This document shows, piece by piece, positions 1 through 45,888 of a stretch of 45,888 bases of DNA. Each line of letters starts with the position of its first letter. Position 1 is the stretch's first letter. The notes below the pieces were generated by a model, which saw nothing but the letters and a program-made list of their open reading frames with translations, ran no database searches and was not told the origin of the DNA. Origin of the DNA: Gammaproteobacteria bacterium (GTDB lineage: Bacteria; Pseudomonadota; Gammaproteobacteria; SZUA-152); contig JAKIUN010000027.1 of NCBI GenBank assembly GCA_021647505.1, positions 1-45,888 of the forward strand, given 5' to 3'. A program made the position numbers and the translations under genes.

Positions 1-409
1 TGTTCATGTACACCAGGATGTACGGGACACCGACCTGACGGGACAGAAGGATGTGCTCACGGGTCTGTGGCATGGGGCCATCGGCGGCAGAAACAACCAG
101 AATGGCGCCGTCCATCTGTGCCGCACCAGTGATCATGTTTTTCACGTAGTCAGCATGGCCGGGGCAGTCGACGTGCGCGTAATGACGGTTCTCAGACTCA
201 TATTCGACGTGGGCCGTGGCAATGGTGATGCCACGCGCGCGCTCTTCGGGGGCGCCGTCGATCTGGTCGTAGGCCTTGAATTCACCGCCATGCTTTTCGG
301 CCATGACCTTGGTCAGGGCTGCAGTCAGCGTGGTCTTGCCATGATCGACGTGGCCAATGGTGCCAACGTTAACATGCGGTTTCGTTCGTTCAAATTTTTC
401 TTTGGACAT
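1..409 (-). CDS. tuf: Elongation factor Tu, N-terminal part (runs off the window)
   Basis: EF-Tu is the GTPase that delivers aminoacyl-tRNA to the ribosome. The reverse strand reads [16 protein letters not shown] from an ATG at 409 and stays open to base 1, giving about 136 residues. Visible are the P-loop GHVDHGKTT, the switch I segment with [13 protein letters not shown], and the switch [15 protein letters not shown] purine-rich AGGGG lies about 9 bases before the start. Three tRNA genes precede it on the same strand, the arrangement of the E. coli tufB transcript, so co-transcription is likely. The remaining two thirds of the gene lie outside the window. Confidence 0.97.
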
Positions 410-454
410 CTCACGATTCCCCTAATCACACACTGAAATTGATACAACACATAC

Positions 455-529
<75 letters not shown>

Positions 530-608
530 AACACTAAACTCTTATCATAACGAGCAAACAGCCAGCCCAAACAAGCGGACTAAAGACCCAAAACACCTTC
601 AAACAAGC

Positions 609-682
<74 letters not shown>

Positions 683-754
683 CGAGACTACACTTTTTGT
701 TACCTTGACCACCTTAAAATCTTGTCCTTTACTCCGTCTTCCGTGAAGAAGAAT

Positions 755-839
755 TGGTGGAGGGGGGAGGATTCGAACCTCCGAAGGCGGAGCCGTCAGA
801 TTTACAGTCTGATCCCTTTGGCCACTCGGGAACCCCTCC
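755..839 (-). tRNA. tyrU: tRNA-Tyr (anticodon GTA)
   Basis: This is an 85-base gene with the long variable arm expected of bacterial tRNA-Tyr. The acceptor stem is GGAGGGG/CCCCTCC followed by ACCA. The anticodon arm is CAGACTGTAAATCTG with anticodon GTA. It is the first gene of the tRNA-tuf string. The extra tRNA-Thr (thrU) found ahead of tyrU in E. coli is absent here. Confidence 0.97.
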
Positions 840-854
840 TGAAAGGAGCGGCGT

Positions 855-883
855 AGTTTGCGCGAAAGAGTACATTGTGTCAA
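855..883 (-). promoter_or_regulatory. Probable promoter of the tyrU-glyT-thrT-tuf transcript
   Basis: The reverse strand shows a perfect -35 TTGACA (878-883), a 17-base spacer and a weak -10 CAAACT (855-860). A GC-rich ACGCCGC stretch follows, typical of stringently controlled stable-RNA promoters. It ends about 15 bases before tRNA-Tyr. The -10 is a poor match, so the exact hexamer is uncertain. Confidence 0.6.
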
Positions 884-979
884 CCACCTAAGTGGCCTAT
901 ATTTAAACGCGTTTGCAGCGCCCCTGGCCTGCCCCTCCCGCCCCGCCAGCCGGCAGCAAAATCACCGAGGAATCCGCCC

Positions 980-2503
980 ATGACTGTCATCCGCGAGGAA
1001 GACTTTATCGCCAGTATCGCCGACGCCCTGCAATACATATCCTACTATCACAGTCCTGATTTCATCCACGCCCTGCATGATGCCTACCAGCACGAAAAAT
1101 CACCCGCTGCACGTGACGCCATGGCGCAAATCCTGGTCAATTCGCGCCTGTGCGCCGAAGGGCATCGGCCGATCTGCCAGGACACCGGTATCGTGGTGGT
1201 CTTTCTTCGTGTGGGTATGGACGTACGCTGGGCGGGCACTCAGTCCGTGGAGGAAATGATCAACGCAGGCGTGCGCCGAGCCTATCTCGATGCGGACAAT
1301 CCCCTGCGCGCCTCGGTGGTCAACGACCCGGCCGGTACGCGCACCAATACCGGTGACAATACTCCGGCGGTCGTTCATACGGAGTTGGTGGCCGGCAACC
1401 GCATCGACATCAGCATCGCGGCCAAGGGCGGCGGCTCGGAAAACAAGGCTCGCTTCACGGTGCTCAATCCCAGCGACGACATCGTCGAATGGGTACTAAA
1501 GACCGTGCCCACCCTCGGCGCCGGCTGGTGCCCGCCGGGCATTCTCGGCATCGGCATCGGCGGCACCCCAGAGAAAGCCATGCTGCTGGCCAAACAGTCG
1601 CTAATGACGCCCATCGACATCCAGGCCTTGCGCCAACGCGGCCCGCAGAACAGCGCCGAGGAACTGCGCCTGACGCTATTCGACAAGGTCAACGCCCTGG
1701 GCATCGGCGCACAGGGTCTCGGCGGCCTGACCACGGTACTGGATGTAAAGGTGCTGGACTACCCCACCCACGCTGCCTCCCAGCCCGTGGCACTGATCCC
1801 CAACTGCGCCGCCACCCGCCACATCCATTTCACCCTGGATGGCAACGGCCCGGCGCAGCTGCCGGTACCAAGGCTGGAAGACTGGCCCGACATCACCCTC
1901 GCCAGCCAGGACAAGGCCCGCCGCGTCGACCTTGACAGTCTGACGCCAGAGCAGGCGCGCGACTGGCAGCCCGGCGAGACCCTGCTGCTCTGCGGCCGCC
2001 TGCTCACCGGGCGCGACGCCGCCCACAAAAAACTCATTGATCGGCTTGATCGTGGCGAACCCCTGCCCGAAGGCGTCAACCTGCGTGGCCGCTTCATCTA
2101 CTACGTCGGCCCGGTGGACGCGGTGCGTGACGAGGTCGTCGGCCCCGCCGGCCCCACTACCGCCACGCGCATGGACAAGTTCACCGACACCCTGCTGGAA
2201 AAGACCGGCCTGCTGGGCATGATCGGCAAGGCCGAGCGCGGCCCGGCGGCCATCGAATCCATCGCCCGCCACGGCGCGGTCTATCTCATCGCCACTGGCG
2301 GCGCAGCCTATCTGGTCTCCAAGGCCATTCGCTCATCAAAGATCATCGCCTTCCCGGAACTGGGCATGGAGGCGATCCAGGAATTCGTCGTGGAAGACAT
2401 GCCGGTCACCGTCGCGGTAGACAGCCACGGCGAATCCATTCACGAAAAAGGGCCCGCACAGTGGCAGGCCCGTATCGCAGGCATTCCTGTCGTCAGCGAA
2501 TAG
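980..2503 (+). CDS. fumA: Class I (iron-sulfur) fumarate hydratase
   Basis: This enzyme interconverts fumarate and malate in the TCA cycle using a [4Fe-4S] cluster. The 507-residue protein carries the class I hallmarks: PICQDTG with Cys66, GAGWCPPG with Cys184 and PNCAATRH with Cys276. These match the three cluster ligands of FumA/FumB. The C-terminal beta domain contains GPTTATRMD and the TGGAAYL motif. Length is close to the roughly 500-550 typical of single-chain class I enzymes. The ATG at 980 was chosen because GAGGAA precedes it by about 9 bases; the open frame continues upstream to 875, but that part overlaps the tRNA promoter. It converges on the LysM lipoprotein, with 21 bases between the stops. 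Confidence 0.95.
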   Translation: MTVIREEDFIASIADALQYISYYHSPDFIHALHDAYQHEKSPAARDAMAQILVNSRLCAEGHRPICQDTGIVVVFLRVGMDVRWAGTQSVEEMINAGVRRAYLDADNPLRASVVNDPAGTRTNTGDNTPAVVHTELVAGNRIDISIAAKGGGSENKARFTVLNPSDDIVEWVLKTVPTLGAGWCPPGILGIGIGGTPEKAMLLAKQSLMTPIDIQALRQRGPQNSAEELRLTLFDKVNALGIGAQGLGGLTTVLDVKVLDYPTHAASQPVALIPNCAATRHIHFTLDGNGPAQLPVPRLEDWPDITLASQDKARRVDLDSLTPEQARDWQPGETLLLCGRLLTGRDAAHKKLIDRLDRGEPLPEGVNLRGRFIYYVGPVDAVRDEVVGPAGPTTATRMDKFTDTLLEKTGLLGMIGKAERGPAAIESIARHGAVYLIATGGAAYLVSKAIRSSKIIAFPELGMEAIQEFVVEDMPVTVAVDSHGESIHEKGPAQWQARIAGIPVVSE

Positions 2504-2524
2504 CAGCGGGCACCGCATTCCCAA

Positions 2525-3385
2525 TCAGCGCGTCTGGGCCAGCGCCTCTTTGATTTCCTCCGGCGAGGCATTGCGAGGAATCACCAACTCAATGCCCACC
2601 GGCACTTTATCGACATGCAAAAGCTTGTCGCGGTTGGCCTTCAGCAACAACGGCCACAGATTCGCGTTGCCGTAGACCTCAGGACGCGCGGCAATCGCCG
2701 ACAGCGTGTCGCCGTCGCGCACCACCACCTGCGTCAGCTTACTGTCGCTCATCAGTGGAGACTTGAAAATCACATCAGGCGTAACCTCGTCCACCAGGGC
2801 ATTCACCAGCATCAGTGACACCTCGGGCTGACCGGCCTTCAGGGCCGATTCCGCCGAATCCAGCCGCATACGCTGCGTCGAACTCATCTTGGCCGAATAC
2901 TCACCGCGCAGTAGGGTAATGCGCTGCTGCGCCATTCCGGCATAGTACTTATTCAGGGCCGCACGGACACGTGTAGCCGCCTCTCCGGCCAGCTTGCGCG
3001 CCAGCGTCGCATTCCCTGCATCTACCGCCTCGCGGGCCTGTTGCAACTTGGTACTGGCCTCCAGCTGCGGCATGTTGCGCGCCTCCGCCATACGCACATC
3101 GGCCATCGCCTCGTCAATATCACCACGGGCCTCGGCCAACGCCAGCGTGGATGAACGCTGCAAGGGCTCGACGGCTTCGGCTGGAGTCCCGGCACCGCCA
3201 TCCGCCACTGGCAACGCGGATTCACGCCCAGTTGCCGCGCCCTCAGGCACCGCCGAGGATTGCCCCTCGGCTGCCTGACTCCCTGGCTCCACCCCGGATT
3301 CTCCACCCGGTAGCGAGGCACAGCCCGCCAGCACACCCGCCAACATCAAGGCCAGCCACGACCCACTCTTTTCAACACCCCTCAT
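2525..3385 (-). CDS. LysM-domain lipoprotein with N-terminal DUF4398-like helical region
   Basis: A signal peptide ends in the lipobox LAGC (Cys22), so the protein should be lipidated. A low-complexity Gly/Ala/Glu stretch follows to about residue 75. Next comes a charged helical region (about 80-200; EARGDIDEAMADVRMAE, KLQQAREAVDAGNATLARK) like the DUF4398 family. A C-terminal LysM module (about 215-270) has VVVRDGDTLSAIA and a PVGIELVIP ending, and would bind peptidoglycan. GGGAGG sits 6 bases before the start. The upstream gene on the same strand is another DUF4398 lipoprotein, so the pair probably forms an envelope operon. No specific function is known to me. Confidence 0.85.
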   Translation of the reverse strand: MRGVEKSGSWLALMLAGVLAGCASLPGGESGVEPGSQAAEGQSSAVPEGAATGRESALPVADGGAGTPAEAVEPLQRSSTLALAEARGDIDEAMADVRMAEARNMPQLEASTKLQQAREAVDAGNATLARKLAGEAATRVRAALNKYYAGMAQQRITLLRGEYSAKMSSTQRMRLDSAESALKAGQPEVSLMLVNALVDEVTPDVIFKSPLMSDSKLTQVVVRDGDTLSAIAARPEVYGNANLWPLLLKANRDKLLHVDKVPVGIELVIPRNASPEEIKEALAQTR

Positions 3386-3519
3386 TCTCTACCTCCCAGT
3401 GTCTCAGGACACTCTCGATTGATACCGCGGCTCATGAAAACACCGGCCACCATCCTCCCTGCCAAGCATACCCGCAAGGCACAAATCTGCAAAAATTTAG
3501 GGAGGCGTCAGAAATAACT

Positions 3520-3822
3520 CTATGGGGAGGATTTCGACTGCGCACTGACAGCCTGCTCTCGCGCGGCTTCCGCATCCTCGCGGGCCTGTCGGTAATAGCC
3601 TTCCGTCAGCGCCTCCTCAGCACGCTGCAACAGGTTCTCCGCAGCCTGAAGTTCCTCGGGCGCATAAATCCGTGCATCAGCCTGACGCGCAGCTTCAACG
3701 GCCTGGCGGGCATCGCTCATTTCCTGCACAGGCACCCCGGCACAGGCCGAAAGCAACCCGGCCGAAAGCAACCCGGCAAAAAAAATACGGTAAAAACAGG
3801 ATCGAGGGGAACGGGACATCAT
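3520..3822 (-). CDS. Small DUF4398-family lipoprotein
   Basis: This 100-residue protein has a signal peptide ending LLSAC (Cys27), followed by a single helical DUF4398-type segment. That segment has the repeated EAARQADARIYAPEELQAAENLLQ pattern split over positions 40-70. The start is placed at the tandem ATGs (3822 and 3819), because the open frame's earlier TTG at 3873 would give an implausible N-terminus. No strong ribosome-binding site is seen. It lies 134 bases upstream of the LysM lipoprotein that shares its domain, and is likely transcribed with it. Molecular role unknown; an envelope location is inferred from the lipobox. Confidence 0.78.
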   Translation of the reverse strand: MMSRSPRSCFYRIFFAGLLSAGLLSACAGVPVQEMSDARQAVEAARQADARIYAPEELQAAENLLQRAEEALTEGYYRQAREDAEAAREQAVSAQSKSSP

Positions 3823-3978
3823 GGGCAGTGGCCGAGGATTGTCATTGGTTAGCTTTAAATAGCTTAGCGACAACGTGAATCCGGGAAGTCGGGAATTCCC
3901 GTCAAGCTATCACCGGCCCCAATGGACTGTCAAGAAATCCGGGGTGTTGCGGCAGGCATTTCAGTGTCATTCCCTGGA

Positions 3979-3984
3979 TATAAT
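3979..3984 (+). promoter_or_regulatory. Possible -10 element for the arsC-like/wrbA pair
   Basis: A perfect TATAAT lies about 97 bases before the reductase start, but no convincing -35 is found at the right distance. A perfect 12-base palindrome CGGGAATTCCCG lies at 3890-3901, between this element and the lipoprotein genes. Confidence 0.35.
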
Positions 3985-4080
3985 TCACAGTCAGGACACT
4001 GCACTAGCTACCGCCCCTGGCCAGCGGCAGCTACAATACGCGCAGACACAACAGGCAGACAGACAAATGGGAAAAAACCA

Positions 4081-5026
<946 letters not shown>

Positions 5027-5053
5027 ATCGGTGGAAATAGGAGGAGAATAGGG

Positions 5054-5160
5054 TCAGGTCTTTGATTTATGATACTTGATGATCCCGCTCACTGTAGAAT
5101 AATGCAGCCCAAAATGTTCGCCTATTACCTTTAAGGTATATCCCCTGAAACACATGATCC
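5054..5160 (-). pseudogene. C-terminal remnant of a REP-associated tyrosine transposase
   Basis: The reverse strand reads GYTLKVIGEHFGLHYSTVSG then IIKYHKSKT and a stop at 5054-5056. This matches the helix-turn-helix tail common in REP-associated Y1 transposases (TnpA-REP). The GGGTCAGGTCTT motif that usually follows these genes overlaps the stop. No catalytic HUH or tyrosine motif remains upstream, so only the last 30 or so residues survive. Confidence 0.65.
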
Positions 5161-5208
5161 ATCCGATTATGTGTCCGATTATAGGTCTGCATATAAACAC
5201 CATTTGTG

Positions 5209-5236
5209 CAGAGATGGGGTCACAGAGATGGGGTCA
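5209..5236. repeat. Tandem duplication, 2 x 14 bases
   Basis: CAGAGATGGGGTCA is repeated perfectly, head to tail. The second copy runs into the left arm of the inverted repeat at 5230. Confidence 0.85.
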
Positions 5237-5319
5237 GGTCTTGCCTTTTGCCCTATTCGTAATAGTCTAGCCATATATCAAAAATAGTCTAAAAAAGGCA
5301 AAACGCAAGACTTGACCCC
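5230..5319. repeat. REP-like inverted repeat (23-base arms, 21 matching)
   Basis: The left arm 5230-5252 contains GGTCAGGTCTTGCCTTTTGC and the right arm 5297-5319 is its complement with two mismatches. The AT-rich loop contains TAGTCTA twice. This organisation is typical of the flanks recognised by REP-associated transposases. Confidence 0.75.
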
Positions 5320-5451
5320 TGCCTTCCCAAGACTTGACCCCTGCCTTCCCAGTTTCGCCACATTATCAGCCAAAACCTGCTGGGCTGAACGAGGCTTTCT
5401 GCGGAGGGTTTGCAGGTGAAAATCTGGGAATAAAGGCGTTTGATTTCGCAT
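5278..5451 (-). pseudogene. 57-codon open frame, possible transposase N-terminal fragment
   Basis: From an ATG at 5451 the reverse strand encodes MRNQTPLFPDFHLQTLRRK and then PRSAQQVLADNVAKLGRQ. It then runs out of apparent protein sequence into the duplicated repeat and stops at 5278. The first 37 residues look protein-like and basic, whereas the last 20 are translated repeat. There is no ribosome-binding site. I do not recognise the family with certainty; a truncated transposase is a guess. Confidence 0.35.
5307..5350. repeat. Tandem duplication, 2 x 22 bases
   Basis: The unit beginning AAGACTTGACCCCTGCC occurs twice in direct succession without mismatch. The first copy overlaps the right arm of the inverted repeat at 5297-5319. 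Confidence 0.88.
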
Positions 5452-5528
5452 GGCAAATTATGCCATTTTATGCCCGTAGTTGCTGATATTTTTTTGTGCT
5501 AAAGAGGCTTAACTTAGTGCCATTCGGC

Positions 5529-5556
5529 TCTGACCCCTTTATTCTGACCCCTTTAT
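5529..5556. repeat. Tandem duplication, 2 x 14 bases
   Basis: TCTGACCCCTTTAT is repeated perfectly. Like the two duplications upstream, it contains TGACCCC. Confidence 0.88.
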
Positions 5557-5655
5557 TTCTTTATTTGTAGTTAATACATCTCCATCATGGCGCATTGCGA
5601 CGCCGTTTGTAGGGGGGAGGAGACCATCTCATCAACCTACGTGCCTAATTCATAT

Positions 5656-6213
5656 TTACACTTTCTCAACACCTTCTTTTACTGCCCTCATAACTGGGCT
5701 AATTTCTTTTGTAAATTTATCACAATATTTGCTTATCCCAACCCTCATAATCCTGAGCATCTCGCCGCCATCTTCTCCCGCCCAATCAATTTCTGCGGCT
5801 TCAAAGGTTTTTTCCAGCGCACCCAGTTGAGCCGACAGAAGGAAATTAATTTTTTCAGCTTCCTCCCTGGCACCTTTATCAAAATAACGCATGAATTGAC
5901 CAGATGCTGCCAGCTCGCTTCTCAGTTTCGCGAGTTCACCAACCTTTTCTTTGTAGGCATGGATACACACATCAATCGTTAACCCTTCACCTGATACATT
6001 TTTTTCACATAAGCGCTTACTCGACACAACATAATCATTAATAATACGGAGTATTTTATCAGCCGCCTTACTCTGACCTTCAAATCTAACACCCTTCTTT
6101 TTGTTAGAAAAGTCGATACGTCTTTTCACCCAATAACCAGCGATACCGATAAGAACAACCAATATCGCTATAGCAACATTCAGCAGCATATTGCCTAATC
6201 CATTGTCATCCAT
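5656..6213 (-). CDS. Hypothetical protein with one N-terminal membrane segment
   Basis: The 185-residue protein starts MDDNGLGNMLLNVAIAIL. It has a single hydrophobic segment (about residues 8-28) and a basic stop-transfer stretch (VKRRIDFSNKKK). The remainder is a charged, mostly helical domain rich in Lys and Glu, predicted here to be cytoplasmic. GGGAG lies about 11 bases before the ATG. Codon use is AT-richer than that of all neighbours and it adjoins mobile-element debris, which suggests lateral acquisition. I recognise no family. It stands alone, with repeats on both sides. Confidence 0.65.
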   Translation of the reverse strand: MDDNGLGNMLLNVAIAILVVLIGIAGYWVKRRIDFSNKKKGVRFEGQSKAADKILRIINDYVVSSKRLCEKNVSGEGLTIDVCIHAYKEKVGELAKLRSELAASGQFMRYFDKGAREEAEKINFLLSAQLGALEKTFEAAEIDWAGEDGGEMLRIMRVGISKYCDKFTKEISPVMRAVKEGVEKV

Positions 6214-6296
6214 TTATTTTTGCTCCCACACTTGTAGACAGACAGGCAGAGTGAGCACGTATCTTGCGCCCACGTACAATCCAAACGTCCTACGCC

Positions 6297-6326
6297 GCGT
6301 GGGCACAAAATACGTGCCCACCCTAC
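6297..6326. repeat. Repeat family A, short type
   Basis: GTGGGCAC, a 7-base A-rich loop and GTGCCCAC are followed by CCTAC. The same layout recurs at 45505-45538 (with GTGGACAC) and in degenerate form at 19832-19858. A partial inverted copy (GCGCCCACGTACAATCC) precedes it at about 6266. Confidence 0.75.
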
Positions 6327-6421
6327 AAAACTGAAGCTCAGGGGATGGCTCGTCATCAATCCGGCTTTCAAAAATCCCGGAGGAATTTTTTCTTGCAATG
6401 CCGCTCTGCGGTGACCAATCT

Positions 6422-6451
6422 CCCCGGGTTTCGCAATCTCAACCAAAACTA
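6422..6451. repeat. Repeat family C, half copy
   Basis: CCCCGGGTTTCGCAATCTCA followed by ACC and ACTAC matches one arm of the palindromic element seen complete at 38731-38810. Confidence 0.6.
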
Positions 6452-6529
6452 CCCTCTGCACCTCTGTGAAAAATATATCGACATGTTTTTCCTGTATCCT
6501 CCGAACCTATGCAGCAAACAACAAGCCGC

Positions 6530-7249
6530 CTAAATCAAGTTACGAACAAACGGTATCGTCAAGCGCCGCTGCTGGGCCAGTGAGGCCCGGTCCAGCCGGT
6601 CAAGCAAGGCAAACAGGGAGGTCATGTCGCGCGGGCTGCGACGGATCAGGTAACACGCCACTTCGTCGGGCAAGTCAAAACCCCGCGCCTTGGCACGCAC
6701 CTGCAAGGCATGGGTCTTTTCGTCTTCCTGCGGCTCCTGCACGCGGAACACCGGCCCCCAGCCCAGCCGTGAACGCAGATCCGGCAGGCTGATTTCCAGC
6801 CCGGCGGGGCTGGCGTCTCCCGCCGCCAGCAGTATCGCGCCGCTGTCGCGCAGGCGGTTGTACAAATGAAACAGCGCCTCTTCCCAGTGCGCCACACCGG
6901 CCACGGCCTGCACGTCATCCAGACACACCAGCGACAGGTCTTCCAGTCCGTCCAATGCCTCGATCGGCAGTTCGACAAAGTCGGCCAACGGCAAGTAGGC
7001 AACCGTCCGGCCCCGCCCCGCCGCCCGCTGACAGGCGGCCTGCAACAGGTGGCTCTTGCCCGTGCCCGGCATACCCCACAGATAGATGAACTGATCACCG
7101 CCGCCGTCTGCGCCGTGTTGCAGGCTCTGCACCACGGCGACGTTCTCAACGCCACAGAAATTGTCGAAACTCAGCCCATCCCGCCAGGCGTAGGCCAGGG
7201 GCAACTGTTCCTTGACAGAGGGAGTCTTGGCGGAATGCTTGAATGTCAT
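6530..7249 (-). CDS. hda: DnaA inactivator Hda
   Basis: Hda binds the DNA-loaded sliding clamp and stimulates hydrolysis of DnaA-bound ATP, preventing re-initiation of replication. The 239-residue protein has a clamp-binding motif QLPLAY (residues 15-20), Walker A GMPGTGKS (59-66) and Walker B LVCLDD (about 107-112). It ends in a DnaA-like AAA+ lid (RSPRDMTSLFALLDRLD). It is last in the DUF2066-pgsA-perM-hda operon. The ATG at 7249 was preferred, although a TTG at 7270 overlapping the perM stop (TTGA) would add 7 residues. Neither has a clear ribosome-binding site, so coupling to perM translation is likely. Confidence 0.93.
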   Translation of the reverse strand: MTFKHSAKTPSVKEQLPLAYAWRDGLSFDNFCGVENVAVVQSLQHGADGGGDQFIYLWGMPGTGKSHLLQAACQRAAGRGRTVAYLPLADFVELPIEALDGLEDLSLVCLDDVQAVAGVAHWEEALFHLYNRLRDSGAILLAAGDASPAGLEISLPDLRSRLGWGPVFRVQEPQEDEKTHALQVRAKARGFDLPDEVACYLIRRSPRDMTSLFALLDRLDRASLAQQRRLTIPFVRNLI

Positions 7250-7266
7250 GGGCGTGCGTTCAGGAA

Positions 7267-8325
7267 TCAACTGGAAGAGGCGTACAGATCGCTCTCGGTG
7301 TAACGGCGATGCATGAAGCGCAGTAGTACCATCACCACGGCCGCCACTGGCAGCGCCAGTAGGATGCCGACAAAGCCATACAGCTGACCGCCGGCCATCA
7401 CGGCGAAGATCACGGCCACCGGGTGCAGGCCGATCCTGTCACCAACGAAATAGGGCGTGAAAAGGACGCTTTCCAGGGTCTGCCCAACCGCAAACACGGC
7501 GAATACGTAGACCAGATGAACGACATCTTGAAACTGCATCACGGCAGCCACACCAGCCAGTACGATACCCAATATGAAGCCCAGGTAGGGCACAAAGCTC
7601 AACAATCCGGCCAGCGCGCCCAACAACAGTCCCAGATCCAGCCCCAGCCACATCAGGCCCACCGAATACACCGTCGCCAGGCTCAGCATCACCAGCAACT
7701 GGCCGCGTAAAAAGGCGCCCAGTACTTCGTCGGATTCACGCGCCAAGGCCACTACCGTGGGTTCCAGGCGGCGTGGCAGTAGACCGCGGATGTTGGCCAT
7801 AAGCGTGTCCCAGTCGCGCAACAAATAAAAGACCACCACTGGGATCAACACCAGGTTGGCCAGCCAACCCATCAGCGCCATACCGGACTGCGAAACCGTC
7901 TGCACCACACTGGCGGCCACGCCCCCCGCCTTGCGCCAGTGGGCCTGGATCGCCTGTTCGAGGGTGTTCCAGTCCAGGTTGGGCAGCTCTACGCCAAAGG
8001 TGGCGCCCAGCCAGGGCATGACATGCAACTGAATCCAGTCCAGATAGCCCGGCAGGGCCTCCACCAGCTTGCCGATCTGCGCCTCCAGTGCAGGCAGTAA
8101 CAACAGCGGTAAAGCGGCCAGCAACAACAACAGCATTACGAATACCGTCACCACCGCCAAGGTGCGTGACAGGCCGTGACCCTCCAGCCAGTCAACCAGC
8201 GGATCTCCCAGGTAGGCCAGCAGCGCTGCGGTAACAAAGGGCGTCAACACTGGCGCCAGCAGGTAAAGCAGATAACCGCCGGCGGCCAGAACGGCCAGAT
8301 AAAACCATTTGCGAGACTCGTTCAT
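7267..8325 (-). CDS. perM: PerM / AI-2E transporter family membrane protein
   Basis: This 352-residue protein has about eight hydrophobic segments, the AI-2E/PerM layout. There is a helical pair at each end (MNESRKWFYLAVLAAGGYLL at the start) and a central amphipathic stretch with DWDTLMANIRGLLPRR. The late membrane region has the conserved SFVPYLGFILG and TPYFVGDRIGLHPVAVI motifs. Substrates of most members are unknown; some act as transporters or Na+/H+ antiporters. Its ATG overlaps the pgsA stop (ATGA), so it is in the operon with pgsA upstream and hda downstream. Confidence 0.92.
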   Translation of the reverse strand: MNESRKWFYLAVLAAGGYLLYLLAPVLTPFVTAALLAYLGDPLVDWLEGHGLSRTLAVVTVFVMLLLLLAALPLLLLPALEAQIGKLVEALPGYLDWIQLHVMPWLGATFGVELPNLDWNTLEQAIQAHWRKAGGVAASVVQTVSQSGMALMGWLANLVLIPVVVFYLLRDWDTLMANIRGLLPRRLEPTVVALARESDEVLGAFLRGQLLVMLSLATVYSVGLMWLGLDLGLLLGALAGLLSFVPYLGFILGIVLAGVAAVMQFQDVVHLVYVFAVFAVGQTLESVLFTPYFVGDRIGLHPVAVIFAVMAGGQLYGFVGILLALPVAAVVMVLLRFMHRRYTESDLYASSS

Positions 8326-8888
8326 TCCTCTCCACCTTTATTGCTACCGCTCGGAGTCGCCAGAGCGCGGCGGCCCCAGATCCACACATAATTGGCCCCG
8401 CTGATCAGCGTCGTGGCCCACACGATAAAGACCAGGGCTTCGACAATCCAGGGGATATGGGCAAATTCGCCATGATAGAACACCACCGCCAACACCAGCA
8501 CGATCTGAAAGAAGGTATTGACCTTGCTAACCCGGGTGGGCTGCATCTCGAAACGGCCGTAGCGGTAATGGAAGGCAATGGCCCCCAGCACGATCATCAG
8601 ATCCCGCAGCATTACCGCCACCACCAGGGCCAGGGGGATCAGCCCCAGCCAGGCGAGACTCAGAAACGAACACACCAGCAGCAGTTTGTCGGCCAGTGGA
8701 TCAAGGATCGAACCCAGCCGCGACTGCCAGGCAAAACGCTTGGCGAGAAATCCGTCCACTCCGTCAGAGATGCCAGCAATGGCAAATAGCAGCAATGCCG
8801 CACCGTAGCGCTCATCCAGCAGCAACACCACCACCGGAATCACCAGCAGGATGCGCAGAATGGAAATGATATTGGGGATATGCCGCAC
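8322..8888 (-). CDS. pgsA: CDP-alcohol phosphatidyltransferase, PgsA-like
   Basis: The family moves a phosphatidyl group from CDP-diacylglycerol to an alcohol such as glycerol-3-phosphate, the committed step to phosphatidylglycerol. The signature is present as SDGVDGFLAKR, then G, then LDPLADK: the DG(x)2AR(x)8G(x)3D(x)3D motif with Lys for Ala-Arg spacing variants. Four to six membrane segments follow. The GTG at 8888 gives VRHIPNIISILRILL and 188 residues, the family's usual size. It follows the DUF2066 stop by 4 bases. An ATG at 8963 would add 25 residues that overlap DUF2066 and lack similarity. Phosphatidylglycerophosphate synthase is likely, but another alcohol acceptor cannot be excluded. 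Confidence 0.88.
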   Translation of the reverse strand: MRHIPNIISILRILLVIPVVVLLLDERYGAALLLFAIAGISDGVDGFLAKRFAWQSRLGSILDPLADKLLLVCSFLSLAWLGLIPLALVVAVMLRDLMIVLGAIAFHYRYGRFEMQPTRVSKVNTFFQIVLVLAVVFYHGEFAHIPWIVEALVFIVWATTLISGANYVWIWGRRALATPSGSNKGGEE

Positions 8889-8892
8889 GGGT

Positions 8893-9990
8893 CTAGTGGC
8901 GAAGCAAATAGTGCTGGCGATCAGTCGGCAAAATGGTTGCCGTCCCGCTCCCTGCCAACTCATTGCCCGACGCAGCCGGGATCAGCAGCCGCCCGAGGGC
9001 AATGGTCTGGGCAACTCCTTCGGGCGACCCCTGCAGTGCCAGCCCGAAATCGACCCGTCCGGCCTGCAGCTGACGGACACGCACGTGCACCACTTGCTGC
9101 AAGGATCGCAGATAGCCCTCCACGCGGGCAAAATCGGCCAAACTGCGCACCGCGTCCACCGTCACCCACAGGTGGCCCGCCTCGCTGCTGCCCTCCAGCG
9201 GCGCATAACGCTGCGCCAACCAGCTCACAGCACCAGCCATCCCCTCTTCCAGCACTTCTGCCGGCAGCACACCATTAGCCCGCCAGCGTTCACTATCCTT
9301 ACCCTCGACAATCCACCACTCCGCCAACCACTCACCACCCACGGTACGCAGCAGCCGCCCCATCAACACCGCCTCCGGACGATAACGCTGTGAGGCCTGT
9401 AGTACGGGATCACGAAAGTGGCCCCAGACATCGGCAAAACTCACTTGGCGCTGATCCTGCAGATCCAGCAGCGGCAACAGCAGTGACAAACCACGCCGTT
9501 TGGCCTCCCGAGCCACTAACTGACGCAAGACATCGGGGCTATCGGCACCCAGCAGGTAGCGCCGCCCGCCCTCCTCCACCGCCAGCCAAGCGAGCACTGC
9601 GGGACGTGTCGCGCCCCACACCGGCAAACCGCTATCACGCAGCAGCCTGTCCACGGCCTTTTTGTCAAAGTGAAAATATACCTGCTGCGGATCATCGCCG
9701 GGAATCAGTTCCCCCTGCTGGTCTTCCGGCAAGGCCCGGTAGCGGTACTGCTGCAACAGTTGCGCCGGACGACGGATCGCCTGCGCCACCTTCGGCTGTA
9801 AACGCGCGTCACGACGGCCGCTGACCTTGGTCACCACCTCCGCCAGCGCCGCCGACATGGCCAGCCCGCGCTCGCTGCGGGTTTGATCCGGCACCTGCAT
9901 TTCAGCCTCGTACAGACCCTTTACCTCTGCACCCATCGCCATCACGGGCAACAGACTCAGCAAAAGCCCACAAATCGTTGATTTACTCAT
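8893..9990 (-). CDS. DUF2066 periplasmic protein
   Basis: The 365-residue protein has a signal peptide ending MAMGA-EV, so it is probably exported. The mature part is the DUF2066 family, conserved beside pgsA/perM/hda and purM in gammaproteobacteria; its function is not known. Recognisable parts include LYEAEMQVPDQTRSERGLAM and VSGRRDARL near the N-terminus. The ATG at 9990 gives the signal peptide. A TTG at 10026 would add 12 residues, but that codon is part of the -35 element described next. No ribosome-binding site precedes 9990, and the promoter suggests a nearly leaderless mRNA. First gene of the four-gene operon. Confidence 0.88.
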   Translation of the reverse strand: MSKSTICGLLLSLLPVMAMGAEVKGLYEAEMQVPDQTRSERGLAMSAALAEVVTKVSGRRDARLQPKVAQAIRRPAQLLQQYRYRALPEDQQGELIPGDDPQQVYFHFDKKAVDRLLRDSGLPVWGATRPAVLAWLAVEEGGRRYLLGADSPDVLRQLVAREAKRRGLSLLLPLLDLQDQRQVSFADVWGHFRDPVLQASQRYRPEAVLMGRLLRTVGGEWLAEWWIVEGKDSERWRANGVLPAEVLEEGMAGAVSWLAQRYAPLEGSSEAGHLWVTVDAVRSLADFARVEGYLRSLQQVVHVRVRQLQAGRVDFGLALQGSPEGVAQTIALGRLLIPAASGNELAGSGTATILPTDRQHYLLRH

Positions 9991-9997
9991 GCAACGC

Positions 9998-10026
9998 ACG
10001 CTATGCGACGACTTCACACAAGTCAA
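9998..10026 (-). promoter_or_regulatory. Candidate promoter of the DUF2066-pgsA-perM-hda operon
   Basis: On the reverse strand a -35 TTGACT (10021-10026) is followed by a 17-base spacer and a -10 TAGCGT (9998-10003). Transcription would begin at about 9991, at or next to the A of the DUF2066 ATG (9990). The -10 matches the consensus at only three positions. Confidence 0.45.
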
Positions 10027-10172
10027 CCGGTAAGGATTCCACCTCCCTTACTGGGAACAGCCGGCAACAGCGCCATAAAAGTCTCGGCCACCACCACAAC
10101 AGAGGGCAAGCAGATCATGCCCCGTCCGAATCTTTAGGCCAGTACACCGTGCAGATGTTGTAGACTGAAGGA

Positions 10173-10975
10173 ATGAGATGCAAAAGACTTAGCCTCATAT
10201 TCGCCTGCGCCATATTCACCACGCCACTGTCCATCACACCACTGTCGGCAAGCAATTATTACGAGCATTTTTCCAACCTGCCGAAGGAAGACAAGGTCAT
10301 GTGGAGCAACGTGGCGGGCGTGGCCTTAATATCCACCTGGGGTATCACTACCTGGGACTACGGTTCTCAAAGCCCTCACATGGAGGGCGACGCTTGGTTT
10401 GGAAAGAACGACAAACATGGCGGCATGGACAAGCTGGGGCATTTCTACACAAATTTCACCCTCTCTCACGGACTCTCTTATCTATACCAGTCCTGGGGCT
10501 ATGAAACGCAGCGCGCCACCCTGCTGGGCTCCCTCTCGGCCTGATGGGATTCATGGAATTCGGCGACTCGTTTGGCGGCCATGGCTTTTCGCGCCAGGAT
10601 TTCATCATGAACACCCTGGGCGCCATCACCGGTTACATTTTCCTCACCCGGCCGGAACTCGCCAAACGAATCGATATCCGCGTTGAATACATTCCCGGCG
10701 GGCAACGCGACATTTTTACGGATTACAAAAATATGAAATTTACCGTTGCACTCAAACTGGATGACGTCCAGTCCGTCCGCAACAGATACCTCAAGTACCT
10801 GGATCTTCAACTGGGCTATTATACCCGCCATTATTCAGCCGGGTCGCAAGAAAACAAGGAAAGAAATATCTATATTGCCGTGGGCATCAATTTGTCTCAC
10901 ATACTCCACAACATGTCACACAAGAAAACGGCAAAATTCTTTAATTACTATCAAATGCCCTATACCTATTATTGA
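10173..10975 (+). pseudogene. DUF2279 (YfiM-like) exported protein gene split by a frameshift
   Basis: Two adjacent frames together give one DUF2279-type protein. The first (10173-10544) has a signal peptide (MRCKRLSLIFACAIF...LSASN), then WDYGSQSPHMEGDAWFGKN and GGMDKLGHFYTNF, the core family motif. It stops at TGA after GSLSA. The second (10544-10975) resumes in the -1 frame with MGFMEFGDSF, FSRQDFIMNTLGAITGY and a beta-rich tail. TGATG joins them. The second frame is open upstream of its ATG (LLGLPLGLM), so a single-base change near 10525-10540 explains the break. Possibilities are a real mutation, a sequencing error or, less likely, recoding. AAGG touches the start codon, leaving the start uncertain. 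Confidence 0.7.
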
Positions 10976-11041
10976 CCACAGCAAAAACCTTAATGAATAA
11001 GCCAGCGTGAACACACTACTTGGCTGACCACAAAAGACAAA

Positions 11042-11077
11042 GGGCCGCCGATGGCTGGATTCAGCCATCGGCGGCCC
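11042..11077 (-). terminator. Intrinsic terminator of the porin gene
   Basis: A perfect 16-bp stem, GGGCCGCCGATGGCTG with its complement, closes on a 4-base loop. On the reverse strand it is followed by TTTGTCTTTTGTG. It lies 42 bases beyond the porin stop, and could also serve the DUF2279 gene on the other strand. Confidence 0.85.
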
Positions 11078-11118
11078 TTGTCGCAGGCTTGCCATGCATG
11101 ATCACACGGCATTCGGGA

Positions 11119-12354
11119 TCAGAACGTCAGACCAGCCCAGAGCCACAGCTTGTCGGTGTCAACCTTGCCGGTTCCGGCATCCCCCGCTTTGTAGCTTGCC
11201 AGCTTCAGACCCACACTGTAGTTCTTGCCAAACTTCATGGCGGCCAGGAAGTCCAGTTCAGAACCGTAATCGGCGCTGCCCTCGTCGGCAGAGTAATTGT
11301 GGTAAACGCCAACCAGCTTCACACCGGCAAGCTTGCCAGCCACTTTCAGCGTGGTGTCTATCAGGCCATCGGCTGGTGTCGACAGGAACTGATCGGCCCA
11401 GCCATTCTGACCATGCAGGGTCGCCAGCGGGGTGGAGAAACCGTAATTCCCGTTATTACTGCCTAGCATCTCATACCCCACAGTGACCGAAATACCGCTA
11501 ATGCCGACGCCACCTTCCAGCCGGGTATAAGTCGCATCAATACTGGAAGCGCCATCCTTGTAATCACTCTGGTCGGCATATTCCACGGTATACATGAACT
11601 TGAAGTCTCCCGAGGTCGCACCACTGAAGCGCAGGCCCAGGGTCTTGCTGGAGCTTGTCGCCGCATCCGGGAACTCCAGCAGGTAGGCATAGCCGGTCAG
11701 CTTACCAAAACTCAAGCCATCGTAGCTGGCATTCAGCAAATGGGCTGAAAGATCCGCATTGCCAGCCAGGATCGTGTAACGATTACTCAGATAGGCATAA
11801 TCAAGGCTGGTATCACTCAGCGACTTATTGGTGAACCGGAAGGCGGTGTAGGTCTGCTCTGTCTGACGCCAACCAACGTTGCCGATAAAGCGGGTATTGT
11901 CGTAAATGATCCGCTGCTGACCATAACGCAGGGTGGTGTCGGGAATGCCGGTATAGTCGAGATGGGCGCGATTGACGATAGTGTTGGTCGGATCGGCGAT
12001 CACCGAATAGGCGGCATTGCCATTGGTTTTGCTGTTGTAATCCTCGTCAGCAGTCAACGAAGTCACGTTGCTCATCTCCAGAAAACCACTGACATTCATG
12101 AAATTGCCGGTCTTGTAGCCGAGGCGGGTGCGAACGGTCAGCGCCGTTGCATCATCCCGGGCATTGTCCTGATTGACGCCCTCGTAGCGCACACGCATGT
12201 CCAGGGTCGCCTTGCCCCCGGTCAATGCAGCGGTGAGATTGTCACCCGCGAGCACCGGCATCGTCGTGAAACCGCCCAGCAAGACGGCGGCGCAGGCGGC
12301 AGCCAAGGCCGTCGGGCAAAAGATATTTTTTCGTGGCGTTTGGATCTGATACAT
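11119..12354 (-). CDS. Outer-membrane porin, alginate-export-like family
   Basis: The 411-residue protein has a cleavable signal peptide (about 35 residues; MPVLA-GD). The mature chain has alternating beta strands and ends LWLWAGLTF with the C-terminal Phe required for outer-membrane insertion by Bam. Internal stretches such as TVRTRLGYKTG and IDATYTRLEGG fit the alginate-export/OprD-like barrel group. The actual solute is unknown; nothing nearby suggests alginate. The ATG at 12354 has GGGAGAG 7 bases upstream. An FNR-type site is 210 bases upstream and a strong terminator follows, so it is probably a monocistronic, oxygen-regulated porin. Confidence 0.85.
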   Translation of the reverse strand: MYQIQTPRKNIFCPTALAAACAAVLLGGFTTMPVLAGDNLTAALTGGKATLDMRVRYEGVNQDNARDDATALTVRTRLGYKTGNFMNVSGFLEMSNVTSLTADEDYNSKTNGNAAYSVIADPTNTIVNRAHLDYTGIPDTTLRYGQQRIIYDNTRFIGNVGWRQTEQTYTAFRFTNKSLSDTSLDYAYLSNRYTILAGNADLSAHLLNASYDGLSFGKLTGYAYLLEFPDAATSSSKTLGLRFSGATSGDFKFMYTVEYADQSDYKDGASSIDATYTRLEGGVGISGISVTVGYEMLGSNNGNYGFSTPLATLHGQNGWADQFLSTPADGLIDTTLKVAGKLAGVKLVGVYHNYSADEGSADYGSELDFLAAMKFGKNYSVGLKLASYKAGDAGTGKVDTDKLWLWAGLTF

Positions 12355-12735
12355 TTTCTCTCTCCCAAGCAAATGGGTCACCCTGATAAATCCGTCGTCG
12401 CGCAGCGCATAACGACGACACAATCCTCTCGTTCGGTAAAATCACAAACGTTCAATGGCTTTCTTCCAACGGCCGTGCTGCACCACATCAATCAGAGTTC
12501 CCGCAGTTATGAAGTATCGTTATAAAATGCGGGGTAATAGATATACCCACAGCTCCTAGGTAACCTTGATCTACATCAAACCCACCTTTTTGCACCGCCG
12601 CCCCCCAAGCACACGGAACAGTATCCAGCCGGATTCCAGGCAAACGCATCGACCTCGGAACAATCTCGATTTTCCCGCGTCCAATGTGTGGGGTTATACT
12701 TCCTGCCACCCATCACTCTTTCCCAGGACAAATAC
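12355..12735. other. Divergent regulatory gap between porin and DUF411 gene
   Basis: No gene is seen in these 381 bases. The notable feature is the FNR-type palindrome at 12566-12579. Downstream of it on the porin strand are weak -10-like hexamers (TATATC/TATCTA, about 12538-12545) at the spacing expected for activation. Confidence 0.6.
12566..12579. promoter_or_regulatory. FNR/ANR-type binding site
   Basis: TTGATCTACATCAA is a perfect match to the TTGAT-N4-ATCAA consensus of the oxygen-sensing regulator FNR/ANR. Its centre lies about 41 bases from a start site that would use TATCTA (12538-12543) as -10 on the porin strand, the class II activation geometry. It is also 157 bases upstream of the DUF411 gene. 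Related CRP-family regulators can recognise the same sequence. Confidence 0.7.
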
Positions 12736-13200
12736 ATGAAGAACAAAACGTCAATTTTTTTTCTGGCCATAACCGGCATTTTCCTGCTGGCGAGTAGCCA
12801 GGCCGGAGCAGAGCCGGCACAAACGGCCGCACAGATCACCGTCTACAAGGACAAATCCTGCGTTTGCTGCGACACCTGGGTCGACCACCTGCGCGCAGAA
12901 GGCTTCGAGGTCATCGCAAAAAACCATACAAATATGTCGGAAATCAAGGCGAATTTCGGCGTGGGCAGAAACTTGCAGTCCTGCCACACCGCCGTAGTGG
13001 ATGGCTACGTCGTGGAGGGCCACGTGCCGGCGGCCGACATCAAGCGTATGCTCAGGGAAAAACCGGACGTGCTCGGCCTCGCCGCCCCCGGCATGCCGCA
13101 AAAATCACCGGGCATGCAGCCCGAAGGATTACCGCCCAAGGACTATGACGTACTGTCTTTTGATCACAAGGGCAAGGTGGAACTGTTTCAGCGTTATTAA
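12736..13200 (+). CDS. Periplasmic DUF411 metal-binding protein
   Basis: The 154-residue protein has a signal peptide (AGA-EP around residue 25) and a DUF411 domain. The motif YKDKSCVCCDTWVDHL contains Cys42, Cys44 and Cys45, and a later LQSCHTAVVDGYVVEGH contains Cys83-His84. A Met-rich stretch (PGMPQKSPGMQPEG) near the C-terminus adds to the soft-metal look. DUF411 proteins are often found with copper-resistance genes, but none is next to this one. AGGA precedes the ATG by 8 bases; the frame opens earlier at 12688 without a signal-like start. A repeat-derived hairpin follows. Confidence 0.88.
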   Translation: MKNKTSIFFLAITGIFLLASSQAGAEPAQTAAQITVYKDKSCVCCDTWVDHLRAEGFEVIAKNHTNMSEIKANFGVGRNLQSCHTAVVDGYVVEGHVPAADIKRMLREKPDVLGLAAPGMPQKSPGMQPEGLPPKDYDVLSFDHKGKVELFQRY

Positions 13201-13240
13201 TCCGGCCAAAGGAAGCCTTGACCAAGCCATTCGGCTGAAT

Positions 13241-13281
13241 GCCGGAATCCAGTAACTCTGCTACATTTACTGGACTCCGGC
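13241..13281. repeat. Palindromic repeat (family E), possible terminator
   Basis: GCCGGAATCCAGTAA and TTACTGGACTCCGGC form a 15-bp stem with one mismatch around an 11-base loop, 40 bases after the DUF411 stop. A matching CACCGGAGTGACGA fragment follows at about 13333. Another partial copy (CTGGATTCCG then GCCGGAATGACGA) is at about 38850-38882. There is no T-tract. Confidence 0.65.
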
Positions 13282-13414
13282 CTCGGCTTTAGCATCCTGC
13301 GTCGCCCTACCATCTACATCCATGTAGGCGTTCACCGGAGTGACGAAAAATATCCATTACAGCTTCTCTTTCAGCGGGCCGCGAAAGACCCAATGCCCGT
13401 GCACCACGGCCACT

Positions 13415-13443
13415 GTGACAGCAAGCCAGGCTTGCGCTACCAT
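13415..13443 (+). promoter_or_regulatory. Probable purM promoter
   Basis: GTGACA (-35, one mismatch), a 17-base spacer and TACCAT (-10) end 53 bases before the purM GTG. No PurR operator was recognised. Confidence 0.55.
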
Positions 13444-13496
13444 TACGCCCCTTTTTCCGCCCCTGGCCGACGGCGACTTCACCGACAGGACTTCCC

Positions 13497-14555
13497 GTGA
13501 GCACCCGCGACGACAAAACCCCGCCCACCTCCCTCAGCTACCGCGACGCCGGTGTCGACATCAATGCCGGCAGCCAGCTGGTGGAACGCATCAAGCCCAT
13601 CGCCCGAGCCACCCGTCGCCCCGGTGTACTGGACGGCATCGGCGGCTTTGGCGCCCTGTTCGAGATCCCCACCGACCGCTATCGGCAGCCGGTGCTGGTA
13701 TCCGGCACCGACGGCGTCGGCACCAAGCTCAAGCTGGCGATGGCGATCGGCAAGCACGACACCATCGGCATCGACCTGGTCGCCATGTGCGTCAACGACC
13801 TCATCGTCGCCGGCGCCGAGCCGCTGTATTTCCTCGACTACTACGCCACCGGCAAACTGTCACTGGATCTGGCCGAGGCAGTGATCAGCGGCATCGGCGA
13901 GGGCTGCCAACAGGCCGGCTGCGCGCTGGTGGGCGGCGAGACGGCCGAGATGCCAGGCATGTACGACGGCGACGATTACGATCTGGCCGGCTTCTGCGTG
14001 GGTGTGGTGGAAAAATCAAAGATTATCGACGGCAGCCAGGTCGCAGCCGGCGACGTGCTCATCGGTCTGGCCGCCAGCGGCCCGCATTCCAACGGCTATT
14101 CCCTGATCCGCAAGATCATCGAAGTCAGCGGTGCCGATCTCAACGCGGACTTTCACGGTAAATCGCTGGGTGAAACCCTGCTCGAGCCCACCCGCATCTA
14201 CGTCAAGGCCCTGCTGGCCCTGCTGGCCAAGGTGGACGTGCATGCCCTCGCTCACATCACCGGCGGCGGCCTGCTGGAAAACCTGCCACGCGTGATGCCC
14301 GAGGGCACCCGTGCCATCATCGACAGTAACAGCTGGCAGCGCCCGGCGGTGTTTGACTGGCTGCAGGAACAGGGCAATGTCACCATTGATGAGATGTACC
14401 GCACCTTCAACTGCGGTGTGGGCATGGTGCTGTGTGTGAATCCGGGTGACGTCGGGCAGACCCTCGCCATCCTCGCCGAGGAAGGTGAGAGCGCCACCGT
14501 CATCGGCACAATCGAGGCCGCAAAAGTCGATGGCAAGCAGGTCACCATCGACTGA
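13497..14555 (+). CDS. purM: Phosphoribosylformylglycinamidine cyclo-ligase (AIR synthetase)
   Basis: PurM closes the imidazole ring of aminoimidazole ribotide with ATP, the fifth step of purine synthesis. The 352-residue protein shows [12 protein letters not shown] at the N-terminus, the conserved [14 protein letters not shown] segment, [24 protein letters not shown] and the [12 protein letters not shown] motif. Length matches the family (about 345). It starts at GTG with AGGA 7 bases upstream. In many relatives purM is directly divergent from DUF2066-pgsA-perM-hda; here 3.5 kb with three genes separates them. purN follows after a repeat-filled gap. Confidence 0.97.
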
Positions 14556-14557
14556 AA

Positions 14558-14619
14558 CCGTAGGGTGGGCATTGCCCACCAGTGGCGTAGAGAAACGGTG
14601 GGCGGTGCCCACCCTACGG
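14558..14619. repeat. Repeat family A, full palindrome
   Basis: This 62-base element begins CCGTAGGGTGGGCA and ends in its exact complement. The full arms are 23 bases, with two positions that would be G-U pairs in RNA, around a 16-base loop. It starts 2 bases after the purM stop, so the hairpin will be in the purM transcript and could shape the 3' end or attenuate purN. Confidence 0.85.
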
Positions 14620-14635
14620 CCGGACGGAATGATTC

Positions 14636-14664
14636 AACCACAAAGGCCACGAAGGAACGCAAAG
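14636..14664. repeat. Repeat family D (ACCACAAAGG type)
   Basis: AACCACAAAGGCCACGAAGG followed by AACGCAAAG is a common dispersed motif of short direct near-repeats (AAAGG/GAAGG). A related copy is at 20542-20587. Confidence 0.55.
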
Positions 14665-14747
14665 TCAAGACAGTGGGAAAAGTGGAAATAATGCGCCTTG
14701 GCGCTCCTTTGCGATAAATTGCCAGCCCGAAAACAACCACCAAAACC

Positions 14748-15407
14748 ATGCCGCAATCCAAACTCCCCATCGTCGTCCTCATCTCCGGCAGCGGCAGTAA
14801 CCTGCAGGCTATCATCGACGCCACCGCACGCGGCGAACTGCCGGTGGAGATCCGCGCCGTGATCAGCAACCGTGCCGACACCCGGGGTCTGCAACGCGCC
14901 ACAGACGCCGGCATCGCCACCGAAACACTGGATCACAAGGCCTTCGCCAGCCGCGGGGACTACGACCATGCACTGATGGCACTCATTGACCGCTTCCAGC
15001 CCGGGCTGGTGGTGCTGGCCGGTTTCATGCGCCTGCTCACCGACGCCTTCACCACTCACTACGCCGGACGCATGCTCAACATCCATCCCTCGCTACTGCC
15101 CGACTTCAAGGGCCTGCACACCCACCGCCGCGCCATCAAGGAAAACGCCGCCGAGCACGGCGCCAGCGTGCACTTCGTCACCGCCGAGCTGGACGGCGGG
15201 CCGGTGGTGCTACAGGCCCGCGTGCCGGTACACGCCGGCGACAGCCCGGAACAACTGGCCGCCCGCGTACTGGAACAGGAACACCGTATCTATCCCGAGG
15301 CCATCCGCTGGTTCGCCGAGGGACGGCTGCGACTGGACGAAGACGGCCACGCCAAACTGGACGGCAATCTCATCGAGTTGGCCGAGGAGCTGGCAAGTGG
15401 AAACTGA
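14748..15407 (+). CDS. purN: Phosphoribosylglycinamide formyltransferase
   Basis: PurN transfers a formyl group from 10-formyl-tetrahydrofolate to glycinamide ribotide, the third step of purine synthesis. The 219-residue protein has the phosphate-binding VLISGSGSNLQA. It also has the catalytic NIHPSLLPDFKGLHTH (Asn and His) and the catalytic Asp in VTAELDGGPVV. Length is normal (about 210). It starts at ATG 192 bases after purM, beyond two repeats. The PAP2 gene start overlaps its last 11 bases. Confidence 0.96.
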   Translation: MPQSKLPIVVLISGSGSNLQAIIDATARGELPVEIRAVISNRADTRGLQRATDAGIATETLDHKAFASRGDYDHALMALIDRFQPGLVVLAGFMRLLTDAFTTHYAGRMLNIHPSLLPDFKGLHTHRRAIKENAAEHGASVHFVTAELDGGPVVLQARVPVHAGDSPEQLAARVLEQEHRIYPEAIRWFAEGRLRLDEDGHAKLDGNLIELAEELASGN

Positions 15408-16167
15408 GCCCTCCGGCCTGCGCAGCCCCTGCGTATGGGCCGTGCCCCTGCTCTGCCTGCTGGGCTTCGCTACCGTAGCGGCCACGGGCAGCAACGAGGC
15501 TCTGTTTCACATTCTCAATCGTCTCGGCCCACTCACCAGTGACACTCTGTGGGCCAGCATCACCATCCTCGGCGACACCCTGGTGGCCATCGCCCTGGCC
15601 GGCCTGCTGGCCCGCCGTCGCCCGAACATCCTATGGGGTCTGCTGCTGGCGGCCATTTTCGCCACCCTGTGGGTGCACGGCATCAAAACCCTGGCGGGGG
15701 CCCTGCGGCCACTGGCCATACTGGGGCCGGAACAGGTTCACGTCATCGGCCACGCCCTGCGCAGCAGCTCCTTCCCCTCCGGGCACACCGCCACGGCATT
15801 CACCCTGGCCGGGGTGTTTATGCTACGCGGCACGCCGCGCTGGCTGGCGGGAGGATTGCTGTTGCTGGCGGTACTGGCAGGGATTTCACGTTCGGCGGTA
15901 GGCGCCCACTGGCCGCTGGATCTATTCGCCGGCGCCTTCGGCGGCTGGCTGGCGGCGGTCATCGGCAGCCGGCTGGCGGATCGTTGGGACTGGGGCATAC
16001 GCCCCAAACCGGCACGTGGTATTCGCCTTTTTTTCCTGCTCTGCACCGTGGCCCTGCTGACTCTCCACGACACCGGCTACCCGCAGGCGCAGTGGCTGAA
16101 ATGGTCGATTGGCGCGGCGGCCACGCTGGGGCTGGGTGGCGTGATCTGGCGTGACTGGCGCCGCTGA
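15397..16167 (+). CDS. PAP2-superfamily membrane phosphatase
   Basis: The 256-residue membrane protein has the three PAP2 catalytic motifs: KTLAGALRP (KX6RP), SSFPSGHT (PSGH) and SRSAVGAHWPLD (SRX5HX3D). It has about six hydrophobic segments. Members remove phosphate from lipid phosphates such as undecaprenyl pyrophosphate or phosphatidate at the periplasmic face; the substrate here is not determined. The GTG start at 15397 overlaps the purN stop and has GAGGAG 8 bases upstream. The open frame extends to 14986, but that part is the antiphase reading of purN. Neighbouring glycosyltransferase and flippase-like genes hint at envelope lipid work. Confidence 0.9.
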   Translation: METEPSGLRSPCVWAVPLLCLLGFATVAATGSNEALFHILNRLGPLTSDTLWASITILGDTLVAIALAGLLARRRPNILWGLLLAAIFATLWVHGIKTLAGALRPLAILGPEQVHVIGHALRSSSFPSGHTATAFTLAGVFMLRGTPRWLAGGLLLLAVLAGISRSAVGAHWPLDLFAGAFGGWLAAVIGSRLADRWDWGIRPKPARGIRLFFLLCTVALLTLHDTGYPQAQWLKWSIGAAATLGLGGVIWRDWRR

Positions 16168-16180
16168 GAAAATAGGCACA

Positions 16181-16283
16181 GGCCATGCCCGCGATGAGCT
16201 GGAGGGAGGTAAATCCTCAATCTGTGGGAGCGGCTTCAGCCGCGAATAAAACTAGATTTTTCGCGGCTGAAGCCGCTCCCACA
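16181..16283. repeat. Composite repeat family B, copy 1
   Basis: A perfect 24-bp inverted repeat (arms 16223-16246 and 16260-16283; GTGGGAGCGGCTTCAGCCGC within the left arm) closes on a 13-base loop. Upstream at 16181-16197 lies GGCCATGCCCGCGATGA, the same segment that forms the outer arm of copy 2. It sits between convergent genes and could also end both transcripts. Confidence 0.85.
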
Positions 16284-16331
16284 AGGCCCCTGCACCCTCT
16301 GCTCCGTCCCAGCCAGTCAAGGTAATAAGGT

Positions 16332-17900
16332 TTACTCCACTGCCACCACCCGCACCAGCGCCACCCCACCGCGGCGATAAATAATCTCACTGACCCGCAA
16401 ACCCTTGGGCAGGTTACCCAAACGATGCGGCTTGGTCAGCACCACATCGCCCGCACGCGGTGTGCGGGTCTCAGTCACCCGTTGGGTGTAGACGCTGAAG
16501 CTGGGCGTATTGAGGTGCCAGCGGATCACCGTCAGGCCCTGCTCCTTGGCAATCTGTGCCGCCGCCTTCACCGGCCCCTGCTGCATGCCGCCGATGGCCG
16601 GCAACAGAAACAGCGAGATCCCCAGCGCCGACACCACACCGCTGGCCAGCAGCTTATCGCCCAGACTGAAGCGCCGCTCACCCATGCAGAAAATGGTAAA
16701 CATGATGGCGGCGACAAAAAACAGCCGCCAGGACAGGCCGAAGTAGGCCGGGTAATCGGTCAACATACTGCGGACGTAGTCATCGTCGATGGCCGGCAGC
16801 GCACCGGCGATAATATCCGGCAACAACAACAGCATGCTGAAGAAAATCAACTGTGGCAGGAACAGCCACAGCCGCGCACGCAGGCCATCGAACTGCACCG
16901 CCATGAAAATAAAGGTGCCGGTGAGGCCGTACAACACATAGTGCGGCAGCTTGGTGCCGGAAAACGAAAAGAAGGCCAGCACGAACAGAAACCAGATTAG
17001 GGCGAATCTAGTCAACTCATCACGCCACAGCGCTTTCACCCGCCACAGCGCGGCAACCAGCAGGCCGGTAAACGGCAGCACCGCCACCAACACCACCGGG
17101 ATGTAATACAACAGGCCGCCGCCGTGGCTTTCCATGGGGTCGGAGAAACGGTCGATATTGTGCTTGAAGAAAAAGCCCTGGATAAAGGCATCGCCTTCTT
17201 TCAGGTACTGCACTACGTACCAGGGCAGGGCCACGGCGAGGAACAGGACGATGCCAGCCGGGTCGAACACCATGCGCAACCAAGCCTTCAGTTCACGCTG
17301 CACGGCGAAGAAGATAAAACTCACCGCCAGCGGCACCAGCACCGCCACCGGCCCTTTGGTAAGAAAACCCAGGCCGATGAGGCCAAAGGTCAACAACAGC
17401 CAGCGCCGCTCGCGTTCACGCCAGTAGAGAAACAGACTGAACATGGCGCTGGCGATGAAAAAATTGAGCAGCGCATCAGCGGTAGCCGCGCGCGACATGA
17501 TCGATACCGCCAGCACCGTGGCAGTGATGATGGCGGCGATCAGGCCCGTGCGCTCGTCGCGCACCCGGCGCAGAAAAAATAACACCGCCAGCACCCAGCC
17601 GGTGCCGGCCAGCGCCGAGGGCAGACGGAAGGCGAACTCATTGACGCCGAACAGCATCACCGACAGCGCCTGAAACCAATAGATCAGGATCGGCTTGTCA
17701 TAGCGCGGCTGGCCGTCAAGATAGGTGGAAATAAAATCACCGCGCGTGAACATCTCACGCGTCGCCTCGCTGAAGGCGCCCTCGTCAAGATCAAACAACG
17801 GCACCGCCCACAGGTTCAAATAAAAGCTGCTGGCCACGGCGATGAATAACAACCAGCGCAGGGCCTGCAGACTGAGGGGCTTGGGGGTAATAGGGGTCAT
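16332..17900 (-). CDS. ArnT/PMT-type lipid-linked sugar glycosyltransferase
   Basis: The 522-residue integral membrane protein has about 11-12 hydrophobic segments. The family's first periplasmic loop carries the acidic catalytic motif in PLFDLDEGAFSEATREM, and is followed by YDKPILIYW. A further conserved loop reads FFFKHNIDRFSDP. GT83 (ArnT) and related PMT enzymes transfer sugars from polyprenyl phosphates to lipid A, glycans or proteins; the acceptor here is unknown. The ATG at 17900 gives MTPITPKPLSLQALRW; upstream codons in the open frame cover the divergent gene's region. Divergently arranged with the flippase-like gene. Confidence 0.88.
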   Translation of the reverse strand: MTPITPKPLSLQALRWLLFIAVASSFYLNLWAVPLFDLDEGAFSEATREMFTRGDFISTYLDGQPRYDKPILIYWFQALSVMLFGVNEFAFRLPSALAGTGWVLAVLFFLRRVRDERTGLIAAIITATVLAVSIMSRAATADALLNFFIASAMFSLFLYWRERERRWLLLTFGLIGLGFLTKGPVAVLVPLAVSFIFFAVQRELKAWLRMVFDPAGIVLFLAVALPWYVVQYLKEGDAFIQGFFFKHNIDRFSDPMESHGGGLLYYIPVVLVAVLPFTGLLVAALWRVKALWRDELTRFALIWFLFVLAFFSFSGTKLPHYVLYGLTGTFIFMAVQFDGLRARLWLFLPQLIFFSMLLLLPDIIAGALPAIDDDYVRSMLTDYPAYFGLSWRLFFVAAIMFTIFCMGERRFSLGDKLLASGVVSALGISLFLLPAIGGMQQGPVKAAAQIAKEQGLTVIRWHLNTPSFSVYTQRVTETRTPRAGDVVLTKPHRLGNLPKGLRVSEIIYRRGGVALVRVVAVE

Positions 17901-17994
17901 GCGCTGAGTGAATCCTTGAGGGTACAATGGCTGCCGACAACAACAGAACAGAAAACACACCAGTAGGAGCGGGCCAACCACCCACGAGGCGCAT

Positions 17995-18927
17995 TTGCAA
18001 ACACGACACAAGATCCTGCTGAAAACGGCCATCGGCCTGGCCCTGCTTGTCGGCCTGATCGTGCTGGTCGAACGCCTCATCGGCTGGACGACCCTGCTGG
18101 CGCCATGGCGCACGCTGCAACCCATCCCGCTGGCGGTGGCCATTATACTGGTATTTTACACCTACGGCCTGCGCGCCCTGCGCGTGCATGACTACTTTCA
18201 CGACGACACCCGCGGCCGTTTTGCCACCGTGCTGCGCCTGTCTCTGCAACACAATCTGCTCAACAACCTGCTGCCGGCACGCAGCGGTGAACTGAGCTTT
18301 CCGCTGCTGATGTCACACCACTTCACCATTCCGCCCCTGCGCAGCGTCCCTGCCCTGCTGTGGTTCCGACTCCTCGATCTGCATACCTTGCTGGCCTTCG
18401 GGCTACTGGTGACAGGCGACGCCCTGCTCGGCCCCGGCTGGGCATGGCCACTAAGCCTCGCCTGGATGCTGCTGCCCTGGCTGGGTTTCCGCATGGTCGC
18501 GCCACGCCTGGCGCGCTGGCAGCGGCCACAAGGCCGGCTTACGGCCCTGCTGCACCAGGCCGCACAGGCCCTGCCGCTGGACGCACCACGGTTCTGGCGC
18601 TCCTGGCTGTGGACTTTGCTTAGCTGGGGTATCAAGCTGGCGGTATTTGCCTGGATACTCGGCCTGTTTGCGAGCATGAGTGCCGTTGCGGCCTGGCTGG
18701 GCGTCATCGCCGGCGACCTCACCAGCGTGCTGCCAGTGCACGGTGTGGCCGGTGCTGGCACCTTTGAGGCCGGTGTAGTCGCCGCCCTGCTGCCCTTCGG
18801 CATCGACGCCAAGGCCGCCCTGCAGGCGGCGGTCAACCTGCACCTGTTCATCCTCGGCAGCATCCTGCTCGCCGGCCTGCTGAGTCTGGCCCTGCCGGTT
18901 CGCAGGCAAAGCGGTGATGGGGAATAA
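17995..18927 (+). CDS. Lysylphosphatidylglycerol synthase TM-region (UPF0104) family protein
   Basis: This 310-residue protein has about seven or eight hydrophobic segments and the family hallmarks. These are an early YGLRALRVHDYF arginine-rich turn, NNLLPARSGELSFPLLM (the conserved PARxGE motif), and a late SVLPVHGVAGAGTFEAG. Members resemble the flippase half of MprF and are often next to glycosyltransferases, suggesting lipid translocation. The TTG at 17995 is preceded by GAGG; no in-frame ATG is available, which makes the start tentative. It is divergent from the ArnT-like gene, and this pair is bracketed by copies of repeat family B. Confidence 0.85.
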   Translation: MQTRHKILLKTAIGLALLVGLIVLVERLIGWTTLLAPWRTLQPIPLAVAIILVFYTYGLRALRVHDYFHDDTRGRFATVLRLSLQHNLLNNLLPARSGELSFPLLMSHHFTIPPLRSVPALLWFRLLDLHTLLAFGLLVTGDALLGPGWAWPLSLAWMLLPWLGFRMVAPRLARWQRPQGRLTALLHQAAQALPLDAPRFWRSWLWTLLSWGIKLAVFAWILGLFASMSAVAAWLGVIAGDLTSVLPVHGVAGAGTFEAGVVAALLPFGIDAKAALQAAVNLHLFILGSILLAGLLSLALPVRRQSGDGE

Positions 18928-18959
18928 TGGCACCATGCACGAACTAAACCACAAACTTC

Positions 18960-19129
18960 GGAGCGGGCCATGCCCGCGATGATTTTACAGTCCTGCACAA
19001 GCGCTGTTATTTCTACCATTGTGGGAGTGGCTTCAGCCGCGAATGAAACTAGCCACTATTCGCGGCTGAAGCCGCTCCCACAAAAGAGTTATCCTTTCTC
19101 CTGTACTCATCGCAGGCATGGCCCGCTCC
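18960..19129. repeat. Composite repeat family B, copy 2 (nested palindromes)
   Basis: Outer arms 18960-18982 and 19107-19129 are 23-base inverted repeats with one wobble difference (core GGGCCATGCCCGCGATGA). Inside lies a 24-bp palindrome (19020-19043 with 19059-19082) nearly identical to the one at 16223-16283. The right outer arm ends 5 bases before the hydrophobic signal-like codons of the DUF3108 gene. Confidence 0.8.
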
Positions 19130-19824
19130 TTGTCGTGTTTCTATTGCTTCTGCTGCTGCCCACACTCGCCGTTGCAACCGAACTCCCCAACCGTTTCATC
19201 GCCATCTACGATGTAAAAAAGGGCCTCATCACCATCGGCGAAACCCGCCGCAGCCTGACGCCGGATGGGCCAAACCGTTTCATCTTCGAATCCATTACCC
19301 GCCCCACCGGTATGACGCGCCTGCTACGCAGTGGACAGGTGGTGGAGCGCAGCCAGTGGATCTGGCACGGACGGCATATGCGGCCACTGGAATATACCTG
19401 GTTCAGCCGTGGCGGCGAAAAGGCTCGCACCCTCCAATTGACGTTTGACTGGCCGCAGCGAAAATTGACCAACACCGTCAACGGCGATCCGTGGCAGATG
19501 TCGCTCACCGACGACCTCACCGTGGACAAACTCCTTTTCCAGTTACGTCTGATGCACGATCTGCCGACCCGCCAGCGCTGGCTGCATTACCCGGTGGCTG
19601 ATGGTGGCAAACTCAAGATGTACAAGCTGGAAATTCTCGGCACAGAGACCATTCGTATTCCCTCCGGCACCTACAAGACCCTTCGCGTGCAGCGCAGCAA
19701 CGGGCCACTGCAAACGACCTTCTGGTGTGCGGAAAAACTGGGCTATCTACCGGTGCGCATTGAGCGGCGTAAGGCCGATGGCAGCACCATCAATGCGGTA
19801 TTGACGTCGGTGACGGGGTTTTGA
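18970..19824 (+). CDS. DUF3108 periplasmic protein with repeat-derived 5' end
   Basis: The C-terminal 225 residues are a DUF3108-type beta-rich domain (RFIAIYDVKKGLITIGE, GTYKTLRVQR, CAEKLGYLPVRIE). It is preceded by a hydrophobic LLVVFLLLLLLPTLAVA that looks like a signal sequence. The only in-frame ATG with a ribosome-binding site (GGAG, 6-base spacing) is at 18970, inside the left arm of repeat B. Translation from it would run through the whole repeat without a stop, adding about 50 residues. Alternatives are a GTG at 19135, which gives a signal peptide with no positive charge, or an ATG at 19118 in another frame. The start is therefore unresolved. Function unknown. Confidence 0.75.
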   Translation: MPAMILQSCTSAVISTIVGVASAANETSHYSRLKPLPQKSYPFSCTHRRHGPLLVVFLLLLLLPTLAVATELPNRFIAIYDVKKGLITIGETRRSLTPDGPNRFIFESITRPTGMTRLLRSGQVVERSQWIWHGRHMRPLEYTWFSRGGEKARTLQLTFDWPQRKLTNTVNGDPWQMSLTDDLTVDKLLFQLRLMHDLPTRQRWLHYPVADGGKLKMYKLEILGTETIRIPSGTYKTLRVQRSNGPLQTTFWCAEKLGYLPVRIERRKADGSTINAVLTSVTGF

Positions 19825-19831
19825 ACGAACA

Positions 19832-19858
19832 CGTGGGCACAAGAAACGCACCCTACGA
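19832..19858. repeat. Repeat family A, degenerate short copy
   Basis: CGTGGGCACAAGAAACGCAC followed by CCTACG is like the element at 6297-6326 but has lost the second GTGCCCAC arm. Confidence 0.55.
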
Positions 19859-19864
19859 GACTAA

Positions 19865-19894
19865 CTTGCCGAAGGCATTCAGGCCTTAGGCAAG
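19865..19894 (-). terminator. Hairpin at the 3' end of dcd
   Basis: CTTGCC-AAGGC pairs with GCCTT-GGCAAG around a 6-base loop, with one mismatch. The dcd stop codon is inside the stem. Only a short T-rich TTAG follows on the reverse strand, so termination strength is uncertain. Confidence 0.5.
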
Positions 19895-20445
19895 GTGACT
19901 CCGCGCTGCCCCTGATACTTGCCGCCGCGGTCGGCGTACGAGATATCACACACTTCATCACCACCGAAAAACAGCATCTGCGCCACACCTTCGTTGGCAT
20001 AGATCTTTGCCGGCAGCGGCGTGGTGTTAGAAAACTCCAGGGTCACATGACCTTCCCATTCCGGTTCCAGCGGCGTGACGTTAACAATAATGCCGCAGCG
20101 GGCGTAGGTGGACTTGCCAAGGCAGATGGTGAGCACGTCGCGGGGAATACGGAAATATTCCACGGTACGCGCCAGGGCGAAAGAGTTCGGCGGGATAATA
20201 CAAACGTCGGATTTCACATCGACAAAGCTGTTGTCGTCGAAGTTCTTCGGGTCGACCACTGCCGAATTGATATTGGTAAAGATCTTGAATTCATCGGAAC
20301 AGCGCACGTCATAACCGTAACTGGATGTCCCGTAGGAGATAATGCGGCCACCGTCACTCTCACGCACCTGCCCCGGCTCGAAAGGCTCGATCATGCTGCT
20401 GCTGGCCGCCATGCGGCGGATCCAGTTGTCCGATTTTATACCCAC
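19879..20445 (-). CDS. dcd: dCTP deaminase
   Basis: Dcd deaminates dCTP to dUTP, the main bacterial supply route for dTTP. The 188-residue protein has the typical opening [28 protein letters not shown], the nucleotide-binding [10 protein letters not shown], and the catalytic-Glu region [16 protein letters not shown]. Length is exactly that of the gammaproteobacterial long form. The GTG at 20445 has AGAGGGG 8 bases upstream. The frame stays open to 20526, but that extension translates repeat family A. It lies downstream of mrp on the same strand, with repeats in between. Confidence 0.95.
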
Positions 20446-20463
20446 TAAAACACCCCTCTCAAT

Positions 20464-20531
20464 CGTAGGGTGGGCACTGCCCACCAACCATGCCCTGTAC
20501 AAACTATCCCGGTGGGCGGTGCCCACCCTAC
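20464..20531. repeat. Repeat family A, full palindrome
   Basis: Arms 20464-20485 and 20511-20531 (CGTAGGGTGGGCA and TGCCCACCCTAC at the ends) surround a 25-base loop. The element begins 19 bases upstream of the dcd start and so lies in the dcd leader. Confidence 0.85.
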
Positions 20532-20541
20532 ATCTCTACGC

Positions 20542-20587
20542 CTCTGTGGTGAAAATAATAACCGCAAAGGGCGCGAAGGACACAAAG
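20542..20587. repeat. Repeat family D copy
   Basis: CTCTGTGGTGAAAATAATAA followed by CCGCAAAGGGCGCGAAGGA and CACAAAG resembles 14636-14664. Confidence 0.5.
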
Positions 20588-20632
20588 TTTGTTCTTTGCA
20601 TCGCATCACACCCTTGCACTGCCGACCGCTTA

Positions 20633-21724
20633 TTAGCTGTTCTGGATGACGATATTGGGAAACTTGGCGCTGAATTCCTTGGCCTGCAGTGACAGCTTGG
20701 CGGCCATGCGGCGGGCAATCTCGCGGTAGATCTGCGCAATACGGCTATCGGGGTCGTTAACCACGGTGGGCGTACCATCATCCACTTCCTTACGGATCTG
20801 GATGTCCAGCGGCAGGGCGCCGAGGAAATCGACGTCGTAGTCCTCGGACATGCGCGCACCGCCGCCTTTACCGAAGATGTGCTCTTCGTTACCACATTTA
20901 GAACAGATGTGAATACTCATGTTCTCGACGATACCGAGCACGGTCACATCTACCTTTTCAAACATCTTCAGCGCCTTGCGGGCATCCAGCAGGGCGATGT
21001 CCTGCGGCGTAGTGACGATCAGCGCACCACTCACAGGCACCTTCTGCGCCAGGGTCAACTGGATATCGCCGGTGCCCGGCGGCAGATCGATGATGAGGTA
21101 ATCCACGTCCTGCCAACGGGTGTCGTTAAGTAGCTGTTCGAGGGCCTGGGTGACCATGGGGCCACGCCAGATCATCGGCGTATCCTCGTCGATGAGATAG
21201 CCAATGGACATGGACTGAATGCCATGGCCCATCAGCGGCTCCAGGGACTTGCCGTCTTTGGACTCCGGCTTGTCGGACACACCCAGCATGCGCGGCTGGC
21301 TGGGGCCATAGATGTCGGCGTCGAGGATGCCCACGCTGGCGCCCTCGGCGGCCAGAGCCAGAGCCAGGTTGACGGCGGTGGTGGACTTGCCGACACCACC
21401 CTTGCCGGAGGCAATGGCAATGATGTTCTTGACGCCGGGAATGGGCTTGACGCCCTTCTGCACCGAATGCGGCTCGATCTTGCTGCTGACCTTGATAGTC
21501 GCCTCGCTAACACCATCGACGGCCTCCAGCCGTTCTTTCAACTTTCTGCCCAACTCATCCTGCCAACCCCTGGCGGGATAACCCAGCACCACGTCCACAC
21601 TGACCTTGCCGGCATCGATGGCGATGTTCTTGATACTCTTCGCGCTCAGCAGATCCTTTTCCAGGTTGGGATCGATGAATTGTCCGATGGCGGACTCGAG
21701 TTGTTCGCGGGTGACGTCGCTCAT
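20633..21724 (-). CDS. mrp: Iron-sulfur cluster carrier Mrp/ApbC
   Basis: This P-loop ATPase carries and delivers [4Fe-4S] clusters to target proteins. The 363-residue protein has an N-terminal MIP18/DUF59 domain (about 1-90; QFIDPNLEKDLLSAKSIKN). The deviant Walker A is GKGGVGKST (107-115), followed by DADIYGPSQPRMLG and DYLIIDLPPGTGD. The cluster-binding pair is CSKC (Cys274, Cys277). AAGGAG lies 8 bases before the ATG. It is divergent from metG, a neighbour conserved in E. coli. The Fe-S theme fits the rsx operon and class I fumarase in the window, but no direct link is shown. Confidence 0.96.
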   Translation of the reverse strand: MSDVTREQLESAIGQFIDPNLEKDLLSAKSIKNIAIDAGKVSVDVVLGYPARGWQDELGRKLKERLEAVDGVSEATIKVSSKIEPHSVQKGVKPIPGVKNIIAIASGKGGVGKSTTAVNLALALAAEGASVGILDADIYGPSQPRMLGVSDKPESKDGKSLEPLMGHGIQSMSIGYLIDEDTPMIWRGPMVTQALEQLLNDTRWQDVDYLIIDLPPGTGDIQLTLAQKVPVSGALIVTTPQDIALLDARKALKMFEKVDVTVLGIVENMSIHICSKCGNEEHIFGKGGGARMSEDYDVDFLGALPLDIQIRKEVDDGTPTVVNDPDSRIAQIYREIARRMAAKLSLQAKEFSAKFPNIVIQNS

Positions 21725-21777
21725 ATTGGGAACTCCTTGGGCTGACCGGTATCGTTTCACCCCACAGGACACTTTCC

Positions 21778-21798
21778 GGGGCTATAAGGGGCTATAAT
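21778..21798 (+). promoter_or_regulatory. Duplicated -10 region ahead of metG
   Basis: GGGGCTATAA occurs twice in tandem (21778-21787 and 21788-21797). This places TATAAG and a perfect TATAAT exactly 10 bases apart. No good -35 is visible for either. The second hexamer is 111 bases upstream of the metG ATG. Confidence 0.5.
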
Positions 21799-21909
21799 GG
21801 AGCGGCGAGTTTACACAATTCAGGGCCGTACCGTAATATTACCTTTTGTATAAGCCGCCATTCCGGTCTCCCTGCCTACACGCCACCCGTCTGAGCATTC
21901 AATAATCCC

Positions 21910-24006
21910 ATGAGCACCGCTTCCGATACATCCACACCTGCCCGCCCCCCGCGCAGAAAAATACTCGTCACCAGCGCCCTGCCCTACGCCAACGGCGCCA
22001 TCCACCTGGGCCATATGGTGGAGCACATCCAGACCGACATCTGGGTGCGTTTCCAGAAGATGCGCGGCCACCAGTGCCTCTATGTGTGCGCCGACGACGC
22101 CCACGGCACGCCTATCATGCTACGTGCCGAACGCGAAGGCATCACGCCGGAGGAACTCATCGCGCGAGTGAAGGAAGAACACGAGGCCGACTTCGCCGAC
22201 TTCGGTATCGGCTTCGACAACTATCACACAACCCACTCGGAAGAAAACCGCGAACTGGCGGAAAATATTTACCTGCGCCTAAAAGAGAGCGGCCACATCG
22301 CCGTGCGCACCATTAAGCAGGCCTATGACCCCGTGAAGGAGATGTTCCTGCCCGACCGCTTTCTCAAGGGTGAATGTCCACGCTGCGGCGCCAGGGATCA
22401 GTACGGTGACAACTGCGAGGCATGCGGCGCCACCTATTCCACCGCCGAACTGAAAAACCCGGTGTCCGTGGTCTCCGGCGCCACGCCCATCGAGAAGGAG
22501 TCCGAGCACCACTTCTTCAAGTTGCCCAACTTCGAGAACATGCTGCGCGACTGGATCCGTAGCGGGCACCTGCAACCAGAAGTCGCCAACAAGCTGGCCG
22601 AATGGTTTGAGTCCGGCCTGCAGGAATGGGATATCTCCCGCGATGCGCCCTACTTCGGTTTCAAGATTCCGGGCACGGAGGATAAATATTTCTACGTCTG
22701 GCTGGACGCGCCCATGGGCTATTTCGCCAGCTTCAAAAACCTCTGCGACAAACACGACGACCTGGATTTTGATGCCTTTCTTGGTAAAAACAGTCTGGAC
22801 AAAGACAGCGACACCGAGCTGTACCACTTCATTGGCAAGGACATCATCTATTTCCACGCCCTGTTCTGGCCCGCCATCCTGCACGGCGCCGGCCTGCGCA
22901 CACCCACCGCCATCTTCGCCCACGGCTTCCTCACCGTAGGCGGGCAAAAGATGTCCAAGTCACGCGGCACCTTTATCAATGCCCGCGCCTACCTGGATCA
23001 CCTCAACCCGGAATACCTGCGCTACTACTTCGCCGCCAAACTCAGTAGCCGCATCGATGATATCGATCTCAGTTTCGACGATTTTAGCGCCCGCGTGAAT
23101 TCAGACCTGGTAGGAAAAGTGGTCAACATCGCCAGCCGCTGCGCCGGTTACATCAGCAAGAAGTGTAACGGCCAGTTGTCCGCTACTTGCAGTGAGCCTG
23201 CACTGTATCAGCGCTTCGTCGATACTGGTGAACAGATCGCCGCACTGTACGAGCAGCGCGAATTCAGCCACGCCATGCGCGAAATCATGGCCCTGGCCGA
23301 CATCGCCAACCAGTACATCGACGAACAAAAGCCGTGGCTACTGGCCAAGTCCGAGGACACGACACAGCAGGCGCAGGACGTCTACAGCACCGGCATCAAT
23401 CTGTTCCGCGTACTGATGACCTGGCTCAAGCCGGTGCTGCCGGAGATGGCCTGCGAGGCACAGGACTTCCTCAACATCGATACCATGGACTGGCACGACT
23501 GCGGGCAGCCGCTCAGCGACCACCGCATCGACAGGTTCAAGCCGCTGATGACCCGCGTGGAACAGGAAAAGATCGACGCCATGCTGGCGCAAACCCGAAA
23601 TGAACTGGCCGCGCACACCTCGGCCGAGCGCTCAACCGAGGCAACGGAGCCCGGCCCGCTGCAAGCCGACCCCATCGCTGACACCATCGCCTTCGACGAT
23701 TTCGCCAGGATCGACCTGCGCATCGTGCGCATCAAAAAGGCCGAGCACGTCGATGGCGCCAAGAAACTGCTGCGCCTGACCCTTGACCTCGGCGGCGAAA
23801 CCCGCAATGTCTTCGCCGGCATCAAGAGCGCCTATGCACCGGAAGACCTGGAAGGCAAACTAACGGTGATGGTAGCCAATCTGGCGCCACGCAAGATGCG
23901 CTTCGGCGTCTCCGAGGGCATGGTGCTGGCCGCCGGCCCGGACGGCGAGGAGCTGTGGATCCTGCACCCGGACGACGGTGCCCAACCCGGGATGCGGGTG
24001 AAGTAG
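21910..24006 (+). CDS. metG: Methionyl-tRNA synthetase
   Basis: MetG charges tRNA-Met and initiator tRNA. The 698-residue class I synthetase has the HIGH motif as HLGH (32-35) and a zinc knuckle CPRC...CEAC (Cys156, 159, 169, 172). KMSKS is at about 347-351. An anticodon-binding alpha domain follows, and then a C-terminal EMAP/Trbp111-like tRNA-binding domain (about 595-698; [28 protein letters not shown]) that supports dimerisation. This is the full-length E. coli-type enzyme. A palindromic repeat follows 5 bases after the stop. Confidence 0.98.
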
Positions 24007-24011
24007 TTTTT

Positions 24012-24040
24012 CGGTAGGGTGGGCAGTGCCCACCCTACCG
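24012..24040. repeat. Repeat family A, minimal palindrome after metG
   Basis: CGGTAGGGTGGGCA, one base, then its exact complement: 29 bases, with no loop beyond the central G. Preceded by TTTTT. It could act as a 3' end for metG mRNA, although no T-tract follows. Confidence 0.8.
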
Positions 24041-24199
24041 TCAAAACAGCTGCGTCATCATGTCGCACCCGGCGCAAACAGGGCGCGATATAATGTACTC
24101 GTCTATGATTAGGCCATTTTGGTCTTTCCGTATCCGTAGAGAGGTCTGTACCCTGTCCGCCGCCAAGTCTATTCTCCGACGGACCACACCCAACACGAC

Positions 24200-24781
24200 A
24201 TGACTGAATACGCCCTCATCCTGATCAGCACTGTGCTGGTGAACAACATTGTGCTGGTGAAGTTCCTCGGCCTGTGCCCCTTCATGGGTGTATCGCGCAA
24301 GCTGGAGACCGCCACCGGCATGGCGATGGCAACCACCTTCGTGCTCACCCTGTCGGCCGTATTCAGCTATCTGGTGAACGAATTTCTGCTCATCCCGCTG
24401 GGTCTGGAATACCTGCAAACCATCAGTTTCATCCTCGTCATCGCCGTGGTGGTGCAGTTCACCGAAATGGTAGTGCACAAAACCAGCCCGGTGCTGTACC
24501 AGGTGCTGGGCATCTTCCTGCCCTTGATCACCACCAACTGCGCCGTGCTGGGTGTGGCCCTGCTCAACGTGCAGCAACAGCACGGTTTCCTCGAATCTGC
24601 GGTGTACGGCTTCGGCGCCGCGATGGGCTTTTCCCTGGTGCTGATCCTGTTTGCCGCCATGCGTGAGCGTATCGCCGTGGCCGATGTGCCGGAGGCCTTC
24701 CGTGGCCCAGCCATCGCCCTGATCACCGCCGGCCTGATGTCGATGGCCTTCATGGGCTTTGTCGGGCTGGTAAAAGGGTGA
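24200..24781 (+). CDS. rsxA: Rsx/Rnf complex subunit A
   Basis: This is a 193-residue membrane protein with six transmembrane segments, part of the Rnf/Rsx electron-transport complex linking ferredoxin and NADH to ion movement. In E. coli the complex keeps SoxR reduced. Conserved motifs are [19 protein letters not shown] and [15 protein letters not shown], which hold the Cys residues that ligate an intramembrane iron-sulfur centre with RsxE. First gene of the operon. TATAAT at 24089-24094 may be its -10, but no -35 is apparent. A 290-base gap separates it from rsxB, which is unusual. Confidence 0.96.
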
Positions 24782-25071
24782 TGCCCATGGCCATTGTGAG
24801 TATTGTCGGACGGACGAAAAGGTGACCCTCAAAGCAGCAGTAGACCGCTTCGACGGCAAATAGAAACCATTGAGTAATTCATAGTGCCAACGAAATTTAC
24901 AGCCCCGTGCAAGAGTGCAGGCGCTACAGGCCACATGGCACGCCCTCTTGACCCGGCTTGCTATGCAAAAAAATGCACCAATGGCTCTACCATTGCTGCA
25001 TTTTTTTGCTACGCAATACGGGCCAATAGCACGCACCCTGTGACCTGTTCCACTGCCGCCTTGAGGGTGGC
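24782..25071. other. Unusual 290-base gap inside the rsx operon
   Basis: In most gammaproteobacteria rsxA and rsxB are nearly adjacent. Here the gap has no gene of convincing length. Its main feature is the long hairpin at 24965-25009. Confidence 0.6.
24965..25009. repeat. Long hairpin between rsxA and rsxB
   Basis: GCAAAAAAATGCA pairs perfectly with TGCATTTTTTTGC. After one C-C mismatch, CAATGG pairs with CCATTG over a 5-base loop. Flanks (CCCG..TTGC and GCAA..CGGG) extend the symmetry imperfectly. The 3' arm holds seven Ts, so it could act as a partial terminator in either direction; alternatively it is the relic of a small inverted-repeat element. Confidence 0.75.
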
Positions 25072-25662
25072 ATGCTAAGCGCTCTCCTCGCCCTGGGTGT
25101 CCTCGGCATCCTGTTCGGTCTGCTGCTGGGCTATGCCGCGGTCCGCTACAAGGTGGAAGGCGACCCGCTGGTGGAAAAGATCGACGCCATCCTGCCGCAG
25201 ACCCAATGTGGTCAATGTGGTTATCCCGGTTGCCGCCCTTACGCCACCGCCATCGCCAACGACGAGGCCGACATCAACCGCTGCCCGCCCGGTGGCGAGA
25301 CGGTGATCGTCTCCCTCGCCGACCTGCTGGGCCGCGACCCCAAGCCCCTGGACGAAGAGTGTGGCGAAGAAAAACCCAAAATGGTGGCCTATATCCATGA
25401 GGAAATATGCATCGGCTGCACCCTATGCATCCAGGCCTGCCCGGTGGACTCCATTCTCGGCGCGGCAAAACAAATGCACACCATCATCGAATCCGAATGC
25501 ACCGGCTGTGAGCTGTGTGTGGCCCCCTGTCCGGTCGACTGCATCGACATGGTGCCTGTCAGGCAGAGTCTCGACACCTGGAAATGGCCGGCCCCGCCTC
25601 CCCCACCCTATGAACAAGCCGCCGATGGCAGCTCGAATCCACAACCGGCGGGGGCGCACTGA
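25072..25662 (+). CDS. rsxB: Rsx/Rnf complex subunit B (ferredoxin-like)
   Basis: The 196-residue protein has an N-terminal membrane anchor ([20 protein letters not shown]) and a CGQCGYPGC cluster motif near residues 46-54. Two classical 4Fe-4S ferredoxin motifs follow ([12 protein letters not shown] and [12 protein letters not shown]). It passes electrons within the Rnf/Rsx complex. GAGG precedes the ATG. Its stop overlaps the rsxC start (TGATG). Confidence 0.96.
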
Positions 25663-27302
25663 TGCGCCGTCTGTTCCAGTTCAAGGGTGGCGTGGTGCTC
25701 AAGGAGCACAAGAAAGACGCCACAGCCCTGCCCGTGCAGCCGGCAAGACTGCCGCCAAGGCTGATCCTGCCGCTCAAGCAGCACATCGGCAACCCCGCCG
25801 AGCCGGTGGTGGCGGAGGGCGACAAGGTGCTCAAGGGGCAGCTCATCGCGCGCGCCGGTGACGCCATCTGCGCCCCCCTGCATGCATCCAGCTCGGGTAC
25901 CGTGATCGCCATCACCGACCAGCCGGTGCCGCATGCCTCCGGCATGTCCGCCCCCTGCATCGTCATCGACACCGACGGCGAAGAGCGCTGGCGACCGCGC
26001 GAACACCATGTGGACAATTTTGCCGAACTGAGCGCGCAGGAACTACGCGGGATCATCCACGACGCCGGCATCGTCGGCCTCGGCGGCGCGGGCTTCCCGG
26101 CAGCGGTCAAACTCGACCCCGGTGGCCGCCCAGTCGATACCCTGATCCTCAATGGCGCCGAGTGCGAACCCTACATCACCTGCGACGAAATGCTGCTGCG
26201 CGAACACGCCCTGGAGGTACTGAACGGGCTGCTGATGATGCGCCATGCGCTGCATGCCAAACGCTGCGTCATCGGCATCGAAAACAACAAGCCCAAAGCC
26301 TTCCGCGCCCTCTGCGAGGCCGTCCGCCATAGCGACGCCGACGTGGAGGTGGTGGAAGTGCCGACGATTTACCCCGCCGGCAGCGAAAAACAGCTGATTC
26401 AGGTGCTCACTGGCAAGGAAGTACCGAGCGGCGGCCTGCCCCTCGACATCGGCATTGTCTGCCACAACGTGGGCACCGCCTATGCGGTGTACCGCGCGGT
26501 AGAACTCGACCAGCCGCTGATCTCCCGCTACGTCACCATCGCCGGCAGCGTCGCCCATGCGCGCAACCTGGAAGTATTGATCGGCACACCACTGGGCGAC
26601 CTCATTGAGGAATGCGGCGGCAACCGCGACACCCTGCACCGACTCATCGTCGGCGGCCCCATGATGGGCACCGCCATGCACAGTGACGTGGTGCCGGTGG
26701 TCAAGGGCACCAACTGCGTGCTGGTGGAATCCACCAGCCACGACGTGCCCCTGCCCTCACGCGATGCATACGCCATGCCCTGTATCCGCTGCGGCAACTG
26801 TGCCGATGCCTGCCCGGCAAACTTACTGCCACAACAAATGTACTGGTATGCGCGGGCACGCGACTTCGACAAAATCCAGGACTACAACCTGTTCGATTGT
26901 ATCGAGTGCGGCTGCTGCGATTATGTCTGCCCCAGCCAGATTCCCCTGGTGGGCTATTACCGCTACGCCAAGAGCGAGATATGGAATCAGGAGGCCGAGA
27001 AACGCCAGGCCGACCTGGCCCGCGAACGCCACCAGTTCCGTGATTTCCGCCTCGAGCGGGAAAAGAAGGAACGCGCCGAGCGCCACAAGAAAAAGCGCAG
27101 CGCCGTCACCCAGGGTGGCAGCGATGACAAGAAGGCGGCCATCCAGGCCGCCATGGAACGGGTTCGCGCCAAGAAATCAGAGCAGGACAGCACGCCGAAG
27201 AACACCGATAATCTCACCCCGGCGCAGCAAAAAGCGATCAATGACGCCGACCAGCGCCGCGAAGAAAAAACCGCCACAAGCCCCCCGGACAGGCCGCAAT
27301 GA
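25662..27302 (+). CDS. rsxC: Rsx/Rnf complex subunit C
   Basis: This 546-residue peripheral subunit binds FMN and NADH. The N-terminal barrel-sandwich domain contains LPLKQHIG and a lipoyl-like turn. The NADH-binding Rossmann-like region has GLGGAGFPAAVKL and LNGAECEPYITCDE. Two 4Fe-4S motifs follow (CIRCGNCADACP and CIECGCCDYVCP). The C-terminal 100 residues are a charged Lys/Arg/Glu tail (AERHKKKRSAV), shorter than the long repeat tail of E. coli RsxC. The last bases overlap the rsxD start (ATGA). Confidence 0.96.
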   Translation: MRRLFQFKGGVVLKEHKKDATALPVQPARLPPRLILPLKQHIGNPAEPVVAEGDKVLKGQLIARAGDAICAPLHASSSGTVIAITDQPVPHASGMSAPCIVIDTDGEERWRPREHHVDNFAELSAQELRGIIHDAGIVGLGGAGFPAAVKLDPGGRPVDTLILNGAECEPYITCDEMLLREHALEVLNGLLMMRHALHAKRCVIGIENNKPKAFRALCEAVRHSDADVEVVEVPTIYPAGSEKQLIQVLTGKEVPSGGLPLDIGIVCHNVGTAYAVYRAVELDQPLISRYVTIAGSVAHARNLEVLIGTPLGDLIEECGGNRDTLHRLIVGGPMMGTAMHSDVVPVVKGTNCVLVESTSHDVPLPSRDAYAMPCIRCGNCADACPANLLPQQMYWYARARDFDKIQDYNLFDCIECGCCDYVCPSQIPLVGYYRYAKSEIWNQEAEKRQADLARERHQFRDFRLEREKKERAERHKKKRSAVTQGGSDDKKAAIQAAMERVRAKKSEQDSTPKNTDNLTPAQQKAINDADQRREEKTATSPPDRPQ

Positions 27303-28342
27303 CGCTACAGACTCCGCCATCCCCCCATATTCACTCCGGCATCCATGTTTCCAGCCTGATGCTGCGGGTCATTGCCGCGCTGATCCCGGCCATCATCTGC
27401 TACACCTGGTTCTTCGGCTGGGGCCTGATCATCAACAGCGCCATCGCCATGCTCACCGCCCTCGCCAGCGAGGCGCTGATGCTGAAGCTGCGTAAGCGGC
27501 CGCTAAAACCCTTTCTCGGTGATGGCAGCGCGGTGCTCAGCGCCCTGCTGCTGGCCCTCTGCATCCCACCACTCGCACCCTGGTGGATCACCGTGCTGGG
27601 CGTAGCCTTTGCGCTGATTGTCGGCAAGCACCTATACGGCGGTCTCGGCTACAACCCCTTCAACCCAGCCATGGTCGGTTATGTGATGCTGCTCATCTCG
27701 TTCCCGCTGGAGATGACCCGCTGGATGCCGCCCTTCATCCTTGAACAGCTGGAAATCGGTTTCATCGATACCCTGGGGGTGATCTTTTTCAACCACCTCC
27801 CCTACGGCCTCAGCATCGACGCCCTCAGCTCCGCCACGCCCCTGGACGCCATGAAGACCGACCTGGGACAGAACAACACCGTGTCCGAAATCACCGCCAA
27901 CAACGCCCTGTTCGGCGACTTTGCCGGCACCGGCTGGGAGTGGGTGGGCACCTGGCTTTTATTGGGCGGTATGTATCTCATTTACAAGCGCGTCATCAGC
28001 TGGCAAATCCCGCTGGCAGTCATTGGCAGCCTATTCGTGATCAGCGCCTTCTTTTTCCTCATGGATCCGGACACCTATCCCTCACCGCTGTTTCACATCT
28101 TCGGCGGCGCCACCATCCTCGCCGCCTTTTTCATCGCCACCGACCCGGTCAGCGCCAGCACGACCCCGAAGGGGCGCATCCTCTACGGCATCGGCATCGG
28201 CATTATCATTTACGTAATCCGCGCCTGGGGAAGCTACCCCGATGCCGTGGCCTTCGCCGTGCTGCTGATGAACATGGCCGCCCCCACCATTGATTACTAC
28301 ACCCAGCCACGGGTCTATGGCCATGCCCGGGGTAAAGACTGA
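27299..28342 (+). CDS. rsxD: Rsx/Rnf complex subunit D
   Basis: The 347-residue membrane subunit has about nine to ten hydrophobic segments. SSATPLDAMK contains the Thr expected to carry covalently bound FMN. GGLGYNPFNPAMVGYVMLL and FIATDPVSAS are conserved RnfD signatures. It overlaps rsxC by 4 bases and rsxG by 1. Confidence 0.95.
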   Translation: MTLQTPPSPHIHSGIHVSSLMLRVIAALIPAIICYTWFFGWGLIINSAIAMLTALASEALMLKLRKRPLKPFLGDGSAVLSALLLALCIPPLAPWWITVLGVAFALIVGKHLYGGLGYNPFNPAMVGYVMLLISFPLEMTRWMPPFILEQLEIGFIDTLGVIFFNHLPYGLSIDALSSATPLDAMKTDLGQNNTVSEITANNALFGDFAGTGWEWVGTWLLLGGMYLIYKRVISWQIPLAVIGSLFVISAFFFLMDPDTYPSPLFHIFGGATILAAFFIATDPVSASTTPKGRILYGIGIGIIIYVIRAWGSYPDAVAFAVLLMNMAAPTIDYYTQPRVYGHARGKD

Positions 28343-29007
28343 TGCTGCGCCAGTACATGACCAGGAGCGCACTGGTTCTGGGCCTGTTCGCCCTGACGGG
28401 CGGCGGACTGGTGGCCTACATCTACCAACTCACCGAGCCCCATATCAAAGAGGCCGAACGGGCCTATACGCTGCGCAGTCTGCACGCAGTGATCAATCCG
28501 GCGCTGCACAACAACGACATCTTCCACGACATGATCACGGTACGTGATCCCAGGCTGCTGGGTACCGACCAACCGGTGCCTGTGTTTCGTGCACGGCGCA
28601 ACGGCAAACCGGTGGCGGTGGCCATCATGTCGGTGGCGCCGGATGGCTATGTCGGCCCCATCAAGCTGCTGGTTGGCATCCATGCAAACGGTACCCTGGC
28701 CGGCGTGCGCGTGCTGTCACACAAGGAAACACCCGGCCTGGGTGATGGCATCGAAGAACGGCGCAACGACTGGATTCTCGGTTTCAATGGCCGTTCATTG
28801 AGCAATCCGCAACACAAGGGCTGGCGCGTACAGCGCGACGGCGGTATCTTCGACCAGTTCACCGGCGCCACCATCACCCCGCGCGCAGTGGTCAAGGCGG
28901 TGCACAACACATTGACCTATTATCAGCGGCACAAAGAGCGCCTGTTCACGCAGAAGAGCATCGCGCCGCCGGTAGACAGTGACGACAAATCCAGTAAAGA
29001 ACCATAA
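28342..29007 (+). CDS. rsxG: Rsx/Rnf complex subunit G
   Basis: The 221-residue protein has one N-terminal membrane anchor and a periplasmic FMN-binding domain. [15 protein letters not shown] contains the Thr that becomes covalently flavinylated, and [12 protein letters not shown] is the other family motif. Flavin transfer normally needs ApbE, which is not in this window. Translationally coupled to rsxD (TGATG). Confidence 0.95.
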
Positions 29008-29024
29008 CGGGAACGGCGGCAAGC

Positions 29025-29732
29025 ATGGCGGATAATTCGAAACAGATCATCAACGAAGGCCTGTGGCGCAACAACACGGCACTGGTACAACTGCTGGGCC
29101 TGTGCCCCCTGCTGGCGGTCTCCAGCACCGTGGTCAACGCCCTCGGCCTCGGCATCGCCACCACCCTAGTGCTGGCCGGCTCCAACGTCACCGTATCACT
29201 GGTTCGTAACCTGGTGCGCCCGGAGCTGCGCATCCCCACCTTCGTACTGATCATCGCCAGCTTCGTCACCGCCGTCGAGCTGTTGATGAAGGCCTTCGTC
29301 TATGACCTGTACCTGATCCTGGGCATTTTTATCCCCCTCATTGTCACCAATTGCGTAATCATCGCCCGCGCCGAATCCTTCGCCTCCAAAAACAACGTGG
29401 GACGCTCCCTGCTCGACGGCCTCGCCATGGGCGTGGGTTTCACCCTGGTACTGGTGGCCCTCGGCGCCCTGCGCGAAATCATTGGCCACGGCACCCTGTT
29501 TGCACAGGCTGAACTGATGTTCGGCGAGGGCGCGCAATGGCTGACCATTACCTTCATCGACGGCTACCACGGCTTCCTCCTCGCCATCCTGCCACCCGGC
29601 GCCTTCATCGGCCTGGGACTGCTGATCGCCCTGAAGAATGTCATCGACCGGCGTGCCGACAAACGCGCCGTGGCCGCGCGACAAAAGGCTGCCGCCAGTC
29701 GTCCCCCTGCCGAACCCGCCACCCAGCCCTGA
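29025..29732 (+). CDS. rsxE: Rsx/Rnf complex subunit E
   Basis: The 235-residue membrane protein is homologous to RsxA, with six transmembrane segments. [20 protein letters not shown] and [16 protein letters not shown] carry the paired Cys positions. Last rsx gene, 17 bases after rsxG. The nth gene that follows in E. coli is absent; a repeat-rich gap and the pilus genes follow instead. Confidence 0.96.
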
Positions 29733-29783
29733 CAGCCCGCTCCCCCGCTGCACGGACAAGCACCCTTCGCCCCCACAGATAAA

Positions 29784-29814
29784 CTCCCGGGTTTCGCAGG
29801 CTCAACAAGCTACT
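29784..29814. repeat. Repeat family C, half copy
   Basis: CTCCCGGGTTTCGCAGGCTC then AACAAGCTAC, in inverse orientation to 29990-30020. Confidence 0.6.
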
Positions 29815-29848
29815 GGCTTTGCAAGATACAGATCAATATTGACGCATA

Positions 29849-29881
29849 GGTAGGGTGGGCAGGCTTTTCATGCCCACGCGG
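29849..29881. repeat. Repeat family A copy
   Basis: GTAGGGTGGGCA, a short T-rich loop, and TGCCCACGCGG. Confidence 0.7.
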
Positions 29882-29989
29882 AATGCTGTTTGGAGTCTCT
29901 CCATCAGGAAAAGGCAATAAAAGAAGTATAAAGTCAAGCAATGACCCCACCTCCCACATGACCCCGCCCCCCTTCAAAAAATTTTAGCT

Positions 29990-30020
29990 GTAGCCTGAGT
30001 TGAACGTCGCGAAACCCGGG
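29990..30020. repeat. Repeat family C, half copy
   Basis: GTAGCCTGAGTTGAACGTCG followed by CGAAACCCGGG matches the left arm of the full palindrome at 38731. Confidence 0.65.
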
Positions 30021-30079
30021 CGACTCATCATGACCAAGCAGTCTCAAGCGAGAACGGTGTCACATCCCGCCCTGCACGT

Positions 30080-30108
30080 CTGACCGAAGGCCGTTAACAA
30101 GCGATAAA
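30080..30108 (+). promoter_or_regulatory. Candidate promoter of pilus operon 1
   Basis: CTGACC (-35), a 17-base spacer and GATAAA (-10), each a four-of-six match, end 70 bases before fimT. An imperfect hairpin (ACGG-TGACA/TGTCA-CCGT, about 30140-30168) lies in the resulting leader. Confidence 0.3.
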
Positions 30109-30178
30109 CGGTCAGGAACTCACGCAATACGCGCCGATAACGGTGACAGAGACCTTTGTCATTGCCGTGAGAAAACCG

Positions 30179-30712
30179 ATGTTGCAGCGAAACAAACAAT
30201 CCGCAGGATTCACCCTGATCGAACTGCTGGTCACCCTGTCCATAGGCGCCATCATTCTCAGTATCGCTGTCCCCAGCTTCGGCACCATGGTGCGCGGCAA
30301 CCGCACGGCAACCCAGGCCAACAGTATGCTGGCCTCGCTGAACCTTGCCCGCAGCGAGTCCGCCAAGCGCGGCGTACGGGCCTCGGTCTGCCCGCGCAAA
30401 CAGCCCGCCACAGACCCTGAAACCTGCGCCGGCAACATAGACTGGTCCGGAGGATGGCTGGTCTTCACGGATGCCACCGGTACCCGGGGAACATTCGATG
30501 GTACCGACTCACTGCTGCGCATCGGCACAGCCTTGAACGCCAATCCAACGTTCACCGCCACGGCGGCCAGCGTCCAGTATCGACCCACTGGCGCGGTCGA
30601 CAACTCGGTAACCTTCACGCTCACACCCAACGGATGCAAGAACAAAGAACGCCGCACCATCAAGGTTGGCGCCACCGGCCGTGCCGCCGTCGACAGCGCG
30701 GCCTGTCCCTGA
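30179..30712 (+). CDS. fimT: GspH/FimT-type minor pilin, module 1
   Basis: The 177-residue type IV pilus minor pilin has the class III leader MLQRNKQSAG, cut before FTLIELLVTLSIGAI, with Glu at +5 of the mature chain. The GspH domain has SLNLARSESAKRGV and a late RTIKVGATGRA strand. Four Cys residues in the globular part may form disulfides. It probably belongs to the tip-initiation complex with PilV, PilW and PilX. GTGAG lies 8 bases before the ATG; the frame opens earlier at 30143, which would bury the leader. First gene of module 1. Confidence 0.9.
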   Translation: MLQRNKQSAGFTLIELLVTLSIGAIILSIAVPSFGTMVRGNRTATQANSMLASLNLARSESAKRGVRASVCPRKQPATDPETCAGNIDWSGGWLVFTDATGTRGTFDGTDSLLRIGTALNANPTFTATAASVQYRPTGAVDNSVTFTLTPNGCKNKERRTIKVGATGRAAVDSAACP

Positions 30713-30747
30713 TCATTCGCTGCCTACTGAACCGGAAGCCACAAACC

Positions 30748-31332
30748 ATGAATTATCGTCCGCGCCATTCTTTACTACACTCTCGACCGCATCCTCTGCC
30801 GCACGCTCCACTGCCTTCCTGCCAGCACGGTTTCACGCTGGTAGAAGTGTTGATCTCCGTTCTGGTGTTGTCCATCGGCCTGCTCGGCATCGCCGGCCTG
30901 CAGGCCTTCGGCATGCGACAGGCCCTGAATTCGCACATGCTCAGCGTCGCCAACTCACAGGCCAACGACATGGTCGAACGCATGCAGGCCAATAGCGAAG
31001 AATTGTCCAAAATGAAGAAGGCAAGCCCCGAGGCCACAGGCTATGACGCCATCAACGGCAGCGAAACCGATCCCGGCTGCATCATCGCCACGACCTGTAC
31101 CGGCGCGCAGCTGGCCCAATACGACGCCTTCGTCTGGTCCTCGGCCAACAAGGAATTACTCCGTGACGACGGCAATGGCAGTGTCTCCAGTTCGGTAACC
31201 AACAACGGTGATCGCACATTCACCATTACCATTTCCTGGCGTGAACAGGCCCTCTCCGATGAGGAAGATGCCGCTGACGGCGTGATCGATCACCAGGTCA
31301 CCAAGACCTATGCCACCCGTTTTCAACCATAG
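30748..31332 (+). CDS. pilV: Minor pilin PilV, module 1
   Basis: This 194-residue minor pilin has an unusually long, His/Pro-rich leader of 28 residues before the cleavage site in CQHG-FTLVEVLISVLVLS. The PilV signature GLLGIAGLQAFGMRQALN follows, and then ANDMVERMQAN. The ATG at 30748 is 35 bases after fimT. PilV joins PilW and PilX in the priming complex. The next gene starts 19 bases after its stop. Confidence 0.88.
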   Translation: MNYRPRHSLLHSRPHPLPHAPLPSCQHGFTLVEVLISVLVLSIGLLGIAGLQAFGMRQALNSHMLSVANSQANDMVERMQANSEELSKMKKASPEATGYDAINGSETDPGCIIATTCTGAQLAQYDAFVWSSANKELLRDDGNGSVSSSVTNNGDRTFTITISWREQALSDEEDAADGVIDHQVTKTYATRFQP

Positions 31333-31351
31333 GATCCAGGTAGAAATCACC

Positions 31352-32425
31352 ATGCGTAACGACATCATGCACAAACAAACCGGCGTCACCCTCGTTGAGA
31401 TCATGATCGCCATTACCGTCGGGCTAATCCTGTCCGCCGGTCTGGTACAGATATTCACCAGCAGCAAACAGGCCTACAAAATGCAGGACAGCCTGGGATT
31501 GCTGCAGGAAAACGGGCGTTTTGCGCTTAATACCCTCACCCGTGCCGCACATATGGCCGACCACTGGGGGGGCATTGATCCCGAGGACGTTCAGGCCGGT
31601 GGTGTCAGCGGAAACATTACCGGTGTTGGCGGCTGTGATGGCACCTGGGTTGCCGATACCAACACGGGTGTGCGGGGATACGAAGGCGCCGCCAGCATCG
31701 GCGCAGTTGCCGGTTTTCCCGCAGGCTGTATCGCCGGCTCGGATTATGTCCCCCATAGTGACATCCTGGTCGTACGCTACGCCGATGCGGAGACGGCACC
31801 CGCCGCCAATGACGCAACCACCATCTTCGTGCGCAGCGCGGTGGGAAGTTTTGGCACCCTGATGCTGGGCAGCGGCACCATTCCCGCCAGCCTGCCAGAT
31901 AAGGATGGCACCTATAACTTTGTCTACAAGACCGACATTTTCTACCTGCGTACCTGTAGTTCAAAGACCGGCGGCGTTTGCAACGATAGCGTGCCGACAC
32001 TGGTTCGCCTGACGCTGCGCGGAGACACCGCCGGGGCACCGGAAATGATTGAAGAGGAACTCGCTGAAAACATCGAGCAATTACAGTTTATTTACGGCCG
32101 TGACATGCGCAGCAACAAGGATACCAACGGCGACGGCACGGTCGATGCCAGTGACGTGAACACCGGCAGTGACGGCGATGTCGATCGTTACGACGATGCC
32201 AGCATCACCGCCATCAACGGCCTGTCGACCACGGACTGGTGGTCCAAGGTCGTCAACCTGCGGGTCTCCCTGCTGGCTCGCAGCAAGGATCAGGACTTCA
32301 GCCTCATCGACAGTAATACCTACGACTTGCTGGGCTACAACTACAGCATCCCGAGTGCCGACGGAAAATACCGTCGCAAGCAATACACACGCCTGATCCA
32401 GATACGCAACCGGAACCGCTCATGA
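31352..32425 (+). CDS. pilW: Minor pilin PilW with an EF-hand-like loop, module 1
   Basis: The 357-residue PilW has the leader MRNDIMHKQTG cut before VTLVEIMIAITVGLILSAG, then the family's SSKQAYKMQDSLGLLQENGR helix. It is clearly longer than its module 2 counterpart (244). Residues 257-268 read DTNGDGTVDASD, a canonical 12-residue EF-hand loop with ligands at positions 1, 3, 5, 9 and 12. A second acidic stretch, GSDGDVDRYDD, follows. The ATG at 31352 was chosen for the leader; the frame opens at 31310 inside pilV. Its stop overlaps the pilX start (ATGA). Confidence 0.9.
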   Translation: MRNDIMHKQTGVTLVEIMIAITVGLILSAGLVQIFTSSKQAYKMQDSLGLLQENGRFALNTLTRAAHMADHWGGIDPEDVQAGGVSGNITGVGGCDGTWVADTNTGVRGYEGAASIGAVAGFPAGCIAGSDYVPHSDILVVRYADAETAPAANDATTIFVRSAVGSFGTLMLGSGTIPASLPDKDGTYNFVYKTDIFYLRTCSSKTGGVCNDSVPTLVRLTLRGDTAGAPEMIEEELAENIEQLQFIYGRDMRSNKDTNGDGTVDASDVNTGSDGDVDRYDDASITAINGLSTTDWWSKVVNLRVSLLARSKDQDFSLIDSNTYDLLGYNYSIPSADGKYRRKQYTRLIQIRNRNRS

Positions 32426-33042
32426 AACATCCACTGACAGTTACCCCGTTAGCCGCCCGACAATGGCAACAAGGCGCGGTACTGATTACCTCGCTCATAT
32501 TCCTGACCGTCCTGACCCTGATCGGCGTGGTCAGCATGCAATCCACATCCATGGATTATCAAATGAGTACCAATGCGGTACTCCGGGATCGCGCCTTCTA
32601 TTTTTCGGAAAATGGCCGGCAAGCCATGGGCAGTGTACTCGACGATCACCTCTTCGAACGCGGCTGGACCGGTAATGTGATCCTGCCGACAGGGCTCGCT
32701 ATCGCCGATACCAGCAAGGATTTGTACAACGGCAATGACAGCGGCGAAAGCCTTGCCAATGCCACCAGTCTTACGGTTGACGCCACCCACCAACTGGATG
32801 GCAATGGCGACGGCGACGTCACCGATGGTGAAGACAGCAATTCGCAAATCATCGTCTACAAGACCCAGACCCAGTGGGCAACTGGCGCGGGAACCGCCAT
32901 GGCGGCCGGCTATGAAGGCCTGGGCAAGGCCGCTGCCGCCGGCGGCGTGCATGTCTTTTTTGAATTACGCAGCCGTGGCACAAGCATTGCCGGTGCGCAA
33001 GCCACCACCGCAGCGGAATACCGCGCAATACTGAAAAACTAG
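32422..33042 (+). CDS. pilX: Minor pilin PilX with an EF-hand-like loop, module 1
   Basis: The 206-residue PilX has a leader ending QQG before AVLITSLIFLTVLTLIGV. The Glu5 typical of other pilins is absent, as is usual for PilX. SMDYQMSTNAVLRDRAFYFS is the PilX N-terminal helix. Residues 126-137 read DGNGDGDVTDGE, a near-perfect EF-hand loop ending in Glu at position 12. It overlaps pilW by 4 bases. PilX2 in module 2 lacks this loop. Confidence 0.88.
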   Translation: MKHPLTVTPLAARQWQQGAVLITSLIFLTVLTLIGVVSMQSTSMDYQMSTNAVLRDRAFYFSENGRQAMGSVLDDHLFERGWTGNVILPTGLAIADTSKDLYNGNDSGESLANATSLTVDATHQLDGNGDGDVTDGEDSNSQIIVYKTQTQWATGAGTAMAAGYEGLGKAAAAGGVHVFFELRSRGTSIAGAQATTAAEYRAILKN

Positions 33043-33051
33043 AGGTGCCGC

Positions 33052-36000
33052 ATGGATACACAACGCATTAACAAGCCACTCAAGGGCCGGAAAATCAAAC
33101 TCATGAAACCGCTGCGCTCTTTACCACAATTCCTGGCGGGCTTTGCGCTCGCCGTGAGCCTCTGGCCAGCGGCATTCGCCGCACCGGCGACAACTGCAGA
33201 CTATCAAGCGGTACCGCCGTTTGTTGCCGAAAACTCCGGCAAGCCCAACGTCATCATTGCCCTCGATATCTCCGGCAGCATGAAGGCCGTTGCCTATCGT
33301 GACACCGGTGCCGGCAGCTGGACAACCGGACTGCACGATGATTTCAAGCCCGCAACGTCTTATTTCGGCTATTTTGAAAGCATCAAAAAATACCGCTACG
33401 ACGCCAGCCTGGGTTTCTTCGTCGAAGATGCAAACGGCGGCTGGGACGGCAATTTTCTCAACTGGATGGCCATGCGACGCATGGACATCGTGCGTCAGGT
33501 ACTGGTCGGCGGCAAGGTGCGTGATCGCGCCGGCGAGGCGCTCGGTGGCAACACCTATTATGTGGTACAGGGGCAGAACGAGCCCTACGATTACACCTTC
33601 CGCAAGGCCTACAGTGACGGATCCTCCTACACGCCCTACCCGGATGATCAGGAATTTATCATGGACAGCGGCATGATCAAGCCCGTCACGGCGAACGGCG
33701 CCCTCGCCGTGCCACTGGACTCGAACATAGAAGTGGGGCGCGTTTCCATGGACTGGCAGTACACTAATAGTGACCCTGACAGAAATATTCTCGCTAACTG
33801 GAAAAGCGTTACCTTCAGCAACACCTACACAGAACCCGTGGTTGTCGCCGTCAATGTATCCTATAACGGCGGCGACCCGGTTCTGGCGCGGGTCGCCGAT
33901 GTCACCACGACTGGCTTCAAGGTTCGTTTACAAGAGTGGGATCACAAGGATGGCAAACACACCACGGAAGATATCTTCTATATCGTTGCCGAAAAGGGCC
34001 ATCACCACATAGACACCGACAGTGGCAGTATCAATTTTGACGCCGGCAAGGTTCCCACCAGCACCACCGCAGGAAGTTTTGATACAGTACCCTATTATGG
34101 CAGCTTCAGCGCCGCTCCAGTCGTTTTCTCCGGCGTCAGCACCTTTAACGACTTCGCCGCCGTCACCACCCGCAAACGCAATATCACGGCAGCGACTTTT
34201 GATGTGGCGCTGCAGGAAGAAGAGGCGGCAGACCAGGTTCATAGCGCGGAGGAAATCCACTATATCGCCATCGAAAAGGGCAGTGGCATCACAGACCTTA
34301 GCAATACTCCCTTCGAGATCACCGATACCGGAACCATCGTCACACACCTTTGGCATACACAAAACTTCTCGACCACTTTTTCCGACGCCCCCCTGGTCGT
34401 CATGGACATGCAGACATTCAATGGCCCTGATCCGGCTAACGTCCGCAGCGGCAATGCCGTTTTATCCGGCACCGCGATAGACGTGCAGATCGACGAGGAA
34501 ACTTCCCAGGACAGTGAAACCGACCACTACCAGGAAAACGTCGGCTACATTGCCGTACCGATCCCCGGCTACAATATCCAACTCGGCCTGACGGCAGAGC
34601 CCACCGGCATCGTGCAGGATAACTCCGGCGGCATGCGTTTCGGCATGGCGGTTTATAACTACGACCATACCCGCAGCCCGACCAGTGTCTATACCGGCAA
34701 CAAGGTCGATGGCGGCACCTTCCACCCCTGCTATCCCAATGCCTCATTGCCGGCGGCCGCTCGCACCAATTACGATATTTGCCTGGAGACCCACGTCAAG
34801 TCCCCACTGTCGAACATCGTCGACGTGATCGAGGATCATCCACTGATCTGGGGCACCACTCCCATCGCCGAAACCCTGTATGACATTTACGGTTATGTCC
34901 AGCAGCGGGACTTTGCCAAAAACGGCCATACCCAGTGGTATGACAACGGCACTGAAAACACGCCGCAAAGGAGAAACTCCTACGAAATAAACAACGACTG
35001 GGATCCGTATTATTACGATGAATACGGCGACAAACTGAAGTGCGCCAAGACCTTTGTGCTGCACTTCAATGATGGCGCGCCCTACGAAGACTGGGAAGGG
35101 CCGATCTCGTCAGACCCGGCGACCGACCCGGTTGTCAATAGCGATGGCGTCGGCTCCACCGGCAAAAACGAACAGCTGGATGACCTCGCCCTGGAGCTAC
35201 GTAAAAATGACTGTCGCAGCGACATTGGTGGCCACCAGGAAATCATCAGCTACTATGTCTACGCTGCCCTGGGCGAGGGAGAGGTCAACAATGGCTCCAC
35301 ACGCCGCATGCGTGAGGCGGCCGCCAATGGGGGTTTCGTCGATGCCGACGGCGACAATGAGCCCGACCCCGCTCACCCCGCGAACTTCAATACTTACTAC
35401 CAGACCTATCTCGATGGTGGCAGCTGCACGCCCAATGAGTGGGACGCCGATGGCGACTGCAACCCGGACACCTTCTATCTTGCCAACGACGGCTACCAGC
35501 TGGTAGCCGAATTGACCGCAGCATTTGAGTCCATCGCACGGCGCGCCTCGGCGGGAGGCTCGGCCTCGGTTATTTCCGCCTCCGCAACCGGTGAAGGCGC
35601 GATCTACCAGGCCAGTTTCCAAACCACCATGTCCGACGGCGCCTACCAGGTCGCCTGGACCGGGGACGTAAACGCCCTACTGGTCGATGATTCCGGCCTG
35701 ATCCGGCAGGACAATAACAGTAACCAGACATTGGAAGGGCCGGCCACCGACAATATCATCGACATGTGTTTCAACAGCGCCGATCAATCCACCTATATCA
35801 AGTTATCCACCAGTGAGGGTGCGCGCCCGACAGAAGCGCAAACCACCACTTGCTCGAATTCCGTTTTCACCGAGACACCGTTCAGCATCAATTATCTGTG
35901 GAGTGGTGGTGAACGGCTCGCCAACCTCACTGACAGCCAGGCCAGCACCCAGCGCGGTTACGCATCTGCAACCCCCGGCCGCTATATTTTCACGGCCATC

Positions 36001-37920
36001 GACAGCAGTACAGATACGGGCACCGTGGCGGCACGGGTGACATCACCGGAAACCGTGCCTTTTCTGCCGGCCAGCTTTGACGCCAGCAATGCCGGGCTTC
36101 TCCAGGCCGCCGATGCCGCCGAAGCGGCGAAGATCGTCAACTACATCCGCGGCGAGGATCAGACCGGCTATCGCAGCCGTGAACTGCAAAACAGCCGTAC
36201 CTGGCGCCTGGGCGATGTGATCTATTCCACCCCCACTGCCGTGGCGCGTCCCTCGGAGGCCTTCGATATCCTCTACAACGATGCCAGCTACAGCACCTTC
36301 CTGAAACAGTACAGGAATCGCCGCCACATGGTTTACGCCGGCGGCAACGACGGTATGCTGCACGCCTTCAACGCCGGTTGGTACGATGCGCCCAACCGCA
36401 GGTTCCTGAATGGCCCAACGGGTACTCCCCAGCACAACCTGGGTGCGGAAATGTGGGCCTACGTGCCTTACAACCTGCTGCCGCACCTCAAGTATCTGAC
36501 CGATACCAATTACGGCAATACCACCGGCAATCATGTCTACTATGTCGATCTGCGCCCGCGTATTTTCGATGCCAAGATATTTCCCGCCAGTGGAACTCAC
36601 CCCGGTGGCTGGGGCACGGTACTGGTCGGCGGCATGCGTTTCGGCGGGGGCGAAATCTCAGTCGATGTCGACACCAGCAACCCGGGCGGTGACACCCGCA
36701 CCATGCGTTCGGCCTATTTCCTGCTGGACATCACCGACCCGGAACAACCACCGACACTGATGCTGGAATTCAGCCATGAGGATCTGGGCTTTACCTCCAG
36801 CATCCCGGCGCCGTTCATTTCCAACGGCAACTGGTACTTGATGCTGGGCTCCGGCCCCACCGCAACCAAAGCCGGGCTGACCGCCGTCAAGAGCACCCAG
36901 AACGGCCGCCTGTTCCTGCTCAATCTGCACACCCTGTCCCTGGAAGCCGGATTTGGCGGTGGTGGTATTTCCGTACTGAGCGACGGCAACAGCTTTATCT
37001 CGGATCTGATCGCCGTGGACTGGGATCTGGATGCCAACGCCGACGGTATCTTCTTCGGCACCGTCTCCGGCACCACGGCCCCCTGGGCGGGCAAGCTGTA
37101 CCAAATTGAGACCCAGGATATCGCCACGACCACCGTCAAAGCGCCCAGCGGCTGGACACCTTCCGTGCTTATTGATGCCGGCCGGCCCATTGTTGCGAAG
37201 CCGTCCTTTACCTTCGACGACGTCCGCAACCGCTGGGTGTTGTTCGGCAGCGGGCGCTACTTCACCCGGGACGATGCACTGGACAATGCCGGCCAGCGTT
37301 TCTATGGCCTGAAGATGACACGTGATACCACGGGCGCCTTCACCGGCGTGGCGCCGGATGCCTCCAAACCGGCAGACGTCACCAACGCTGTGGTGCGTGA
37401 AAACACCGGTAAACTGACCGGTGTCACCCTTATCTCATCGACACCCGCCACCTTCAGTGAACTCCTGGAAAAGATGACGCAATACGGGACTGCCGGCGAC
37501 TATCAGTCTGGCTGGTATCGCAACGTCTTGCCCGCCGGCAACCGCATTATCGGCGAGGCCACCATCCTCGGCGACAGCCTGACCCACACTATGTATGACC
37601 CCAGCGATGCGGCCTGCAAGGTGGAGGGATTGTCGCAGCTGTCAGTCACCCACTTCGCCACCGGCACTGCGGGCAATCCCCCGGTCATCGGCACCACTGG
37701 AAGCGCCGACAGCGATGGCAACTATGTCATCAAGACCACCCTGGATCTCGGCGTCGCTCCTTCTCTCTCGCCCGCTCTGCACACGGGCAGCGGTTACAAC
37801 AGTGACGGCAGCACCAAGGCCTTCATCCAGACATCGACCGGCAAGATCGTAACCATCGAGCAGGAAAACAAGGGTGCCACGAGAAGTGGCGAGGCCAGTT
37901 GGCGGGAACTGCAGGAATAA
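33052..37920 (+). CDS. pilY1: PilY1 pilus-tip protein with VWA-like site and lectin-like repeats, module 1
   Basis: PilY1 proteins sit at the type IV pilus tip, promote extension and adhesion, and respond to calcium. This one has 1622 residues, long for the family. A signal peptide ends about residue 44 (AFAAP). A metal-ion-dependent adhesion motif DISGS is at 72-76. Three related beta-rich repeats span about 250-316, 348-410 and 434-503. Each runs F-x-PVVV..., then a GF-V-LQE/W stretch, and ends Y-I-A. They resemble H-type lectin domains (inference). Acidic DADGD motifs are at 764 and 798. The C-terminal PilY1 propeller has [13 protein letters not shown] (1094-1106) and the calcium loop [10 protein letters not shown] (1323-1332). 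GAGG precedes the ATG, 9 bases after pilX. Confidence 0.93.
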
Positions 37921-37963
37921 GATCCGGCCGGCATTTAACAGACAAACACGACGAGACAAGACC

Positions 37964-38437
37964 ATGAACAGATCATCCCGAAGACAGACAGGCCCGTTTG
38001 GGCCTTCAAGGCGCCTCGGCTTCTCACTCATCGAACTGCTGATCGCCATGACCATTATCGGCATCCTTGCCTCAATCGCCATTCCCGCGTATCAGGATTC
38101 GGTACGCAAGAGCAAACGCAGCGATGGCGAAGCCGCGCTGCTGAAGATTGAGGCCTTGCAAGGACGCTATTTCTACGACAACGGCAGTTACACCGTCGAC
38201 CTGACCGACCTTGGCTACGCGGCGGCCAATAATGTCGATTCCCCGGAGGGCTACTATAAATCCAGCGTCCTCGCCGCCACCGCCGCCTGCCCCATCGCCA
38301 GCTGCTTTGTACTGCGCACCCTGCCGCAGGCCGGGCAGGTCGATGACGGCAGAATGGAACTCACCTCCAACGGCCTCAAACGGCGGGATAAAAACAAGGA
38401 CGGCGATACCAGCGACGCCGGTGAAGACTCCTGGTAG
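37964..38437 (+). CDS. pilE: PilE-type minor pilin, module 1
   Basis: The 157-residue pilin-like protein has a 19-residue basic leader cut before [20 protein letters not shown], with Glu5. [18 protein letters not shown] is the PilE helix. A Cys pair (ACPIASCF) probably forms the D-region loop. Near the C-terminus [14 protein letters not shown] (142-155) is another acidic EF-hand-like stretch, less canonical than those in PilW and PilX. It follows pilY1 by 43 bases and closes the module. Confidence 0.9.
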
Positions 38438-38445
38438 CACTCAAC

Positions 38446-38517
38446 AACCACCCGCTAAAGCGGGTGGGTTCGTCTTACGGACTGAACGTCCAGATACGGG
38501 CGGTAGAGCCGTTTTTT
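38446..38517 (+). terminator. Three-hairpin element ending in a T-tract, after pilE
   Basis: The element holds three successive stems. Hairpin 1: AACCACCCGC with GCGGGTGGGTT (38446-38470, one bulge). Hairpin 2: GGAC-TGAAC-GTCC (38479-38491). Hairpin 3: AC-GGC with GCC-GT (38496-38512, one bulge), followed directly by six Ts. It begins 9 bases after the pilE stop and is the likely end of the module 1 transcript. The extra hairpins suggest either stabilisation of the 3' end or the edge of a mobile element. Confidence 0.6.
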
Positions 38518-38554
38518 AAACCCAGCCCTGCCATGATTCTCGGCAATCCAGGTA

Positions 38555-38667
38555 GGATGTGGTGAGTTCCACGAACCGCATCGATCGACAGCGGTAACAG
38601 CTGTCATCACCCGCGTCCAGAGCGTGATAACGCAAACGATGCGGTTCGCTACCGCTCACCAGCATCC
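38555..38667. repeat. Palindromic repeat family F
   Basis: Imperfect inverted arms: 38555-38583 (GGATG..GTGAG..GAACCGCATCG) and 38637-38667 (the complement with CGGTAG in place of TTCCAC). They enclose 53 bases with a smaller stem, CAGCGGTAACAGCTG. Only one copy is seen in this window. Confidence 0.65.
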
Positions 38668-38730
38668 TGCAGTGACAACCAAAACAACTTGCCTTCATAC
38701 GCACCATCAACAACCCATACAACAAGAAAC

Positions 38731-38810
38731 GTAGCCTGGGTTGAGCCCGCGAAACCCGGGGAAGGTAGCACGATAAACTCCCGGGTTTCGTTACGCTCAA
38801 CCCAGGCTAC
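38731..38810. repeat. Repeat family C, full palindrome
   Basis: GTAGCCTGGGTTGAGC, then CGAAACCCGGG, a spacer, CCCGGGTTTCG, then GCTCAACCCAGGCTAC: near-perfect arms of about 30 bases. Half copies are at 6422, 29784 and 29990. Confidence 0.8.
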
Positions 38811-38892
38811 TTGCTGACCGCCTAAAGGCGAACCTCCGGGCGGCAATCTCTGGATTCCGCTAAAAACAGGCCGGAATGACGATAGTCGCAGC

Positions 38893-38932
38893 ACCAAAAG
38901 TAGGCGCTTTTCTTAAAGAACCTACTTTTGGT
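38893..38932. repeat. 12-bp perfect hairpin
   Basis: ACCAAAAGTAGG and CCTACTTTTGGT flank a 16-base loop. No copy elsewhere in the window was noticed. Confidence 0.65.
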
Positions 38933-39032
38933 AGGCGAGCTGCGGGGAACTAAACTCAAAGAGATTAAAGCCACCCTTTAGACCGCCTATCGCGATATAG
39001 GCACCGCTCGTCGGCTACCCCCGCTTTTTCCA

Positions 39033-39061
39033 CAAACACCCCTGCCAAAACTGGATATACT
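39033..39061 (+). promoter_or_regulatory. Candidate promoter of pilus operon 2
   Basis: TATACT (39056-39061, one mismatch to the -10 consensus) is preceded at 17 bases by CAAACA, a weak -35. Transcription would start near 39068, within the leader hairpin. Confidence 0.4.
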
Positions 39062-39063
39062 CT

Positions 39064-39088
39064 CAAGCCTGAAAACCCATCAGGCTTG
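39064..39088 (+). promoter_or_regulatory. Leader hairpin before fimT of module 2
   Basis: CAAGCCTGA pairs perfectly with TCAGGCTTG over a 7-base loop. Its last base abuts the ribosome-binding GGAGAGG, so folding could influence translation of the first gene. Confidence 0.5.
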
Positions 39089-39099
39089 GAGAGGATTCC

Positions 39100-39705
39100 G
39101 TGCACGGACAACAGGGATTCACACTGTTCGAACTCATCATCACGCTGGCCATCGCCGCCGTGGTCGTCGGCTTGGCCGCGCCCAGTTTCAGCAGCATGAT
39201 TCAGAACAACCGTCTCAGCAGCCAGTCCCTCGACTTCGTCGCCGCCCTCAACCTGGCCCGCAGCGAAGCCATCAAACGCCGTGTCCGGGTCGTACTGTGC
39301 AAGAGCGCCAACGGACAAGACTGCGTCGTGGATGGTGAGGACAGTTCAACGCATTGGGGGCAAGGATGGATCGTGTTTGTCGACAACAACAACAATCAAA
39401 CACGAAATAGCGACGAGGACAATCCAGCCAACAGCGACATCATCCTGCGCGTCCACGACGCCCTGAGCGGTAACAACCGCCTGACCGGCAACGAAAATGT
39501 CGCAGACTTCATTTCCTACGATGCGCGTGGATTTTCACGTCTCGCCAATGGTGCGATACAAATGGGCAGCCTGTCCCTGTGTGACTCCCGCAACGACAAT
39601 GACAAGGCCAGGGCCATTCGCATCAATGCCACCGGACGGCCCATGCTGAGCAGTGTGAGCGAAGCAAGGAGTAATGGCCTAGCGGTAGAGGAATGCCGCG
39701 AATGA
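39100..39705 (+). CDS. fimT: GspH/FimT-type minor pilin, module 2
   Basis: The 201-residue minor pilin has the short leader MHGQQG before FTLFELIITLAIAAVVVG and Glu5. Like its module 1 counterpart it has AALNLARSEAIKRRV, Cys pairs and a final RAIRINATGRP strand. An Asn/Asp-rich loop (DNNNNQTRNSDEDN) occurs mid-protein. The GTG start at 39100 has GGAGAGG 5-6 bases upstream. The pilV2 start lies within its last codons. Confidence 0.9.
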   Translation: MHGQQGFTLFELIITLAIAAVVVGLAAPSFSSMIQNNRLSSQSLDFVAALNLARSEAIKRRVRVVLCKSANGQDCVVDGEDSSTHWGQGWIVFVDNNNNQTRNSDEDNPANSDIILRVHDALSGNNRLTGNENVADFISYDARGFSRLANGAIQMGSLSLCDSRNDNDKARAIRINATGRPMLSSVSEARSNGLAVEECRE

Positions 39706-40229
39706 CCCTCAACCAGCAATCAGCGGCAACGCGTGCCGGCACGGCCGGCTTCACCCTCATCGAGATCCTCATCGCGCTGGTGATTTTCTCCATCGGCCTG
39801 CTGGGTCTGGCCGGCATGCAGCTGCGCGGTTCGGAGGGCACCAACATGGCCTACTTCCGCAGCCAGGCCACCCTCATTGCCAACGACATGGCCGAGCGCA
39901 TGCATGCCAACCGGGCCGGCGTCGACGCCAATGCCTACGCCAACCTGAGCAGCGCCGATGCCTGTACCGACGAGGCGCCGGATCCGTTCTGCGCCACCCA
40001 GGGCACCAGCCAGGGCGCCAGCTGTAGCGCAGCTCAAATGGCCGTCTTCGACAATTACACCATCGCCTGCCACATAGAGGATTCGTTACCGGTGGAAAGT
40101 CTCCTTAGCGTCACCTGTAACGATGTCCTCTGCACTGTCGGCTCGTCGCACACCGTGGTCATCGCCTGGAGCGAGGTCGACGAGGGCCGGGCCCGCACCG
40201 GCGACGTGACCCTGGTGGTGCTGCCATGA
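39702..40229 (+). CDS. pilV: Minor pilin PilV, module 2
   Basis: The 175-residue PilV has a 16-residue leader (MTLNQQSAATRAGTAG) before FTLIEILIALVIFSIGLLGL. ANDMAERMHANR is the family helix, and six Cys residues are in the globular part. The ATG at 39702 overlaps the fimT stop (ATGA) and has GAGGA 9 bases upstream. An ATG at 39693 adds three residues but leaves no space for a ribosome-binding site. Its stop overlaps the pilW start. Confidence 0.9.
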   Translation: MTLNQQSAATRAGTAGFTLIEILIALVIFSIGLLGLAGMQLRGSEGTNMAYFRSQATLIANDMAERMHANRAGVDANAYANLSSADACTDEAPDPFCATQGTSQGASCSAAQMAVFDNYTIACHIEDSLPVESLLSVTCNDVLCTVGSSHTVVIAWSEVDEGRARTGDVTLVVLP

Positions 40230-40960
40230 GCCGCATCATTCACAGCAACCTACGCCAGCAAGGCTTTTCCCTACTGGAAATCATGGTCGCCCTGGTACTC
40301 GGCCTGGTATTGCTCGGCGGCACCATCACCCTCTACGCCAGCAGCAAGGACAGCTACCGTCTGCAGGAAAATGTCGCCGGCATGCAGGAAAACGCCCGTT
40401 TCGCCATCCACGCCCTGCGCCGCGACGTGGAGATGGCCGGCTATCCCCTACTGCGTGACATCGTCCCCTTTATCGCGGACAGAACCAGCAATGGAGACGG
40501 TACGACCAGCGACCAGTTTACCATCCAGTACCGGTCGAATGACGCGACCACAACAGACTGCCTGGGTAATGCCGTTACAGCAGCGGGCGACATGGTCACC
40601 AACCAATACTTCATCGGCGATAATAACGACCTTCGCTGCCAGGGAAGCAACAACGACGCCGCCCAGTCCCTGGTGGAAAACATCCACAACATGCAGGTTC
40701 TCTACGGTGTCGACGACAACAACGACAACAACGCCAATCGCTATGTCCGATCCGATCAGGTTGGTGTTGGCACCGTCCCCGGCTGGACTAATGTCGTCAG
40801 CCTGCGTCTGGCTCTGTTGGTCGCCTCTGAAAACGACATCGGCTCGGTGCAGCAGGCAGGCGCCATCCCCCTGCTGGATACCCAGGTCGATGCCCCCGCC
40901 GACAAGCGGCTGTACCGCGTCTTCACCACCACCATCCCCCTGCGCAACCGCATTCCTTAG
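40226..40960 (+). CDS. pilW: Minor pilin PilW, module 2
   Basis: The 244-residue PilW has the leader MSRIIHSNLRQQG before FSLLEIMVALVLGLVLLGG, then SSKDSYRLQENVAGMQENAR. At the point equivalent to the EF-hand loop of PilW1 it has only DDNNDNNANR, a degenerate acidic stretch. It overlaps pilV by 4 bases (ATGA). Length is close to typical PilW sizes. Confidence 0.9.
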   Translation: MSRIIHSNLRQQGFSLLEIMVALVLGLVLLGGTITLYASSKDSYRLQENVAGMQENARFAIHALRRDVEMAGYPLLRDIVPFIADRTSNGDGTTSDQFTIQYRSNDATTTDCLGNAVTAAGDMVTNQYFIGDNNDLRCQGSNNDAAQSLVENIHNMQVLYGVDDNNDNNANRYVRSDQVGVGTVPGWTNVVSLRLALLVASENDIGSVQQAGAIPLLDTQVDAPADKRLYRVFTTTIPLRNRIP

Positions 40961-40971
40961 GAGCCCGTGAC

Positions 40972-41511
40972 ATGCCGATCCAGCACCTGCATCCCCTGCC
41001 CGGCCAGCAGCGCGGCGCCGCCCTGATCACCGGCCTGCTGATCATGATCGTCATGACTCTGATCGGCATCAGCGCCATGGAATCCTCCTTCATCCAGACC
41101 AATCTTGCCAGCAACGCCCAACTGGACACCGTCAGCTTCCAGACCACCGAGACGGCCCTCGCCCGGGCGGATGACAATGGCACACTGCTGGGAGAGGCTA
41201 TCAACAACGCCACAGGCGGCAGCACCACCACCTCGAGTCAGGCCATCCTCGACCGCATAGCAGATACAGGCGGAACGATCGCCATCGCCACCACCGTCAA
41301 CGCCAGCCTCTGCGGCGAGTTTTTCGGCCCTTTCTGCGAGGCCTATGGCCTGGACGCCAACGAATCAGAGACCGAAGTCACCAGCAAATGCTTCGGCTTC
41401 ACGCTAGCGGCGGAGACCACGGCCGGTGCCCAGGCCATGACCGCACATACCCTGATCAGCTCACGGCCGGTTCCCGGCCGCCAGGGGAACGCACTTGAGT
41501 GCTCCCCCTGA
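40972..41511 (+). CDS. pilX: Minor pilin PilX, module 2
   Basis: The 179-residue PilX has the leader end QQRG before AALITGLLIMIVMTLIGIS, without Glu5 as usual. MESSFIQTNLASNAQLDTVS is the family helix. AGGAG lies 8 bases before the ATG. It has no calcium-type loop, unlike PilX1. pilY1 follows after 49 bases. Confidence 0.88.
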   Translation: MPIQHLHPLPGQQRGAALITGLLIMIVMTLIGISAMESSFIQTNLASNAQLDTVSFQTTETALARADDNGTLLGEAINNATGGSTTTSSQAILDRIADTGGTIAIATTVNASLCGEFFGPFCEAYGLDANESETEVTSKCFGFTLAAETTAGAQAMTAHTLISSRPVPGRQGNALECSP

Positions 41512-41560
41512 GCCCGACAAACACCACAATAAACAACATCAGCTCCCCGGGAGAACCCAG

Positions 41561-44500
41561 ATGAAAGGAAATCACCACCGCCGCCCCACCACCCTGGCCG
41601 CCCTGTTCGGCCTCGGTCTGGCCTGCGCACCGGCCATGGCCGAGGACATCGAGGTCTTCTTCTCCGAGCCGGCCAACACGGTGGCGCCCAATGTGCTCTT
41701 TATCCTCGACACCTCGCGCAGTATGGATGCCGGTAATCCAACGCGCCTGGAGACGTTGAAAAACTCGTTAAACGCCGTTCTCCTTCCCGACCCGCCCTAC
41801 ACAAAACTGAACGTCGGCATTATGGACTTCAATGGCAAGCACAGTGGCGGCATCGACTTTCCCATCACTGACATCAGCAGTAAGGCTACCGTGGTCGACA
41901 GTAACATTCCAGCAGACATGACAGTCGGCACAGTGCTCGACCACATCTCGAAAAGCTATCAGACCCTGACTGGCGATGGTCTCGACACCCCCATGGGCGA
42001 TGCCCTCTTTTTCGCCGCCCGCTATTACGCAGGTGCGCAGGTCTTCAATTCCGGCACCCCGCATGGTAAAGCTAATCTCCCCCGGCCGCAATGGAACAGC
42101 GCGGCCAACCTCTATACCAGTGGCAACCGCCAAGCCGATAACCCGACCGCCTACAGTGGGGACATCATTAAAACCAGCACACGGGTAACCGATACACGCC
42201 TCTGTTCTCCTGACAGCACCAAGCCTAATAAGCTGGAAAAGTGCAGTAACACCCCCTATGCCTGTGAAAACCAAACTGTCGAAATCGTTGCCCGACCCAA
42301 GCGATACCGTATCAATACATACCAATGTGACAGCAGTGGCCTCGAGTGCCGCTGGATCAAGCCAGGATATAAAGATGTCGATGGCAGCTACCCTGGTGAC
42401 GATAGTTGCAGCGAGAACCCACCGACCTCCCCCCAGGCTGGCAATACCTGGACAGAGTGCCTAGCCGCCCAGCCGGCCAGCAGCTATACCTATCGGCGAT
42501 GCACGGAAGAGTACTCCTACGAAGAACAAGCCTGGAACACTGTCGACTACATCAGCCCCATCAAATACGCGTGTCAAAGCAACCATGTGGTTCTGCTCTC
42601 CGACGGCGAACCGACCCGCCTCTCGACCCAAGGCCCCATCGCCGCTCTGCTTTATCCCAACAGCGAGCGAGCAGCCCACAATAGATATCTCGACTGCCGC
42701 GACCTGAGCGACACCTTTAACGGTGAAATCCCCGCCAGTGGCCGCTGCCTGCCCGAACTCGTCGAATATATGGCTACCGAGGATCAGTCCAGCACCCTGG
42801 CGAATACGCAGACCATCACCACCTACACCATCGGCTTCGAGCTCGGCGGCAATACGAATGCACAGAACTTTCTCCGCCTGCTGGCAAACAGGGGCAACGG
42901 CCAATACTTCGATGCCACCTCCCCCGCAAGCCTGGTAACGGCATTCAAACAGATCATCCAACAGGTCATCGACGGCGATGCCAGCTTCTCCGCGCCCTCC
43001 GTCACGATCGATTCAGACAACCGCCTGGCGACCAGCAACGCCCTCTACCGGACGGAATTCACCCCCAACGACAAACCCGCCTGGCGCGGCGACGTGATCA
43101 AGGCCACACTGAGCTTTGACAATACCGGCAACCCCACCTTCACCGATGACGCGACGACCCTTGCGGGGACGCTGAATGCCGGCACGCGAAGCATCTATAC
43201 CTATACGGAGAGCAGTAACGACCTCACACATACCAGCAACGCCTTCACCAAGGGCAACGCCGCACTGACGACTGAGCTGCTGGCACTCCCAGCCACCGTG
43301 ACACGCGCAAATCTCATCGATTGGGTGCGCGGCGTCGATGTGCTGAACGAGGATGACGATGCCAACACCACCCAGCGAAAACACATGGGTGACTCCCTGC
43401 ATACGACACCGGCACTGGTCAATTACACCAGCACCGCAAATGCACCGCTCCCGACACAGGTGCTCTACGTGCCGACCAACGACGGCCTGCTGCACGCCTT
43501 CAATGTCGTCGCTGACCCACCCACGGAGCTTTTTGCCTTCATTCCGCCGGAGCTGCTGCCCAATCTCGACACCCTGTACCGCAACAACAACGCCGAAACA
43601 AAAGTCTACGGGCTGGACGGCAATCTGGTCGTCTGGCAGAACGACACCCATACCTATCTCTACTTCGGCATGCGCCGCGGCGGACGCAACTACTACGCCC
43701 TGAACGTCACCGACCCGAACAGTCCGCAACGGCTATGGACAATCAACGGCGGTGTTGACGGCAGCCCATTTGCGGAGCTGGGCCAGACCTGGTCCACCCC
43801 GCAGTTGACCAGTGTGATGGTCGGCAGCACTGAGACCAAGGCGCTGATCTTCGCTGGTGGCTATGACACCAACCAGGATGCACCGGCGGACGAAGACATC
43901 CCAAACACACGTCGAGCCGACAGTCAGGGTCACGCTATCTACATCGTCAACGCCCTCACCGGCGCAAAAATCTGGAGTGCGGGCCTCACTGACGTCGGTC
44001 ATGACCTCGCCCTGGGCTTGACCAACAGCATTCCCTCGGACGTGCGCATCATCGACCTCGACGGCAATGGCCTGGTCGACCGCCTCTACGTGGGTGATAC
44101 CGGTGGGCGCGTCTGGCGCATCGACATCGATCAGGCGAACGTTGCCAGCAGCAGTGGCTATCTGCTGGCCGATTTCACCACTGACGGTTCGGTCGAGAAT
44201 ACCCGCCGTTTCTATTACCCCCCCAGTGTCGCCTTCGACCGCCAGCGGCGCCTGATGGTCGCCATCGGCTCCGGCTATCGCGCCCACCCCACGGAAACCG
44301 CGACGCTAGACCGCTTCTATGTCTTCGAAGACCAGGATGCCTCCCTCGGCCCGCCCACCACCAACCGGAGTGCTGTGACCGAAGACACGCTTGGCGACAT
44401 GACCGGAGAGCTAGCCCATACCGGCGATGAACCGGGCTGGTTCCTGCATCTGAGGGCAAAGGAAAAGGTGCTGGCCGAATCGGTCATCTTCAACAATAAC

Positions 44501-44866
44501 GTGATATTCACTACCTATCAGCCCAATTTCCAGAATAACGCTGAGGATAGCTGTCAACTCTCCGGCAGTATTCCCCGCGCCTACATGCTCGCCCTGGAAG
44601 ATGGCCGGCCTGTCGTAAACTTTGATGGTACTGGCGGCAACGCACGGGATGCGCTCACCGTGGCTGACCGCTCCAAGTCCCTCGACAGCGTCAACTTCAT
44701 CCCCGGCGCACCCTATATCACCTTCAATTCAGGCACTGCCGGTGATGCGGACGATGGAGGTGATCCTCCCCCTCCTCCACCACCCTGTGCCAGCGCCTTC
44801 GTCAGCCAGGATCTTCTCGATACCACTTGCTCGGTGAACCGGCGCGTTGCCTGGCGAAACCAATAA
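41561..44866 (+). CDS. pilY1: PilY1 pilus-tip protein, module 2
   Basis: The 1101-residue PilY1 has a signal peptide (MKGNHHRRPTTLAALFGLGL then APAMA-ED). The VWA-like domain has the adhesion-site motif DTSRS (50-54). An insertion of about residues 160-310 is rich in Cys. The C-terminal propeller has VLYVPTNDGLLHAF (634-647) and the classic PilY1 calcium loop DLDGNGLVD (832-840). A run of seven prolines precedes a short Cys-containing tail (CASAF, TTCSVNRRVAW). It lacks the lectin-like repeats of the module 1 protein. GGGAG lies 8 bases before the ATG at 41561. Confidence 0.93.
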   Translation: MKGNHHRRPTTLAALFGLGLACAPAMAEDIEVFFSEPANTVAPNVLFILDTSRSMDAGNPTRLETLKNSLNAVLLPDPPYTKLNVGIMDFNGKHSGGIDFPITDISSKATVVDSNIPADMTVGTVLDHISKSYQTLTGDGLDTPMGDALFFAARYYAGAQVFNSGTPHGKANLPRPQWNSAANLYTSGNRQADNPTAYSGDIIKTSTRVTDTRLCSPDSTKPNKLEKCSNTPYACENQTVEIVARPKRYRINTYQCDSSGLECRWIKPGYKDVDGSYPGDDSCSENPPTSPQAGNTWTECLAAQPASSYTYRRCTEEYSYEEQAWNTVDYISPIKYACQSNHVVLLSDGEPTRLSTQGPIAALLYPNSERAAHNRYLDCRDLSDTFNGEIPASGRCLPELVEYMATEDQSSTLANTQTITTYTIGFELGGNTNAQNFLRLLANRGNGQYFDATSPASLVTAFKQIIQQVIDGDASFSAPSVTIDSDNRLATSNALYRTEFTPNDKPAWRGDVIKATLSFDNTGNPTFTDDATTLAGTLNAGTRSIYTYTESSNDLTHTSNAFTKGNAALTTELLALPATVTRANLIDWVRGVDVLNEDDDANTTQRKHMGDSLHTTPALVNYTSTANAPLPTQVLYVPTNDGLLHAFNVVADPPTELFAFIPPELLPNLDTLYRNNNAETKVYGLDGNLVVWQNDTHTYLYFGMRRGGRNYYALNVTDPNSPQRLWTINGGVDGSPFAELGQTWSTPQLTSVMVGSTETKALIFAGGYDTNQDAPADEDIPNTRRADSQGHAIYIVNALTGAKIWSAGLTDVGHDLALGLTNSIPSDVRIIDLDGNGLVDRLYVGDTGGRVWRIDIDQANVASSSGYLLADFTTDGSVENTRRFYYPPSVAFDRQRRLMVAIGSGYRAHPTETATLDRFYVFEDQDASLGPPTTNRSAVTEDTLGDMTGELAHTGDEPGWFLHLRAKEKVLAESVIFNNNVIFTTYQPNFQNNAEDSCQLSGSIPRAYMLALEDGRPVVNFDGTGGNARDALTVADRSKSLDSVNFIPGAPYITFNSGTAGDADDGGDPPPPPPPCASAFVSQDLLDTTCSVNRRVAWRNQ

Positions 44867-44996
44867 ACCACACCACTGAACGGCGGGGATGAGTAGGCGG
44901 TAAGCGCTCATCCCCGACATTAAAGCCAGTTGTCCCTAGCCGCTATTTTGGTCATGAATGACAGCCCCGACAGACACCAGGAACAGGCACCGCCGC

Positions 44997-45413
44997 ATGC
45001 ACACAAACAGCCAACAAGCTCGCCACAGGCGGGGCTTCAGCCTCATCGAACTGCTCATTACCCTGGCGATCATCGGCATTCTCGCCAGCATCGCCTATCC
45101 CAGCTATCAGAACCATGTGCTAAAAAGTAACCGCACCGAAGCTCAAAACGCACTGCTGGAAATCCTTGCCAAGCAGCAAAACTTTTTCAGCCGCAATATG
45201 AGCTATACCCTCGACCTGGTCAATGGCCTGAACTACACCTATCCCGTGGTCACCCCCGGTGGTCTCTACAGCATTGCGGCAGCTACATGCAATGCCCCCT
45301 TTAGCAACGGTATTGCCAACTGTGTCGAACTCACCGCCACCGCACAGGGCCGACAGGTTCCAGATGGTGATCTCATCATCAACTCGGCCGGGGCAAAGAC
45401 TGGTAACTGGTAA
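44997..45413 (+). CDS. pilE: PilE-type minor pilin, module 2
   Basis: The 138-residue pilin-like protein has a leader [13 protein letters not shown] before [20 protein letters not shown], Glu5 and the [20 protein letters not shown] helix. One Cys pair ([13 protein letters not shown]) forms a likely D-region. The ATG at 44997 keeps the leader short; an ATG at 44958 would add 13 residues. It lies 130 bases after pilY1 and is followed by a strong terminator, which closes module 2. No acidic loop like that in PilE1. Confidence 0.88.
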
Positions 45414-45447
45414 CCGGGCAACACAGAAACCTGCTGCCGCATAACGT

Positions 45448-45475
45448 AAAAAGGCGCTCTGAGAGCGCCTTTTTT
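45448..45475 (+). terminator. Intrinsic terminator of pilus operon 2
   Basis: AAAAA, GGCGCTC, a 3-base loop, GAGCGCC and TTTTTT: a textbook, nearly symmetrical terminator 35 bases after pilE, able to work in both directions. Confidence 0.93.
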
Positions 45476-45504
45476 ATTGCACGGAATCAAGCAGAAAAGA
45501 ATCA

Positions 45505-45538
45505 GCGCGTGGACACAAAAAAACGTGTCCACCCTACG
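45505..45538. repeat. Repeat family A, short type (variant GTGGACAC)
   Basis: GTGGACAC, an 8-base A-rich loop, GTGTCCAC, then CCTACG. Both arms carry the compensating G-to-A/C-to-T change relative to 6297-6326, so pairing is preserved. Confidence 0.75.
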
Positions 45539-45600
45539 ATACAGCGCGAGCTGTTGAGAGAAGCAATCAGTGCGCAAATTCACGCCAATCGACGCCTGAA

Positions 45601-45632
45601 TCATTCGCGTCCATTGACGTTCATTCGCGGAC
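45601..45632. repeat. Short ATTCGCG direct-repeat motif
   Basis: TCATTCGCGTCCATTGACGT followed by TCATTCGCGGAC contains TCATTCGCG twice. It has the style of a dispersed repeat, but no second copy is in the window. Confidence 0.4.
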
Positions 45633-45652
45633 AATTTCCCAGCCATCAGCAA

Positions 45653-45675
45653 CCGTAGGGTGGGCATTGCCCACC
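45653..45675. repeat. Repeat family A, left arm
   Basis: The left arm (CCGTAGGGTGGGCATTGCCC then ACC) is identical to the one at 14558. The right arm is decayed to GCTGCCTATCCTAC around 45693-45706. Confidence 0.75.
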
Positions 45676-45888
45676 AAAGAGCGGTAAGTTTCGCTGCCTA
45701 TCCTACAAGACCGGCTGCATAGCGGCCCGGCAGGGTATTGCACCGTGATGCCTGTTATGTCTAAATAGTGCCCGCCCGAAAACTATCCAACCTCATGATT
45801 TAATATAAAAAACCACTCCATTCCTGGCGCGAAGAAAGCTATAATAAAGCAGGCCTTCCACTGAAAACCTGCAAAAAACCGCTTTTTT

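Follow-up and report, generated by a model that had tools for sequence, protein, structure and literature searches.

Small palindromes inside genes are a known kind of event, since REPs, Rickettsia palindromic elements (RPEs) and RU-2 have already been reported there. The consulted sections of PMC3733652 describe REPs inside open reading frames (ORFs), many of them at N-termini, of which most in three species were proposed to be non-coding, followed by Rickettsia proteins with RPE-1 at the N-terminus, which are expressed. Extracts of PMC2229807 and PMC2759123 describe repeat-coded residues in proteins, in one case in a predicted signal peptide, and an extract of PMC3116915 describes five genome regions where REPINs apparently inserted into or next to REPINs.

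The repeat described here was found at the 5′ end of a DUF3108 gene within the window, i.e. the whole stretch of DNA that was analysed (45,888 nucleotides, contig JAKIUN010000027.1). With the REPINs and GTAG-tagged REP dimers, as outlined in parts of PMC3116915 and PMC3733652, it was found to share inverted pairs of short palindromes, a high copy number, a GTAG tail on the outer type and a link to RAYT transposases in sister genomes. It differs from them in that the regular unit joins four REPs belonging to two types through a long spacer on one side and a short one on the other, and in that the insertion appears to have displaced the start codon of a gene still under selection. The RPEs, compared by description only (extracts of PMC2229807 and PMC3733652), are likewise palindromes within protein genes, and such a palindrome read in frame, as 23 residues, was found in the sister genome G002, whereas the window repeat breaks the native frame and would supply a new start. 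The Yersinia RU-2 in YPO1552 (parts of PMC2759123 and PMC2229807) resembles the present case as a small mobile repeat contributing to the signal-peptide end of an exported protein, but RU-2 forms part of the predicted signal peptide whereas the window repeat separates the n-region from the hydrophobic region. The GTAG-15 dimers of Anabaena variabilis (extract of PMC3733652) are also regularly nested inside another palindrome; according to that extract, the outer palindrome was seen only together with the REP, whereas here the outer type was also found alone and with its own RAYT association in G001. The BIMEs (extract of PMC2817692) likewise contain several REPs in alternating orientation with regular spacing, a likeness drawn without comparing their internal motifs, and differ from the symmetric nest of two REP types found here. 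A literature search on nested REPINs, REP-supplied starts and DUF3108 returned neither such a start nor a four-REP unit, judging by titles and abstract openings. The staged displacement of a start and the asymmetric nested composite set the present case apart within this known kind.

Architecture and family of the nested repeat

An inverted-repeat search of the window returned outer arms at 18960-18982 and 19107-19129 (23 nt, 96% complementary) and inner arms at 19019-19044 and 19058-19083 (26 nt, 96% complementary, loop of 13 nt). The initial annotation had described a nested repeat with 23-nt outer arms overlapping the 5′ end of the DUF3108 gene, which was borne out; its inner palindrome was also present, with arms of 26 nt and not the claimed 24. 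It had not recognised the repeat as a member of a REP family found throughout the genus, and a one-off palindrome was ruled out by the further copies in the genome. The composite was found to be 170 bp long and to contain four REP palindromes of two types (Table 1), with one mismatch each in an inner and an outer REP, and it fits the spacer pattern of the composite family. As in a REPIN, two REPs lie inverted in one hairpin. The GTAG tail of the left outer REP was lost in the window copy and was retained in the sister genome G004.

The RNA fold of 18915-19165 gave z = -10.48, and 0 of 200 shuffles were equally stable. A promoter/terminator scan returned promoter-like matches at 18899-18928 (+) and 19010-18982 (-) and terminator-like matches at 18963-18977 (+) and 19067-19051 (-), the shuffle means being 0.2 and 0.3. 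No target-site duplication was obvious by eye at four aligned loci, the genus being without a clean empty site, and a plasmid search of the window returned no match.

Table 1. Positions in the window of the repeat, the candidate starts and the adjoining genes
Feature	Positions	Strand	Remarks
Upstream gene, lysylphosphatidylglycerol synthase TM-region family (PF03706)	17995..18927	+	
Shine-Dalgarno-like GGGGA of native start	18919..18923	+	by eye; ATG 18935 follows 11 nt on
Native start, now 15-codon leader MHELNHKLRSGPCPR	18935..18982	+	ends with TGA 18980-18982, overlapping ATG 18979
Left outer REP (core)	18960..18979	+	GGAG, then six bases, then ATG 18970
Present ORF, 284 aa	18970..19824	+	about 53 repeat-coded codons, hydrophobic segment, DUF3108 domain
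Long spacer, 41 nt	18980..19020	+	diverged member of long-spacer family
Inner REP, first copy	19021..19043	+	1 mismatch to consensus
Inner REP, inverted copy	19059..19081	-	exact match
Short spacer, 28 nt	19082..19109	+	
Right outer REP, inverted copy	19110..19129	-	1 mismatch
Hydrophobic region and likely cleavage motif LLVVFLLLLLLPTLAVA	19126..19176	+	by eye
DUF3108 domain (PF11306), residues 80-278	19207..19803	+	E 4e-21

At up to 3 mismatches, the window genome was found to contain 125 copies of the outer-type and 91 copies of the inner-type REP, and 0 copies of the reversed control pattern for either. The outer type contained GTAG in 49 copies at no more than 1 mismatch over the 23-mer, and the inner type contained GTGG. 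The outer REP with the GTAG tail (up to 1 mismatch) was present in 7/7 genus genomes and in 0/17 other genomes of the family. Inner REPs with 1 mismatch allowed numbered 71 in the window genome, 119 in G004, 232 in G003 and 6 in G002.

Half-sites, defined as an exact outer REP, 15 to 45 bases and an exact inner REP, were found 100 times in the seven genus genomes (10 in the window genome, 54 in G003, 35 in G004, 1 in G001) and were absent from G002, G005 and G006. Their spacer lengths were bimodal, near 25 and near 40. Among 22 complete exact composites (148-178 bp), 18 contained one long and one short spacer, against 10.7 expected under random spacer pairing (P 0.0015), followed by 3 with two short and 1 with two long spacers. 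From its spacing and its long-short pairing, the composite seems to behave like one repeated unit. The 20 distinct long spacers gathered from the loci examined shared a loose consensus, from which that of the window is diverged, and the 33 short spacers were less alike; by eye, some short spacers were common to several loci, also reversed. The long spacer of the window occurred as a single copy in the window genome, in G003 and in G004, and was absent from the other 4 genus genomes.

Outer REPs with tails outward were found on both sides of 11 of the 39 inner REPINs of the window genome, on one side of 11 and on neither side of 17, among 100 of the 125 outer matches that were listed. Chance nesting of two REPINs was rejected: with an outer REP no more than 110 bp from the inner REPIN, tails pointed outside at at least 22/39 and the opposite way at at least 2/39 (Fisher p 1e-6). 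Among the matches listed, 27 outer pairs were found in the window genome, 4 of them close (16-39 bases apart) and 10 of them 86-132 bases apart without an inner REPIN, most of the latter enclosing other palindromes (by eye). Against a single unit, 17 of the 39 inner REPINs lacked an outer REP among the matches listed and 10 outer pairs lacked an inner REPIN, so that the outer pair may also be a preferred landing place. At several loci (L104-L113, L115, L121, L124, L127-L129, L136), other palindromes (GCCACAGAGGCACGGAG.., GTAGGGTGGGCA.., GTAGGTTGGCGGTGA.., GTAGCCTGGGTTGAG..) were seen by eye next to outer REPs or enclosed by them, as if insertions often landed at the outer pair.

A second inner REPIN was also found in the window at 16223-16283; 29 bases to the left of it lies a degraded REP resembling the outer type, with 4 mismatches, the whole covering 16175-16283. 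Inverted repeats of another type, GTAGGGTGGGCA..., were present at 14558-14619, 20465-20531 and 24007-24045, followed by an imperfect inverted repeat with 59-nt arms (76% complementary) at 24926-25048, after a 698-aa ORF ending at 24006.

Matches to PF01797 were found in 7/7 genus genomes, 24 of them in the window genome, where 0 of the 20 loci examined contained either REP in flanks of up to 1.5 kb. Across the genus, 3 of 45 PF01797 loci checked were found to contain these REPs nearby (L213 of G006, L207 of G003, L223 of G004), the latter two having a complete or partial composite on one flank. The RAYT of G006 (NCBIfam REP_Tyr_transpos, 147.7 bits against 80) contained inner-type REPs on both sides, as did a RAYT of G003, which is 79% identical to it and lies in two overlapping pieces, probably through a frameshift. 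The REPs flanking these two were mostly of a variant 2-3 bases off the inner consensus, with one arm exact in each genome. A RAYT of G001, 50% identical to that of G006, was flanked on either side by outer REPs, including several exact copies. In the window genome, the best relative of the G006 RAYT was 28% identical, and no RAYT flanked by these REP types was found among the 20 loci examined there. Related RAYTs 43-79% identical to that of G006 lay beside differing REP variants (L228, L229/L241, L230, L231, L235), as if REP and RAYT sequences had diverged together. Two tandem Y1-transposase genes of the window genome (L077, L079) were flanked by a third REP type, GTAGGTTGGGGTGAG...

The DUF3108 site in related genomes

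The present ORF matched PF11306 with 76.3 bits against a curated cut-off of 26 and returned no match in NCBIfam; its product is a probable secreted protein. Matches to the ORF were found in 35 of 40 genomes, those in G005 and G006 being to repeat-coded stretches alone, so that at most 33 contain the gene. The 14 named genome records were all metagenome assemblies by their titles. Both signal peptides and Shine-Dalgarno sites were assigned visually or by general rules. Within the genus, the PF03706 gene was found to adjoin the DUF3108 gene also in G002, G003 and G004. No match to the DUF3108 gene was found in G005 and G006, and none to the upstream neighbour in G001, G005 and G006; the G001 contig starts inside the DUF3108 gene and is uninformative on the site.

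In the initial annotation, ATG 18970 was taken as the only ATG with a ribosome-binding site. A further ATG at 18935, which lies 7 bases past the stop codon of the upstream gene (18925-18927) and is preceded by GGGGA, had been missed. An ATG was found at the equivalent place in 4/4 genus genomes readable there (window, G002, G003, G004), and a GTG of G009 was aligned with it by eye. This native ATG opens MHELNHKLR.. in the window, MPDLNHRRR.. in G003 and MHALNHRRR.. in G004, followed by a TGA after 15, 15 and 16 codons, respectively, which overlaps an ATG as ATGA (18979-18982 in the window) in all 3 carriers. By the length of the composite and by this stop codon, the native ATG is out of frame in the carriers. 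The composite lies between the n-region of the native start and the hydrophobic segment near 19129, and the frame that reaches the DUF3108 domain contains ATG 18970 and ATG 18979, both inside the repeat. In G002, MRGLNHRQR is followed by the element-coded residues and then by VVLLWFLLLPGFAVA, all in one frame. In several genomes of another genus of the same family, an ordinary signal peptide follows soon after the opening of the frame, e.g. MINHFLLRLLALSGALLLAGLGQA.

Three states were thus found at the site, namely no element (G009), an in-frame two-REP element (G002) and a frame-breaking composite (window, G003, G004), and they support the earlier suggestion that the repeat displaced the native start. 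Besides the window, residues 1-23 were matched at the DUF3108 locus in G003 and G004 only, and no homologue with the same 50 N-terminal residues in the absence of the repeat was seen among the 40 genomes, a check that had been proposed beforehand. Since the four genus genomes share the site, the element probably entered their common ancestor; the G009 site has diverged too far to serve as a clean empty site, and the element of G002 may have arrived there independently. The window and G004 differed at 5 of 218 compared sites over 18960-19180 and at 198 of 1600 in the flanks (18001-18959, 19181-19821; P 9e-7 for the repeat tract at a rate of 0.117), which suggests a recent local recombination or conversion between the lineages, so that a single insertion may not by itself account for all carriers.

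Upstream of the neighbour gene, the window was found to contain a 13-base remnant, GTAGGAGCGGGCC (17963-17975), at the place where G002 contains a complete two-REP element. Two near-identical two-REP elements of G002 (L083:1394, L083:2454) flank the neighbour gene, one of them being the DUF3108 element. The REP elements may be mobile: the comparison showed differing elements or none at the DUF3108 site and a G002 element that is reduced to a 13-base remnant in the window.

Start of translation and selection on the leader

The site, the frames, the architecture and the selection were observed. On these, we consider it rather probable that a REP element displaced the start and that a coupled restart inside the repeat gives an unselected leader before the signal and the DUF3108 domain; the translational coupling, the start codon used and the export of the protein are inferred from them. 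A non-autonomous REP element of the REPIN type would have entered the part of the gene that encodes the signal peptide, between n-region and hydrophobic region. In G002 the native ATG still reads through the two-REP element in frame, and in the window, G003 and G004 the four-REP composite puts ATG 18935 out of frame. The gene would now be translated from an ATG supplied by the left outer REP, either 18970, with GGAG six bases upstream, or 18979. Ribosomes would most likely start at the more accessible ATG 18935 and read 15 codons, running into the hairpin, before terminating at TGA 18980; they would then reinitiate either at ATG 18979, which overlaps this stop, or at 18970. The product would contain a leader of about 50 unselected residues, followed by a normal hydrophobic signal and the DUF3108 domain.

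In the predicted folds of the three carriers, the mean unpaired probability was 0.00-0.08 at the REP start and 0.49-0.53 in the native start region. Initiation at 18935 with a restart at 18979 or 18970 is favoured because the predicted fold buries the REP start and leaves the native start half free. A point against this reading is that the predicted hairpin would also be an obstacle to restart and elongation, and the terminator-like match in the left REP, a stem on the coding strand followed by a T-rich stretch, is a point against expression. Alternatively, the left outer REP may serve as a ready ribosome-binding site and start uncoupled from the native ATG, possibly at a time when the right arm has yet to be transcribed. 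The GGAG ahead of ATG 18970 in the window, and also present in G004, would suit such direct initiation, but G003 contains GGAA, the Shine-Dalgarno sequence and ATG are buried in the predicted fold, and the old ATG with its ATGA junction was retained in 3/3 carriers; we regard this course as unlikely.

In G003 the in-frame ATG, GTG and TTG codons up to codon 87 were found to be codons 1, 4 and 18, each of which lies within the repeat. An in-frame GTG 56 and TTG 59 were additionally present in the window and G004, from which translation could begin downstream of the repeat (GTG 19135 or TTG 19144), with a shortened signal peptide and the repeat as an untranslated leader. For the majority of REPs located at the 5′ ends of ORFs in three species, a downstream start was proposed in the extract of PMC3733652. 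Neither codon is present in G003, where the domain is equally constrained, and a start there would take away the positively charged n-region; such a start is distinctly improbable.

The dN/dS over codons 71-284 was 0.15 (window-G004), 0.10 (window-G003) and 0.17 (G004-G003), and no stops were found in the DUF3108 domain of the carriers. From these values, the domain is in use and under purifying selection in the carriers. The broken native frame, the strong hairpin and the terminator-like match would be expected if the insertion had silenced the gene and left a decaying pseudogene, but in view of the constraint on the domain in all three carriers there is very little chance of this.

Over repeat codons 1-53, the dN/dS was 1.21 (window-G003), 0.74 (G004-G003) and 0.31 (window-G004, from 4 changes only). 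The changes at the three codon positions of repeat and domain, respectively, numbered 10/7/7 and 11/10/55 for window-G003 (Fisher p 2e-4), and 9/6/9 and 12/14/48 for G004-G003 (p 0.03). Since in the two comparisons with G003 the repeat changes are scattered across codon positions, with a dN/dS close to 1, selection on the extension as a protein is unsupported. The initial annotation had noted a frame open across the whole repeat, which is correct, and this frame was the only one of six open in each of the 3 carriers; as evidence of coding it is weak, since 24 random substitutions left it open in 57% of simulations, and the open frame alone was set aside on that ground. That sole open frame and the near-identity of the repeat tract in the window and G004 would fit a repeat-coded extension that is a selected, functional segment, but with evenly hit codon positions, a frame expected open by chance and a low window-G004 value resting on so few changes, such a function is hardly to be credited. 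The N-terminal extension that had been offered as the second option is probably made as a by-product, the in-frame starts of G003 all lying in the repeat, and is probably not selected as protein.

Fifty window-genome loci, some overlapping, were examined for ORFs of at least 100 codons opening at an inward REP ATG. Such ORFs were found in the window, L150 (444 and 123 aa), L166 (281), L177 (156), L179 (117), L022/L025 (one place, 107) and L170 (104). The ORF of L166 encodes an iron-sulphur protein (Pfam Fer2_3), no Pfam match was found for the 444-aa ORF of L150 or for L177, L179, L025 and L170, and by eye a more plausible start was seen beyond the element in L166 and in the 444-aa ORF of L150. 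Among those loci, the window alone offers a convincing REP-started gene.

Significance of the probably displaced start

It is a possible but doubtful extension of these findings that the four-REP composite is mobile as a whole, joins two REP types linked to two related RAYTs, and works as a portable module for starting genes, its outer REP carrying GGAG-N6-ATG and then ATGA. If so, a composite landing in the right frame would reduce the former start to a short leader; this leader would open the hairpin and pass ribosomes on to the new start, and the downstream gene would depend on translation of that leader. The nested four-REP unit with two spacer classes departs from the usual REPIN of two REPs and one RAYT.

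The related genomes were found to contain what appear to be three stages of one event, from no element through an in-frame element to a frame-breaking composite with a selected protein. They suggest where gene callers will pick a non-ancestral start, and how a gene can put up with a mobile palindrome in its signal peptide.
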